Shown here piece by piece: positions 1 through 64,000 of a stretch of 64,000 bases of DNA. Position numbers and translations under genes: made by a program. Within the stretch, counting starts at the first letter, position 1, and each line of letters opens with the position of its first letter. The stretch lies in NCBI GenBank assembly GCA_031256795.1, contig JAIRPW010000032.1:1-64000 (forward strand), written 5' to 3'. Source of the stretch: Zoogloeaceae bacterium. Its GTDB lineage: Bacteria > Pseudomonadota > Gammaproteobacteria > Burkholderiales > Rhodocyclaceae. Below the pieces are notes generated by a model. It had not been told where the DNA came from and did no database searches. It saw nothing but the letters and a program-made list of their open reading frames with translations.

Positions 1-2708
1 TTCGGCAAAGTGCTCTTAGCTAGGAATTTGCGCAACGATTCGCCATAGCCCGCCCGCATCCATTTGTTGGAAGTGATGAAACAAAGATGCGCCTTGTCAC
101 GAAGAAGTTGAAAACCGCGTTCGTAAAAAAGCGTATAAATATCGCCGGTGCGCTCAAAGGTTTTGAAGTCGGCATTTTTGTAGACATTGGCAAGTTCACC
201 TCCGTTGTTTTGAAGCTGAATGTAAGGCGGATTGCCCATCACAATGTCAAACCCCTCTTTAATGCCAAACATCCATTCCGTATCAAAAAAAGCAGAAGCC
301 GCGTTTTGGTCGTAAGGGTCCCAATGGGCGAGCTTTTCAGCTTCTTCGGCAAAAGCGATATTGGCGGATTTTGAAAGTTCCGCTTGAATGCCTTGTTCCA
401 AAGCGCGAATTTGGGCGTCCAGTTTTTCACGTTTGGGCTGATTGACGTCCACCCGCAATGGTAATCCGGCAGGGCGCGTGATATTGCCAAACATATCCTT
501 TTCTTCCGCCGTGCCCGCGACTTCTTCCCATTTTTCGGCGGACACGGCTTTGCGTTCCTGTTCGGCTTTAACGAGCTGATCTTGGTAAGTTTCAAGCCGG
601 TGTTTGTCAGGCAAAGGCGCAAGCGTTAAAAGATGCGCTTGAAGTTGTTTGCGGGTATTTTCATCGTCTTTGCGGAGACTCTTTTTCTGCGCTGTCCTGC
701 GGGCCGAAAAATGCGCGTGACGGATACGGCGAAGCTCTTCTTTTAGCTCGCGGGTTTTATCATCGTCCTCGTCCGCCCAATTTTTTGGCTTATGGATACC
801 GACAAGGGTATTCGCGGCCACAAAATTGGTTTCCAAATTGGGAAGCGGCAGAATGGCGTTATCCGCCTGTTCGTTATCCGCCTGTTTATTATCCTGTTCA
901 CAAACAAGCGAGATAAAAAAGCGAAGTTTGGTAATCTGTACCGCGATAGGCTGGATGTCCGAACCGTAAAGGCAGTTTTCGATAAGGTGCAGTTTGCGGA
1001 CATAATCCGGGTGCTCACGAGTTTCATCAAAAACGCGCCCCACGGCGGCAAGTTTTTGTTCCATGCTTTCGCCGCCGTCCGTATGAGTGCCAAGGGAAGA
1101 TTCACAGTCCTCCATCGCTTTTTTTATGGCAAGTGTTTTTAGTTGCGCATTCTTAGGGTCAACTTGCGCGAGGATATGCACCATCTGCTGGAGCATCCCC
1201 ATTGGGAACGCGCCGGAGCCGCAGGCCGGATCAAAAATCTTTGCGTTGAAAAGCGCCTCCGCAATCTCTTTGCGCTGTGCGTCAGTAAGGCGGTTTTCAA
1301 CGCCGGCATAGCTGGTGAGATTGCGGATTTCCTCTTCCGGCGCATTCTCAACGCGGGTTTTCAGATACGCAATAAGGCTTTCATCCACCATGTATTGAAC
1401 AATTTCTCGCGGCGTATAAAAAGAGCCGGTTTCCTTGCGGGCGGTATTGCGCGTTTCCGGGTTGAAGGACGCAAGCAGGTTTTCAAAAATCTGGCCGAGT
1501 AATTCCGGGTCAAGCGCAACAGCTTTATCAAAAGGAGTGTTTTCCTCCACCGTGAAATTGTAGGCGTTGAGAATGTGGAAAAGCCCGTGCGTTTTGACAG
1601 AAGATTTTTTGCGGTCACTGTCAAAAAAAACGGAAAGGTCAACCGTTTGCTCTTTACCAAAAAAAAGCTCGTCAGGCACGGCAAGACGGGGTTCATTTTC
1701 AGTTAGGTTTGAAAAGCAATCCACCCGAAGAGGAATATCTGTTTCAGTGTTTTTATCAAGATTTTCAAAAAGTCCGCCGTTCAGAAAGGGAATCTCGTGG
1801 CAGGTTTCGCAAAATTGTTGAGCGGCGTCTTTTTTGAAAAACCGCTTGTAACGATAAGCCGTGACACCTTTTTGCCCATATTTCTGAAATTCGCGAGGAC
1901 TTTCTTCCGGGTCAAGATTCAATGTGGCGAAAAAAAGGTTTTGGAGAATCGCCTTGTAATACGTGCTGCCTGTAGCGTCCGTATTATTGAGCCAGTCTTT
2001 CACAGTTTTTTCATCAAAAAGTTTAGCGGGAACAATGCCTTTTTGTTTCAAAAACCAAACAAAAATAAGCCTCGTAATCAGGCGGATGGTCGGCGTAGCG
2101 TTGCGGGTTTCTTTGTTTTTGAGTTCGGGAAGATCATCAGGCCAAACAACTTTTGTCAACGCCCAAAAATACCAGTCCTGTAATTCTGAATAAAATTGTT
2201 TGGAAAGCGCCTCAACAGAAAAGGCTTCATCAAGATTGGATTGAGAAATTCCGGCAGATTGAAGTTTGGCAAAACGCTCCACAGGTGTGCGGTAATTTTG
2301 CGCCTTGTCGCCAAACACATAGGTAAAGCGTCGCGGGGCAGTCTCCGCGCCTTTGATGTCGCAAATATAGGAAAAACGCCATTCGGCGGAGCCGTCTTGG
2401 ACAAAGACGGCAATGGCGGCATCGAAACCGTGGCCGCGCAGGAAGCGGTCGGCGAGAGCGCGCAGCCCGGATTTTCGGCGGAGGATAGAACCGCGTGTGA
2501 TGTCAAAGCGGAATAGCCCGACGCGGTAGCTGTCCGCCGTTTCAAATTCGCCAAGCAAGAATCCGGCTGCGTCGTCTTTTTTTTCCAGCAGGTCCGGTAT
2601 TGCGTAGAGTTTGCCCGCGCCAAAAAAAACATGAAGAAATTCCGTCCACGCGGCATCGTCAAACGGCGCTTGAAAAAGGGACTGGAGTTGTTCGCGGGTG
2701 TAGGTCAT
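1..2708 (-). CDS. Eco57I-like class I N6-adenine DNA methyltransferase (partial, runs off left edge)
   Basis: Manual reverse-strand translation from ATG at 2708 (MTYTREQLQSLFQAPFDDAAWTEFL...) stays open to position 3. Contains SAM motif FDPACGSGAFPMG (about 1200-1240) and catalytic motif FDIVMGNPPY (about 220-250). Not in the ORF track because its stop lies outside the window. Confidence 0.85.
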   Translation of the reverse strand, partial: MTYTREQLQSLFQAPFDDAAWTEFLHVFFGAGKLYAIPDLLEKKDDAAGFLLGEFETADSYRVGLFRFDITRGSILRRKSGLRALADRFLRGHGFDAAIAVFVQDGSAEWRFSYICDIKGAETAPRRFTYVFGDKAQNYRTPVERFAKLQSAGISQSNLDEAFSVEALSKQFYSELQDWYFWALTKVVWPDDLPELKNKETRNATPTIRLITRLIFVWFLKQKGIVPAKLFDEKTVKDWLNNTDATGSTYYKAILQNLFFATLNLDPEESPREFQKYGQKGVTAYRYKRFFKKDAAQQFCETCHEIPFLNGGLFENLDKNTETDIPLRVDCFSNLTENEPRLAVPDELFFGKEQTVDLSVFFDSDRKKSSVKTHGLFHILNAYNFTVEENTPFDKAVALDPELLGQIFENLLASFNPETRNTARKETGSFYTPREIVQYMVDESLIAYLKTRVENAPEEEIRNLTSYAGVENRLTDAQRKEIAEALFNAKIFDPACGSGAFPMGMLQQMVHILAQVDPKNAQLKTLAIKKAMEDCESSLGTHTDGGESMEQKLAAVGRVFDETREHPDYVRKLHLIENCLYGSDIQPIAVQITKLRFFISLVCEQDNKQADNEQADNAILPLPNLETNFVAANTLVGIHKPKNWADEDDDKTRELKEELRRIRHAHFSARRTAQKKSLRKDDENTRKQLQAHLLTLAPLPDKHRLETYQDQLVKAEQERKAVSAEKWEEVAGTAEEKDMFGNITRPAGLPLRVDVNQPKREKLDAQIRALEQGIQAELSKSANIAFAEEAEKLAHWDPYDQNAASAFFDTEWMFGIKEGFDIVMGNPPYIQLQNNGGELANVYKNADFKTFERTGDIYTLFYERGFQLLRDKAHLCFITSNKWMRAGYGESLRKFLAKSTLP

Positions 2709-2719
2709 TTGGAATTCCC

Positions 2720-5700
2720 TTAGAGGGTAGCGGGAACGTCCCGCTCCAGTTCAATGCCGTTTCGGGAGCGGGACGCTACCGTAAACGTTTCGGAAACAAC
2801 AATCACGGTATCGGCGGCTTCGCGTTCTGTTTCTGGAACGGCCACAACTTTGCGCGGGGCAAATTCATCGTAGAGCGCGGAGAGAATGCCGGGGAGCGCG
2901 GCAATTTGTGCCTCGGTGGGGTGCGCGGCAAATTCGCCTAATTTTTTGACAGCGGCATTAAGTTTTTTGGGAAGCTGGGTGTGAATGCCCGCGTCAAGGT
3001 CGTTGATAAGCGCATCAATTTGGGGCGCAAGCTGCGCTGGAAGCTGACCGCCCTTCACATAGCGCAAAGAGGCGCGGAGCACACTGGCTGCGGCGCGGGA
3101 GGCACGGTCTTTTGAAGCGGGTGCAACCGTGACGGCTTGGTTGCCGTGGAGGCCGCCGCCGGTATCGCCGTCTTGAAACGCGGCCAGCGCGGCGGCAATG
3201 TCTTTGTAATGGGTTTTGCTTGCGAACGAAAATGGAAGCGACTTTTCATTCACTTCGGCGCGTAGATATTTAACGGCTTCAAGGAAAGAGACAGGTTCCG
3301 GCTTAGCATTGCTCACGATATAAAACTGGATGCGCCCTGCCGCTTTGATGAAAGCTAGGGAAAAATTTCCCTCTTGTTTTGTGACCGAATTTGAAACCTC
3401 TTTTCGGATACAGCGAACCTTTACCGGAAAGTTTTTGATTCTTTCGTAATCCTCGCGGTGTTTGTGGAAAAACTCGCGGACTTCACGCAGTAACAAAAGA
3501 GATTCATCAACATCGTCTTTTACCTCACTGTTGAAAAGCTCAAATTGTTTGACAATTTCCTCATGAGAGAAAATTTGCACGTCCTCGCCTAGTGCGGATT
3601 GAAAACCCTGCATTTTAATGAGCGCGTTTTCGTATAAACTAATTTCTCTGTTCCCTTGATCCGACGGATAAAACATAAAATTGTGAATGGCAGCCGCCGT
3701 GGATCCAATACGATTTACACGCCCAATGCGCTGCATCAGGTGAGCAACATTCCACGGAGTATCATAATGAATAACCACATTGGAACGATGAAGGTTAATC
3801 CCTTCAGAAAGAACGTCAGTCGAAAGAAGGATGTTGTATTGATCGCCCTGTTTGTCTGCGGCAATGTTGGCGTCAAAAGACGTGCGGATTTTATCTTTCA
3901 GACGGTTGCGGTTTTCAGAATAAACACAAAGAATATCTTCGCGGTTGAGTTTTGTTTTTAGTTGCTCTTCCAAATACTTAGCAGTGTCCAGACTTTCTGA
4001 AAATACTACAAGTTTTCCAGAAGGGTTAATTGTTTTATGCAAAAGACGTTTTTGAAGCGCGTCAATAAATACATCTAGTTTTGGGTCAACATTAACGGTT
4101 TCCCATTGTTTTTCCAACGCTTCAAATACATCCTTGTCTGCACGAAGCATTGTTATAAAATCCGGGTTAAAGTCCTCTGCTTTGTATAAAAAGCCCTCTT
4201 TTTCATACCCTCGCTCATCAATGAGTTTGTCGATAATCGCGTCAAATTCCATTCCCTTGTCGAGCCAATTGCGAATATCAATATTCCGCACAATAAACAC
4301 TTTATCTGCCGCAAACATTGCCAGTATCTGCTTAATGCCACGTAGCGCGTTAGCAATGGAACAACGAAATGCAGGGAAAGAGCTTTCCAGCCGCTTCACC
4401 ATCAGTGTGCGATAAAGTTTATGGAGCGCCGCCGCGACTTGGTCTGCCTTTTCATAGCGATTTTTGAATTCTGGTTTAAGAAATTCAATCGCACGATAAC
4501 GAGCGTAATAGATAGGCACAGCATCAGATGGGAGAGGGTTTCCAAAAGCCTCAAGCATATCTTGATAGTTCGCGTCGCCCGTCAAAAACCAAAGCGTTTT
4601 TAATAGGAGAATTTCAAGTTCCGGCATGAGTTTGTAATTGAGAATTTCCGGTTTTGAGACTATTGGAAATACAATGCCTTGCTTATCTAAGTCCGCCTTA
4701 TAATCCGTAGATTTTAGAATATTTTGACGTGTCCGCCGTACAGTAATCCGTTCCAGTAAATCGCGGCGGATTTTTTCATAAATTAAGTCGATTTTTTGGA
4801 TGTCAAATTTTTCTGAATCGTGACGTCTGCGCATGGCATCTTTATAACGCTTGGAAAGCGGCGCAAAAAACTCGTTGATGTTTTGGATATTTTCTATTGT
4901 TGGGCGGGCAGAGTCCTGAAAGAGCAGAATTTGCCAGCGAATGTCGTCCGGCTCGTTGTTGATGGCTGTCGCGGAGAGAAGCATTACTTTTTTGCGCGAG
5001 CCGTGCGTCTCACCAAGATTGCCGTGATGTCTACGCGGCGCTTTGCAGATTTTTTGCAAATCATTAAAACGCTCACTATTGTTATGGCGAAAATTGTGTG
5101 ATTCATCCACAATAATAAGGTCAAATTCTTCTTTGGCGTGATAGTGCCCCCTTTCTTCCAAGAGTTTGGGAAGGCTGCCGTTGCTGATAAATTGCGTGTG
5201 GCGTGTCAGCGAAAAACTTTTGAAAGTTTCTTTCCAGTTTTCCTCTACCGCAATCGGATAAACAACAAGAATTTTTGTCTGCCGCCCGTTTGCCTCAACA
5301 AAGCGGCGGGCAATCATGGCGGCCACCACGGTTTTGCCCAAACCGACCACATCGGCGAGAAAAAAACCGTTATGGCGGCAAAGCATTTGATAGCCCTGAA
5401 TCACGGCGTCGCGCTGATAAGAAAAATCCTTGAAACCCTCTGGCAACGAAAGAGAAAAAGAATCTTCCACTTGTTCGCCAAAGGTATCAATTAGCACCTT
5501 CATATAGAGTTCAAAGGGCGTTGGCTGAATACCGAGGTGCGTTTTAGCAAAAGGCGCGGCAATGTCATCCGGTGAAAGCGGGACACCTTCTTCCCAAAGT
5601 TTATCGAATTCGCTTTTACAATAAGCAACGTCGTTATAGTCTTTCATGGCGACGTTGAGTTCATATTGCGGCGCACGGATAAGCCCGAGACCGGCGTCAG

Positions 5701-6178
5701 TCAAATTGGACGAACCCATGATGACCCAGCCATCTGAATGTTCCGTATGGTTTTCGGGGAGGCATAAATAAAATTTGGCGTGAAGCGTTTTTGAGGCATG
5801 AATACGCATTTCGAGACGCCCGCATTTCACGTCATCAATGAACTGAAGAATGCCGTGTTCAATTTCATTGGCGTAATTGGCGTCGCGGATGTCGTCAATA
5901 AACGATTGGGTATAAATTTGTTTGGCTTGTTCCGGGTTGCCGAACCAGAGTTCTGATTTATCGTGCCGACGAAAAACGTTGTCGATGTTAATGCCGACAA
6001 GAATTTGTATTTTCCGAACATTCCCCAGTTTCTCGCGTAGTTTGAAATAGCCGGAGGAACGGAAATATCCTGATACCGCGAGAAACGAATGAAATGCCGC
6101 GCCCATGCCTTCGGCGATTCCGGAAAATTTGGCGAAAAGCGTATTGTCGTCAGAATTATTAAAGAATTTGCTGTTCAT
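2720..6178 (-). CDS. PLD-nuclease-like/SNF2-type superfamily 2 helicase
   Basis: 1152 aa. N-terminal HKD-like HAKFYL...GSSNLTDAGL, Walker A-like DVVGLGKT, DESH box, helicase C-terminal motif LMQRIGRVNRIGS. Ends about 11 bp before the methyltransferase start. Confidence 0.85.
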   Translation of the reverse strand: MNSKFFNNSDDNTLFAKFSGIAEGMGAAFHSFLAVSGYFRSSGYFKLREKLGNVRKIQILVGINIDNVFRRHDKSELWFGNPEQAKQIYTQSFIDDIRDANYANEIEHGILQFIDDVKCGRLEMRIHASKTLHAKFYLCLPENHTEHSDGWVIMGSSNLTDAGLGLIRAPQYELNVAMKDYNDVAYCKSEFDKLWEEGVPLSPDDIAAPFAKTHLGIQPTPFELYMKVLIDTFGEQVEDSFSLSLPEGFKDFSYQRDAVIQGYQMLCRHNGFFLADVVGLGKTVVAAMIARRFVEANGRQTKILVVYPIAVEENWKETFKSFSLTRHTQFISNGSLPKLLEERGHYHAKEEFDLIIVDESHNFRHNNSERFNDLQKICKAPRRHHGNLGETHGSRKKVMLLSATAINNEPDDIRWQILLFQDSARPTIENIQNINEFFAPLSKRYKDAMRRRHDSEKFDIQKIDLIYEKIRRDLLERITVRRTRQNILKSTDYKADLDKQGIVFPIVSKPEILNYKLMPELEILLLKTLWFLTGDANYQDMLEAFGNPLPSDAVPIYYARYRAIEFLKPEFKNRYEKADQVAAALHKLYRTLMVKRLESSFPAFRCSIANALRGIKQILAMFAADKVFIVRNIDIRNWLDKGMEFDAIIDKLIDERGYEKEGFLYKAEDFNPDFITMLRADKDVFEALEKQWETVNVDPKLDVFIDALQKRLLHKTINPSGKLVVFSESLDTAKYLEEQLKTKLNREDILCVYSENRNRLKDKIRTSFDANIAADKQGDQYNILLSTDVLSEGINLHRSNVVIHYDTPWNVAHLMQRIGRVNRIGSTAAAIHNFMFYPSDQGNREISLYENALIKMQGFQSALGEDVQIFSHEEIVKQFELFNSEVKDDVDESLLLLREVREFFHKHREDYERIKNFPVKVRCIRKEVSNSVTKQEGNFSLAFIKAAGRIQFYIVSNAKPEPVSFLEAVKYLRAEVNEKSLPFSFASKTHYKDIAAALAAFQDGDTGGGLHGNQAVTVAPASKDRASRAAASVLRASLRYVKGGQLPAQLAPQIDALINDLDAGIHTQLPKKLNAAVKKLGEFAAHPTEAQIAALPGILSALYDEFAPRKVVAVPETEREAADTVIVVSETFTVASRSRNGIELERDVPATL
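2726..2780. repeat. REP-like inverted repeat inside the helicase 3' end
   Basis: Left GGTAGCGGGAACGTCCCGCTCC; right GGAGCGGGACGCTACC, whose reverse complement is GGTAGCGTCCCGCTCC. Confidence 0.6.
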
Positions 6179-6348
6179 GGCAGAGCTTTCATCATCGCAA
6201 GCGGAACAGCAAAGCCAAAAAGGTATGCGCGAAAAAATATCTTTTGTTGAATTTTACTCGCTGATTTTAATTTGAAAGCGCCAGCGGCGCGATCAAGAAC
6301 GCAGTCTCGCAAACAAAGTGAGGAAGTATTTTTACCTCTCATCGTTCA

Positions 6349-7722
<1,374 letters not shown>

Positions 7723-7735
7723 TCACTCTGAACTT

Positions 7736-8293
7736 ATGAAAACCGCACAGGAACTCCGCTCTGGAAACGTCATCATGGTCGGCAACGACCCGCTGGTGGT
7801 GCAGAAAACCGAATACAACAAGTCTGGCCGCAACGCCGCCGTGGTCAAGATGAAACTGAAGAATCTGCTTTCCGGCTCCGCCTCTGAGGCCGTCTACAAA
7901 GCTGACGATAAATTTGAACTGATCCAGCTTGACCGCAAGGAAGTCACGTATTCTTACTTCGCCGACCCCATGTATGTGTTCATGGACGCGGAATACAACC
8001 AATACGATATTGAGGCGGACAACATGACCGACGCGCTGAAATATCTGGAGGACGGAATGCCCTGCGAGGTGGTGTTCTATAACGAACGCGCCCTTTCCGT
8101 GGAATTGCCGACCTCAGTTGTGCGCGAGGTGATCTATACCGAACCCGCCGTCAAGGGCGACACTTCCGGCAAGGTAATGAAGCCCGCGCGGCTCGCCACC
8201 GGGTTTGAGCTGGCCGTGCCTGCCTTCGTCGAAATTGGCGACAAAATCGAAATTGATACCCGCACCGACGAATACCGTAACCGCGTGAAATAA
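7736..8293 (+). CDS. efp: Elongation factor P
   Basis: [48 protein letters not shown]; start trimmed from the ORF-track start. Confidence 0.95.
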
Positions 8294-8647
8294 AGGCCCA
8301 TCGCCGCCGAATGCGTGAGAGGGCAATCGGGATGGTTGCCCTGCTTTGGGCTCGGCGGAACTTTGATGGGAAACGTCACGGCCTGCGCCAGACCTGCGAT
8401 TTGCCGCACAAGATTCATGCGAAACCTGCTTTTCGTTACATGCGAAATGTGCGTTTCGTGAAGCGCGATTTGACGCTTTCAATAAAACGCCCGTTATGAA
8501 TCACACCTATCCACGCGCCATTGAGGGCTATTTGGGACTTCTGCTCCGCGACTTACCCGCCGCGCCGCGTTATCCGTGAAAACACGGACAAAGAGAGAAT
8601 ATGCCGGGTTTACCCCGACGATAGATTTTCTCTGCGCCCCGGAAAGC

Positions 8648-9345
8648 TCAAGGCTTGTTTTTACCGTTTCCCCGCCGCGTTTCCGCCATATCCAGTTCGC
8701 GCAGATGGCGTAGTTTTTCCCCGATTTTCCCTTCCAGTCCGCGCGGCGTGGGGCGATACCAATTCGGTTCTTGCATTCCTTCGGGAAGATAGCTTTCGCC
8801 CGCCGCGTAAGCCTCGGGTTCGTCGTGCGCGTAGCGGTAGGTTTTCCCGTATCCCAGCGTTTTCATGAGTTTTGTTGGCGCGTTGCGCAGATGTTCGGGG
8901 ACGGGGCGGCTTTTATCCTGCGCGACAAAGGCGCGCGCCTGATTCCAGGCCATGTAGCCCGCGTTGCTCTTCGGCGCGACCGCCAGATACAGAACGGCTT
9001 CGGCCAGCGCCAGCTCGCCTTCCGGAGTTCCCAGACGCTCATAGGTTTCCGCCGCCGCGAGCGCGATCTGCGCCGCGCGCGGATCGGCCAAACCAATATC
9101 CTCCCAGGCCATGCGCAGAACGCGGCGCGCGAGATAACGGGGATCCGCGCCGCCGTCCAGCATTCTGGAAAACCAGTACAGCGCCGCGTCCGGACTGGAG
9201 CCGCGCACGGACTTGTGCAGGGCGGAAATTTGATCGTAAAAAGCGTCGCCGCCCTTGTCGAAACGGCGGGGGCTTTCCGTGAGCGCGGCGGCGGCGAACG
9301 CCTCGTCTATTTCCGTAAGTCCGGCGCTTTGCGCGGCGACCGTTA
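8648..9345 (-). pseudogene. rarA: 3' fragment of native rarA (replication-associated recombination protein A)
   Basis: TVAAQSAGLTEIDEAFAAAALTESPRRFDKGGDAFYDQISALHKSVRGSSPDAALYWFSRMLDGGADPRYLARR... is colinear with the C-terminal half of the intact copy at 12612-13919. Confidence 0.9.
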
Positions 9346-9349
9346 GTAT

Positions 9350-10148
9350 TAGTCTCAATGTTGGCTATCAGATATTGCAAGGCAACATCACCAACAGGCA
9401 GCAGCTTTGTGATTACTTGGAGAATTTTGGAGAAATTACCAGAATCAATGAAAAATTCATTTCATTGAAGGTCAATGAATCACAGAAGGCTTTCCGCTTG
9501 AAGGGGCCTGCTTATGAAGATGGAGCAGACTTCAAGCAGTTAAAAGATGAATTTCTCACCAAAGGGGCTGACTACAGAAAGCAGCTTAATGATGCTGACT
9601 TTCAGAAAGTTCGTGACACTCTCAAAAGATTGACTGATTCAAGAAGAGATTTTCATCAGAAGCTGATTGCCAAGCCAATGTCTGACAGAAGCAATAGCAA
9701 TCGCATATATAGACCCAAAACCACTGTCAAGCAGCCTACCCCTTCTAAAGAGGTTCAGCAGCCGCAGAAGGTTAAGGAAGCACCTGCCCAAGTCCAATCT
9801 ATTGCACAGCCTCAGCAGCCTTCTATGTCTCGTATAGAGCCCACCAGCAGCAGCAAGCAGCAGTCACCACCAACCAACACACAGCAGGCCAAAGAAGCAC
9901 CTTCTTCAACCTCTATGCCGTCAATGGGCAGCAGTGCAGATAGTTCAGTTGGTGGACTTCGTTCTCAACTGGCTGATCTCATGAGCCAGATTGCCAATGC
10001 GAGGAATCCAGCCAAAGCAGCCGCATTGAAAGCCAGAGCCACACAGATTGAAAATCAGATTGGTGTAGCAGTAGCAGCCGAAAGAATCAGGAAGCTCAAA
10101 GAATCAGAACGATTCAATGGCACGAGTGGCAAGAAGATGAAACTCTGA
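9350..10148 (+). pseudogene. 3' remnant of a MobA-like plasmid relaxase/mobilization gene
   Basis: ITNRQQLCDYLENFGEITRINEKFISLKVNESQKAFRLKGPAYED resembles the post-catalytic region of Mob relaxases, followed by a Q/S/P-rich linker and coiled C-terminus. The ORF-track start at 9255 lies in antisense rarA and is artefactual. Confidence 0.55.
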
Positions 10149-10167
10149 TCCTTCCTACTTCATTTTC

Positions 10168-10184
10168 GTGAATGGATCATTCAC
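10168..10184. terminator. Hairpin downstream of the relaxase remnant
   Basis: TTTTcGTGAATG-GAT-CATTCACaAAAA, 7 bp perfect stem with A/T tracts on both sides. Confidence 0.5.
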
Positions 10185-10203
10185 AAAAATAAAGCAGGCC
10201 CAT

Positions 10204-10227
10204 GAAAAAAGCACCCGAAGGTGCTTT
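10204..10227 (-). terminator. Rho-independent terminator of the island rarA-M-R operon
   Basis: Minus strand AAAGCACC-TTCG-GGTGCTTTTTTC just after the REase stop. Confidence 0.75.
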
Positions 10228-10242
10228 CCATGCGACTCAATT

Positions 10243-11187
10243 TCAGTTGTAAGGCCCCAAAAATCTAGAGCCATTGAAGTGAATCATGTGAGTTGGTGCA
10301 TCTGCAATCCACACCTCAGTTTCCCATGCAATCACACTGGAATACTTCGCATAGGTGCGGGAATCTGGGAATGCCGACACATACACCAATCCTGCTGTGC
10401 AGTTCCTGAACAACGAAGTCAATTCACCATATCTCTTATGGTCGACAGGCCCATGACTGGTGACTGATTCAATCAGGAATAGCCAATTGTTGGTAGTGCT
10501 GTAGATGACCACATCAGGCAATTTCCCGTGGTTGTCCAGTGTCACACCTAGCGAAGCAAGGAAAGCCACATCAAAGAATCCGTGCTTGTCTCCAGTGTCA
10601 CCGACATAGACCAAGCGACCACCAGGCACATACCTGGCTCCAAAATCCTGCACGATGTCTTTGATTAGCTGGGAGTGGGCACCTGCTGAAAGCTGAATGG
10701 TTTGACCGTTGCCAAGCTCCAATGGAATCATCTCCATTTCTCGTGCTCTGGCATACATCTGAGCCAGAGTTTGCCGCTGCTGCAAGTAGCCTTGAAGCAT
10801 CGCCTGGTACTGTGCAGTGCCATAGGTGCGGAGCACACCCAAAAGAGTAGGCTCTATCTGATAAGCAGCATGAGGGCTATTCACTGCCCTATCTGGCTTG
10901 TCAGGGTTGTAGAGGCATATTCCTGCATCAACGAACTGGTGCATGGATTGGCGACGGAAAGTTTCGCGGGTGTTTGGTGCATAGTCCTTTCCATAGTGCT
11001 GCCGCGACCAGTCCATGATCGGAGTAATACCAACAAGCGGATTGCCAGCTTGGCTCCATTGCTTGTTCGGTGTCATGTCCAGCAAACACAGCAAGCAGAG
11101 GGCTGTCCGCTCATTCAATTGCTGCCTTGGCATTCCCAAATGAACAAGAATTTCAGAAGCTTGTTGTAATTTTTGATCCACACTCAT
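10243..11187 (-). CDS. BsuBI/PstI-type type II restriction endonuclease
   Basis: 314 aa. VYVGDTGDKHGFFDVAFLASLGVTLDNHGKLPDVVIYSTTNNWLFLIESVTSHGPVDHKR matches the family core as remembered; size close to that of PstI/BsuBI. Start overlaps the MTase stop (ATGA). Confidence 0.85.
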   Translation of the reverse strand: MSVDQKLQQASEILVHLGMPRQQLNERTALCLLCLLDMTPNKQWSQAGNPLVGITPIMDWSRQHYGKDYAPNTRETFRRQSMHQFVDAGICLYNPDKPDRAVNSPHAAYQIEPTLLGVLRTYGTAQYQAMLQGYLQQRQTLAQMYARAREMEMIPLELGNGQTIQLSAGAHSQLIKDIVQDFGARYVPGGRLVYVGDTGDKHGFFDVAFLASLGVTLDNHGKLPDVVIYSTTNNWLFLIESVTSHGPVDHKRYGELTSLFRNCTAGLVYVSAFPDSRTYAKYSSVIAWETEVWIADAPTHMIHFNGSRFLGPYN

Positions 11188-12611
11188 TCACTCACTCCTA
11201 ATAGTTCATCAATTTTCTGTTGGCTCATTGTGCTTTGATATTTCTTGCCAAGTCTCTGCAAGGTTGCCATCGTGGGATATTTCATGTTCTTCAAGTCGGT
11301 GGCATTGACTTGAGTGTGTCCAGAAAATACCCTGAAGTAACCATCAAGAAGAGTGGAGTTCAAGAAGCAAGCCAAGCCCATAGCTGTAACTTCATCAAAG
11401 CCATGCTTCTTCACATGGAACACATTCCAGCAGTTATCAAAGCCAATCCACTTCTTGTCAATTTCAGCAGGATTGATGATGTAGGCAACGACTCGCCGCT
11501 TTTCTTCTTTGGCTGAAAACCTTCTGACAATCACATAGAAGCCACTGTTTGGCATGAGCCATTTTTGAGAGTCAGGAGCAACCCTGATGGCATTGGGCTT
11601 CTTGTGTTCCTTTGGATACTGAAACTGCCTATCTACAAAGTGATGCGGGTAAAGCAATGGAACTGAATCAGCGGTTGGATTCTTTTCCAAATACTCAGTC
11701 ATCCGATGGGACACAACAGGGCCAGTGCTAACACCTATACCAAGGTCAGAAAGAGAGGCTGAAAACAGTGGGTTGTTCTCGTTGACTTCTTCACCAGTTG
11801 GAATGTGAATGAAGACTTCCGCATCATTGGGTTTGACCACTTCAGCAAAGGCTACCGATTTCGTTTGGTAGTCATGGAATTCATGATCGGTGGATTGAGA
11901 AATTTCAACCGCACCTTGCTTCTTACCCTTGGTGACTTTAAAAATAATGTTCTCTTGCAGAACTTCATCATCCTTGAAAGCTTTATTTCGGCTTTCAAAG
12001 ACATGGATGTGTTCAATTGAACACTCCTTGAGCATCATTTCTCTGAAGGGCTTGTAATAAGGTCCATTGCAGAAGGAACGAGGAATGATGATGACAATCT
12101 GCCCGCCTTTCTCCATCAACAAAATGCTGAGTGCAAAAAAAGCTGTGTAGAGATTGACTGTTTCAACCCCTACTTTTCTGAGTTCTTGCCTATGCTCTGA
12201 ACTGCTGCTGATTTTCTTGTAAGGCGGGTTGATGATGGCATGTGTGTATCGCTCACCACTGCCCGAACGAATATTTTCGACCGCACCAAAAATGAAATCT
12301 TGAGCATGGATGGAGAAATTTACTCCAACCATTTGCATGTTCTTCTCTAGCTGCTCTTGCATGATTGGATCAATTTCCCACTGATCCACCAATGCAACCT
12401 TCTTCAGCACCTTGATTGCAGAGATTGAAAGCGACCCAATGCCAGCCCCACAGTCAAGGAGCTTTGCATTTTTGGTGTTCTTATCAAAGAGACTTGCCAT
12501 GTAGTCAGCAATGACCGTGGCAGTCATGAACTGACCAAGCTTAGACTTGTTTTTCTGGTCAAGCCTACCGTTGACCTCAAGCCGAACTTTATCAAGTGTT
12601 TCAGTATTCAT
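11184..12611 (-). CDS. N6-adenine DNA methyltransferase of the BsuBI/PstI-type R-M system
   Basis: 475 aa. Motif I LLDCGAGIGSLSISA, motif IV INPPYKKI. ATG directly follows the rarA TAA. Confidence 0.88.
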   Translation of the reverse strand: MNTETLDKVRLEVNGRLDQKNKSKLGQFMTATVIADYMASLFDKNTKNAKLLDCGAGIGSLSISAIKVLKKVALVDQWEIDPIMQEQLEKNMQMVGVNFSIHAQDFIFGAVENIRSGSGERYTHAIINPPYKKISSSSEHRQELRKVGVETVNLYTAFFALSILLMEKGGQIVIIIPRSFCNGPYYKPFREMMLKECSIEHIHVFESRNKAFKDDEVLQENIIFKVTKGKKQGAVEISQSTDHEFHDYQTKSVAFAEVVKPNDAEVFIHIPTGEEVNENNPLFSASLSDLGIGVSTGPVVSHRMTEYLEKNPTADSVPLLYPHHFVDRQFQYPKEHKKPNAIRVAPDSQKWLMPNSGFYVIVRRFSAKEEKRRVVAYIINPAEIDKKWIGFDNCWNVFHVKKHGFDEVTAMGLACFLNSTLLDGYFRVFSGHTQVNATDLKNMKYPTMATLQRLGKKYQSTMSQQKIDELLGVSE

Positions 12612-13919
12612 TTATTCTTTCCCCGCTTCTTCATCCCACTTCTTCAGCAGAGCGAGCTTTTCACCAATCTTGATTTCCAACCCTCTAGGAGCTGGCTGAT
12701 ACCAACCTGGCTCTTCTATGCCGTCAGGGAGATAATTTTCCCCAGCAGCATAAGCATTGGGTTCATCATGAGCATATCGGTATTCATGCCCATAGCCCAG
12801 TTCCTTCATCAGCTTTGTTGGAGCATTGCGAAGGTGAACAGGAACTTCCCTAGACTTATCCTGCTTCACAAAGGCACGAGCTTGGTTGTATGCCATATAT
12901 CCAGCATTGCTCTTGGCAGCTACAGCAAGATAGATAACCGCTTGACCAAGGGCTAGTTCACCTTCAGGACTTCCCAGCCGCTCAAAGGTCAAGGCTGCAT
13001 CGTTGGCTATCTGCATGGCTCTTGGGTCAGCAAGGCCAATGTCTTCCCAAGCCATGCGAACAATTCTTCTGGATAGATACCTTGGATCGGCACCACCATC
13101 CAGCATTCTTGTTAGCCAGTAAAGGGCTGCATCAGGGTTGGAGCCACGAACGGACTTGTGCAAAGCTGAAATCTGGTCATAGAAATTATCACCACCTTTG
13201 TCAAATCTTCTGCTGTTCAGGGTTAGTGCATTCTGGATGAATTCACTATCAACCTTCTGAACACCAGCAGCACCAGCAGCGGTTTTGCATTGCTCCAGCA
13301 GGTTCAAGAACCTTCTTGCATCACCGTCTGCATAGCCAATGATTGTTTCAACAGCCAAGTCTTCAAACTGCAAGTCACCAAGGGCACCTTCTTCTTGCAC
13401 TCGCTTCAAGAGCAGCTTCAATTCTTCTTCTGTCAGTGACTTCAGCACATAGACCTGAGCACGAGACAGCAGAGCCGAGTTCACTTCAAAAGAAGGGTTC
13501 TCAGTGGTGGCACCAATGAAGGTGACTAGGCCACTTTCTGCATAGGGAAGAAGCGCATCTTGTTGGGACTTATTGAACCTGTGAATTTCATCCACGAACA
13601 AGATAGTGTGCTTGCCCATAGACAGGTTCTGCTGTGCCTGCTCCATAGCAGCACGGATGTCTTTGACACCAGAGAACACCGCAGACAGTGCAATGAACTC
13701 GCACTTGAAGGCTGTGGCTGTGAGGCGTGCCAAGGTGGTCTTGCCTACACCTGGTGGCCCCCAGAAGATCATGGAGTGGGGCTTGCCTGACTGGAAGGCT
13801 AGTCTCAAAGGCTTACCTTCACCCAACAAGTGAGACTGACCAATGACCTCATCCAGAGTCTTGGGCCGCAGTGCTTCAGCCAGTGGTGCAGTAGGCTCTT
13901 GTGCGAACAAATCAGCCAT
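12612..13919 (-). CDS. rarA: RarA/MgsA AAA+ ATPase, island-borne intact copy
   Basis: 435 aa. FWGPPGVGKTTLA Walker A, ILFVDEIHRFNKSQQDALLP Walker B, full C-terminal clamp-loader-like region through GLEIKIGEKLALLKKW. Confidence 0.95.
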   Translation of the reverse strand: MADLFAQEPTAPLAEALRPKTLDEVIGQSHLLGEGKPLRLAFQSGKPHSMIFWGPPGVGKTTLARLTATAFKCEFIALSAVFSGVKDIRAAMEQAQQNLSMGKHTILFVDEIHRFNKSQQDALLPYAESGLVTFIGATTENPSFEVNSALLSRAQVYVLKSLTEEELKLLLKRVQEEGALGDLQFEDLAVETIIGYADGDARRFLNLLEQCKTAAGAAGVQKVDSEFIQNALTLNSRRFDKGGDNFYDQISALHKSVRGSNPDAALYWLTRMLDGGADPRYLSRRIVRMAWEDIGLADPRAMQIANDAALTFERLGSPEGELALGQAVIYLAVAAKSNAGYMAYNQARAFVKQDKSREVPVHLRNAPTKLMKELGYGHEYRYAHDEPNAYAAGENYLPDGIEEPGWYQPAPRGLEIKIGEKLALLKKWDEEAGKE

Positions 13920-14370
13920 GCTTCACCCCCTCAGAACAATGGGGAAGCCCAAAAATATGCACAATGACTCTTCTAAGTCTTTGATTTATAAAGTGCTTGA
14001 CAGCTTTGTTGAACCGGTGCGCCTCATCCACAAAAAGCAGGGTGCGGCGTCCGCGCGCCTGATTGTCTTCCGCCTGACGCACCGCCTCGCGGATTTCCTT
14101 GACGCCGGAAAAAACGGCGGAAAGCGCGAGGAATTCGCAGTCAAAGCCCCGCGCCATGAGCCGCGCCAGCGTGGTTTTGCCCACGCCCGGCGGCCCCCAG
14201 AAAATCATGGAATGCGGCTGCCGCGCCGCGAACGCGAGATACAGCGGCTTTCCCTCCCCCAGCAGATGACGCTGTCCCACGACTTCGTCCAGCGTGACCG
14301 GGCGCAGCCGTTCCGCCAGCGGCGCGCCCGCGCGGAGGTTTGCTTCAGCGGAAAAAAGGTCGGCGGGCAT
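13912..14370 (-). pseudogene. rarA: 5' fragment of native rarA
   Basis: MPADLFSAEANLRAGAPLAERLRPVTLDEVVGQRHLLGEGKPL...FWGPPGVGKTTLARL...LLFVDEAHRFNKA, then non-homologous VKHFINQRLRRVIVHIFGLPHCSEGVKHG*. Residual ORF of 152 aa. Confidence 0.92.
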
Positions 14371-14405
14371 GGCGGAATAAAAAGATTCTGTCCAAAAAAA
14401 GGGGG

Positions 14406-14797
14406 GAAGCCGTCCGATAAGCCGGGTTCTGTGCGGGGTTGCCCCCTGGCAGCCATTCCTCTGGGCCTTGCGTTGCCGCAAGGCTCAAGCGGCTTACCCG
14501 GAGCGGCGCGGGCCGCGTCATATGCTCCTGTTTAGCCTTGCTTCGGATGGGGCTTGCCGTGCCGATTCTGTCACCAGAATCGCGGTAGGCTCTTACCCTG
14601 CCGTTTCACCCTTGCCTGATCTTCTCACGAAGCCATCGGCGGTTTATTTTCTGTTGCGCTTTCCGTCGCCTTGGGTTTCGCGGACCTGCCGCGAAACTTA
14701 TAACGCCTGGCCGTTAGCCAGCATCCTGCCCTGCGAAGCCCGGACTTTCCTCCCCCCGCCGGATTTCCGGCGGACAGCGGCTGCCTGGACGACTTCC
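14406..14797 (-). ncRNA. rnpB: RNase P RNA (bacterial class A)
   Basis: Minus strand contains GGGGGGAGGAAAGTCCGGGCTTC, GGGCAGGATGCTGGCTAACGGCCAG, GGTGAAACGGCAGGGTAAGAGCCTACCGC and 3' CAGAACCCGGCTTATCGG, then CCCCCCTTTTTTT. Confidence 0.93.
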
Positions 14798-15150
14798 GGC
14801 GCGCATTATACGCCGCGCCCCGGCAGAACAGGCGTAGCGGCGCGACCATCCAGACTTTCGGGCAGAACGGCTGTTCTGGATTGCTCCGCCTGCAAGAACG
14901 GGCGTTGGCTTGTCTTGACTTTTCACATTCCGCCACAACAATTTCCGCAAGCAAGCTAAAGCGTAAGCCGCTTTCCGGTTCCAATTCCCCGCTTCACTTC
15001 CCGCCATTTCCCCGCCGCGCGTTGACGCTCTTTTTTTCTCCCGCTGGAATCACCGCGCCGCCCGCCTGTCGGTCGACAGGTCAGGCGCGAAATCTGGCGG
15101 CACAAGCCGCCGACCGAGCTCCCCACGAAACGCAATCTCGTAGGGCGGGA

Positions 15151-15186
15151 GCAAGCCGCATCGGTATATACCGATGCATTGCTTGC
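15151..15186. repeat. Extended palindrome
   Basis: GCAAGC-c-GCATCGGTAT|ATACCGATGC-att-GCTTGC: 20 bp perfect core (15158-15177) plus 6 bp outer arms. Confidence 0.85.
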
Positions 15187-15563
15187 TAAACATCCTTAAC
15201 AAAAACTATCAGATACAGGACGTCTATAGCGCAAAACTCTCCACTGGCGAAAAAGTGAAGTTTGAGGACGCGGATTCCACGCGCGTAAGACTCGGCGGAC
15301 GTTTTTCCTACGCAGTGAACGAGCGCCTCACCCCCTACGCCGGGCTGGCCTGGGAGCACGAGTTCGACGGCAAGGCGAAAGCCAGAACCAACGGCTACGA
15401 CATTGACGCGCCGAAACTGAAAGGCGATACGGGCATAGCGGAATTCGGCCTCGTCCTCAAACCTGCCGCGACCTCGCCGCTCTCGCTGGACCTGGGCGTA
15501 CAAGGCTACGCCGGTCGGCGCGAAGGCGTCACGGGAAATCTGCGCGTGCAATACGAGTTCTGA
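15174..15563 (+). pseudogene. C-terminal autotransporter beta-barrel fragment
   Basis: RLGGRFSYAVNERLTPYAGLAWEHEFDGKAKARTNGYDIDAPKLKGDTG...LDLGVQGYAGRREGVTGNLRVQYEF; terminal aromatic F; no passenger domain or signal peptide. Confidence 0.8.
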
Positions 15564-15816
15564 CGCGCAACAAAACCGCAGGGGCAGATACCTCGGCACA
15601 TTGCAGGGGAACAGAGCGGCGCGCCGTTCCCATGCGCAAAAACCAGGGCAAACGCACCTATGAACCGTTGGCTTATCCAGGGTTTACCCAAAAACGCACA
15701 AGAGCAGAGCGCGCAAGACTTATTCCATTAAAGCATATAGAAATTATTTTTTATTTGTTTGAAGTCTAAGTAATTTGCGGGAAACTGCGTTTGTCATTTC
15801 AAACAGGAGCTTTCCC

Positions 15817-16896
15817 ATGTCACGCAGAATAGAAAAACAGGCCGCGCTCTCCGAGACTTTCAACCCAGGACGGCGGAAACTGCTGGCGGCGGCGGGCTCG
15901 GTCGCTCTGGCCGCGCCTTTGGCAGGTTTGGGCGGCTACGCCTGGGCGCAAACAAAACCGCCCCTGGCGCAGAAAACAAAACTTACGTTCGCGTGGAGTC
16001 AGGTTTCTTTCTGCCTGACCCCTGTCCCTGTGGCGCTGGAAACCGGCATCTTCGAGAAAAACGGACTGGACGTCGCCCTCATCAACTACTCCGGTTCCAA
16101 CGATCAGTTGCTGGAATCGCTGGCGACAGGCAAGGCGGACGCGGCGATCGGAATGATTCACCGCTGGCTAAAACCGCTGGAATCCGGCTTTGACGTCAAA
16201 ATCATCGCCAGCGCGCACGGCGGCTGCGTGCGGCTGATGGCCTACAAGCCGACAGGCATTACCAAAATTGCGCAGCTGCGCGGAAAATCCATCGGCGTAC
16301 CAGACCTGGCGCAGCCCGCCAAACATTTTTTCAGCGTCTACCTGAAAAAACATGGCATTGACCCCGACAAAGACATTACCTGGAAAGCCTATCAGGCGGA
16401 CTTGCTGGGACTGGCGGCAGAAAAGGGAGAAATTGACGCCATTGCCTACAGCGATCCCACGCTTTTCCGCATTGAGCGCGACAGCAAGGCGGGCTATGTG
16501 CATCTCGCCACCAATACCGATCCCCCGTATGACGACAAAATGTGCTGCGTCGTCGGCGTGGGCGGCCACCTGATCAAGAACAACTGCCCCGCCGCCGCGG
16601 CCCTGGCGCGCTCCCTGATGGAAGCCTACGATTGGACAAACGCGCACCGGGAAGAAGGCGCGAAAATTTTCCGAAAATACGCCGCCAATTTGTCCGTGGA
16701 AGATCTACAGATTCTCTACAAGCAGCTCACGATGCATGTGCATCCCATGCAGACAAAGCTGCGCGATCAGATCGTGTTTTTCGCCAAAGACTTCAAGGAA
16801 TTGGGCGTTCTGAAAGCCAGCACCGATCCGGTGAAATTCGCAAACCACGTCTATTACGACGTACTGCCCGAAGTGTGCGCCTCGCCGCGCGCGTAA
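15817..16896 (+). CDS. NMT1/SsuA-like ABC-type substrate-binding protein with Tat-like signal
   Basis: GRRKLLAAAGSVALAAPLAGLGGYAWAQ signal; LTFAWSQVSFCLTPVPVALETGIFEKNGLDVALINYSGSNDQLLESLATGKADAAIGM. Confidence 0.8.
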   Translation: MSRRIEKQAALSETFNPGRRKLLAAAGSVALAAPLAGLGGYAWAQTKPPLAQKTKLTFAWSQVSFCLTPVPVALETGIFEKNGLDVALINYSGSNDQLLESLATGKADAAIGMIHRWLKPLESGFDVKIIASAHGGCVRLMAYKPTGITKIAQLRGKSIGVPDLAQPAKHFFSVYLKKHGIDPDKDITWKAYQADLLGLAAEKGEIDAIAYSDPTLFRIERDSKAGYVHLATNTDPPYDDKMCCVVGVGGHLIKNNCPAAAALARSLMEAYDWTNAHREEGAKIFRKYAANLSVEDLQILYKQLTMHVHPMQTKLRDQIVFFAKDFKELGVLKASTDPVKFANHVYYDVLPEVCASPRA

Positions 16897-16987
16897 CCCG
16901 CCCGAAAGTTTTACGGATCCGCTTTTTCCTTTGCGCGCCGATTTTCGCGCCGCAACGCGCGGAAACCGGCGGAGGAGAAGTTCTTGT

Positions 16988-18589
16988 ATGGAAACATTTG
17001 ACTACGTCATCATTGGCGCGGGCAGCGCGGGCTGCGTGCTGGCGAACCGCCTGTCCGCAGACGGACGTTACCGGGTTGCCCTGATTGAGGCGGGCGGCGA
17101 AGGTCGGCATCCTTCCTTTCATATCCCGGTGGGCTATGTCTGGAACCGCGCGCATCCGCGCGGCAACTGGCTGTACCGCACGCAGCCGGAAGCCTCTTCC
17201 GGAAACCGCGAAATTCTCTGGCCGCGCGGCAAAGTGCTGGGCGGCTCCAGCGCCATCAATGGTCTGCTTTATATCCGCGGGCAAGCGCGGGATTACGACG
17301 AATGGCGCGATCTGGGAAATCCGGGCTGGGGATTTGCGGATGTTCTGCCCTGGTTCCGCCTTGCCGAAGATCAGGCGCGCGGCGCGGATGCGTGGCATGG
17401 CGCGGACGGACCTCTCACGGTCAGCGATTCCGCCGTTCGGCATCCGTTATGCGACGCCTGGCTCTCCGCCTCCGCCGAAGCGGGCATTCCTCTGCGCGAT
17501 GATTTCAACCGCGAAACGCAGGAAGGCGCGGGCTATTTTCAGGTCACGGTCAAAAACGGCGTTCGCGCGAGTACGGCAAACGCTTATCTGCGTCCGGCAA
17601 AAAACCGCGCCAATCTGCGGATTCTGACCAAGGCGCGCGCCATTCGGCTGCTTTTTGCGGAAGGTCGGGCAGCGGGCGTTCTCCTCCGAAAAAACGGGCG
17701 GGAAGAGATTGTCCGCGCGGGGCGGGAAATTCTTCTGTGCGCGGGAGCGATTGGTTCGCCCGCCCTGCTGCAGCATTCGGGAATCGGCGACGCGGAACGT
17801 CTGCGCCAGCTTGGAATTCCGGTGCAGGCAGACTTGCCGGGCGTCGGGCGCAATTTGCAGGATCATTACATGGCAAGCCTCGCCTATCGCGTAAAAGGCG
17901 TGACTTCCTTTAACGAGGAAACGCGCGGCTGGCGCGCCGTGCGCGAGGGACTGCGCTACATTTTCCTTCGCAAGGGTTTGCTTACGGCAAGCGCCTCGCA
18001 AGTCAACGCTTTTTTGCCTACCCGGAAAAATCCCGAACATCCCGACATTCAATTCCATGTCCTGCCCGGCACGTTCAATTTTGAGACCGGCGAGGTAGAG
18101 CGCGAACCCGGCTTGACTTGCGGCGTATGTCAGCTCCGCCCGGAAAGCCGAGGCACGGTTTTGGTCGACGCCCCCGATCCGCTGGCCGCGCCGCCAATCC
18201 GCCCAGGGTATCTCACCGCCGGGAATGACTGCGCGGCGCTTGTGGAAGGATTGCGTTCCGCCCGGAAAGTAGCCGCGCAGCCCGCGCTGTCCCGTTTTCT
18301 CGCGGCGGAAACCCAGCCCGGAGAACAAGCGACAGACGACGCGGATTTGCTCGCCTTCGCCCGCGAAAGCGGCAAAACGCTGTATCACCCCGTCGGCACC
18401 TGCAAAATGGGCGCGGCGCGGGACAAAAACGCCGTAGTCGGCAGCGATCTGAAAGCGCACGGAGTACGCGGGCTGCGCGTCGCGGACGCTTCCATCATGC
18501 CTACGCTGATTTCTGGAAACACCAACGCGCCAACCATCATGATCGCCGAAAAAGCGGCGGACATGATTTTGCGGGACGCGCGCTCGTAA
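16988..18589 (+). CDS. GMC-family FAD oxidoreductase (choline/alcohol dehydrogenase-like)
   Basis: METFDYVIIGAGSAGCVLANRLSADGRYRVALIEAGG; GKVLGGSSAINGLLYIRG; C-terminal HPVGTCKMG...ASIMPTLISGNTNAPTIMIAEKAADMI. Confidence 0.93.
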   Translation: METFDYVIIGAGSAGCVLANRLSADGRYRVALIEAGGEGRHPSFHIPVGYVWNRAHPRGNWLYRTQPEASSGNREILWPRGKVLGGSSAINGLLYIRGQARDYDEWRDLGNPGWGFADVLPWFRLAEDQARGADAWHGADGPLTVSDSAVRHPLCDAWLSASAEAGIPLRDDFNRETQEGAGYFQVTVKNGVRASTANAYLRPAKNRANLRILTKARAIRLLFAEGRAAGVLLRKNGREEIVRAGREILLCAGAIGSPALLQHSGIGDAERLRQLGIPVQADLPGVGRNLQDHYMASLAYRVKGVTSFNEETRGWRAVREGLRYIFLRKGLLTASASQVNAFLPTRKNPEHPDIQFHVLPGTFNFETGEVEREPGLTCGVCQLRPESRGTVLVDAPDPLAAPPIRPGYLTAGNDCAALVEGLRSARKVAAQPALSRFLAAETQPGEQATDDADLLAFARESGKTLYHPVGTCKMGAARDKNAVVGSDLKAHGVRGLRVADASIMPTLISGNTNAPTIMIAEKAADMILRDARS

Positions 18590-18623
18590 TTTCCGATCTC
18601 CCCGTTTCCGCAAAAGGATTCTC

Positions 18624-20033
18624 ATGAATATTGCCGTCGCCTCCGCCCCTCTTTCCCCCAGTCCGTTCGAGACGTTTGGCGTGGATACGCGCGATCCCGC
18701 CGAATACATCGCCGCGATCAATACGCTGCGCTGGGCAAGGCTGCAAAAGCAGATTCGCTATGTGTGGGAAAACCAGGATTACTATCGCCAGCGTTTCCTT
18801 GAGGCAGGCATACATTCCCCGGAGGAGATTCGTTCTCTGGATGACTTTCGCCGTCTGCCCGCGTTTATTGACAAGGCGCGGCACCGGGATTCCCAGGAGG
18901 AATCGCTCAAACGCTATGGGCATCCGCTGGGATTGCATCTTACCGCCGCGCCGGAAAAAGCGATTCATCTCGCGGCAACGTCAGGAACAACGGGAACCCC
19001 GACTTTCTATGTGTTCTCACGCAAAGACCTGGAATTAACCTACGCGATGCTGGGGCGGATTTTCCGGGTCGCGGGCATTCGTCCCGGCGATACCACATTC
19101 CACGCTTTCGGTTTATCGCTTTGGATTGCGGGCGTCACCTTTATTCAGGCGCTGGAGGCCTATGGCGCGCGCCCTGTCGCCGTGGGCGCGGAAGGCGGCG
19201 TCCCCAAAATTCTGCGCTATATCGAACTCACCCGCCCCAGCGCCCTGTTCGCTACGCCCTCCATGGTCAATCAACTGATTGAGCGCGCCCCGGATGAGAT
19301 TGGCAAGCCCGTCGGAGCGCTTGGCATTCAGCGTGTTGTCGTCTGCGGCGAGCCTGGCGGCAGTCAGCCGATTTTCCGCGCGCGGGTGCGCGAACATTAT
19401 GGCGCCCAGGTCTTCGACGTCACGGGCGGCGCGTGGGGAAACGCCACCGCCACCTGTGACTCGCGGGAGTCCTACGGTATGCACTATCTGACCGAAGATT
19501 ATTGCTTCCGCTACGACCTGATTGATCCGGAAAGCAAGCGTCCGCTGGAATTGCGCGACGGCGCGGTGGGCGAGGCAATCCATACGGGGCTGGAATGGGA
19601 GGCGTCCCCCGCGTTTCGCAACGCGACCGGCGACATTCTGCGTCTGCATGTCGGCGAATGCCCCGGCTGCGGACATTTCGGCGCGCGGATGGAAATCATC
19701 GGGCGCGCGGACGACATGCTGATGGTGAAAGGGGTCAAGGTCTACCCCGCCGCCTTGCAGAAAGTCGTTCACCAATTTCAACCGCGGCTCTCCGGGGAAT
19801 TGCGTATCCGGCTTGACGCGCCGCCGCCCAAGGTCAACCCGCCGCTGTGTCTGGCGGTAGAGGCGGGCGCGGACGTCCCGGAAGCCGCGTGGCCTGAACT
19901 GGCGCAATCTTTGTCGCGGCGCGTCCGGGAACTTTTATCCCTGCGCCCCGCCGTCACGGTGCTGCCCTTCGGAAGTCTGCCAAGAACCGGGGCCAAAACC
20001 AAGCTGATCGAGGTTCATCCCGCAACAAAGTAA
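18624..20033 (+). CDS. PaaK-like phenylacetate-CoA ligase family protein
   Basis: LAATSGTTGTPTFYVFSRKDLE; GRADDMLMVKGVKVYPAALQKVV; SLPRTGAKTKLIEVHP. Confidence 0.85.
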   Translation: MNIAVASAPLSPSPFETFGVDTRDPAEYIAAINTLRWARLQKQIRYVWENQDYYRQRFLEAGIHSPEEIRSLDDFRRLPAFIDKARHRDSQEESLKRYGHPLGLHLTAAPEKAIHLAATSGTTGTPTFYVFSRKDLELTYAMLGRIFRVAGIRPGDTTFHAFGLSLWIAGVTFIQALEAYGARPVAVGAEGGVPKILRYIELTRPSALFATPSMVNQLIERAPDEIGKPVGALGIQRVVVCGEPGGSQPIFRARVREHYGAQVFDVTGGAWGNATATCDSRESYGMHYLTEDYCFRYDLIDPESKRPLELRDGAVGEAIHTGLEWEASPAFRNATGDILRLHVGECPGCGHFGARMEIIGRADDMLMVKGVKVYPAALQKVVHQFQPRLSGELRIRLDAPPPKVNPPLCLAVEAGADVPEAAWPELAQSLSRRVRELLSLRPAVTVLPFGSLPRTGAKTKLIEVHPATK

Positions 20034-20044
20034 AGGAGAACAGG

Positions 20045-20530
20045 ATGCGTCATTTGATTACGGATATTTTCGCGGGACATTTATTCTGCGCCGCCGGCCT
20101 GGCGACCATGACCGCCGCCTTAAGGCATCCGGTCGGCTCCGCCATGCGCATGGGCGCGGGGATTTTTCCCCTGATTCTTGGGGGCTTGCTGGCGTTTTTC
20201 GGCCTGATCGTTTTTTCTCGCTCCGCTTTCCGGCTTTGCCGCCGCGGAAGTTTTTCGTTCGCCGTTTTGGCAAAAGCGTTCACGCGCGCTTTTTCCCTGC
20301 GGACGTTCTTTCCCGCAGTTTTGGTTGGCGCGGGAATGCTTGCCTTTGTCGGACTTTTGTCCGCATTCGGCTTCGTCTGCGCGGTTCTCGTCCTGGTGAT
20401 CGTGAGCGGCTTTGCGCACCACGAAGCGCGCTGGCGCGAAATATTGCCGTTAAGTCTGGGAATGGCGTTTTTTGGCGTCGGCGTTTTCGTGTGGGGGCTG
20501 AATCTCCCCCTGCGGGTACTGCCCATTTAG
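20045..20530 (+). CDS. Tripartite tricarboxylate transporter small membrane subunit TctB family
   Basis: 161 aa with four predicted TM stretches, immediately upstream of TctA. Confidence 0.85.
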   Translation: MRHLITDIFAGHLFCAAGLATMTAALRHPVGSAMRMGAGIFPLILGGLLAFFGLIVFSRSAFRLCRRGSFSFAVLAKAFTRAFSLRTFFPAVLVGAGMLAFVGLLSAFGFVCAVLVLVIVSGFAHHEARWREILPLSLGMAFFGVGVFVWGLNLPLRVLPI

Positions 20531-20545
20531 ACAGAAGCGCCGCCC

Positions 20546-22048
20546 GTGGAACTGCTCTCCAACCTTTCCCTTGGATTCGACGCCGTTCTGACGTTTCAGA
20601 ATCTATGGTACTGCTTTCTGGGCGCGCTTCTCGGAACGCTGATTGGCGTTTTGCCGGGCCTGGGTCCCGTGGCCACGATCGCCATGCTTTTGCCGGTCAC
20701 CTATGGATTGCCGCCCCTTTCCGCGCTCATCATGCTGGCGGGAATTTATTACGGCGCGCAATACGGCGGTTCAACTACGGCGATCTTGGTGAATCTGCCC
20801 GGAGAGTCCTCTTCGGTTGTCACCTGCCTTGACGGATACGCGATGGCGCGGCAGGGGCGCGCCGGCGCGGCGCTCGGCATTGCCGCCCTGGGTTCTTTTT
20901 TCGCCGGTACGGCAGCGACTCTGCTGATTGCCGCGGCCGCCTCGCCTCTGGCCGAATTCGCGCTTCGCTTTGGCCCCGCCGAATATTTTTCCCTGATGTT
21001 TCTGGGATTGATTACCGCCGTCGCGCTGGCGCACGGCGACTTTTTCAAGGCAATCGCCATGGTCGCGCTGGGGCTGACGCTCGGCCTCGTCGGCATTGAC
21101 GTGAATTCCGGAGTGGAACGCTTTACCTTCGGGCTTCCAGAGTTATCCGACGGCGTCAGCTTCGTGGCTTTGTCCATGGGATTATTCGGCGTCGCGGAAA
21201 TTCTTGCCAATTTGGAACTGCGGGAAAAACGCGAGGTATTTACCCAAAATATTGGCTCCCTGTTACCAAGCCGACAGGATTTACGCGCCGCTTTCAAACC
21301 CGTCCTGCGGGGAACGCTTCTCGGCTCGGCGCTGGGAATTTTGCCGGGCGGCGGCGCGGTGCTTTCTTCCTTTACCTCCTATACCCTGGAAAAGCGTCTG
21401 GCGAAAGACCCGTCCCGTTTTGGCAAGGGCGCGATTGAGGGCTTGGCCGGGCCAGAATCCGCCAACAACGCGGGCGCGCAGACTTCCTTTATCCCGCTCC
21501 TGGTCATGGGGCTGCCCTCAAACGCGGTCATGGCCCTGATGGTCGGGGCGATGATGATTCACGGCGTCGTACCGGGGCCGCAAGTTATGACGGAACGCCC
21601 CGAACTGTTTTGGGGTCTCATCGCCAGCATGTGGCTTGGCAATTTTTTCCTTGTACTCCTGAATCTGCCGCTGATTGGAATTTGGGTTCGTCTCCTGAAA
21701 GTGCCTTATCGGCTACTGTATCCCGTCGTCCTCGTATTTTGCTGCGTCGGGGTCTATAGCGTCAGCAACAGCGTTTTTGACGTGGGCCTGGCTTTGTTTT
21801 TTGGCTTTGTCGGCTACTTGTTTCTCAAGCTCGGCTGCGAACCCGCGCCGCTTCTCCTCGGCTTCGTACTCGGCCCGATGATGGAAGAAAACCTGCGCCG
21901 CGCAATGCTTTTGGCGCGCGGCGACGCCAGCGTGTTTTTCACCCGCCCCATCAGCTGCACGCTGCTCGTGCTCTGCATCGCGCTCATTCTTCTCCTCGCC
22001 TGGCCGCAAGCGCGCAAGGCGCGGGAGACGGCATTTCAGGAAGGCTGA
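20546..22048 (+). CDS. Tripartite tricarboxylate transporter large membrane subunit TctA family
   Basis: GTG start. LLGTLIGVLPGLGPVATIAMLLPVTYGLPPLSALIMLAGIYYGAQYGGSTTAILVNLPGES; GLAGPESANNAGAQTSFIPLLVMGLPSN. Confidence 0.95.
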   Translation: MELLSNLSLGFDAVLTFQNLWYCFLGALLGTLIGVLPGLGPVATIAMLLPVTYGLPPLSALIMLAGIYYGAQYGGSTTAILVNLPGESSSVVTCLDGYAMARQGRAGAALGIAALGSFFAGTAATLLIAAAASPLAEFALRFGPAEYFSLMFLGLITAVALAHGDFFKAIAMVALGLTLGLVGIDVNSGVERFTFGLPELSDGVSFVALSMGLFGVAEILANLELREKREVFTQNIGSLLPSRQDLRAAFKPVLRGTLLGSALGILPGGGAVLSSFTSYTLEKRLAKDPSRFGKGAIEGLAGPESANNAGAQTSFIPLLVMGLPSNAVMALMVGAMMIHGVVPGPQVMTERPELFWGLIASMWLGNFFLVLLNLPLIGIWVRLLKVPYRLLYPVVLVFCCVGVYSVSNSVFDVGLALFFGFVGYLFLKLGCEPAPLLLGFVLGPMMEENLRRAMLLARGDASVFFTRPISCTLLVLCIALILLLAWPQARKARETAFQEG

Positions 22049-22052
22049 TCCC

Positions 22053-23036
22053 ATGACAAAAGACCAGGGCATGACGCATCGCGTCGCTATTGTATTGCTG
22101 GGCTTATTCGCGGCGATCGCGCACGCCGCGCCGGAAGCGCAGGCGGTTTGGCCTACGCGCCCGATCAAGCTAATCGTTCCCTTTCCTGCCGGAGGCCCTA
22201 CCGACATTGTGGCCCGACCGTTCGCCGAAGCCCTGTCCGCGTTCCTCAAACAGCCGGTCGTTCTCGAAAACAGGGGCGGCGCGGGCGGGACGATCGGCGC
22301 GGCGGCGGCAGCCAAGTCCGCCCCGGACGGATATACCTTCCTGCTTGGTACTGTAGGAACGCAGGCGATCAATCCCGCGCTTTACCCAAAGCTGGCTTAC
22401 AACCCGGTAAAAGACTTCAAAACGGTCGCGATACTGGCCGCGGCTCCGGTAGCGCTGGTCGCGAATCCTGCCGTACCCGCTTCCAATATTGCCGAACTGG
22501 CGGCTCTCGCCGAAAAGCGTCCGCTGCGTTTCGGCTCGGCCGGGAACGGCACGCCCGGACATCTGACCGGGGAGCTATTCAAAACCGCAAGCGGCGTCGC
22601 GCTCACGCACGTACCCTACCGGGGCAGCGCTCCGGCGGCGCAGGATCTGCTCGGCGGACATATCGAATTGATGTTTGACCCGCTGCAATCGGTGTTGGCG
22701 TATGTCAAAGCCGGGAAATTACAAGCCCTCGCGATCAGCTCCGCGCAATCCGTCGCCGCGCTTCCTTCCGCAGTCACTTTTCTTCAGGCCGGAGTCAAAG
22801 TAGAGACCGCCGCCTGGTGGGGCATTTTCGCTCCCGCCGAAACTCCAGACGCAATCGTCGCCCAATTCGCAAAGGCGATCTACGGCGTTCGGGACACGGC
22901 AGTCGTCAAAGCGCTTGAGGACATTGGACTCCTCCTGCAAACGCCGCGTGACTCGCGCCAGCTGGAGGAATTCCTTCTCGCCGAGCGCGAAAAATGGGGC
23001 AAGGCAGTGCGCGACTCCGGCGCGGGCATTGATTAA
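22053..23036 (+). CDS. Bug/TctC-family tripartite tricarboxylate transporter receptor 1
   Basis: WPTRPIKLIVPFPAGGPTDIVARPFAEALS...VVLENRGGAGGTIGAAAAAKSAPDGYTFLLG. Confidence 0.93.
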   Translation: MTKDQGMTHRVAIVLLGLFAAIAHAAPEAQAVWPTRPIKLIVPFPAGGPTDIVARPFAEALSAFLKQPVVLENRGGAGGTIGAAAAAKSAPDGYTFLLGTVGTQAINPALYPKLAYNPVKDFKTVAILAAAPVALVANPAVPASNIAELAALAEKRPLRFGSAGNGTPGHLTGELFKTASGVALTHVPYRGSAPAAQDLLGGHIELMFDPLQSVLAYVKAGKLQALAISSAQSVAALPSAVTFLQAGVKVETAAWWGIFAPAETPDAIVAQFAKAIYGVRDTAVVKALEDIGLLLQTPRDSRQLEEFLLAEREKWGKAVRDSGAGID

Positions 23037-23057
23037 GAACGCGCGAGACGACACGAT

Positions 23058-23414
23058 ATGAACGCGCCCCCTCTTTCGTCTCCCTTGCTCAATCGCCCGT
23101 CGGTGATTCACGCCGTGGCCGGTTATCTCTCGCAGATCAATACGCGAGGCTATTGTCCCGATCCCCGCAAAGCCCTCTGGGTAAGAAAAGCAGACCGCTG
23201 CGCTTCGGTGCGCGACGCGGGCGTTCCGGTATGGGGAGAAGTGTTCTATTACATTGAGGGCGAGTTATTTCCCCTGGAAGGCCAAACGCGCTTGCGGAAC
23301 GGACAATCCCCCATCGCGCGCGCGGAAGAGCTGATAGCGGATCTCTGGGAGGATTTGTGGGTATGGAACGCCTATGACTTTGCGCGCTCCACCAGCGGCT
23401 GGGCGGCGCCATGA
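23058..23414 (+). CDS. Hypothetical protein (118 aa)
   Basis: Sits in the operon and overlaps the next start codon (23411); WVRKADRCASVRDAGVPVWGEVFYYIEGELFPL. No family recognised. Confidence 0.65.
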   Translation: MNAPPLSSPLLNRPSVIHAVAGYLSQINTRGYCPDPRKALWVRKADRCASVRDAGVPVWGEVFYYIEGELFPLEGQTRLRNGQSPIARAEELIADLWEDLWVWNAYDFARSTSGWAAP

Positions 23415-24322
23415 ACGCGCGCGGCGGCTATGCGGCGGCGGCTTTTGAAACGCGGGCGGAAGAAGCGCCCAGCGCCGCCGTCTTTGCGGATTTTCTCCGC
23501 TATTTCGTCGCGCGGGATCCGCGCAATCACCTCCCGGAAACCCTGCCGGACGGGGAGCGCCTGCGCATCTGGGAAGCGCCGCTCGTGGGCGTCGCCGCTG
23601 CCGACGATCCGCTCTTCGCCGCGCTGAAAGCGCCCGACGTCGTGGGAGCGATGCATCGCTCTCCCGCGGAATGGCTACCGGAAGCAAAATCGGTCATTGT
23701 CTGGTTTCTGCCCTACACCGCCGCGCTGCGGCGAGGCTACCCAAAGAAAAAAGACGCCATGCCGTCTCTGGAGTGGGTATCCGGGCGGCGCAATGGCGAG
23801 ACCTTCAACAACGCGACGCGCCGCGCCGTGCTGCGGTTCGCGCAAACCCTCGGCGGCAAAGGCGTCGCGCCCAGCAATGAGAAGGACTACCGCGCCGTGT
23901 CCATGCGCCCGATGTGGTCCGAGCGCCACGCCGCCTATATCGCCGGATTGGGTACTTTCGGAATCCACGGCGCTCTGATCACGGAAAAAGGATGCGCCGG
24001 GCGCATCGGCAGCGTCATTACCGATCTCGAACTTTCGCCCACGCCCAGACCCTACCGCGGCATTTACGACTACTGCCCCTATCCCGCCGAAGGGTCGCGC
24101 CAAAGCAAATGCGGCGCTTGCGTCCCGCGTTGCCCGGTCCGCGCCATCGCGCCCGAAGGGCGGGATAACCCGCGCTGCGTCGAGCATGGGCGCGATACCG
24201 TCGGGGATTACTACCGCGCCTGGGGTTATCACTCCTGCGGGCATTGCCTGACGTGGCTGCCTTGCGCCGACCGGATTCCTTTTCGGCGACAAATCGCCCG
24301 CAGCGAACCCGCCGAACACTAA
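23411..24322 (+). CDS. QueG/reductive-dehalogenase-like 4Fe-4S protein
   Basis: KCGACVPRCPVRAI and SCGHCLTWLPC cysteine clusters; WSERHAAYIAGLGTFGIHGALITEKGCAGRIGSVITDLEL. Confidence 0.75.
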   Translation: MNARGGYAAAAFETRAEEAPSAAVFADFLRYFVARDPRNHLPETLPDGERLRIWEAPLVGVAAADDPLFAALKAPDVVGAMHRSPAEWLPEAKSVIVWFLPYTAALRRGYPKKKDAMPSLEWVSGRRNGETFNNATRRAVLRFAQTLGGKGVAPSNEKDYRAVSMRPMWSERHAAYIAGLGTFGIHGALITEKGCAGRIGSVITDLELSPTPRPYRGIYDYCPYPAEGSRQSKCGACVPRCPVRAIAPEGRDNPRCVEHGRDTVGDYYRAWGYHSCGHCLTWLPCADRIPFRRQIARSEPAEH

Positions 24323-24342
24323 CGATCACAGGGAGCTTTTTC

Positions 24343-25323
24343 ATGTCTGTTTTTTTCTCTCGTTTCTTTTTTGCCGCGCTTTTTGCTGTATTGCCGACTT
24401 CCTTTGCCCAGGTCAGAGCGGAAGTCTGGCCGGAAAAGCCTGTAAAAATTCTCGTCCCCTATCCTCCCGGCGGCGCGTGCGACGCCGTAGGGCGTCTGTT
24501 CGCCGAAAAGCTCTCGGAACGCTTACGACAGCCGGTCGTGGTGGAAAACAGGCCGGGCGCGGGCACAGCCATTGGCGCGGAATTTCTCGCCAAGTCCGCG
24601 CCGGACGGCTATACGCTGGCCGTAACTCCGACCGGGCAGCTGACGATTCTGCCGCATGTCGTAAAGGCCCTGCATTTTGATCCCTTCAAAAGTTTTACGC
24701 CCATCTCGCAGCTTGCGTATACCTCGGTGGTCATCGCCGCCTCTCCCGATTTTCCGGCCAAAACGCTGCAAGAGGCCGTACATGCCGCGAAAGCGAATCC
24801 CGGCGAGGTCAGCTACTCTTCCAGCGGCAGCGCCACCATCATCCATCTGGCAGGCGAGTATTTCGCCAATACGGCGGGGGTTTCCTTTCTGCACGTGCCG
24901 TACAAAGGAAGCGCCCCGGCAGTCGCCGCGCTGTTGGGCGGAGAAGTCAATCTCGCCTTTGACACCCTGACGATTCTGCACCCGCAGATCAAGGCGGGCA
25001 AAGTAAAAGGCCTGGCCATCGCCGCGCCCGCGCGTTCGCCGCTTCTGCCCGATTTGCCCACCGTCTCCGAATTGGGGTATCCGGGCTTTGAAGTGCCGTC
25101 CTGGTTCGGCCTGATCGCGCCCGCGGGTCTTCCGGACGAAATCACGCAACGCCTGAACCGCGAAGTCGCCGCTATTTTGCAGAACGGCGAAGTCAGAAAA
25201 AAGCTCTCCGCGCTCGGCTTGACCATCTGGCCATCCACTCCTGAACAGCTCGGCCAGCGCATCCGCGACGATTATGAGAAATACGGTCGCGTCGCGCGGC
25301 AGGCAAACCTTGCTTTTGACTGA
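24343..25323 (+). CDS. Bug-family receptor 2
   Basis: WPEKPVKILVPYPPGGACDAVGRLFAEKLSERLRQPVVVENRPGAGTAIGAEFLAKSAPDGYTL; start trimmed to MSVFF. Confidence 0.93.
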   Translation: MSVFFSRFFFAALFAVLPTSFAQVRAEVWPEKPVKILVPYPPGGACDAVGRLFAEKLSERLRQPVVVENRPGAGTAIGAEFLAKSAPDGYTLAVTPTGQLTILPHVVKALHFDPFKSFTPISQLAYTSVVIAASPDFPAKTLQEAVHAAKANPGEVSYSSSGSATIIHLAGEYFANTAGVSFLHVPYKGSAPAVAALLGGEVNLAFDTLTILHPQIKAGKVKGLAIAAPARSPLLPDLPTVSELGYPGFEVPSWFGLIAPAGLPDEITQRLNREVAAILQNGEVRKKLSALGLTIWPSTPEQLGQRIRDDYEKYGRVARQANLAFD

Positions 25324-25336
25324 AAGGATTTTCAAA

Positions 25337-26338
25337 ATGCTCCCGCACACTTCCCTTCGCCTGCCGCGCCTGATGACGTCCGCCGCGCTGGCGTTTTCCG
25401 CCGCCCTTTTCGCGCCGTTCGCTCCGGCGCAGGACAATGTCTGGCCAAGCCGAGCCATCAAACTGGTTGTGCCGTTTCCGCCCGGCGGCGCTTGCGACAC
25501 AATCGCGCGAATTTATGGCGAAAAACTTTCCGAGGCATTCGGGCAAGCGGTCATTATCGAAAACAAGCCCGGCGCGGGAACGGCCATCGCCGCTGAATAC
25601 GTTGCCCGCTCCGCGCCAGACGGCTACACGCTCGCGGTCGCGCCCGCCGGACAGCTTACCTTGCTGCCCAATCTCAGCAATACGCCGGGCTACGACCCGG
25701 TAAAGGATTTCTCGCCGGTATCGCTTCTGGCGACCGTGCCTTACGTGATCGCCGCCAAAACGGCGTTGCCGGTCTCCAATCTCCCCGAACTGATCGCGCG
25801 GGCAAAAGCGCGGCCCGGACAAATCGCCTACTCCTCTTGCGGCGCGGGCACTGTCTGCCACTTGAGCGGGGAACAGTTCAAAATCCAAACCGGCACAAAT
25901 TTGCTGCACGTACCCTATAAAGGAAGTTCCCCGGCGATTGCCGCGTTGCTGGGCGGCGAAGTCGACCTGGCCTTTGACACCCTCGCTGTCCTCGCGCCGC
26001 AGATAAAAGCGGGCAAAGTAAAAGCACTGGCAATCGCCAGCAAGGCGCGCTCCCCCCTGTTGCCGGATGTGCCAACCGCCGCCGAATCCGGGCTGAAAGA
26101 CTTTGAGATTGAAAGCTGGTTTAGCGTCGTAGCCCCAAGCGGCACGCCGCCGGAAGTAGTGCGCGCCTTAAACGAGGCGCTGGGAAAAATCTCGCGGCGC
26201 GAAGATGTTCAGGAAAAATTTACCGCTGCGGGAATCCGTGTTTTGCACAGCACGCCAGAACAATTGCGGCGGCAGATTCAAGAGGATCTCGCGCGCTGGA
26301 AAAAAGTCATCGCTTCGTCAGGCGCGGCGCTGGAATAA
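25337..26338 (+). CDS. Bug-family receptor 3
   Basis: WPSRAIKLVVPFPPGGACDTIARIYGEKLSEAFGQAVIIENKPGAGTAIAAEYVARSAPDGYTL; start trimmed to MLPHT. Confidence 0.93.
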   Translation: MLPHTSLRLPRLMTSAALAFSAALFAPFAPAQDNVWPSRAIKLVVPFPPGGACDTIARIYGEKLSEAFGQAVIIENKPGAGTAIAAEYVARSAPDGYTLAVAPAGQLTLLPNLSNTPGYDPVKDFSPVSLLATVPYVIAAKTALPVSNLPELIARAKARPGQIAYSSCGAGTVCHLSGEQFKIQTGTNLLHVPYKGSSPAIAALLGGEVDLAFDTLAVLAPQIKAGKVKALAIASKARSPLLPDVPTAAESGLKDFEIESWFSVVAPSGTPPEVVRALNEALGKISRREDVQEKFTAAGIRVLHSTPEQLRRQIQEDLARWKKVIASSGAALE

Positions 26339-26340
26339 CC

Positions 26341-28482
26341 ATGCGATCCCGCGCAAACCCGCCTTCCCCGCCCTACGTCTCCTACGAGACCGTTCGCGCC
26401 GCGCTGCTTGACGGGCGTGAAATTGCCCTGATAGACGCGCGCGAAGAGGCGCCGCACGCGGAAGGGCATCCGCTCTTCGCCGCGCAGATAAGCCTGTCGC
26501 GCCTTGAGCTGGAGGCCTACGCCAAAATTCCCCGGCTTGACGTTCCCGTCGTCGCTCTTGACGGCGGCAACGAGGGGATTGCCGAACGCGCGGCGCAAAA
26601 ACTTCTGGAAATGGGCTATTCCGACGTTTCCGTGCTTGCGGGAGGCGCAGCCGGCTGGCAGTCTGCGGGCGGCGAGCTTTTCCGGGATGTCAACGCGCCA
26701 AGCAAGGCGTTCGGCGAACTGCTTGACGCCGTCCGCCGCACGCCCTCCCTCGAAGCAGGAGAACTAAACGCGCTCCTGAATGAGGGCGCAGAGGTTGTGG
26801 TGCTTGACGCGCGCCGCTTTGACGAATATCAAACGATGAATATCCCCGGCAGCGTCAGCGTGCCTGGCGAGGAACTGGTTTTGCGCGCGCCCGAACTCGC
26901 CCCGAACCCCAATACCCGCATCGTCGTCAATTGCGCGGGACGCACAAGAAGCATCCTCGGCGCGCAATCGCTGCTCCATGCCGGGCTTCCCAATCCCATA
27001 GCCGCGCTGCGCAACGGCGTCATCGGCTGGACGCTCGCCGGACAAAGTCTCGAATACGGCGCAAACCGGCGCGGCGGCCAGATTCAGGAAACAACGCGCG
27101 CCGCCGCCGCGCAACGCGCGCGCGCCGTCGCCGACCAGGCGGGAGTCAAGCGCGTTGCGCTCCCGGACATTGAATCCTGGCATGAGCAGCGGGAACGCAC
27201 CACCTACTTCGTTGATGTGCGCGATCCCGCGGAATACGAAGCGGGGAGTCTTCCGGGTTTTCGTTCCGTACCCGGCGGCCAGCTCGTACAGGAAACGGAC
27301 ATGACCGCCGCCGTGCGGGGCGCGCGCTTCGTACTCGCCGACAACGACGGCGTTCGCGCCAACATGACCGCTTCCTGGCTGGCGCAAATGGCATGGGAAG
27401 TGTACGTGCTTGATCCCCCGCCCTCCGACGCCATGCGTCAAACCGGCGCGTGGCGGCCAAAGCGCGCGCCCCTCCCGGAAACGCCGCGCGTATCCGCCGA
27501 AACGCTCGCCCGCTGGCTGCGTTTGCCCGATCCCCCCGTCGTCATTGACCTTACGACTTACGCCAGTTACCGGCGCGGCCATATTCCCGGCGCGTGGTAC
27601 ATGTTGCGCGCAAGATATTCGGAAGACATTTCTCGTCTGCCCAGGGCGTCGCGCTACGTGCTTACCTGCTCGAGCGGACTTCTTGGCTATTACTCGCATC
27701 ACGAATTTGCCGCGCTGACCAAGGCGGAGGTTTTCGCTTTGGACGGCGGCACGAACTCCTGGCAAGCCATCGGCCAGCCGCTGGAAACGACCGAACGTCT
27801 GGCCTCTCCCCGGATTGACCGCTATCGCCGCCCCTACGAAGGCACAGACGCAAGCGCGGAAACAACGCGCGCCTATCTTGCGTGGGAATACGGCCTCGTC
27901 GAACAGCTCGCGCGGGATGGCACGCACCGTTTCAACCCCCTCCGGGCAAAGCCGCTTACCGGAGTTTTGTCCGGTTTCACAAAACCGGCGCCTTCTTCCT
28001 TGAATCCCATCCGGCAAACAGGAAAAAACATGACGACGCCTCCTCCTTTCCTTCCCTTTCTTGAGAAAGCCAGCGAACAAGATATTGCGGCGGGACTTGC
28101 CGCGCTGGACGAATTCATTGCCGCGTTCAACGCGCGCGATTCCGCGCGCTGGAGCCGGACGCTGCATTATCCCCACGTCCGTTTTGCCGGAGACGAAATC
28201 AGAATCTGGGATTCTCCCGAAGCCTACGCGCGGGACAACGAGATCGCCCTGCTCGCCGAAAAAACCCATTGGTCGCACAGCCGCTGGGATTACCGCCATT
28301 TGCTTCATGGCAGCGGGGAAAAACTCCATTTCGCTTTGCAATTTACCCGTTATGACGTCAACGATCAGCCGCAAGGCAGTTATCAAGCGATCTATGTGCT
28401 AACCAGGGCCAAAGAAGGCGCATGGGGAGTGCAGGCGCGCTCCAGCTATGCCGGGATCGCGGTCAAGGGCGCGGCTTTCTAA
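26341..28482 (+). CDS. Four-domain rhodanese protein fused to a SnoaL-like/NTF2-like domain
   Basis: Active-site-loop positions: GGNEG (no Cys), VNCAGRTRS, ADNDGVR (no Cys), LTCSSGLLG. C-terminal MTTPPPFLPFLEKASEQDIAAGLAALDEFIAAFNARDSARWSRTLHYPHVRFAG. Confidence 0.88.
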   Translation: MRSRANPPSPPYVSYETVRAALLDGREIALIDAREEAPHAEGHPLFAAQISLSRLELEAYAKIPRLDVPVVALDGGNEGIAERAAQKLLEMGYSDVSVLAGGAAGWQSAGGELFRDVNAPSKAFGELLDAVRRTPSLEAGELNALLNEGAEVVVLDARRFDEYQTMNIPGSVSVPGEELVLRAPELAPNPNTRIVVNCAGRTRSILGAQSLLHAGLPNPIAALRNGVIGWTLAGQSLEYGANRRGGQIQETTRAAAAQRARAVADQAGVKRVALPDIESWHEQRERTTYFVDVRDPAEYEAGSLPGFRSVPGGQLVQETDMTAAVRGARFVLADNDGVRANMTASWLAQMAWEVYVLDPPPSDAMRQTGAWRPKRAPLPETPRVSAETLARWLRLPDPPVVIDLTTYASYRRGHIPGAWYMLRARYSEDISRLPRASRYVLTCSSGLLGYYSHHEFAALTKAEVFALDGGTNSWQAIGQPLETTERLASPRIDRYRRPYEGTDASAETTRAYLAWEYGLVEQLARDGTHRFNPLRAKPLTGVLSGFTKPAPSSLNPIRQTGKNMTTPPPFLPFLEKASEQDIAAGLAALDEFIAAFNARDSARWSRTLHYPHVRFAGDEIRIWDSPEAYARDNEIALLAEKTHWSHSRWDYRHLLHGSGEKLHFALQFTRYDVNDQPQGSYQAIYVLTRAKEGAWGVQARSSYAGIAVKGAAF
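27971..27988. other. Hairpin in the rhodanese/SnoaL-like linker
   Basis: CCGGTTT-CACA-AAACCGG, followed by GGAAAAAACATG resembling an RBS and start codon. Confidence 0.5.
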
Positions 28483-28494
28483 AAAGGAAACTCC

Positions 28495-29490
28495 ATGTCT
28501 CCCGGCTTATTCCTGTCTCGTCTTTTTGCGGCAGCAGGCATTTCTTTTTTGATGGCGTCCGCCTTTCCCGCTTTTGCCGGGGACGAGGTTTACCCCAACC
28601 ATGTCGTCAAGGTGATCGTTCCTTATCCGGCGGGCGGCATTGTGGATATTTCCGCCCGAATCGTCGCCGAAAGTCTGGCCAGAGAATGGGGGCAGAGCAT
28701 CGTGATAGAAAACCGCCCCGGTGCAAACGGAAATATCGGCGCGGCCGCAGTGAAAAAAGCGGCCGCCGATGGCTACACGCTTTTGGTCGGCTCTACGTTC
28801 CTGACCACGAATTCCCTTCTTGACAGCACCGCCAAAATCTCCGCCAAAGATTTTCTGCCGATCGGCACGCTGGGGCTTCCGCCCAACCTAATGGTTGTCC
28901 CCGCCGCTTTCCCCGCCGGGAATCTGAAGGAATTCGTCGCGCTGGCAAAACAGAAACCCGGACAATTCAACGCGGCCAATCCAGGAAACGGCAGCTCCAA
29001 TCATCTGGGAACAGAGATATTTGAGGCGGTTGCCGGTATTGATTTGACGCTGATCGGCTATAGCGGACAGCCGCCCTTCCTTCCCGATCTCCTCAATGGA
29101 CGGATTGATTTTGCCGTAGCCTCCGCCGGACTGGTCGGCGCTCATATCCGGGACGGGAAATTGCGCCCGCTGGCGGTTGGCTATGACAAAAGATTGAAAA
29201 ACTATCCCGAACTTCCCACGCTTGAAGAACAGGGCTATCCAGACGCCATGGTGCTGCCGTGGGTCGGTTTTTTCGCGCCCAAGGGAACCCCCGATTCCAT
29301 TCGGAAACAATGGGCCTTTGCGCTGAAAAAAGCGCTCCGGACTCCTGAGGTCATCCGAAAATACGAGGCAATGGAGGCCGTAAATCCTGAGTTTTTCCTG
29401 GATGCGTTCGCCTCGTTTCTTGAGAAAGAGGACGCGCGCTGGCGCCGGGTAACCTCAGAGCGCCATTTGAACAGGCAGAACGCCCCATGA
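28495..29490 (+). CDS. Bug-family receptor 4
   Basis: YPNHVVKVIVPYPAGGIVDISARIVAESLAREWGQSIVIENRPGANGNIGAAAVKKAAADGYTLLVG. Confidence 0.93.
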   Translation: MSPGLFLSRLFAAAGISFLMASAFPAFAGDEVYPNHVVKVIVPYPAGGIVDISARIVAESLAREWGQSIVIENRPGANGNIGAAAVKKAAADGYTLLVGSTFLTTNSLLDSTAKISAKDFLPIGTLGLPPNLMVVPAAFPAGNLKEFVALAKQKPGQFNAANPGNGSSNHLGTEIFEAVAGIDLTLIGYSGQPPFLPDLLNGRIDFAVASAGLVGAHIRDGKLRPLAVGYDKRLKNYPELPTLEEQGYPDAMVLPWVGFFAPKGTPDSIRKQWAFALKKALRTPEVIRKYEAMEAVNPEFFLDAFASFLEKEDARWRRVTSERHLNRQNAP

Positions 29491-30470
29491 ACCGGGAAAA
29501 ATCCGACAGGAACGCGACCGAGATCGCGCGCCCGGTTTCCGCGCCCATCTCCTATCTAGAGCGCACCCGCGCGTATTACCTGGCGCTGGGGTATGAAACC
29601 CCCTATGTTTGGGCGCGGCAGGATCACGTACCTTTCACGCCGCTGGCGGCTCCGCTGACAAAAACCCGCGTGACCCTGGTCACAACCGCCGCGCCATACC
29701 AGCCTGACAAAGGCGATCAGGGTCCGGGAGCGCCATACAACGCGCGCGCGAAATTTTTTACGGTTTATTCGGGAGATACGCGGTATGACCATGATGTGCG
29801 CATTGCCCATGTCGCCATTGACCGCAAACATACCCATATGGAAGACAGCGGCAGCTGGTTTCCCTTGCCGGCGATGCGGAAACTGGCGTCTTCGGGGCGT
29901 TTCATTCTCGCGCCGCGTTTTCATGGGTTTCCCACCAACCGCAGTCAGCGGCAAACCGCCACGGTCGACGCGCCGGAACTGCTCGCGCGCTGTCAGGAAG
30001 ACGGCGTACAGGCGGCGGTGCTCGTCGCCAATTGCCCTGTATGCCATCAATGCCTTGCGATCGCGGCGCGGCGTCTTGAGGAGAACGGCGTCAGCACTGT
30101 GCTGCTGGGCTGCGCGCGCGACATTGTTGAACTCTGCGGCGCGCCGCGTTTTTTGTTTTCCGATTTTCCGCTCGGCAACGCGGCGGGACGTCCGCACGAT
30201 CCCGCGTCGCAAAAAATCACGCTCAAACTCGCCTTAAAGCTGCTGGTCAACGCGGACGCGCCGCGCACAATCTGGCAGTCCCCGCTTCTCTGGTCCGAAT
30301 CCGCGGAATGGAAACTCGATTACGCCAACCCGGAGCGCCTTTCCAGCGCGGAACTCGCCGATCTGCGCGCAAAGGCGGAAGCGGCGCGCATTGAGGCCAG
30401 GGCATTGCGGAAAGCCGCGCTCACGAACCAAGCCGCGCGGGAACAAACACCCGAAAAAATTTCCATTTGA
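29487..30470 (+). CDS. Glycine/sarcosine/betaine reductase selenoprotein B-like protein, Cys variant
   Basis: LVTTAAPYQPDKGDQGP...DHDVRIAHVAIDRKHTHMEDSGSWFPLPAMRKLA...VLVANCPVCHQC. Confidence 0.6.
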   Translation: MNREKSDRNATEIARPVSAPISYLERTRAYYLALGYETPYVWARQDHVPFTPLAAPLTKTRVTLVTTAAPYQPDKGDQGPGAPYNARAKFFTVYSGDTRYDHDVRIAHVAIDRKHTHMEDSGSWFPLPAMRKLASSGRFILAPRFHGFPTNRSQRQTATVDAPELLARCQEDGVQAAVLVANCPVCHQCLAIAARRLEENGVSTVLLGCARDIVELCGAPRFLFSDFPLGNAAGRPHDPASQKITLKLALKLLVNADAPRTIWQSPLLWSESAEWKLDYANPERLSSAELADLRAKAEAARIEARALRKAALTNQAAREQTPEKISI

Positions 30471-30503
30471 TTTTTCACGCAGTCACTTTTACAGGAGGCA
30501 CGG

Positions 30504-31247
30504 ATGTCTGAAGTTCTTTATGAATCTCATGATGGGTTCGCGGAAATTACCATTCACCGCCCGGAAAAATACAACACCTTCACGCACGAGGTCGTTGATC
30601 AGCTCCACGCGGCATGGCAACGGTTTGCCGCCAGCGAACAAGACAAGGCGGCGATTCTGACCGGATCGGGCGACAAAGCATTTACCGCAGGCGCCAATCT
30701 ACGGGATATACCGCACGATCTGTTCCGCGCGATTCCCGGAGTCGGCGTCCCCGTGCATAAACCCGTCATCGCCGCCGTAGCGGGCCTAGTCATTGGCGGC
30801 GGTCTGGCGATGCTGCAATTTTCGGATATTGCCGTAGCCGCCGAGAACACGAAAATTTCCTATCCAGAAGCAAAAGTCGGATTCGCGGGCGGGTTGATTG
30901 CCTCGCTGGCCGCGCGGATCCCGCACAAAGCGGCAATGGAACTGCTGCTGACAGGCGAGCCGATTGACGCGCGGCGCGCCTATGAAATCGGGCTGGTCAA
31001 TAAGGTTGTCCCGGTTGGACAGCAGCTGGAGGCGGCGCGGGAATACGCCAGAAAAATCGCCGCCTGCGCGCCGCGCGTGCTCGCGCTGCTGAAAGATTTT
31101 GTCGGGCAGACCCTTCCCAAAGGCCCCACGGAAGCCGCGGGAATCGCCCGCGCCCGCATTCTGGACGACATCAACGCCTCACGGGATTTTATCGAGGGAA
31201 TTGACGCTTTTCACGCCAAACGAACCCCTGTTTTTACGGGGCGATGA
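30504..31247 (+). CDS. Enoyl-CoA hydratase/isomerase family protein
   Basis: FAEITIHRPEKYNTFTHEVVDQL; GDKAFTAGANLRDI; KPVIAAVAGLVIGGGLAMLQFSDIAVAAENTKISYPEAKVGF. Confidence 0.93.
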   Translation: MSEVLYESHDGFAEITIHRPEKYNTFTHEVVDQLHAAWQRFAASEQDKAAILTGSGDKAFTAGANLRDIPHDLFRAIPGVGVPVHKPVIAAVAGLVIGGGLAMLQFSDIAVAAENTKISYPEAKVGFAGGLIASLAARIPHKAAMELLLTGEPIDARRAYEIGLVNKVVPVGQQLEAAREYARKIAACAPRVLALLKDFVGQTLPKGPTEAAGIARARILDDINASRDFIEGIDAFHAKRTPVFTGR

Positions 31248-31292
31248 GGCGCATTTGCGGCGCTCCCGCAACGCACAGCAAAAGGAAAAACC

Positions 31293-32129
31293 ATGTCGGA
31301 TCCATTGCCGTTTACAAAGTTTCAAGCCCTCGCGGTTACGCCCAATATCGGCGCGGAAATTCGGGGACTGGACTTGTCCGCGTCGTTTGACGCGCAAACA
31401 GAAGAAGAGTTGCGTTTGGCGCTGGCGCGCCACGGCGCGCTGTTTTTCCGGAAACAAACCCTGACGCCCGATCAGCACGTGCGCGTAGCGCGGATATTTG
31501 GCAATCCGTCGCGGGAGAAAACATATTTTCCCGCCGCCGCTGAACATGAGCTGGTTGAGCTGGTCGAAACCAAGGCGAATGGGCCGCGCTACAACACAGA
31601 TCAATGGCACAGCGACAGCAGCTATTTGTCCGAACCGCCCGCAGGGGCTGTGCTGGTTTCCAGGGTATTGCCGGAAGCGGGAGGCGACACGGTCTGGTCC
31701 AGCGGCAAAAAAGTCTATCAGTCCCTCCCCGCCGCGCTCGCGCAGTGGATTGAAACCCTGGACGCGCAGCATTCTCTGGAACACAGCGGCTGGCCGGAGA
31801 TTCTCCGCAGACAAAGCGAAGACGCCTATCGGGAATCCCGTGCGCGCCACATACCGGTCTCACATCCCCTCGTCCAAACCGACGCTTTGACCGGCGAAAA
31901 ATACATTTTCGTCAATCCCAAGTACACCGAGCGCGTCAACGGACTCTCCCGACGTCAAAGCGACGCGCTGCTCGGATTCTTGTTCGCGCAATTTGAGCGC
32001 CCCGAACATCAGGCGCGTCTGCGCTGGGAAGCGGGAACAGTCGCCATCTGGGATAACTACGGCACAAACCATTATGCCGTTCCGGATTACCTGCCGAACT
32101 ACCGTTTGCTGCACCGGGTCACGTTTTAG
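31293..32129 (+). CDS. TauD/TfdA-family Fe(II)/2-oxoglutarate dioxygenase
   Basis: DQWHSDSSYLSEPPAGAVLVSRVLPEAGGDTVWSS (HxD); TVAIWDNYGTNHYAVPDY. Confidence 0.93.
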   Translation: MSDPLPFTKFQALAVTPNIGAEIRGLDLSASFDAQTEEELRLALARHGALFFRKQTLTPDQHVRVARIFGNPSREKTYFPAAAEHELVELVETKANGPRYNTDQWHSDSSYLSEPPAGAVLVSRVLPEAGGDTVWSSGKKVYQSLPAALAQWIETLDAQHSLEHSGWPEILRRQSEDAYRESRARHIPVSHPLVQTDALTGEKYIFVNPKYTERVNGLSRRQSDALLGFLFAQFERPEHQARLRWEAGTVAIWDNYGTNHYAVPDYLPNYRLLHRVTF

Positions 32130-32162
32130 CCCAAGTTCTCTTTTTTCTTACCGGAGGTTTGT

Positions 32163-32945
32163 ATGACGAATCATCAAACGCTTACCGTCTCTGACGCCGC
32201 CTGGAATGACCGCGTTGATCTGGCGGCCGCCTGCCGCCTGACGCATCTTTTCGGCTGGACCGATTTGCTCGCAACGCATATTTCAATCCGTGTGCCGGGG
32301 CGGAATGATCGTTATTTCGTGAATCCGCTTGGCTTGCTGTTTGAAGAAATCGACGCCTCCAGCGTTCTGGAAGTAGATTTGGAAGGACGGGTCATTACGG
32401 AGAAAGGACGGGGCGCGGGCGATCTGAATCCCGCGGGAACCGTGATACACGGCGCGATTCACGCGACAGGATCGCCAGAAGCGGAGGCGGTTGTCCATTT
32501 GCACGCGAAAGACGGCGTAGCCGTATCCTGCCAGGAAGCGGGATTACTGCCGATCACGCAGATGGCGCTGATGGTCTATGGCGATCTGGCCTACCACGAT
32601 TTTCAGGGAGTCGTATTGGATCAAGAAGAACGGCAAAGCCTCCTGCATGACCTGGGAGACAAGCACAACCTGATTTTGCGCAATCATGGCACGCTTTCCA
32701 TCGGACGCACGATGGCGGAGGCTTTTGGGCGCATCTGGCGACTGGAACGCGCCTGCCGCTTCCAGCGCGCCGCGCAATCCGCGGGCGCGCCTTTGCGGAA
32801 ATTGCCGCAATCCGTGATTGCGCGCACCCTGAAACAAGCCCAAGCGATTACGAACGATCAATCCCGGTTTTTCCCGGCGGGCAAGCGCGAATGGGCGGCG
32901 CATCTGCGGCGTCTGGACCGGGAACTTCCCGGCTTCCGCCATTAA
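32163..32945 (+). CDS. Class II aldolase/adducin family protein
   Basis: LTHLFGWTDLLATHISIRVPG; HGAIHATGSPEAEAVVHLHAKDGVAVSCQ; LILRNHGTLSIGRTMAEAF. Confidence 0.93.
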   Translation: MTNHQTLTVSDAAWNDRVDLAAACRLTHLFGWTDLLATHISIRVPGRNDRYFVNPLGLLFEEIDASSVLEVDLEGRVITEKGRGAGDLNPAGTVIHGAIHATGSPEAEAVVHLHAKDGVAVSCQEAGLLPITQMALMVYGDLAYHDFQGVVLDQEERQSLLHDLGDKHNLILRNHGTLSIGRTMAEAFGRIWRLERACRFQRAAQSAGAPLRKLPQSVIARTLKQAQAITNDQSRFFPAGKREWAAHLRRLDRELPGFRH

Positions 32946-32978
32946 AGCGGTTCCGCTGTTTTTTTAAGGAGATTCGTC

Positions 32979-33476
32979 ATGAAAGCCTTTGCGCTCCCGC
33001 CATTTTGTCTGTGCGTTTTCCTGTTTTTCCTTCCGTCGCCGGCGGTTCTTGCGGCGGAACATGGCGGACGTCTCGACGTCCTCATGTACAAGAACGCGGG
33101 CTGCGCCTGCTGCAATCAGTGGGCGGCGCATCTTGAAAAAAACGGGTTCAGGGTAAAAATTGAAGAAAGCGCCAATCTTGCCGCGCGCCGCCGCGCGCTC
33201 GGCATGGACGAACGATTTTCCTCCTGTCACACCGCGAAAATCGGAAAAATCCTTGTGGAAGGGCATGTGCCTGCCGCCGACGTCCGGCGTCTGCTCGCGG
33301 AGCAGTCCCGTCCGAAAACCGCCCGGTCGGATGTTATCGGCCTTGCCGCGCCCGGAATGCCGCAAGGATCACCGGGAATGGAAAGCGAACAGCCAGAAGA
33401 CTTTGATACGCTGCTGATTCGGGCGGACGGATCCTCCAGCGTATATCGGCGTCATTTGGCGAAAAGGAACCGCTAG
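32979..33476 (+). CDS. DUF411-family metal-binding protein, secreted
   Basis: LDVLMYKNAGCACCNQWAAHLEKNGFRVKIEE; FSSCHTAKIGKILVEGHVPAADVRRLL. Confidence 0.88.
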   Translation: MKAFALPPFCLCVFLFFLPSPAVLAAEHGGRLDVLMYKNAGCACCNQWAAHLEKNGFRVKIEESANLAARRRALGMDERFSSCHTAKIGKILVEGHVPAADVRRLLAEQSRPKTARSDVIGLAAPGMPQGSPGMESEQPEDFDTLLIRADGSSSVYRRHLAKRNR

Positions 33477-34288
33477 AGACTTTCCTTCTCCGGCCAGGTG
33501 GAAAGCAAGCCGCGCAGGATATTGATTTCCTCCCGCTCCGGTCTGGCGCGCGCAAACAAACGCCGCAGTTTGGGCATCAGCCGCCCCGGACGTTCGGGAT
33601 GCAAAAATCCCGAAGCGCGCATCACCTTTTCCAGATGCGCGTAAAACGCCTCCAGATCGCCTTGCGTCGCGCGCGCCGACGCATACGGCGTCACGCGCCC
33701 CATTGCCAACGCGCGCGTATCCGCGCCTGTTCCCGGCTGCGCCCCCGCGTCCTTGAACGTTCGCTCCGCTTCCGAAAGCGCGGCCATGCGCAATTCATAG
33801 CACACGACCTGCACCGCCGCCGCCAAATTGAGCGAACTGTATTCCGGATTCGCGGGAATCATGAGCGCATACTGGCAGCGCCTTAACTCGTCATTGGATA
33901 AACCAGAAGTCTCATTGCCAAAAAGAACTGCAATTTCTTCGCCCGCCGCCGCGCAACGCATAATTTCCGCCGCTCCGGCGCGCGCGGATAGAAGCGTCGG
34001 CCCCAAATCACGCGCCCGCGCGGATACGGCAACCGCGCAGGCCGCGTCCCGCAAGGCGTCGTCCAGCGTGTCTGTAACGCGCGCCTTTTCGAGCACGTCG
34101 TCCGCTCCGGACGCCAGGGCCGTCGCCTCCGGCGCGGGAAATATCGCGGGCGAAATCAGCGCGAGACGGGAAAAACCCATCGTTTTCAGCGCGCGCGCCG
34201 CCGAGCCAATGTTGCCCGGATGACTGGTGCGGGAAAGCGCCACCGTGACGCGCGCAAACAAAGGAGCAAGCAAGGGATTCTGGTTCAT
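33473..34288 (-). CDS. trmJ: tRNA (cytidine/uridine-2'-O-)-methyltransferase TrmJ
   Basis: VALSRTSHPGNIGSAARALKTMGFSRLALISP; VLFGNETSGLSNDELRRCQYALMIPANPEYSSLNLAAAVQVVCYELR. Confidence 0.92.
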   Translation of the reverse strand: MNQNPLLAPLFARVTVALSRTSHPGNIGSAARALKTMGFSRLALISPAIFPAPEATALASGADDVLEKARVTDTLDDALRDAACAVAVSARARDLGPTLLSARAGAAEIMRCAAAGEEIAVLFGNETSGLSNDELRRCQYALMIPANPEYSSLNLAAAVQVVCYELRMAALSEAERTFKDAGAQPGTGADTRALAMGRVTPYASARATQGDLEAFYAHLEKVMRASGFLHPERPGRLMPKLRRLFARARPEREEINILRGLLSTWPEKESL

Positions 34289-34386
34289 ATTAGAATTCAC
34301 GTTTTCTCGTCGGGCGCATTCCCATACCTTGCGCATTGTCGCCGCCCACTCGGCAGCGCGCCGCGCGATTTTTCAGGAAAACACAG

Positions 34387-35214
34387 ATGACGCACCGTCT
34401 TTTTAACGACGCCAAACTTAATATCGCCATCAAGGCGGCGCGGCGCGCAAGCCGCATCATTACCCGCGCGGCGCGCGATCTGGATATTCTGGAGATTCAA
34501 AAAAAAGACGTTCATGACTATGTCACCAATGTCGACCGCGAAGCTGAAGACGCCATTGTGGAAATTCTGCGGGAAGCGACCCCGGATTTCGCCATTATCG
34601 CCGAGGAACGCGGCGTTATCCCGCCGAACCAGGGCGGCGGAGAATGGCGCTGGATTGTTGATCCTCTGGACGGCACCACCAATTTTATGCACGGGTTTCC
34701 GCAATACGCGGTTTCCATCGCGCTGGCGCGCCAGCAGCAAGTTGAGCTGGGCGTAATTTATGACCCGAACCGCAATGAGCTTTTCGCGGCGGCGCGCGGA
34801 CAAGGCGCGTATCTTAACGAAAAACGTCTGCGCGTCGCGCCCCGCAGAAAACTGGATGACGCCCTGATCGGCACAGGTTTTCCCTTCCGCCGTTTTCAGG
34901 ACGCGGACTCTTACCTCGCTATTTTTAGGGAACTGATGCAAAAAACCGCGGGCATTCGGCGTCCGGGCGCGGCTTCTCTGGATCTGGCCTATGTCGCGGC
35001 AGGCAGACTTGACGGTTTCTGGGAATTCGGCCTCGCGCCCTGGGACATGGCGGCCGGCAGTCTGCTTATCGTGGAAGCGGGCGGTCTCGTGACGGACCGG
35101 GAAGGAGAAGCCGATTATCTGGACAAAGGGCATATTGTCGCGGGCGCGCCGAAAATTTTCCCCGCGCTGCTCTCCATCGTTCAGGCGCATCTGAATCCAC
35201 CGCTTTCCGCATAG
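34387..35214 (+). CDS. suhB: Inositol-1-monophosphatase family (SuhB)
   Basis: VTNVDREAEDAIVEILREATPDFAIIAEERG; WIVDPLDGTTNFMHGFPQYAVSIAL; WDMAAGSLLIVEAGG. Confidence 0.93.
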   Translation: MTHRLFNDAKLNIAIKAARRASRIITRAARDLDILEIQKKDVHDYVTNVDREAEDAIVEILREATPDFAIIAEERGVIPPNQGGGEWRWIVDPLDGTTNFMHGFPQYAVSIALARQQQVELGVIYDPNRNELFAAARGQGAYLNEKRLRVAPRRKLDDALIGTGFPFRRFQDADSYLAIFRELMQKTAGIRRPGAASLDLAYVAAGRLDGFWEFGLAPWDMAAGSLLIVEAGGLVTDREGEADYLDKGHIVAGAPKIFPALLSIVQAHLNPPLSA

Positions 35215-35278
35215 CGTCCACGCCGTTTCCCCTCGTGTTTTTATCCTGTTTTCTCCAACTGTCCGCCCGGAGCGCACT

Positions 35279-37051
35279 GTGAACAAACCATCCGCGCCGT
35301 CTCTGCCCGCCGCCCATTTTATCCGCGCCATTGTTGAAGCTGATCTCAAGGAAGGCAGATACGCCACCCGCCGCTGGCGCGGCACGCCTGGCCTGGGAGA
35401 AGAGCAGGCGCGCGGAAATCTGGATACCGCGCGCATCCGAACCCGCTTTCCTCCAGAGCCGAATGGCTATCTGCATTTCGGACACGCAAAATCCATCTGC
35501 CTGAATTTCGGTCTGGCGCGGCAGTTCGGCGGGCGCTGTCATTTGCGTTTTGACGACACCAATCCTGAAAAAGAAGAAACGGAATACGCGCGTTCCATTA
35601 TTGACGCCGTGCGCTGGCTCGGTTTTGACTGGGAAGATTCGCGGGAAAACAATCTGTATTACGCCTCGAATTATTTCGACGCCATGCTCGTCTGCGCGGA
35701 ATACCTGGTCTCCGCCGGACACGCCTATGTGGATAGCCAAAGCGCGGAAGCCATCCGCGACAGTCGCGGCACGCTCGTTGAGCCGGGAAAGGACAGCCCC
35801 TACCGCGCCCGTTCCATCGCGGAAAACAGCGCGCTTTTCAAACGGATGCAGGCGGGAGAATTCCCTGACGGCGCGCATGTGCTGCGCGCGAAAATTGATA
35901 TGGCCTCGCCGAATATAAACCTGCGCGACCCGGTCATTTATCGCATCCGCCACGCCGAGCATCACAACACCGGCAGCCGCTTTTGCGTCTATCCCATGTA
36001 TACCTTCGCGCATCCCATTGAGGACGCGCTGGAGAACATTACCCATTCCATTTGTACACTGGAATTTGAAGATCAGCGCCCTTTTTACGATTGGCTTCTG
36101 GAACGGCTTGCGGAAGGCGGCCTGTTTTTGCGCCCACTGCCCCGGCAGTATGAGTTTTCCCGCCTGAATCTCACCTATGTGGCGCTTTCCAAGCGGAAAC
36201 TGATTCAGCTGGTAGAAGAAGGAAAAGTCACAGGCTGGGACGATCCGCGTATGCCGACCCTGGTAGGCGCGCGCCGCCGCGGATACGCTCCGGAAGGATT
36301 CCGCCTTCTTATGGAACGAATCGGCGTATCCAAATCCGATTCGCTCATCAGTTACAGCCTGCTGGAAGACTGTATGCGCGAGGTGATGAACGAGACGGAC
36401 GAGCGGCGCGTCGCTGTGCTTGACCCGATCCGACTGGTTGTCAGCAATTACCCGGAGGGGCAGAGCGAAGACTGCGAAGCGCCCAATCATCCCTTGCGCC
36501 CGGAGCTGGGCAAGCGTCTGCTTCCGTTTGGCCGGGAACTCTGGATCGAGCGCGAGGATTTCCGGGAAGTTCCAGACAAAGGCTATCATCGGCTCTGCCC
36601 TGGCGGCATGGCGCGGTTGCGCTATGGATTCATCGTCCGCTGCACAGGCTGTGAGAAGGATGCGGCGGGTCAGGTCAAAACCGTTTTCTGCGAATATCTT
36701 CCCGAAACCAAGTCGGGGACGCCCGGCGCAGACAGCGTCAAGGTGAAAGGCAATCTGCACTGGCTTTCCGCGCGCCATTCCCAGGCATGCCTCGTGCGCC
36801 TTTATGACCGGCTGTTCAGCGTACCCAACCCCGGCGCGGACGGACATGATTTTATTGAGGACATGAACCCGAATTCCTGCCGCGAGATCACCGCTCAAGT
36901 TGAAGCAGCGCTAAAAGACGCCCTGCCGGGCATGCGGTTTCAGTTTGAGCGGCATGGATATTTCGCAGTCGACACGCAGGATTCCAGCGCTGGCGCGCCC
37001 GTGTTTAACCGCGCGGTCACGCTGAAAGACTCCTGGGGAAAATCCGCGTAA
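35279..37051 (+). CDS. glnS: Glutaminyl-tRNA synthetase
   Basis: GTG start. RTRFPPEPNGYLHFGHAKSICLNFGLA; RFDDTNPEKEETEY; KRKLIQLVEEGKVTGWDDPRMPTL. Confidence 0.95.
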   Translation: MNKPSAPSLPAAHFIRAIVEADLKEGRYATRRWRGTPGLGEEQARGNLDTARIRTRFPPEPNGYLHFGHAKSICLNFGLARQFGGRCHLRFDDTNPEKEETEYARSIIDAVRWLGFDWEDSRENNLYYASNYFDAMLVCAEYLVSAGHAYVDSQSAEAIRDSRGTLVEPGKDSPYRARSIAENSALFKRMQAGEFPDGAHVLRAKIDMASPNINLRDPVIYRIRHAEHHNTGSRFCVYPMYTFAHPIEDALENITHSICTLEFEDQRPFYDWLLERLAEGGLFLRPLPRQYEFSRLNLTYVALSKRKLIQLVEEGKVTGWDDPRMPTLVGARRRGYAPEGFRLLMERIGVSKSDSLISYSLLEDCMREVMNETDERRVAVLDPIRLVVSNYPEGQSEDCEAPNHPLRPELGKRLLPFGRELWIEREDFREVPDKGYHRLCPGGMARLRYGFIVRCTGCEKDAAGQVKTVFCEYLPETKSGTPGADSVKVKGNLHWLSARHSQACLVRLYDRLFSVPNPGADGHDFIEDMNPNSCREITAQVEAALKDALPGMRFQFERHGYFAVDTQDSSAGAPVFNRAVTLKDSWGKSA

Positions 37052-37078
37052 ACCTTACGCAAACTACCGCGTTCTTCA

Positions 37079-37107
37079 CGCCCTGCCGGATAGGCGGGGC
37101 GTTTTTT
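37079..37107 (+). terminator. Rho-independent terminator after glnS
   Basis: CGCCCTGCC-ggata-GGCGGGGCG-TTTTTT. Confidence 0.75.
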
Positions 37108-37166
37108 GTGACTTATGAGTAAAGAAAGAGGAAATATTCTTTCCTGTTTTCTATTTAGGAGTTAAT

Positions 37167-37232
37167 ATGCTTGTAATAAAACATAATTTGCGCAATGCGT
37201 CCATGAGATTTACCTATAACCCGCTGTCCTAG
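37167..37232 (+). CDS. Possible small ORF (21 aa)
   Basis: AGGAGTTAATATG; MLVIKHNLRNASMRFTYNPLS*. Good Shine-Dalgarno spacing but no other support. Confidence 0.25.
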   Translation: MLVIKHNLRNASMRFTYNPLS

Positions 37233-37263
37233 TTTTACGCCCCTTTCGCATTGTTGCTTCGCC

Positions 37264-38139
37264 ATGTCCGAATTTCATTACGCCGTTACTGCCGCCGATT
37301 TTGAACAGCGCGTTCTGCGCGCGTCGCTGGAACGCCCAGTGCTTTTGGAATTCTGGGCCAGCTGGTGCGGTCCGTGCAAAACGCTCCTCCCTCTGCTGGA
37401 AAAACTAGCGGAGGCCTATCAGGGACGCTTTCTGCTGGCCAAGGCCGATTTGGACGCCAATCCTGAACTTGCGCAGATGTTCAATGTGCGTTCTGTACCC
37501 ACGGTAATCGCGCTTTCGGGCGGACGACCGGTAGATGGGTTTACGGGCGCGCTGCCCGAAGCGCAAATACGCGCCTTTCTGGATCGTTTTGTACCGCCCC
37601 CGGAAGCCAATCCGCGTGAGGAAGCCGCTTTGCTGCTGGAAGCGGGAGACAAGGAAGGCGCGCTGGCACTGCTTCTGTCCGCGCACAAGGCCGCCCCGGA
37701 AGAGGAAGCCCTGCGTTTGGACGCCGCCGCTTTACTGCTTGCGCAAGGCGACACGGAAGAAGCCGCGCGCTTGCTTGATTTTCCCTATCAAACCGAAAGG
37801 GAACGCGCGCGTACTTTGGACGCGCAGCTGTCACTCACGCGCGATGCGGAAAAAAACGCCCACTTGATTGCGCCGTTGCGCGAAAAGCTCGCGCGAGATC
37901 CTGATAATCACGCCGCGCGGCTGGAGTTGGCGCGTCTGCTCGCGGGCGCGCGCAAGGAGGAAGAGGCGCTTGAGGCCGCTCTGGAAGTCGCGCGCCGCGC
38001 CCCAGACTTTCATGATGGCGCGGGGAAAAAATGCTTGCTGGAGTTTTTCTCTCTGTTTTCTGCCCGCGTGACACTGGACGCGGATCTGGATGATTTAATT
38101 CGCCGCTATCGCCGCGCCCTTTCGGCCCTGCTCCATTAA
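37264..38139 (+). CDS. Thioredoxin-domain/TPR co-chaperone (CnoX/YbbN-like)
   Basis: PVLLEFWASWCGPCKTLLPLLEKLAEAY; FNVRSVPTVIAL; C-terminal TPR-like repeats. Confidence 0.88.
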   Translation: MSEFHYAVTAADFEQRVLRASLERPVLLEFWASWCGPCKTLLPLLEKLAEAYQGRFLLAKADLDANPELAQMFNVRSVPTVIALSGGRPVDGFTGALPEAQIRAFLDRFVPPPEANPREEAALLLEAGDKEGALALLLSAHKAAPEEEALRLDAAALLLAQGDTEEAARLLDFPYQTERERARTLDAQLSLTRDAEKNAHLIAPLREKLARDPDNHAARLELARLLAGARKEEEALEAALEVARRAPDFHDGAGKKCLLEFFSLFSARVTLDADLDDLIRRYRRALSALLH

Positions 38140-38222
38140 ATCTCCGCCCGTCATTTCGCCGCCTTTTCCGTGTAGCAGGAGTTCTCGCCGCACCGCCTAT
38201 CCCTTTTTAGAAGGAGCGTTTT

Positions 38223-38828
38223 ATGGATTCAACCGTTACTGCCGCCGCCGAATTTGCTCCGGAATCCGGCACGCTTGCCGCGAAATCCGCCGCCGCAGTC
38301 ACCGCGCCCACGCCCTTGGATGTTTTGAAACAATTTCGCGGCATTTTCAGCACTGTCAAACAGCATTTTCAGCAGATGGAAAGCGCGGTCAGTCTTTCCG
38401 GCTCGCAGTTATGGACGCTTTCGATTGTCGCGCGCCAGCCGGGAGTGCGTATCTCTGACCTCGCGCGCGTCATGGGCATTCATCAATCCACCAGCAGCAA
38501 CCTAGTAGATTGTCTGTACCGCCAAAAGCTGATTATCAAGCAACGTACGGATGAAGATCAGAGAGTAGTGCGGCTTTATCCTACCGAACGCGGACAGAGT
38601 GTTTTGCGCGACGCGCCGCAGCCGCAGGAAGGGATCCTGCCGGACGCCCTGAACCGGCTTCCCGCCGAAGACCTGGCGCGGCTTCACGTGCTATTGGGCA
38701 AACTTTTCACACTTCTGAAAATATCTTGCGAAAAAACAAACGCCAAAGAAAAGCGTCTGCCCGAACCGGATGGTACGGCGATCCCGCTGGCCGAACTTGC
38801 GAAAATGCCCATAAAAATAGAAAGTTGA
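38223..38828 (+). CDS. MarR-family transcriptional regulator
   Basis: LSGSQLWTLSIVARQPGVRISDLARVMGIHQSTSSNLVDCLYRQKLIIKQRTDEDQRVVRLYPTERG. Confidence 0.88.
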   Translation: MDSTVTAAAEFAPESGTLAAKSAAAVTAPTPLDVLKQFRGIFSTVKQHFQQMESAVSLSGSQLWTLSIVARQPGVRISDLARVMGIHQSTSSNLVDCLYRQKLIIKQRTDEDQRVVRLYPTERGQSVLRDAPQPQEGILPDALNRLPAEDLARLHVLLGKLFTLLKISCEKTNAKEKRLPEPDGTAIPLAELAKMPIKIES

Positions 38829-38874
38829 TTTACATTTCAATCCGTCCGCCGCCTTCTCCAAAATATTTCCCGCA

Positions 38875-39411
38875 ATGCGTTTTTACCGCTTTACGATCCA
38901 TCCTCTGCCGTACATCGTTTTGCCGGTGTTGCTGACGCTTTCTGGGTGCGCGCTCGTTTCAGAGGCAGAAAAGAATTCTTTCCCGCAAGCGCGAAAACAC
39001 GCGCCGTACTCCCCGGAAAACTCTGCCGCCAACCCTCTTTCTCAAGATACCAATAGAAAGGTTTCGCCGCGCCCGGACGCGGTGTTTTTCCTGCCGCTTC
39101 CCCTGAAGTCCGGCCATAAAAATATACCGGCAGACGCGCAGAAAACATTGCGTCAAACGCTGGACAATCTGCGCGGCGAACGCAATGTTCTTTTTGTTCT
39201 TGAGGCCTGGCTTCCGGTCTCCGGAAGTCAGGAAATAAGTTTAAGCATGGCGCGGCAAGCCGCCCAGGCAATCAAGGAGCAACTCGTCAACCTGAATGTG
39301 CGCTCCTACCGCGTCAAAACCCAGGTGCGCGGCAACGTGGAAATCAATCATAGCTCTCCGGAAAACGACCGTCTGCGCGTTGATTTGTTTTTGCTGCGTT
39401 TGCCGCGCTAA
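38875..39411 (+). CDS. Lipoprotein with OmpA-like C-terminal region
   Basis: Lipobox LTLSGCA; ISLSMARQAAQAIKEQLVNLNVRSYRVKTQVRGN. Confidence 0.6.
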   Translation: MRFYRFTIHPLPYIVLPVLLTLSGCALVSEAEKNSFPQARKHAPYSPENSAANPLSQDTNRKVSPRPDAVFFLPLPLKSGHKNIPADAQKTLRQTLDNLRGERNVLFVLEAWLPVSGSQEISLSMARQAAQAIKEQLVNLNVRSYRVKTQVRGNVEINHSSPENDRLRVDLFLLRLPR

Positions 39412-39476
39412 ATCAAAGCTCTTTCGCATTCAACCCGCAGAGAATTTTATTCTCCGCGCTGGCTTATTTTAGCCGT

Positions 39477-39499
39477 ACCGGCTTTTCCGGTTTTTTCTT
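39477..39499. terminator. Putative terminator
   Basis: ACCGG-CTTTT-CCGGT-TTTTTC downstream of the lipoprotein. Confidence 0.5.
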
Positions 39500-39731
39500 T
39501 TATTATGAAAATAATCTCTTCTATGCGTTATTTTTGCTATTTCATTTGGATAAAATTCATCTTCTGGGAGCTTTATTTTTCTCCATAAAAACATCCCGAT
39601 GTATGTTCACACTCTGCAATACATTTCAAAAGCACAAGAAAAACTCATAAAAACAGCGATTCCCGCAAAAATGAAATTTCCGCCGATCCTCTTTCTTACG
39701 CGAAAAACTGTCCTGCGGAAAAGCGGCCCGA

Positions 39732-40820
39732 TCACTCCGGAAGCGGATAGCCATGCACTGTTTCGATCAACGCATGAACATGCTCCGGCGGCGTAAATTG
39801 CGAAATTCCATGCCCAAGGTTAAATATCAGCCCTGTGCGCGAATTTCCGCTTTCGCCCTGTATTTCAGAGTGATAAAAAGACGCCAGCGTCGCGCGCGCC
39901 TCTCTTTCGATAACGTCGGGCGGCGCAAACAAGACATAAGGGTCCAAATTACCCTGCAAAGCGACATGGCTGCCTACACGCCGCCGCGCCTCTCCCAGAT
40001 CAACACTCCAATCCAGACCCACGCCGTCGCAGCCCGACCGCGCGACGTCCTCCAGCCACAACCCCCCGCCCTTGGTAAATACAATGGCGGGAATCGTCTC
40101 GCCCGCCCATGTCCTATGTAGCGCGGCCAAGATACGCGCCATATACGCAAGAGAAAATTCACGGTACGCCGCCGTGGACAAAACCCCGCCCCAGGTATCA
40201 AACAACATGACAGCCTGTACGCCGCTTTCAATCTGCGCGTTCAGGTACGCGATCACCGCCTCGCTCGTCACCGCCAAAATACGGTGCAAAAGATCAGGCC
40301 GCGCGTAGAGCATGGTCTTAATCTGGCGGAAATCTTTGGAGCCGCCGCCTTCCACCATATAGCAAGCCAGCGTCCAGGGACTGCCCGAAAAACCGATAAG
40401 CGGCACAGAACGATTCAGCGCCCGAACGGTGGAAGAAACCGCATCCATCACATACCGCAAACTGACCGAAGGATCAGGCGCGGTCAGCGCGGCAATATCC
40501 GCCTCTTCACGCAAGGGACGCAGAAAACGCGGTCCCTCCCCGCTCTCAAAATAAAGCCCCAGACCCATCGCGTCCGGGACAGTCAGAATATCTGAAAAAA
40601 GAATGGCGGCGTCCAAGTCGTAGCGCGCCAGCGGCTGCAAAGTCACTTCCGTCGCCAAATCGGGCGACTTGCACAGAGAAAGAAAATCTCCCGCGCGTTT
40701 TCTGCTCGCGCAATACTCCGGCAGATAACGCCCCGCCTGACGCATCAGCCAAATCGGCGTACGTGTTACCGCCTCTTTTCTGAGCGCGCGCAAAAAATCA
40801 TCGTTTTGGAGACGGGTCAT
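39732..40820 (-). CDS. hemE: Uroporphyrinogen decarboxylase
   Basis: [59 protein letters not shown]. Confidence 0.95.
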
Positions 40821-40851
40821 AGCCAAGTTCCGAACAAAAGAGTTCGCATTA

Positions 40852-42303
40852 TCACATTATGCCCGCCGCGCCGCCAACTTCTTCCCCGCTCTTCCCCCGC
40901 CTTGCGGCATGGCGCACAGCGGGGCTTGCGGCAATGCGCCCTTCCCGCAGCAAGTTTTCCACGTTCTCTTCAATGCGTTCCGTATCGTAAAGATAGTTCA
41001 CCATGACGCCGAACGACTGGCGCATCCCTTTTTCGGACGTATCCGCGCATACATTGAGCCGCTCTACGCGCGCGCCATTTCCTAAATGAAAACGCGCCAC
41101 CGGATCCAATGGACGCCCTTCGTCATTCCGCGCCAGCAGCAGGTAACGCGCCGCCAGCCGCACAAGCGGCGCACCTAGCGCGCGCGTCAAACGTTCATTT
41201 TCTGTCCACTCCGCGTTCCAAAGAAATTCCGGAAGCGCTTCGCGCGCAATGGGCGCGCCCCTTCCCAGCGCCTTGCCAATCCGCGCAAGATCGTCCGCGC
41301 TGAAAACATCCCCCCAGATTTCCGGCGTTTTTTCTGTCCATTTCCTGAGCGCGGGCAAAGGAGACAGCGTGGAAAACTGTTTCAAACGCGGAAAATCACG
41401 GCGCAAATCTTCAATCACCCTCTTCAGCAAAAAATGCCCGAAAGAAACGCCGCGCAGCCCTTGCTGAGTATTGGAAATGGAATAAAAAATCGCGCTGTTG
41501 GCCGAATGCGCGTCAAAAAGCGGCGCTTTCTCATCCAATAAATCCCGCACGTTCCCCGCAAGACGCCCGGTAAGCGCGACTTCTACAAAAATCAACGGCT
41601 CATCCGGCATACGCGGATGGAAAAAACCATAGCAGCGACGGTCTGAATCCAGACGATTTTTCAGGTCTGACCAAGAGTCAATGCTGTGCACCGCCTCATA
41701 ACGCATAAGCTTTTCCAGTAGCGACGCAGATGACTGCCAAGTGATCCGGCGCAATTCCAGAAACCCAACGTCAAACCAGGCGCGCAGAATATGCTCCAGT
41801 TCACGGTCAAGCGACGCAAGCTCCGTGTCATCCTTCAAAAAATGCAGCAAATCAACGCGCAAATCAATCAAAAAGCGCACCCCCTGCGGCAAGGCGTTGA
41901 ATTGCGTCAGTATGCGGGCGCGCGGCGAGCGCAGCGCGCTCCACAGCCGCGCTTCCGCTTCCCATTGCGACGGGGCGCCAAGGCTTTTTTGATAATCCGT
42001 ATGCGCGGCTTCTATCCGCGCGGGATCAGGTCCAAATTCCGTGGCGATCAGCCGCAAAAACGCATGCCGCCCCGCGCGATCCAGCTTCAAATAGGACTCG
42101 CCCAAGCGGCGGGCGCGCTGCCGGGCGGCTACTTCCCCGCCAATGCCGCTGGCGCATTCCCGCAGCTGAGTGCGAATTTTCCCCAGAGCGCGATCATCCA
42201 GGGAATGCTCTTTCCCGGATTTTTCTCGCCATAAACCACGCATCTTGCGCAACCCACGCGATAACGGACTTCCCATCACAAAATCTTCCAGTAAAACTGA
42301 CAA
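40852..42303 (-). CDS. Malonyl-CoA decarboxylase
   Basis: [90 protein letters not shown]. Confidence 0.9.
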
Positions 42304-42425
42304 CGGATAGCATTATATCAATATCTTCCTAAAAAATAGCGACAATTTCCGCGAACGTGCCGTTAATTATCCAGATACCGCCAATATGTTTTCATGCGCC
42401 GCGCAAAACAACCGCCCGCGTACAC

Positions 42426-43205
42426 TCACAAATCTCCCCAAAGATGCTGAAGGATGGCAAGAGCCGCCAAGCCCGCTGTTTCCGTCCGCAAGACTCTTTC
42501 GCCCAGCGCGAGCGGCATGAATCCCGCGCGAAGCGCCGCGTCTTCTTCTTCTGGAGCGAACCCGCCTTCCGCGCCAACAAGAAGCGTAACGTGTTCGGGG
42601 ACGACAGAAGGCGAAAATTCGGAAAGATTCCCCGGTGCGCCGGGCAAAAGAATAAATTTCAGCCCCGGAAGCGCAACGGCGTCCTCTCGCAGCCAGTCCG
42701 TTATATTTCGCAGATCGTAGATTTCTGGAACGCGGTTACGCCCGCATTGTTCACAGGCAGAAACAGCGACGCCGCGCCAGCGCCACTGACGTTTTTCCGC
42801 GCGCTCTCCAGAAAGACGCGGCGTACTGCGGCGGCCACTCAACGGCACAAACGCGCTTACGCCCAACTCCACCGCCTTTTGCAACGTAAAATCCATTTTG
42901 TCCTGCGCCTGCATCGTTTGCGCCAACGTCAGGAAAAGCGGCGACTCCCGCTCCACAGGACGCCACTCGCCCAACTGCGCGACAAGCGCGGGCGAAATGC
43001 GAGGTTTTCGGGATTTTTCAGAAAACGCAGGCGTGGGAGCCATCGCCAAGCGGGCGGGATATTCGCCTCCCGTTCCGTCAAACAGAATAATTTCCTCTCC
43101 GGCGGACAAACGCAAAACAGTGACCATATGCCGCGCCAGTTCAGGAGGCAACGGCAAACACTGCCCCTGCGTCAGCCGCTTCGCGGAAAAAAATCGGCGC
43201 GGCAT
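42426..43205 (-). CDS. rsmE: 16S rRNA (uracil1498-N3)-methyltransferase
   Basis: PRRFFSAKRL; ELARHMVTVLRLSAGEEIILFDGTGGEY; LLVGAEGGFAPEEEDAA; LGERVLRTETAGLAAL. Confidence 0.93.
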   Translation of the reverse strand: MPRRFFSAKRLTQGQCLPLPPELARHMVTVLRLSAGEEIILFDGTGGEYPARLAMAPTPAFSEKSRKPRISPALVAQLGEWRPVERESPLFLTLAQTMQAQDKMDFTLQKAVELGVSAFVPLSGRRSTPRLSGERAEKRQWRWRGVAVSACEQCGRNRVPEIYDLRNITDWLREDAVALPGLKFILLPGAPGNLSEFSPSVVPEHVTLLVGAEGGFAPEEEDAALRAGFMPLALGERVLRTETAGLAALAILQHLWGDL

Positions 43206-43260
43206 ACGCGCGCTCCGAAAAAAACGCCCTGCCTGAAACGAAAAACCGGCAAAACGCCGC

Positions 43261-43617
43261 TCATTGCGGGTTCCCGGAAGTCATCGCAGACGCTTCCGTT
43301 TTGCGGACAGCGGCCTTTTTACCGGCTGCGCCCAAAGCGCGGGCGGCGCGCGCCGCTCTGGGATCGGCGATGAGCGGACGATAAATTTCCACCCGGTCGC
43401 CCGCGCGCAACGGCGTGTCCATTTTGGCAAGTTTTGAAAAGACGCCGAACCGGCCTCGCGCAAGATCAATATGCGGATATTTTTTCAGGAATCCGGAAGC
43501 CTCCAGCGCATCCTGCAACACGCTTCCCGGAGGAAGAGAAAGCCGCACCACTTCCTGTCGGCTCAGCAAGGCATAAACGACTTCAACAGGGAAAAAATCC
43601 GAATTTTCCTGGGTCAT
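43261..43617 (-). CDS. RnfH-family (UPF0125) ubiquitin-like protein
   Basis: [67 protein letters not shown]-like ending. Confidence 0.88.
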   Translation of the reverse strand: [118 protein letters not shown]

Positions 43618-44054
43618 GAACGCGCTCCGTAGATCACATCCGCACGCTTAACAAAGGCGTCCACAAAGCTATTCGCGATGACGCCAAAAGCAGGGCCAAT
43701 GACTTTCCCCAGCAACCGGTTGGAAAAATCATAGGACAATCGAAAGTCAATTTTGCATGCGTCGTCGCTTAGCGTAATAAAACGCCACATTCCCTCAAGT
43801 TTTCTAAAAGGGCCTTCCACCAGGCGGATTTTCATCCAATGGGGAATTTCCTTTTCATTTTCCGTCGTGAAATGCGCGCGCACGCCATGGTAGCGAATAT
43901 GCAAAGTGCCAATGGTTTTATGCTCGTCGCGGTGGCGGCATTCCGTCTCGCCGCACCAGGGCAGAAACTGCGGATAATCCTCGCAACGGTCAACAAGATC
44001 AAACATTTGTTGCGCGGAATGATGAATCAGCACGGTTTTTTCTACAGTGATCAT
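43614..44054 (-). CDS. RatA/COQ10-like SRPBCC-family protein
   Basis: VEKTVLIHHSAQQMFDLVDRCEDYPQFLPWCGETE; RFITLSDDACKIDFRLSYDFSNRLLGKVIGPAF. Confidence 0.9.
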   Translation of the reverse strand: MITVEKTVLIHHSAQQMFDLVDRCEDYPQFLPWCGETECRHRDEHKTIGTLHIRYHGVRAHFTTENEKEIPHWMKIRLVEGPFRKLEGMWRFITLSDDACKIDFRLSYDFSNRLLGKVIGPAFGVIANSFVDAFVKRADVIYGARS

Positions 44055-44116
44055 ACGCCGGGAGGAGCAAATGAATTCTGTTAAAATAGTCTAATTGTAA
44101 CGAATCCCGCCCTTTT

Positions 44117-44572
44117 ATGACTATTGCCCTAAACAAAAAAGCCCTGCACGATTATTTTATTGAAGAAAAATACGAGGCCGGTTTGGTGCTTGAAGGCTGG
44201 GAGGTCAAAGCAATCCGCGCCCGTCGCGTACAAATCGCGGAAGCCTATGTTCTCATCAAAAAAGGGGAAATCTGGCTTCTCGGTATGCATATCACCCCGC
44301 TTGCCGCCGCTTCAACCCACGTAACCCCCGACCCTACGCGCACCAGAAAACTGCTTCTGCGCGAGAACGAGGTTATGCGTTTAATCGGCAAAGTTGAGCG
44401 CGCTGGTTTTACTCTCATTCCGCTGGACCTGCATTACGCGCGCGGGCGCGTCAAGGTGGAAATCGCTCTTGCCCGCGGCAAAAAACAATACGATAAACGC
44501 GAGGACGCGAAAGAAAAAGATTGGGCGCGGGAAAAACAGCGGCTGATGCGCGGGAAAAACCGTCTGTCGTAA
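44117..44572 (+). CDS. smpB: SsrA-binding protein
   Basis: [55 protein letters not shown]. Confidence 0.95.
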
Positions 44573-44601
44573 GCGGCGCGGCAACCGCGAGAAAAAATAT
44601 T

Positions 44602-45234
44602 ATGCAACCGCAGTATGTTGATACTCTGCTGTATCTCCTGGGGATCGCGGCCTCTGTCGTAGGCGGCGTGACCGGCGTTCTGGAAGCGGGCAGAAAACAG
44701 ATTGACCTTTTCGGCGCGATCATGGCGGGAGTCGCGGCTTCTTTGGGCGGCGGAACCGTGCGCGACATTCTTCTCGACCGCCCTGTATTCTGGATTACCG
44801 ATGATAGCTATTTGATCGCCACCATCGCCGCGGCGATCCTTGCCTTTTTTACCGCGCGGCGCTGGACATTGCCGCACAAAATTTTCCTGCTTCCAGACGC
44901 GATGGGGCTGGCGCTTTTTTCCGTAGTCGGCACGCAGATTGGCTTACAGTTTCACGCGCCCTGGCTGGTGGCAAGTCTCATGGGCGTCATCACTGGCGTT
45001 TTCGGCGGTCTGCTGCGCGATGTGCTTTCCAATGAAGTGCCGCTGGTTTTTACCAGTGAGCTATACGCGACCGCGGCATGGGCAGGTTCGGTGCTTTTGA
45101 TTGTGATGCAGGAAATGGGCGTGGGGCATACCGCGGCCAGCTTTCTGGCAATGGCGGCGATCATCGCGCTACGTCTTGCGGCAATTTACTGGCATATCAC
45201 CCTGCCGCACATCGTGCCGCGCGAATATCCCTGA
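44602..45234 (+). CDS. TRIC/UPF0126-family membrane protein
   Basis: LDLFGAIMAGVAASLGGGTVRDILLDRPVFWI-type glycine motif; second repeat GVITGVFGGLLRDVLSNEVPLVF. Confidence 0.9.
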   Translation: MQPQYVDTLLYLLGIAASVVGGVTGVLEAGRKQIDLFGAIMAGVAASLGGGTVRDILLDRPVFWITDDSYLIATIAAAILAFFTARRWTLPHKIFLLPDAMGLALFSVVGTQIGLQFHAPWLVASLMGVITGVFGGLLRDVLSNEVPLVFTSELYATAAWAGSVLLIVMQEMGVGHTAASFLAMAAIIALRLAAIYWHITLPHIVPREYP

Positions 45235-45349
45235 AACGCCGCGACCCGGAAAAACGCCGCGCGGCACGGCATAAAACGCTCGCGACCTTGCCTTTATAAT
45301 ATCTGTATTCACGGCTTCCTAATCGGCGCGGACGGAAAAAGGGAAAAAC

Positions 45350-46312
45350 ATGACGTACAAAGTATTTATTGACGGGCGGCATGGCACAACCGGACTCAAA
45401 ATTGACGAACGGCTTTCTGGCCGAAGCGATATTGAGCTTTTGGAAATTGCGGAAAATGAACGCAAAAACCCAGCCGCCAAAGCAAAAATCATCAATCAGG
45501 CGGACATTGTTTTTCTCTGTCTTCCAGATGACGCCTCCCGTGAAGCCGCGGCGCTGGTATCTCCCGAAAATACCAATACGCGCCTTTTGGACGCCTCCAC
45601 CGCGCACCGCGTTCACCCTGACTGGGTCTATGGATTGCCGGAACTTGTCGGCAGTCAACGTCAGGCCATCGCGCGCGCGCGGAAAGTCGCCGTGCCGGGC
45701 TGCCATGCCAGCGGCTTTATCTTGCTGATACGGCCGCTCATCGCGGGCGGAATTCTTCCGGCGGATTATCCGCTGAGCGCCTATTCCGTGACTGGCTACA
45801 GCGGCGGCGGCAAGGAAATGATCGCCAGCTATGCGCAGCCGGACACTCTGCCAGAAGCCATGCAAAGCCCGCGTTTTTACGCCCTGGGGCTGAAACACAA
45901 GCATGTCCCGGAAATGCAAAAAATGAGCGGGCTTGCGCACCCGCCGCTTTTCACGCCGATCGTTGGCAATTTTGAACGCGGCATGGTTGTGGCCGCGCCG
46001 ATTTTCCCGCGTCTTTTGCCCCGCGCGCTCACACCCGACGATCTTGCGGCGTTTTATGGTGAATATTACGCGGGCGAGCCATGTGTGCGCGTCTTGCCCT
46101 CCGGGGCGCAAAGCGCGGCGCTGGAGAACGGTTTTCTGCCCGCGACCGCCTGCAACGGCACGAATCGCGTAGAAGTTTTTGTTTTTGGCCACGCGGAACA
46201 TATTCTCGTAGCCGCCCGTTTCGACAACTTGGGCAAAGGGGCGTCTGGAGCCGCGATTCAATGCATGAACCTAATGCTGGGAGTGGATGAATTGCGCGGA
46301 CTTTCCGCGTGA
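45350..46312 (+). CDS. argC: N-acetyl-gamma-glutamyl-phosphate reductase
   Basis: YKVFIDGRHGTTGLKIDERLSGR; VFLCLPDDASREA; VPGCHASGF; VFVFGHAEHILVAARFDNLGKGASGAAIQCMNLMLG. Confidence 0.93.
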   Translation: MTYKVFIDGRHGTTGLKIDERLSGRSDIELLEIAENERKNPAAKAKIINQADIVFLCLPDDASREAAALVSPENTNTRLLDASTAHRVHPDWVYGLPELVGSQRQAIARARKVAVPGCHASGFILLIRPLIAGGILPADYPLSAYSVTGYSGGGKEMIASYAQPDTLPEAMQSPRFYALGLKHKHVPEMQKMSGLAHPPLFTPIVGNFERGMVVAAPIFPRLLPRALTPDDLAAFYGEYYAGEPCVRVLPSGAQSAALENGFLPATACNGTNRVEVFVFGHAEHILVAARFDNLGKGASGAAIQCMNLMLGVDELRGLSA

Positions 46313-47118
46313 CAAAAGCGCGCGGCGCGCCCCGGCGCTCCTGCGCCGCGCTCAGGGAACTCGCCCTGCAAGCGCTGGCGGCGGCTCTGGCGCTGGGCGT
46401 CTGGTTTTTGTGGAACAATTTTTCGTCAGCGGTCTGGCCATTCGACTTTTTTCTCTGTTGCCTCATCGGGATCGCCGCGCGGCTGCTGGCACGTATTTTT
46501 CGCTCGCCGCCCTGGTGGCAAGTGATTCATTTATTCTTTGCGCCCGCGCTTTTTCTCGCCCTTTTTTGGCAAAGCCGACTAGGGTTCTCGCCATTCTGGA
46601 GTTTGGCGGCGTTTTTGCTGCTCTGGCTTTTGTTTCGCGGCGCGCCCAGCGGTCAGGCGCCGCTTTACCTGAGCGGCGAGTCTGCCGCGCGCTCCGCGTC
46701 CACTCTGCTGCCGCAAGGCGCGGCGCTTCTGGACGTCGGCGCGGGAATCGGAAGTTTTCTGCTTCCGCTTTCCCGCATGCGCCCGGATATGACGCTGACC
46801 GGAATCGAGAACGCTCCCGCGCTCTGGGTCTTGGGCAAAATACGTCTTGCGCTTTCCGGCAAAGCGGGGCGAAATGTTCGCTGGCAAATGGGAAATTTCT
46901 GGCAAATTCCCTGGGCGAAATACGACGCGATTTATTGTTTTTTATCTCCCGCGCCCATGCCCGCCGTCTGGGAAAAGGCACGGATGGAAATGCGCCCAGG
47001 CAGCCTTGTCATCAGCAAAGCCTTCCCCATCCCTGGAATTGCCGCTGTTACGCGCTTTAAGGCAAGCAGCGCAACGGATACACTTTACATGTACACAGTT
47101 CAAAAAACTTGCATTTAG
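46309..47118 (+). CDS. Membrane-anchored class I SAM-dependent methyltransferase
   Basis: GAALLDVGAGIGSFLLPLSRMRPDMTLTGIENAPAL; N-terminal TM helices. Confidence 0.8.
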   Translation: MTKARGAPRRSCAALRELALQALAAALALGVWFLWNNFSSAVWPFDFFLCCLIGIAARLLARIFRSPPWWQVIHLFFAPALFLALFWQSRLGFSPFWSLAAFLLLWLLFRGAPSGQAPLYLSGESAARSASTLLPQGAALLDVGAGIGSFLLPLSRMRPDMTLTGIENAPALWVLGKIRLALSGKAGRNVRWQMGNFWQIPWAKYDAIYCFLSPAPMPAVWEKARMEMRPGSLVISKAFPIPGIAAVTRFKASSATDTLYMYTVQKTCI

Positions 47119-47144
47119 AATATTGTCTTTTTGCGCAAACTACT

Positions 47145-48128
47145 ATGCGTTATGAATTTACCCCGCAAACTAAGCGTTTCCGCGTTACGCGGCATGACGG
47201 TAGCGAGCTGATCCTTTCTGACGCGCCCCTTTTGCTCACCGCGCTTCACAAGGGAGAAATCAGTGAGACGATGCTGCTGTTTGACGCGAACAGCGGCAAA
47301 CGCGCCTCTGTCAGCGCCTATATCTCAGAAGCGTTTGCATCCACGCAAAAACCAAATAAAGACGGAAAGCGTTTCCGCGTTACGCGGCAAGACGGCAGTG
47401 AACTCTCCTTTTCCGACGTATCTACCCTGCTTTCCTTGATCCGCAAAAAAGAAATTAGCGAAGCCACTCCGCTCCTGGACGTCCATAGCGGCAGGCGCGC
47501 GCCTGTGGGCGCGCATATTTCGGCGGCGCTTGGCTCCGCGCAAGACTCAAATAACGCGGAGAAAGCAGAACTGACGCTCGCGCCGTTGCGCGCCCCCGCA
47601 GATATAAACGAAGCGCCGAAAAAATTATTCCCGCTTGGGAAAACCCTGCTCCTCCTGCCCGTTGCGCTGCTTCTGGGAATTCTGTTGGAGACTGCTGTTT
47701 CGTGGGGTCACTCGCAAAATCAGAAAACTCTCGCGAATTCCCAGGCAGAACGCGCGCTCGGCGATTTAAGGCTGATGAGCGTCGCCATTGAAACCTGCCT
47801 GAATGAAGGACGCCTAAAAATGGGACAGGGAGAGGGCGAATGCGCCCCCAACTACGCTTGTTCTCCCTTGCTCGTCGGCGCGAAGCAGGATGGCTCCGCA
47901 GCCTGCACGCCCGGAATGGGAATCCCGCAAACGCGCTCACCGAAAGCCCTGGACCGCCGGGAGAACATTACCGCCACGTTCGGCCCTCAGGCCGCACCGC
48001 TCCTGCAAGGCAAAACACTGGTCATCCAACGCTATGGAAGCGGCCCCAAAAACGGCGTGTGGCATTGCGACTCGACCGCGAGTACCGTCGAGAATCAATA
48101 CAGGCCTCCGTCCTGCCAGGGAAAATGA
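47145..48128 (+). CDS. Chimeric protein: two tandem GYF-like modules, TM helix, type IV pilin-like C-terminal domain
   Basis: Tandem KRFRVTRHDGSELILSD.../KRFRVTRQDGSELSFSD...; TM LLLLPVALLLGILLETAVSW; C-terminal ITATFGPQAAPLLQGKTLVIQRYG...GVWHCDSTASTVENQYRPPSC. Confidence 0.6.
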   Translation: MRYEFTPQTKRFRVTRHDGSELILSDAPLLLTALHKGEISETMLLFDANSGKRASVSAYISEAFASTQKPNKDGKRFRVTRQDGSELSFSDVSTLLSLIRKKEISEATPLLDVHSGRRAPVGAHISAALGSAQDSNNAEKAELTLAPLRAPADINEAPKKLFPLGKTLLLLPVALLLGILLETAVSWGHSQNQKTLANSQAERALGDLRLMSVAIETCLNEGRLKMGQGEGECAPNYACSPLLVGAKQDGSAACTPGMGIPQTRSPKALDRRENITATFGPQAAPLLQGKTLVIQRYGSGPKNGVWHCDSTASTVENQYRPPSCQGK

Positions 48129-48146
48129 CGCTTTGCCGCGCTTCGC

Positions 48147-49655
48147 TCAATCTGCGGGCACGGTGCGGGAAAGCGCCCATTGGCGGAGCGCGTCGACGCG
48201 CTCCGCCATAACCACGGACAGGGGAAAAGTTTGAGAAAGGGCGTATTCAACGTCCTCCTGACTGACCGGAACATGCCGCGAGCGCGCGGCATATCCCGCG
48301 GAGAGAATCGCTTGTTCGATTTCCGCGCCGGAAAATCCTTCGCTCAATTCCGACAACCGTTCCGTATCGAAAGCGTTCTCGTTTTCCCTGCGCTTCTTTA
48401 GGTGAATCGAAAAAATGCGCGCGCGCGTTTTGGCGGCAGGCAGATCCACGAAAAAAATCTCATCAAACCGTCCTTTGCGCAGCAGCTCTGGCGGCAAAGC
48501 AGAAATATCGTTAGCCGTAGCCACGATGAATACCCGATCCGCGCGCTCGCTCATCCATGTCAAAAGCGTGGCCAGAACCCGTTTGGAAACCCCGCCGTCA
48601 CTCTCGAAACCGCCCGCCGCCAAACCTTTTTCAATTTCGTCCAACCACAAGACGCACGGCGACATAGCGCAGACAATATTCAGCGCGTTGCGTAAGTTGG
48701 CTTCGCTTTCACCGTGATACTGGCCGTAAAGCCGCCCGAAATCCAACTGAAGCAACGGCAATTGCCACGATCCGGCAACGCATTTGGCCGCCAAACTTTT
48801 CCCCGCGCCCTGTACACCGAGCAGGAGCATCCCCTTGGGCGCGGGCAGATCAGGATTGTTATCGGGATCAAGAAACACCTCGCGGCGCAAACGAAGCCAT
48901 TCTTTCAAACGATCGAGACCGCCAATCTGATCAAGCGAGGGAACCTTCATCTCCAGTGTCAGCAGATTCGCGGAATCGAGAGACTGATATTTATGACGCA
49001 GAACGCGCTCAATGTCGGCGGCGGTAAGCGCGCCATCATCCTCTATTGACATGCGGCACAACTTACGAATGTCACTTTCGGTAAGGCCGCGCAAGTGCTG
49101 CGTAAACAGGCTAATCCCCTGCCGGGAGGCTGCGGCTTTTCTGCCGTGACGCTCCCTCCATCTCCGGGCTTCCTGCAAAAGAATTTCATGAATCCGCGCA
49201 CGATCCGGCAGCGCGGGCGCAAAAAAGACCGTCTCCTTTTTCAGATCATCGGGAATATCGAGGTCCGCCGCGATGAAAACCAGCATCCGGCTGGAGTCCT
49301 GCGCGACGACGTCTTTAATCAGACGAATCGCCACCGGATTGTCCATAAAATGGCGCGCGTCAAAAAACACATAAATCGCGTTATCGTGCGACCCCGCGAT
49401 ATAGCGCAGCGCCGCCGCAATCTCTTCTGTGTTATAGGCGCGCTGACGCTTCCTCCCCTCCACGAGACCTCCGGTCGTCACGCTCCAGCGCGCGATATTG
49501 CGGTCATTGAGCCAAGCCAGACGTTCCAGCATGGCGAAAACACGCTGCTCTTCATAGGATTGAATAACGACGAGCGATTGTTTTCGGTTCAGAAGCTCTT
49601 CAAGTCTGGCCAGATCGTCCAAAGGGAATCTCCCGCAAAATATTGATTGTGCCAA
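48147..49655 (-). CDS. AAA+ ATPase, Ycf46-like
   Basis: [80 protein letters not shown]. Confidence 0.88.
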
Positions 49656-49792
49656 ATTTTAGAGTTTACCGAAAAAAGCAACGGGACGCCGCGCAAATCA
49701 AACGAAATCCCATGCCGGGAAGCCCGCCCCGCCCGCTGGACAGACAGGTACAATGCGCGCTTTTCGTCATAGAACTTTTTCCGGAGAATGCC

Positions 49793-51415
49793 GTGCTTGT
49801 CGCATCCAACCTCACTATGCAGTTTGGCGCAAAGCCCTTGTTTGAAAATGTCAGCGTCAAATTTGGAAACGGATTTCGCTACGGGCTAATCGGCGCCAAC
49901 GGCGCGGGCAAGTCGACCTTCATGAAGATATTGAGCGGCCTTTTGGAACCCACTTCCGGGAATGTTTCGCGCGACGCGCACGAGCGCATGGCCTATCTGA
50001 AACAGGATCAGTTCGCCTTTGAGGATACGCGCGTCCTGGACGTCGTGATGATGGGACACGAAGAAATGTGGCATGTCCGCGAGGAAAAAGACGCGATTTA
50101 CGCCAACCCGGAGGCGACAGAAGCGGACTATCTTAAAGCAGCCGATCTGGAAACCCGCTTTGCCGAATGCAACGGCTATACTGCGGAAGCCAGGGCGGGA
50201 GAGCTTCTCCTGGGCGCGGGAATTCCCATAGAGTTACATCAAGGCCCCATGCGCGAGGTCGCCCCTGGCTGGAAGCTCAGGGTTCTGCTTTGTCAGGCGC
50301 TCTTTGCCGATCCGGACATCCTGCTGCTGGATGAGCCAACCAATAATCTGGATATTCATACCATCCGCTGGCTGGAAGATATGCTAAACCAGCGCGAATC
50401 CACGATGATCGTCATCTCCCATGACCGGCATTTTCTCAATCAGGTCTGCACCCATATGGCAGATTTGGATTATGGGAAAATCACGGTTTATCCGGGAAAT
50501 TATGACGATTTTATGGAGGCCGCCGCGCAGTCGCGCGCGCGCCTACAGGCCGCCAGCAGCCGGGCAAAGGACAAAATCAGCGAGTTGCAGGAATTTGTGC
50601 GCCGCTTTTCCGCCAATAAATCCAAGGCCAAACAGGCGACGAGCCGCCTAAAACTCATTGAGAAACTGAAACCGGAAGACGTCAAGCCTTCGTCCCGGCA
50701 ATATCCATGGATACGTTTTGAATTCGACGGCAAGGAGAAATTGCATCGGCAGGCGGCGGAAATTAAAAACCTGACGTTCCGTTATGAGAATGGCGACAAA
50801 ATTTTCTTTCACGGCGCAAATTTCACTTTGCACGCGGGCGACAAAGTGGCGGTTATCGGCGGCAACGGCGTAGGCAAAACGACTCTGCTCAAACTGTTGG
50901 CGAAAGCGCTGTTCCCGACAGAAGGAGAAATTCACTGGGCAGAAAAAGCGCGTCCCGGCTATTACGCGCAGGATCATAGCGCCGAGTTTGCCGATACCCG
51001 CCCGCTTACGGAATGGATTGCCGCCTGCGCGCAAGCGCACGCGACAGAAGGCGAGGAGACGGAGACTCTGGTGCGCGGCACTTTGGGGCGGCTGCTCTTT
51101 TCCAGCGACGAACAAAAAAAACCCGCCAACGTCATTTCCGGGGGCGAGCAGGGGCGCATGATTTTCGGTCGGCTCATGCTGGGCGCGCATAACGTGCTGA
51201 TCCTGGATGAACCGACGAACCACCTGGATATGGAATCCATTGAATCCTTGAACACCGCGCTTGATTTGTACCAAGGAACGCTGATTTTTGTTTCGCATGA
51301 CCGGGAATTCGTTTCCAGTCTGGCTACGCGCGTCGTGGAAATTCGCGCGGATGGCAGCCTGTTTGATTATCAAGGCACATACGAGGAATATTTGTCCAGC
51401 CAGGGGGTGGAATAG
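49793..51415 (+). CDS. ABC-F family ATPase (YbiT-like)
   Basis: Likely GTG start [42 protein letters not shown]; two ABC domains. Confidence 0.92.
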
Positions 51416-51584
51416 GCGCGCGGTCTGAAAAACTTCGGGCATGTCGCGCGCCGTCGGACGCGCCCGAAGCGCCGCGCTTTCGTGTCAAAAGAGCCTAACC
51501 GTTTTCCCAGGGAATGCAGCTTTAGTTGTTTTTCTTTCATTTCCTTTTATAATCGTTCCCCTTTGACTTTTGGCAGAAAACATT

Positions 51585-51839
51585 ATGGTTGTCATTCGCC
51601 TTTCCCGCGGCGGCGCGAAGAAGCGCCCGTTTTACAACATGGTCGTCACCGATTCGCGCAATCGCCGCGACGGGCGCTTCATTGAGCGCGTCGGCTTTTA
51701 CAATCCCGTGGCCGCAGCGCATGAAGAAGGTCTGCGCGTCGCGCTGGATCGTCTGACCTACTGGAAACAAAACGGCGCGCAGCTTTCTCCGACAGTGACC
51801 CGTTTGGTCAAGCAATACGCCGCAAAACAAACGGCCTGA
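51585..51839 (+). CDS. rpsP: 30S ribosomal protein S16
   Basis: [43 protein letters not shown]. Confidence 0.97.
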
Positions 51840-51851
51840 CTTTGCATTCGC

Positions 51852-52427
51852 GTGGCCGCGCCTCTTTCTGAATCCCCCGTCCAACCCCCAGTCGCGTCGC
51901 CGGACGCGCGGGTGATTCTGGGAAAAGTCAGCGGCGCGTATGGCGTGTTGGGCTGGCTGCGTATTCGTCCCTTTGGAGATAATCCCGAACGCTGGCGAAG
52001 CATTACGCGCTGGCAGTTTTCTTCAGACGAAAACGATGAAGCCGCCTGGCGCTCTTTTACGTTGGCTGAGTGCCGGACAGAAGCCGGACAAAAAGGCGGA
52101 TGGCTGGCGCGTTTTCAGGAAATTGATACCCGTGACGCGGCAGAAAAGCTAAAAGGCTGCCTGGTAGCGGCGGCACGCGCGGATTTGCCCGCCACGGACA
52201 ACGATGAATTTTATTGGGGCGATCTCCTCAACATGACGGTGGTCACCCTGGCGGGCGCGACGCTCGGCTCGGTCGCCGCGCTCCTGGAAACCGGCGCGCA
52301 TGATGTGCTGCGCGTGACAAACGCGGAAGGGCAGGAATGGCTGATTCCTTTTGTCTCGCCCATCGTTTGCGACGTTGATATGGATGCGCGGCGCATTCGC
52401 GTTGACTGGGGGTTGGATTGGAACTAG
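51852..52427 (+). CDS. rimM: Ribosome maturation factor RimM
   Basis: [57 protein letters not shown]; between rpsP and trmD. Confidence 0.95.
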
Positions 52428-53287
52428 CAGCCGCAGGCGAGACGGAAGAAACGTTTGCGGAAAACGAAGTGGCGCGGTTTGCTTGCGTCACCATTTTTCC
52501 GGAAATGTTTTCAGCGTTAACGCAGTACGGAATTTCCCGGCGCGCCTTGGAGGCAAAGCTCTGGTCGCTTACGCTTGTCAATCCTCGATCATTTTCCGGG
52601 AATGCGGCGCAAACGGTGGATGATCGCCCCTATGGCGGCGGCCCTGGCATGGTCATGCGGCCGGAGCCTTTGCTGGCCGCTATTGAGTCCTCCAAAATGG
52701 CGCTGCATGCGGCAGGCGCGCGGAAAAGCCGTGTGTTATACCTTTCTCCGCAAGGACGTTTGCTGGATCACGCGCGCGTCATGGCGATTTCCGCGCAGGC
52801 GCGGCAAGCGACTGGCTTTGTATTGCTGTGCGGGCGCTATGAAGGCGTAGATGAACGTATTCTGGAGACGGCAATTGACGAAGAGGTCTCTTTGGGAGAC
52901 TTTGTCTTGTCTGGCGGAGAATTGCCTGCAATGGCGCTGATGGACGCGGTAATTCGGCTGCTGCCTCGCGCGCTGGGCGACGCGGCTTCCGCGCGTGAAG
53001 ATTCGTTTGCCGCAGGTTTGCTGGATTGCCCGCATTACACTCGCCCAGAAGTTTTTCTGGGGCAAAAGACGCCGGAAGTGCTGCTTTCTGGCGATCATGG
53101 CAGAATTCGCCGCTGGCGGCTTAAAATGGCGCTGGCGCGAACCCGGAAACGCAGGCCGGATCTCCTGCGGAATCGCGCGATATGCGCGGAAGAAACGCAA
53201 CTCCTCGCCGAACTTCTTGCGGAAGAAAGCGCGGAGCAATGCGGTGAGCATAGATTAAACAAGGAAAACTCACATGAATCTGATTGA
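52418..53287 (+). CDS. trmD: tRNA (guanine37-N1)-methyltransferase
   Basis: TTG start overlapping rim[60 protein letters not shown]. Confidence 0.95.
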
Positions 53288-53651
53288 GCAATTGGAAAAC
53301 GAAGAAATTGCCCGTTTGGGCAAGACATTGCCAAGCTTTGCGCCGGGAGACACTGTCGTAGTGCAGGTCAAGGTCAAAGAAGGCAGCCGCGAGCGTTTGC
53401 AGGCCTATGAAGGCGTAGTGATTGCCAAGCGTAACCGCGGGCTGAATTCCTCCTTTATTGTCCGCAAAATTTCCTCTGGCGAAGGCGTAGAACGCACGTT
53501 CCAAACCTATTCGCCGCTTGTCGTTTCCGTGGAGGTCAAACGGCGCGGCGATGTACGGCGCGCCAAGCTCTATTACTTGCGCGCACGTTCCGGGAAATCC
53601 GCGCGCATTAAGGAAAAACTGGTCAGGAAGCAAGACGCCGCCGCGCGGTAA
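53274..53651 (+). CDS. rplS: 50S ribosomal protein L19
   Basis: [61 protein letters not shown]. Confidence 0.97.
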
Positions 53652-53684
53652 GCGGTCTCGGCGCTTTGGTTTTGGCATCCCCTA

Positions 53685-53709
53685 TGGAACGCTTCGGCGT
53701 TCCATTTTT
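53685..53709 (+). terminator. UUCG-tetraloop Rho-independent terminator after rplS
   Basis: TGGAACGC-TTCG-GCGTTCCA-TTTTTAT. Confidence 0.85.
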
Positions 53710-53726
53710 ATCTGAGAGCATTCTTC

Positions 53727-54641
53727 ATGCCGCCCTCCCCGCTTTTTCCATCGTCCGCAAGACCTTTTCCTTTGCCGGTTGTGGCGGCGTCGTCCAGGAG
53801 CGAAGCGGCGGCGGATGACGCCTTGCCCACAGGGCTTTCCATGCCGACGGATATGGCGGTTTTTTCCGCGCCGCAGCTCCCCAAACAAACGAGCCGCGCG
53901 CTTGTCACCGCAGTTCAGACACGGCTTGCCGCCCTGCTGTCTCGCATGGAAGCAACCGATTTTATGCGCGCGACAGACATTACGGAAAATCTGCTCGCCT
54001 GGCCAGAATCTGAACGTCTGCTTGCGGGCGATCTTTTGGGATTTGGCGAAGTCAGCGCCTATGCCGTAGATCGCCGCACGGCAGATACACGGATTTGGCG
54101 GGTCCAGGAAACTGCTTTTCCCGGCCTGTGGCGGGTTTTGTCCATTCCAGAATCTGACAAAAAAAGTCAACCTATCGTAGATTTTTTACAGGCGGGCAGC
54201 ATTCCGCCCGTCTTGGGCGAAGTCATGCTCGCGGCAAGCGCCGCTGCGCATCCTCTGCCGGAGCGCGCCGAAGGTCTCATGAACGCCCCGGCGCTGATGC
54301 GCGAAATCCATGCGCGCGCGCGCGCGTGGAAAGAAGGGGACGCGCCCTGCCTTTTCAACTTTACGCTTCTTCCTGTCACACCCGCGGACCTGGAGGCGCT
54401 CTATGGCTGGCTGGGACACCGGGAGGTTTCTATTCTTTCGCGCGGCTACGGGAATTGCCGGATGAGCAGCACACGGCTTTCCTACGTCTGGTGGGTGCAA
54501 TATTTCAACAGCATGGATACGCTGATTCTGAATACGCTGGAAATAACTGTTCTGCCGGAAGCCGCTTTGGCCGCGCGGGAAGATTACGAAGATTCGCGCC
54601 GACGGCTTCTTGAGCACCTGACCACGCTGAAAGCGGCTTGA
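53727..54641 (+). CDS. hupH: Hydrogenase expression/maturation protein HupH/HyaF family
   Basis: LLGFGEVSAYAV; RVQETAFPGLWRV; FNFTLLPVTPADLEALYGWLGHREVSILSRGYGNCRMSSTRLSYVWWVQYFNSMDTLILNTLE. Confidence 0.85.
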   Translation: MPPSPLFPSSARPFPLPVVAASSRSEAAADDALPTGLSMPTDMAVFSAPQLPKQTSRALVTAVQTRLAALLSRMEATDFMRATDITENLLAWPESERLLAGDLLGFGEVSAYAVDRRTADTRIWRVQETAFPGLWRVLSIPESDKKSQPIVDFLQAGSIPPVLGEVMLAASAAAHPLPERAEGLMNAPALMREIHARARAWKEGDAPCLFNFTLLPVTPADLEALYGWLGHREVSILSRGYGNCRMSSTRLSYVWWVQYFNSMDTLILNTLEITVLPEAALAAREDYEDSRRRLLEHLTTLKAA

Positions 54642-54660
54642 GGTCGACATCCCGGAGCCT

Positions 54661-55224
54661 TTGGTGTCTGACTGTCTGTGGCATAAAAATCCCTCATCCG
54701 CTATCGAGCATATCTTTCGGGAAATTGCGCAAACGCGCATGAAGGACATGCCGCTTTCTCATCCAAACCTGTCTGTGGAGGCCGTTGACTTCCGCCGTTA
54801 CGCAAAAAGTCAGGAGCAGCCGCCGCACTGGCGCGGGATTTTGATTTTGCCCTGGACAATGAATTTACTGCTTTTGCCTACGCCAGAAAGCGTGAATGTC
54901 TGGCCGAATTCGCCTCTTGGTCACGCTTTCCTTTGGCATTTCCCGTTCGGCGTCTATTCGTGTACTTCCGCGCATACAGAAAAACTGGGCGCGTACCATT
55001 TTTGTCCGCTGTTTTCCCCGCCGCTGCCCTTTGCTTCCCAGGAAGAGGCCCGGAACACCGCGCGCGCGGCGCTGATCACATTGGAAACGCAAGTCGCGCA
55101 AACCGGGCCGCGCCACACCGCGCCAGAAAATATAGCGGCAGAAAACACTTTAATGCGCCGCCGGGATTTTTTGAATCCGGCCCGATTTTTTGGAAAACGC
55201 GCGAAAGGAGGTTTTAATGCCTGA
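54661..55224 (+). CDS. [NiFe]-hydrogenase assembly chaperone HybE/HupJ family
   Basis: MKDMPLSHPNLSVEAVDFRR; WRGILILPWTMNLLLLPTPES; LPFGVYSCTSAHTEKLGAYHFCPLFSP-like core. Confidence 0.75.
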   Translation: MVSDCLWHKNPSSAIEHIFREIAQTRMKDMPLSHPNLSVEAVDFRRYAKSQEQPPHWRGILILPWTMNLLLLPTPESVNVWPNSPLGHAFLWHFPFGVYSCTSAHTEKLGAYHFCPLFSPPLPFASQEEARNTARAALITLETQVAQTGPRHTAPENIAAENTLMRRRDFLNPARFFGKRAKGGFNA

Positions 55225-56059
55225 CAACGGCATGACGGCGGGGCATTTGCGCGTGCGCGCCAGCTGGCGGAATGGCATGGCGCAAATCGAGTCTGTCCTT
55301 CTGAAGCGCCCGCCAATTGCGCGCTTGTTAACGGGCTTATCCGCCGCGGAAGCAACAAAGCGTATTTCAATGTTTTATAGCCTTTGCCGCCACGCGCAAA
55401 CACGAGCGGCAAAACGCGCGCTAGCCGCCGCGCGCGGAGAAAAAAGGCGTGCCTATTCAGAAATGGCAGACGCCGCGCTTTGGCGTGAAATGCTGCACGA
55501 GCAGCTCTGGCGTTTGTGTCTGGACTGGCCGCGCGCGCTGGGTTGTCCTCCGGAAACACAAGCGGCGGCACGGCAAGCCTTCGCGCTCTGGCGGCGTCAG
55601 CAAAAGCGAGCGTTTTTTGCGCGCCGCTCGGCGGCGCTTCTGAAATTTCTGGAGAGCTGCCTTTCGGAAAACACGCTCCCCTCGCAAATTCCAAATGCTT
55701 TACGGAAAGCGGCGGACGACGCGCTGGCCGGATGGCGGGAAAAGCACCCTTATCCAGAAACCTTCTCGTCTGATCCGGCTGAAGAGGGAGTAGGCGAAGC
55801 GCATGTATATGGCGCACGCGGCTGGCTAACGCATTGGGTGCGCCTGGACGCGGCAGGCAACGTCGCGGAATACCGCGTCATCGCGCCAACAGATCGAAAG
55901 TTTGCGGACTCCGACGCGCTAACCGCGCTTTTACGCACGGGCGCGTCTTATGGGGAAACAGAGGCAAAACTGCTGCTGGAGCAGGCGGTTTTGACCCTGG
56001 ATCCCTGCGTCCCCTACACCCTGGAATGGACAAAGAAAAAGGAAGAGACAAGTGCATGA
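55217..56059 (+). CDS. HupK-like hydrogenase accessory protein
   Basis: RPPIARLLTGLSAAEATKRISMFYSLCRHAQTRA resembles a degenerate hydrogenase large-subunit region; between hupJ-like gene and hypA. Confidence 0.65.
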   Translation: MPDNGMTAGHLRVRASWRNGMAQIESVLLKRPPIARLLTGLSAAEATKRISMFYSLCRHAQTRAAKRALAAARGEKRRAYSEMADAALWREMLHEQLWRLCLDWPRALGCPPETQAAARQAFALWRRQQKRAFFARRSAALLKFLESCLSENTLPSQIPNALRKAADDALAGWREKHPYPETFSSDPAEEGVGEAHVYGARGWLTHWVRLDAAGNVAEYRVIAPTDRKFADSDALTALLRTGASYGETEAKLLLEQAVLTLDPCVPYTLEWTKKKEETSA

Positions 56060-56393
56060 GATGGCGCTGGCGGAAGAAATTTTGCAACTGGTGCAATCCA
56101 CCGCGCGACGCGAGGGCGCGCGCGAAGTCAAGGCAATTACACTAGAGATTGGCGCGCTGGCCGCTCTGGAAGTGGAAGCGTTGCGCTTTTGCTTTTCATC
56201 GGCGGCGCGCAATTCCTGCGCGGAAAACGCCGCCCTGGACATTCGAGAAATTCCCGGAGAGGCATGGTGTCTACCCTGCGCCGCGCGAGTTCCCCTCCCT
56301 TCCTTATCCGCCCCTTGTCCGCGATGCGGCAGTTATCAACTGCAAGCGGTTGCAGGCACGGAAATGCGCGTCAAGGAAATTGAGATCGTCTGA
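56052..56393 (+). CDS. hypA: Hydrogenase nickel incorporation protein HypA
   Basis: MHEMALAEEILQLVQSTARREGAREVKAITLEIGALAALEVEALRFCF; zinc site CLPC...CPRCG. Confidence 0.92.
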   Translation: MHEMALAEEILQLVQSTARREGAREVKAITLEIGALAALEVEALRFCFSSAARNSCAENAALDIREIPGEAWCLPCAARVPLPSLSAPCPRCGSYQLQAVAGTEMRVKEIEIV

Positions 56394-56505
56394 CCGGCTG
56401 CAAACCAATAAAATTGGCGTACCCCGAACCATAGAGAGCGCTCTCCTTTTCCCCTAAAAAGCGGCCCCAAAACGACGGAATTCAAACCGGATACCCCGCG
56501 CTCTA

Positions 56506-56980
56506 TCACAGATGCAAAAGCGCGGCACGGATAGCCGCCATCAGCTCCTTAACGTAACGGTTATAGTACGGGTGAATTTTTGGCTCATCCTTCCAGTCCG
56601 AATAATTCATGTTGATACTGTTTTGATACGTAATGGAATAGCGGTTTTCCGCGCAAACAATTTCCACCGCAATCGTATGCTTGCCGTTTCTCCAACTCAA
56701 AGACGCATTCAACGCGTTGTTCGCTGTCGGCGTCACAATCCAGTTCTTTTCCTTCGCCGCGCGGCTAATCGTTTGCTTGAGTTCTTCCGCAGACATCGTT
56801 TTGCCGCTCGCCGTAATCGCTGGCTCGTCAATTGCGTTGAATACTGGCTCAGAAGCGCGCCCCCAAACCGTTCCAGACGCCGTGAAAGCGCGGGAACCCG
56901 CACTCCGCCGAGACGCGCAATGGCGCATCCGTATATCTATTGTCGTATGGAACGCACGTGTAGACAAGCAGAGAGGGCTT
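56506..56980 (-). CDS. Small hypothetical (possibly lipoprotein-like) protein; start uncertain
   Basis: AITASGKTMSAEELKQTISRAAKEKNWIVTPTANNALNASLSWRNGKHTIAVEIVCAENRYSITYQNSINMNY. The N-terminus of the 190-aa ORF looks non-coding. Confidence 0.55.
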
Positions 56981-57076
56981 CTATATATTGCTTTCACGCG
57001 GCGTCGAAGACTTGGAAATTTCACATCGCGCGCCTCGGTTTCAGCACACTTTATTACAAATTCAAAGGAGACATCC

Positions 57077-57694
57077 ATGACGCAGCTTGTGCAACATGAA
57101 ACAAAAATCGTTCACGCCGACGCGACCGCGCTGGGCGTATTCGGCCTGTCGCTGATTACTTTTGTGGCTTCCAGCAGCAAAATGGGCTGGACTTCCGGCT
57201 CGGTCTATTTGATGCCCTGGGCATTGTTTCTGGGTTCTGTCGCCCAAATCTGGGCGGCCGGCATTGACTTTAAAAGAAACAATTTCTTCGGCGCGATCGT
57301 CCTGGGCGCTTTCGGGCTTTTTTGGGTCGCGGTCATGATGCACTGGGCGATCGCCAACGGCTGGTTCGGCGCGCAGCCGGAAAACGCCGACCCGCGCCAA
57401 TTCGCCTACGCCTGCTTCGGCTACTTGATTTTCTGTGTTTTTATCACCGTCGCGGCTTTTGAAGCCAACAAGGTGTTTGCCGCGATCATGATATTGATTT
57501 TAGTGCTTTTGGGATCGCTCGGACTGCAAACGCTGGGAATCAATCCCAGTCTGTTTGGCCCTTTGGCCGCCTGGTCTGAATTACTCATTTCCCTGCTTGG
57601 CTTCTACGCGGCGGGCGCGATTTTCCTGAACGGCTTTTTTGGCCGTCCCGTGCTTTCGCTCGGCAAGCCCATGGGCTGGATCAAAAAAGGCTAG
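57077..57694 (+). CDS. SatP/GPR1-FUN34-YaaH family acetate transporter
   Basis: TALGVFGLSLITFVASSSKMGW; YLMPWALFLGSVAQIWAAGIDFKRNNFFGAIVLGAFGLFW; good RBS AAAGGAG upstream. Confidence 0.9.
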   Translation: MTQLVQHETKIVHADATALGVFGLSLITFVASSSKMGWTSGSVYLMPWALFLGSVAQIWAAGIDFKRNNFFGAIVLGAFGLFWVAVMMHWAIANGWFGAQPENADPRQFAYACFGYLIFCVFITVAAFEANKVFAAIMILILVLLGSLGLQTLGINPSLFGPLAAWSELLISLLGFYAAGAIFLNGFFGRPVLSLGKPMGWIKKG

Positions 57695-57719
57695 TTCTTC
57701 GCGCTTTACGCGGATACGC

Positions 57720-57753
57720 AAAAGCCGGAGCGCTCAAAGCTCCGGCTTTTTTT
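57720..57753. terminator. Bidirectional terminator between satP-like gene and chpA-like gene
   Basis: AAAAGCCGGAGC-gctcaaa-GCTCCGGCTTTTTTT. Confidence 0.85.
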
Positions 57754-57812
57754 ACAGCTTTTAGATAAAAACAGAAAATAACGCGACAAAACTTTATAAC
57801 CCGCGCGGCGTG

Positions 57813-60800
57813 TCAATGCGTGTGCTTTTCCAGAATCCCCAGCAACTCTTCTTCATTGTACGGCTTGCCCAAATAGTAATTCGCGCCAATTTCCATCGCC
57901 AGCGAGCGATGCTTGTCCGCCGTGCGCGAAGTAATCATAACCAGCGGCACATTGATGAGCCGCTCGTCCGCGCGGATATTGCGCGCCAAATCAAACCCGT
58001 CCATGCGCGGCATCTCAATATCCGACAGGATTACATCTGGAACAACTTCCAGCAATTGCTCCATCGCGTCCACGCCATCCTTGGCCAGCACGACCTGATA
58101 CCCTTCGCGCGTCAGCAGTTTGCTCGTAATCTTGCGCACCGTCAGAGAATCGTCCACCACCATGACCGTCGGACGCCGCGCCGCCTCCACAACCGGTTTC
58201 TCTGCCTGCGTTTCTGTTTCTGTCCGTTCCACGACAGCGCGCCGCCCCAGAAGCGCCGTCATGCGCGTCGCCAACGCGACCGGATTCAAAATCAGAACAA
58301 TTTTCCCATCCCCCAGCACCGTCGCGCCCGCAATTCCCACCACCCGCGCCATCTGCTGACCGACATTCTTCACTACCACTTCCTGATTGCCATGAATTTC
58401 ATCAATCAGCACCGCCACCCGCTGGGTACCCGAACGCAGCAGCATCACCCAATACAAACGCCGCTCTTCCACCACGCTGTTCTCGTCGCCAAAAAGGCGC
58501 GGCAGATAATAGAACGGGTAACGATTCCCGTGCCACATCACCTCGCCCTTTTCCCGCATATCGGCAATACGCGACTCCTGAAGTTCCAGTACCTGCTCCA
58601 CCATCACAGACGGTATCGCCAGCAATTTTCCGCCGGCATTGATCAGCACAACATGCGTCACCGCCAAAGTAAGCGGCAAATATAAGCGGAAAGCCGCGCC
58701 TTTTCCCGGTTCGTTCAGAATTTCAATCCGACCGCCCAGCGCGGTAATTTCGGTCTTGACTACGTCCATGCCCACGCCGCGCCCCGCCACGCGGGAAACA
58801 TTGGACGCGGTGGAAAAGCCCGACGCGAAAATAAAGTTGAGCAAATCCTGATCGCTCACTTCCTGCCCAGACAAAATTAACCCGCTGCTTTCCGCCTTGC
58901 CGCGAATTTTCGCAATATCCAACCCGCTGCCATCATCCGCCAGAGTCAGGATAATTTCGTTGCCTTCCTGTGTCAGCGTCAGGCGGATTTCCCCGACCTC
59001 CGGCTTGCCGGCTTTTAAGCGATCCTCGCGCGCCTCAACTCCATGCGCAATTGAATTGCGCAGCATATGCTCCAGCGGAGAAAGAATTTTCTCCAGCACA
59101 GAGCGGTCCATTTCAACCTGCCCGCCGTAAATATCCAAATTGACGCGCTTGCCCAGCTCGCGGGAAGTCTGCCGCACCAGACGATACAGCCGTTCATTCT
59201 GGCTATAGAACGGAACCATGCGCACGCCCATTAACGACTGCTGAAGACTGCGATTCAAGCGCGACTGCGCCGCAATGGCCGCATCCGCGTCATCCAAACT
59301 CTTCAGCAGATTCTGCTGCACAGTCGCCACGTCATTCACCGACTCCGCCATCATTCGCGTCAGTTCCTGGAAGCGCGTAAAGCGATCCAGTTCCAGCGGA
59401 TCAAAATCCGCTTTGGCGTCCGTGCCGGTATGCGCTTGAATCTGCGTTTCCGCCTGAATTTCAATTTCCCGCAGCTGCCGCCGCAAACGAATGACATTCT
59501 CCGTCAACTCGACAAGCGACCCTTTCAATTCGCGCATCTCCCCCTCAATCCGCGCGCGCGCAATCGAAAGTTCCCCCGCCTCATTCACCAGCTGGTCCAC
59601 AAGGTCAGCGCGCACCCGCAATTGCGCCGCGCCTTCCGCCTCCGGAGACACGCCATGCGCCGCAACGGGCGTTGTTACAGGCGTTCCCGCTTCAGCCGCT
59701 ATCCCCGGCACAGAAACAACCTGTGCCGCGGGACGATCTTCCGTCTTTTCTGGAGGATCGGGAACGACCGGAGTAACCGTTTTGGCATACGCGCCATAGT
59801 CCCCCGCCCGGTAACGTTCCACAATCTCGCTCAAGGTATCGCAAACCGCAGCAATCTCATCCAGGTCCGCATCACTGGCTGAGCTTGACTGCATCAGATC
59901 GCTCACCCGCGTTTCCGTCACGTGCGTCAACTCGCCCAGGTTCATTGCGCCCGCCATACGCGCGCTGCCCTTGAAGGTATGCAGCAGCCGCGCCAGGGCG
60001 CGCGGCGCGGCGTCATCTCTCGGAGCCTGCCGCCAGATCGAAATTTCCCTCTGAAACCCATCCAGCAAATCCACCGCTTCTTCCAGGAAAATTGGCAATA
60101 ACTGCTCGTCCAACTCGTCCCGCAACAAAGGCGGTTCTTCTACCATCCCGTCTGACGCAGACGCTTTTACGGCGTCAGGAACTGCGGACAACGCCTCCGT
60201 CGGCTTTTCCGAACTATTCGCCTCGGACACAGGCGGGATTTCCCGTGTTTCGCTCCCTTCTTCCAAAGCGACGGGAAGCGCCGCCCGCTCCGCAAAAGGC
60301 GCTTCCTTCGGCGCAAAACTTGGCGTTCCCGGCAAAACGGGAATCGAATAATCTCCCGCCCGGTAACGATCCACTGTCTGCGCCAACGAATCAAAGGCTA
60401 TTTCCAGCTCATCCAGCGCCGCATCGTCCACAGAACCCGAATCCTTGAGCGCGATCAGCCTGCTTTCCAGAATGTGCGTAATCTCGCCCAGATTCATCGC
60501 CCCGGCCATGCGCGCGCCGCCTTTGAAGGTGTGCAGCAAACGCGCCAGCGCTGCAGGCGCGGCTTCATCCTGACGCAAGGATCGCCAGGTTGATATTTGC
60601 GCATAGAGGTTGGAAAGAATATCTGCCGCTTCCTCTAAAAAGACGCCGAGCAGATCCGGGTCTTCCATCGCGTCCGTCAACGCGGCTACGGCAGGAGCGA
60701 TTTCTCCCGAAACCAAAGGCGCCGCAGTCTGCGCCGCTTCTGCCGCAGGCGCAGATTCCTTCGCGGGATACAGCGCGCCCAGCGCCTCTACCAGCGCGGG

Positions 60801-63800
60801 TTGTTCCTCCGGAAGTTTGCCGCCGCGTACCTGCGCGAACATCGCCTCCGCCATCGCAATGGCCTGACGAATGACTTCCTGCCCTTCCAGTGACGCCCTG
60901 CGTTCAGATTCATTCCGGCGCAAAAGCGCCAACTCCAACTCATGCGCCAATACATTCAAGGAATGAATTCCCACCGTCCCGGAAATGCCCGCGAGCGTGT
61001 GCGCGGCGCGCCCAGCCGCGTAAGGCGTCTCCATATCCGGCGCATCCACAAACATTTCCAGAAAACTCTGTAGCGACTTGAGGTGCGTTTCCGCTTCCTC
61101 ACAAAAAATATCATAAAGCCCCTGCGAAATGGAAAGCCCCTCGATGGGCGAGAGGCTTTCCGCTTCGGACTCCACCTCCACCTCAACCTCTGGATCGGGA
61201 GACTCTGACGCCGCTTCTTCAGGAGCAGACTCTTCCAACTCCTCCGGCGACAGCTCGCCTTCCAGCGGCGGCGCGCTGATTTCCTCCTCTGCGGGCAGAA
61301 CCATCTCCAGCGCGTCCGGAACCGCCTTGATTTCCTCCGCGATCACCTGCTCCAGCATCGCTGTTTCTTGCGCAGTTTCCACTTCCGCAAAATTGATTTC
61401 TTCCAACTGTATAGGCGGCGATTCTGCCGATGGCGTCAAATCCTTTTCTTCCGGCAAATTCTCCGGAATTTCCTCCGCCGCAAAACCGACCGAACTCGCC
61501 TCTTCCCGACTCTCTGTCGCCGCGACGGGCGTCGCTTCCGACATGCTTTTCAGCGCGGCGGAAGCCGCCGACATGGCGGCGCTCCCTTTTGCCGCAGACG
61601 CGCCACCCGCGCTTGACGCTCCTCCCGCCGCCGCAGGCGGCGGCCCGCCGCCCTCACCACGCAACGCCTCGGCCTGAGCAATCAGCGGCGCGGCGTCGGG
61701 AATATTTTCATGCGCGCTGTCAGACAATGCCTGTACCCACACCCCGAAAGTCTGATGAGTCAAGCCGATCAGGGCAAGCAATTCCGGGGTAACCAGCATT
61801 TCCTGCCGCAGCCAGAGATTCAGTGTCTGCTCTACCGACCAGGCGGCCTCACCCAAGTCGCGCAAGCCCACCATGCGCCCGCTCCCCTTCAACGTATGCA
61901 CCGAGCGGCGAATCGTCGTCAACGCCTCCGTATCGTGCGGCTGCTGACGCAGCTGCGTATACTGGCTCTGAATGGTATCCAGAACTTCCTTGGCCTCCTC
62001 AAGGAAGATGCTCAGCAGCTCGGCGTCCAATTCCTCTTCCTTGGCTTCTACCAGCTTCATCGTATCTGAAGAAGGCGCGGCTACAGGCTCTTGCACTTCC
62101 TCCAGCGCGGCCAGAGCGTCCGCTACGGTTTCGATCCGCGTGCTTACAAAGTCTTCCGACTCCTCTTCCTCCTCGCTCGCGGAAGAGCGCAAGGCAGTAA
62201 GCGCGGCGCGCGCCTGCAACAGCAAATCTTCATCCGCGACCAGATCGGCGTCCTTTTGCAGATTGTCCAAAAGCATTGCCAATTGTTCGCTCAAAACCTC
62301 GTCATTCGGGTGAACGCGCAACTCCGCAAGCAGGGCGCGCATCTCAATCTTGCGCGTCTCAATCTGCTGCTCAACGCTATCTACCTCCGCACCCTCCTCG
62401 GCGCCCTCCTCGCCCTCCTCCTCCACGGCATTCTGGTGCGCAGAAAGACGACGCAAGAATTCGGGAAAACGAATCTCGCCGCCCGCCAGGGTATCAACAA
62501 AAAAACTCAGCACCGAAATACGACTTGCGATCTTCTCGCACGCCTCTTCATCCGGCATATAGTCTGGACGGGCAAAAGCCAGCGCCTCTTTCTGGCATTC
62601 CTGCGCGTAAGTAACCGCCTCGTTCTGCCCCAAAATTGTCAGCGCGCCCGCCACCTGTGTGAGCGAAGCCTCCAAATCGGCAGCCGCAGGACGCTTTTCT
62701 CGATCACGGAAAAAAGTATCCAGCGCCTGCTCTACTTCCAAAAGATTGTTCTGAATTTCCCGCGCGACCTGCGCTACCAGCATTTTTTCCTGCGCGCGAC
62801 GGGTCAATTCGTCCAACATGGGCGCGACGCCCTCATCCAACGCCCGCCCGGCACGGCAATCCGCCAGACGCTTTACGATCAACGCAACCTGTCCGGCAAA
62901 ACCTTCGCTCACATGCGGCCAGGTCTCCAGCGTCATCTGAAGCAAAATCAGCGCCGTCGCCATTTCCATTAACATCGCGTCCGTCTGCCGCATGGAATCC
63001 TGCTGCAACCACTCGGCAGAAGAAACCAGGGCGTCCGCCATGGTCTTCATGTGCGCATCCACCGCCGCGGCATGACGCGCCACGGCCTTGCTCCGCTCAA
63101 TGAAAATCGGCAGCGCCGCAGCGCTGCCCGCGCAATAGCGACTCCACTGCTCATTCGCGCCAGAAAGCGCGTCTTTCAGCGGACGGACGTCCGCCGTCTG
63201 CGCCGCGAGGTCTTCGTGCGCCGCCGTCTTGGCGTCGGGAATCAATCGCTTCAGCTGATAAACCGACTGAATATCCTTCAAAAGCGGATCGGCTTTTTCC
63301 GGCGTATTGGCGACATAGTAGAGACAATCGCGCAGCAAACGCTCCGCGATACCAGGATTCCCCTGCTGCAAACGGCGAATCTGCTGATCAATCCGCGCGC
63401 AAAGGGAGCGCGCGTCCCCAATCCGGGAGGCGCCATGCAAAAGCGCTGTAACCAAACCCAGCGCCGCCCACCAAAACGAACGCACAGAAGGCGAATTCTG
63501 CGCGGCCTCAATCCGCGCCAGCGCCGTCTTCATTTTGGTCAATCCCTCTCGCGCCGCGCTTTCCTCCTTGGCGCGCAGCCAAATCAAAAGCCCTTTCTGA
63601 TACGCCGCGCGCTCCGCATGCACCAGCTTGCGGCGCAGATCATCAGAAATCTTGGGAGCTACCGCGCGCTTGGGCGGGCGCAAGGACAGGTCCGGGAAAA
63701 AGAGATCCACCGGATTTACCTTCGGTTTGCCCAGCGCGCTCATCGCGCGCTGATACGTCGGCAAAAGGCGCAAGGGCTGATGCGGCTCGCCGATAAGCAA

Positions 63801-64000
63801 ACCATCCAAATAGCGCCGCAACTCACGAATCCCTGACTGCGCCGCTTCAATCGCGCTATCCGGGCTGATCAGCGCGCTACTTTCCACCTGGGCCAGCACA
63901 ACGTCCAGCGCCTCGGAAAGCTGCGTGGCCCCATCCAGGCCAATCATAGTCAGCGCGCCATTGGCTTGCTGCAAATGCGTGCGCGCGAACTTTAAATGCG
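57813..64000 (-). CDS. ChpA/PilL-like hybrid CheA histidine kinase with multiple Hpt domains, CheW-like domain and C-terminal receiver (partial at right edge)
   Basis: Hpt motifs VHTLKGSGRM, AHTLAGISGT, LHTFKGGARM, LHTFKGSARM; kinase LEHMLRNSIAHGVEARE and GRGVGMDVVKTEI; receiver VMVVDDSLTVRKITSKLL. Frame stays open past the TTG at 63974 to the window edge (HLKFARTHLQQANG). Confidence 0.93.
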   Translation of the reverse strand, partial: HLKFARTHLQQANGALTMIGLDGATQLSEALDVVLAQVESSALISPDSAIEAAQSGIRELRRYLDGLLIGEPHQPLRLLPTYQRAMSALGKPKVNPVDLFFPDLSLRPPKRAVAPKISDDLRRKLVHAERAAYQKGLLIWLRAKEESAAREGLTKMKTALARIEAAQNSPSVRSFWWAALGLVTALLHGASRIGDARSLCARIDQQIRRLQQGNPGIAERLLRDCLYYVANTPEKADPLLKDIQSVYQLKRLIPDAKTAAHEDLAAQTADVRPLKDALSGANEQWSRYCAGSAAALPIFIERSKAVARHAAAVDAHMKTMADALVSSAEWLQQDSMRQTDAMLMEMATALILLQMTLETWPHVSEGFAGQVALIVKRLADCRAGRALDEGVAPMLDELTRRAQEKMLVAQVAREIQNNLLEVEQALDTFFRDREKRPAAADLEASLTQVAGALTILGQNEAVTYAQECQKEALAFARPDYMPDEEACEKIASRISVLSFFVDTLAGGEIRFPEFLRRLSAHQNAVEEEGEEGAEEGAEVDSVEQQIETRKIEMRALLAELRVHPNDEVLSEQLAMLLDNLQKDADLVADEDLLLQARAALTALRSSASEEEEESEDFVSTRIETVADALAALEEVQEPVAAPSSDTMKLVEAKEEELDAELLSIFLEEAKEVLDTIQSQYTQLRQQPHDTEALTTIRRSVHTLKGSGRMVGLRDLGEAAWSVEQTLNLWLRQEMLVTPELLALIGLTHQTFGVWVQALSDSAHENIPDAAPLIAQAEALRGEGGGPPPAAAGGASSAGGASAAKGSAAMSAASAALKSMSEATPVAATESREEASSVGFAAEEIPENLPEEKDLTPSAESPPIQLEEINFAEVETAQETAMLEQVIAEEIKAVPDALEMVLPAEEEISAPPLEGELSPEELEESAPEEAASESPDPEVEVEVESEAESLSPIEGLSISQGLYDIFCEEAETHLKSLQSFLEMFVDAPDMETPYAAGRAAHTLAGISGTVGIHSLNVLAHELELALLRRNESERRASLEGQEVIRQAIAMAEAMFAQVRGGKLPEEQPALVEALGALYPAKESAPAAEAAQTAAPLVSGEIAPAVAALTDAMEDPDLLGVFLEEAADILSNLYAQISTWRSLRQDEAAPAALARLLHTFKGGARMAGAMNLGEITHILESRLIALKDSGSVDDAALDELEIAFDSLAQTVDRYRAGDYSIPVLPGTPSFAPKEAPFAERAALPVALEEGSETREIPPVSEANSSEKPTEALSAVPDAVKASASDGMVEEPPLLRDELDEQLLPIFLEEAVDLLDGFQREISIWRQAPRDDAAPRALARLLHTFKGSARMAGAMNLGELTHVTETRVSDLMQSSSASDADLDEIAAVCDTLSEIVERYRAGDYGAYAKTVTPVVPDPPEKTEDRPAAQVVSVPGIAAEAGTPVTTPVAAHGVSPEAEGAAQLRVRADLVDQLVNEAGELSIARARIEGEMRELKGSLVELTENVIRLRRQLREIEIQAETQIQAHTGTDAKADFDPLELDRFTRFQELTRMMAESVNDVATVQQNLLKSLDDADAAIAAQSRLNRSLQQSLMGVRMVPFYSQNERLYRLVRQTSRELGKRVNLDIYGGQVEMDRSVLEKILSPLEHMLRNSIAHGVEAREDRLKAGKPEVGEIRLTLTQEGNEIILTLADDGSGLDIAKIRGKAESSGLILSGQEVSDQDLLNFIFASGFSTASNVSRVAGRGVGMDVVKTEITALGGRIEILNEPGKGAAFRLYLPLTLAVTHVVLINAGGKLLAIPSVMVEQVLELQESRIADMREKGEVMWHGNRYPFYYLPRLFGDENSVVEERRLYWVMLLRSGTQRVAVLIDEIHGNQEVVVKNVGQQMARVVGIAGATVLGDGKIVLILNPVALATRMTALLGRRAVVERTETETQAEKPVVEAARRPTVMVVDDSLTVRKITSKLLTREGYQVVLAKDGVDAMEQLLEVVPDVILSDIEMPRMDGFDLARNIRADERLINVPLVMITSRTADKHRSLAMEIGANYYLGKPYNEEELLGILEKHTH

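What the first reader, a model, noticed from the sequence alone, without database searches (positions are those of the whole stretch)
1..6178. PLD-helicase plus Eco57I-like methylase: two-gene defence module at the left edge
A 1152-aa protein with an N-terminal HKD-type phospholipase-D nuclease fold and SNF2-like helicase is followed within about 11 bp by a large N6-adenine methylase that continues out of the window. PLD nucleases, helicases and methylases occur in systems such as DISARM, but DUF1998/drmB is not seen here. The helicase would be the effector with nuclease and motor in one chain.
Basis: partly seen in the sequence, partly recalled or inferred. Interest (0 to 1): 0.6.

Follow-up and report, generated by a model that had tools for sequence, protein, structure and literature searches.

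The report
Two-gene restriction system: nuclease-motor plus methylase
This bacterial chromosome carries the start of a two-gene defence module, a DNA-cutting motor protein next to a DNA-marking enzyme; the pairing recurs across bacteria and archaea and very probably destroys unmarked foreign DNA, so it is a recognisable but little-described variant of restriction-modification.

Summary
A 1152-aa HKD(PLD)-SNF2 helicase (2720-6178, minus strand) is followed after 11 bp by an Eco57I-like N6-adenine methylase whose first 902 residues run to base 1. Base 1 is also the contig end, and the methylase's C-terminal target-recognition part is not in the 99%-complete assembly.

DISARM is excluded: DrmD is matched only through its helicase core, and the genome has no DUF1998/MZB protein. 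BREX-related 'Type-2 BR' is not met: no DUF499 or DUF3780 in the genome, and that helicase family is only a distant outgroup.

The pairing is a recurrent module. In loci from plasmids, viral contigs and genomes, 44 of 44 helicases paired with an Eco57I-like (38) or Type ISP-like (6) methylase keep the HKD site. In a clade paired with DUF4391 + Type III Mod + Res, 0 of 55 keep it, a single loss on the tree. The nuclease therefore looks needed only where no Res nuclease exists. The methylase has no nuclease motif and folds most like BREX BrxX. Five of 38 relatives carry an invertible extra recognition domain.

Best reading: a two-gene ATP-dependent restriction-modification system (methylase recognises and protects; HKD motor cleaves). 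New variant of a known kind.

The parts
2720..6178 (-). HKD(PLD)-SNF2/SF2 helicase, 1152 aa; proposed restriction effector (nuclease + translocase)
5579..6178 (-). N-terminal HKD nuclease domain (residues ~1-200)
   Evidence: PLDc_2 at 117-195; HKD signature in alignment
5774..5782 (-). HxK catalytic motif (H133-A-K135)
   Evidence: invariant in 30 relatives outside the Type III-paired clade; absent in the Type III-paired clade
5705..5716 (-). GSSN motif (residues 155-158)
5330..5347 (-). Walker A of the motor, VGLGKT (278-283)
5096..5107 (-). Walker B / DExH box, DESH (358-361)
3719..3733 (-). helicase motif VI, QRxGR (816-820)
2709..2719 (-). 11-bp gap between helicase stop and methylase start
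3..2708 (-). Eco57I/BrxX-like N6-adenine methyltransferase, first 902 residues; target-recognition domain missing past the contig end
1410..1427 (-). methylase motif GSFYTP (428-433)
1206..1232 (-). SAM-binding motif I, DPACGSGAF (493-501)
222..233 (-). catalytic NPPY motif (826-829)

Best explanation
It is a two-gene, ATP-dependent restriction-modification system. The large methylase, whose missing C-terminus would carry the target-recognition domain, binds a specific site and methylates adenine on host DNA. On unmethylated incoming DNA it licenses the HKD-SNF2 protein, which moves along DNA by ATP hydrolysis and cuts with a dimeric HKD (PLD-type) active site. Shown: anatomy, intact motifs, recurrent pairing, and HKD conservation exactly where no Type III Res nuclease is present. 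Inferred: complex formation, site-specific methylation, translocation, cleavage and phage defence. Not known: whether this copy is complete, because the contig ends inside the methylase.
For: Pairing: in 399 phylum genomes the methylase has close relatives in 3, each beside this helicase. On plasmids the methylase relatives examined all neighbour it, in Bacteroidota, Cyanobacteria, Lactobacillales and archaea. HKD residues are intact in 44 of 44 helicases paired with Eco57I-like (38) or ISP-like (6) methylases and in 0 of 55 paired with DUF4391 + Type III Mod/Res (41 broken, 14 not alignable there), while motor motifs stay intact in both. On a tree built without the HKD region this is one loss, at the switch to the Type III partner. 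The methylase N-terminus has no conserved acidic/lysine nuclease motif, so the only nuclease seen is the partner's. Methylase model (pLDDT 78.5) is closest to BrxX/PglX, then CamA and MmeI; helicase model (79.1) is closest to RapA/Swi2-Snf2 motors. Several relatives have a C-terminal TaqI-like specificity domain. The locus has lower GC (0.44-0.50) than most of the window, and no relative of the helicase at E<=1e-50 occurs in 100 related genomes, as expected of an acquired defence gene. SauUSI (PLD + SF2 motor + TRD in one chain) is a biochemically proven precedent for such an effector (PMC7913695).
Against: No experiment is known to me for any member found. The HKD/Type III pattern is one evolutionary event, so it supports the reading but is not a replicated test. 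Some methylase homologues have no HKD helicase nearby (L150 and lower-scoring ones). Some loci carry extra genes between the two (SLFN/AlbA-2, Fic, KilA-N), so additional components are possible. The window's methylase is truncated by the contig end.
Confidence: 0.75

Rival explanations
1. A BREX-related (DUF499-centred, Type-2 BR) system: HKD-Swi2/Snf2 helicase, N6-methylase, DUF499 ATPase and DUF3780, of which only two genes are visible at the contig edge.
For: Published Type-2 BR systems have the same effector architecture (HKD fused to Swi2/Snf2) and an N6-methylase (PMC12839542). The methylase fold is closest to BrxX.
Against: No DUF499 in the genome and no DUF3780. A DUF3780-bearing locus (L050) has a helicase of PADLOC's PLD_Helicase family (925 bits); ours scores 66 there. 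It is a distant outgroup in the tree, and neither methylase nor ATPase of L050 matches ours by BLASTP. No DUF499 was found among the partner genes scanned in two-gene loci.
Confidence: 0.06
2. The effector is a Type IV-like enzyme that attacks modified DNA on its own (like SauUSI), and the methylase neighbour acts separately.
For: SauUSI has the same PLD + SF2 motor layout (PMC7913695).
Against: The helicase is beside an adenine methylase in nearly every locus examined, with three partner types. Type IV enzymes do not need a cognate methylase.
Confidence: 0.08
3. A BREX-like system that blocks phage DNA replication or stops the cell without cleaving DNA; the HKD domain only binds DNA or signals.
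For: BrxX-like methylase; some relatives carry SLFN/AlbA-2 or Fic genes in the same operon.
Against: Catalytic HKD residues are invariant where no Res exists and degenerate where Res exists. A merely structural domain would not be expected to show that pattern.
Confidence: 0.08
4. In this genome the locus is a decaying remnant: the methylase lacks its recognition domain, so nothing works.
For: C-terminal third absent from a 99%-complete assembly. A short contig (C46) begins with a decayed serine-recombinase fragment resembling those of relatives, though linkage to this locus is unproven.
Against: Both reading frames are open with all motifs. The break lies exactly at the contig end, about 47 codons before the point where the nearest methylase-bearing relative (L058) has ~100-bp inverted repeats, which would also break a short-read assembly.
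Confidence: 0.15
5. A DISARM variant.
For: SNF2 core resembles DrmD and the methylase weakly resembles DrmMI.
Against: DrmD equivalog score 136 against cut-off 610; no DUF1998/MZB protein in the genome.
Confidence: 0.01

Closest known systems
Type-2 DUF499-centred BREX-related (BR) systems (PMC12839542)
   Same: HKD nuclease fused to the N-terminus of a Swi2/Snf2 helicase, with an N6-adenine methylase; proposed R-M-like action
   Different: No DUF499 ATPase or DUF3780; helicase belongs to another, distant subfamily; methylase not detectably similar by BLASTP to that of the one BR-type locus compared (L050)
PADLOC model C3a139 'HKD+Snf2' (PDLC01075)
   Same: Best PADLOC hit of the helicase, spanning most of the protein (131 bits)
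   Different: The model fits the DUF4391/Type III-paired clade far better (448 bits for L032), whose HKD site is degenerate
SauUSI (Type IV, PMC7913695)
   Same: PLD nuclease + SF2 translocase in one chain; dimeric HKD site in SauUSI
   Different: SauUSI carries its own TRD for 5mC and has no methylase; here recognition is presumably in the methylase
CglI / NgoAVII (PMC4267653, PMC5737866)
   Same: ATP-dependent R-M with a PLD-family nuclease and a helicase-like ATPase
   Different: There nuclease (with B3 TRD) and ATPase (with Z1) are separate chains, plus a separate methyltransferase
Type IIG / Type ISP enzymes
   Same: Large gamma-type N6-methylase with C-terminal TRD; in ISP also a translocase
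   Different: Those fuse nuclease and methylase in one chain; here nuclease and motor are on the partner and the methylase has no nuclease motif
BREX PglX/BrxX
   Same: Closest solved fold to the methylase
   Different: No BREX core genes named in the annotated relatives' loci

Membership tests
DISARM | DUF1998 (DrmB) / DrmA helicase | tested here: not met
   PF09369 (MZB, formerly DUF1998) absent from the whole genome; rings in 8 of 14 control genomes
DISARM | DrmD equivalog score | tested here: not met
   136.5 bits against a cut-off of 610
Type-2 BR (DUF499-centred) | HKD + Swi2/Snf2 helicase with N6-methylase | tested here: met
Type-2 BR (DUF499-centred) | DUF499 ATPase | tested here: not met
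   PF04465 absent from own genome; the gene could only hide in an assembly gap
Type-2 BR (DUF499-centred) | DUF3780 | tested here: not met
   PF12635 absent from own genome
Type-2 BR (DUF499-centred) | helicase of the PLD_Helicase subfamily | tested here: not met
   66 bits against 925 for the DUF3780-locus helicase; outgroup in tree
Type IIG R-M | nuclease and methylase in one polypeptide | tested here: not met
   no conserved acidic/lysine motif in the methylase N-terminus across 22 sequences
Type IIG R-M | gamma N6-methylase with C-terminal TRD | tested here: inconclusive
   methylase motifs met; TRD lies beyond the contig end, present in relatives
Type III R-M | Mod + Res pair | tested here: not met
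   partner is an Eco57I-like methylase and no Res is adjacent on the visible side; Mod/Res pairing is confined to another clade of the helicase family
Two-gene HKD-SNF2 + BrxX/IIG-like methylase module (this report) | adjacency of the two genes with intact HKD and methylase motifs | tested here: met
Two-gene HKD-SNF2 + BrxX/IIG-like methylase module (this report) | m6A motif and restriction of unmethylated DNA | not testable with these tools
   needs methylome and phage or plasmid challenge

The most novel reading that the evidence does not exclude
The HKD-SNF2 protein is a portable restriction motor that plugs into three methylase kinds (BrxX/IIG-like, Type ISP-like, Type III). When it moved to a Type III Mod-Res pair with DUF4391 its nuclease died while its motor was kept, giving an undescribed four-gene Type III system with an extra nuclease-dead translocase. 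The two-gene form can also switch specificity by DNA inversion.
Probability: 0.45. Interest if true: 0.6.

Novelty: new variant of a known kind. Interest (0 to 1): 0.45.

Why it matters
If right, restriction here is split unusually: all recognition and marking in one chain, all movement and cutting in the other. The same motor recurs with three methylase types, and its nuclease decays where another nuclease is supplied, so simple point mutants would test which part of an ATP-dependent restriction system cuts. No paper found in the held library describes the pair as a system, although the parts are individually annotated in databases. Specificity switching by DNA inversion in some relatives links it to phase-variable epigenetics.

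Tried and rejected
DISARM and Type-2 BR were tested and rejected. A hidden PD-(D/E)xK nuclease in the methylase N-terminus: the predicted fold has a beta-beta-alpha-beta order but no conserved catalytic residues. Search for the missing methylase C-terminus in the same genome: nothing; the one TaqI_C hit is internal to another contig (C16). Contig C46 as the other side of the gap: suggestive only (decayed invertase at its start), no sequence overlap with the window's edge. The single genome-contig scan with one protein gave one extra relative (L003); the first viral-contig scans with single proteins gave none, alignments gave 80 and 44 loci.

Full report
OBSERVATION. Both genes are present on the minus strand as described: a 1152-aa helicase at 2720-6178 and, 11 bp on, a methylase open to the window edge (902 residues at 3-2708). 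The window is contig 35 from base 1 of a 2.1-Mb, 51-contig, 99%-complete genome, so the methylase is cut by an assembly gap, not just by the window. A search with a complete relative (L019) found no C-terminal piece elsewhere in the genome; the only TaqI-type recognition domain in the assembly is internal to another contig, and the first 260 bases of the window occur nowhere else.

ANATOMY. The helicase has an N-terminal PLD/HKD domain (Pfam PLDc_2, residues 117-195) and a SNF2/SF2 motor. In an alignment of 30 sequences at 21-55% identity to it, from outside the Type III-paired clade, H133, K135, G155, S156, N158 and E173 are invariant, as are the key Walker A, Walker B and motif VI residues. 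The methylase has FYTP, DPACGSGAF and NPPY motifs intact. An AlphaFold2 model of the methylase (mean pLDDT 78.5) is closest to BREX BrxX/PglX, then CamA and MmeI; the helicase model (79.1) is closest to RapA and eukaryotic Swi2/Snf2 motors. No acidic/lysine nuclease motif is conserved in the methylase N-terminus, so it does not carry the nuclease of a standard Type IIG enzyme.

DISTRIBUTION AND LINKAGE. At E<=1e-50 the helicase is absent from 100 relatives; 13 of 399 genomes of the phylum, own genome included, have one at E<=1e-30. The methylase has close relatives in only 3 of 399, and all three (own genome, G127, G171) sit beside the helicase. On plasmids the pair occurs in Parabacteroides, Prevotella, Planktothrix, Nostoc, Lactococcus, Lactiplantibacillus, Thermus/Meiothermus and archaea, sometimes with other genes between. 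Scans of IMG/VR with alignments gave 80 helicase and 44 methylase loci, with many contigs in common. Some methylase homologues lack the helicase (L150 and lower scorers).

THE NUCLEASE PATTERN. Relatives of the helicase have three partner types: Eco57I/BrxX-like methylase, Type ISP-like methylase, or DUF4391 + Type III Mod + Res. After removing duplicates, HKD residues are intact in 38/38 and 6/6 of the first two and in 0/55 of the third (41 broken, 14 too divergent to align there); the motor motifs are intact throughout, apart from one D358E in a Type III-paired protein. In a tree of 30 proteins the Type III-paired helicases form one clade, supported 100/98, nested among Eco57I-paired ones. 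In a tree of 105 built without the HKD region, partner type needs 2 changes and HKD state 1. This is one evolutionary event, so it is strong circumstantial evidence, not a replicated test. The simplest account is that HKD is the cutting site of the two-gene system and became dispensable when Res supplied a nuclease.

SPECIFICITY SWITCHING. In 5 of 38 Eco57I-paired loci (L017, L052, L058, L064, L065) a second recognition domain lies on the opposite strand beside a serine recombinase. In L058, the nearest methylase-bearing relative (about 50% identical in both proteins), inverted repeats of 101-111 bp at 95-100% join the methylase and the spare domain. The window's contig ends about 47 codons upstream of the position where L058's repeats begin. 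An invertible end would explain the assembly break, but this is inference. Contig C46 of the same genome starts with a decayed recombinase fragment of the same family; linkage is unproven.

MECHANISM. Most likely: the methylase recognises its site and methylates adenine; on unmethylated DNA it recruits or licenses the helicase, which translocates with ATP and cuts with a dimeric HKD site. Precedent for such an effector: SauUSI, a PLD nuclease + SF2 translocase (PMC7913695); for ATP-dependent R-M with PLD nucleases: CglI/NgoAVII (PMC4267653, PMC5737866). Shown: anatomy, linkage, conservation. Inferred: every biochemical step.

COMPARISON. DISARM is excluded. The published Type-2 BREX-related systems share the effector architecture (PMC12839542), but DUF499 and DUF3780 are absent and their helicase is a distant outgroup. 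Works like an R-M/BR effector pair; not a member of BR, DISARM, Type IIG or Type III. Within the held open-access library I found no paper that describes this pair, nor DUF4391 in a defence context; subscription papers and REBASE were not searchable.

VERDICT. Observation confirmed; two-gene defence reading supported; DISARM link rejected. New variant of a known kind, interest 0.45.

Noticed in passing
window 8690-14364: The chromosomal rarA/mgsA gene is split (3' part 8690-9340, 5' part 14002-14364, both minus strand, codons ~119-212 lost). Between the halves sits a low-GC ~4.6-kb element with a PstI/BsuBI-type R-M pair (REase 10243-11187, methylase 11184-12611) and a complete foreign rarA (12612-13919) that can replace the broken one.
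   Followed up: partly
window 9255-10148 (+): ORF matching the MbeA plasmid mobilisation relaxase family (33.7 bits, below the family cut-off) at the other end of that element, suggesting plasmid origin; nearest DNA relatives of the R-M pair are Acinetobacter plasmids at ~71%.
   Followed up: partly
L032, L035, L037, L042, L025 and relatives: A four-gene cassette, HKD-dead SNF2 helicase + DUF4391 + Type III Mod + Res, recurs in genomes, plasmids and phages; I found no description of it.
   Followed up: partly
L058:13726-15504, L017, L052, L064, L065: Invertible spare recognition domains with a serine recombinase next to the methylase: likely phase-variable specificity.
   Followed up: partly
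L192 (own genome, contig C46:1-661): Contig start with what looks like the end of a RhuM-like gene (my reading of the sequence, not searched) and a decayed serine recombinase, followed by metH; could be the far side of the assembly gap.
   Followed up: partly
L016:12274-13665, L059:8120-9511, L019:7439-8980: SLFN/AlbA_2 + HATPase_c_4 proteins lie in or next to the pair in several Bacteroidota-type loci, a possible third component or regulator.
   Followed up: no
window 20546-22048: Strong AT skew (-0.315) in the 20-22 kb bin coincides with a hydrophobic TctA-like transporter ORF next to a Bug-type receptor ORF (names from my reading of the sequences); ordinary.
   Followed up: yes
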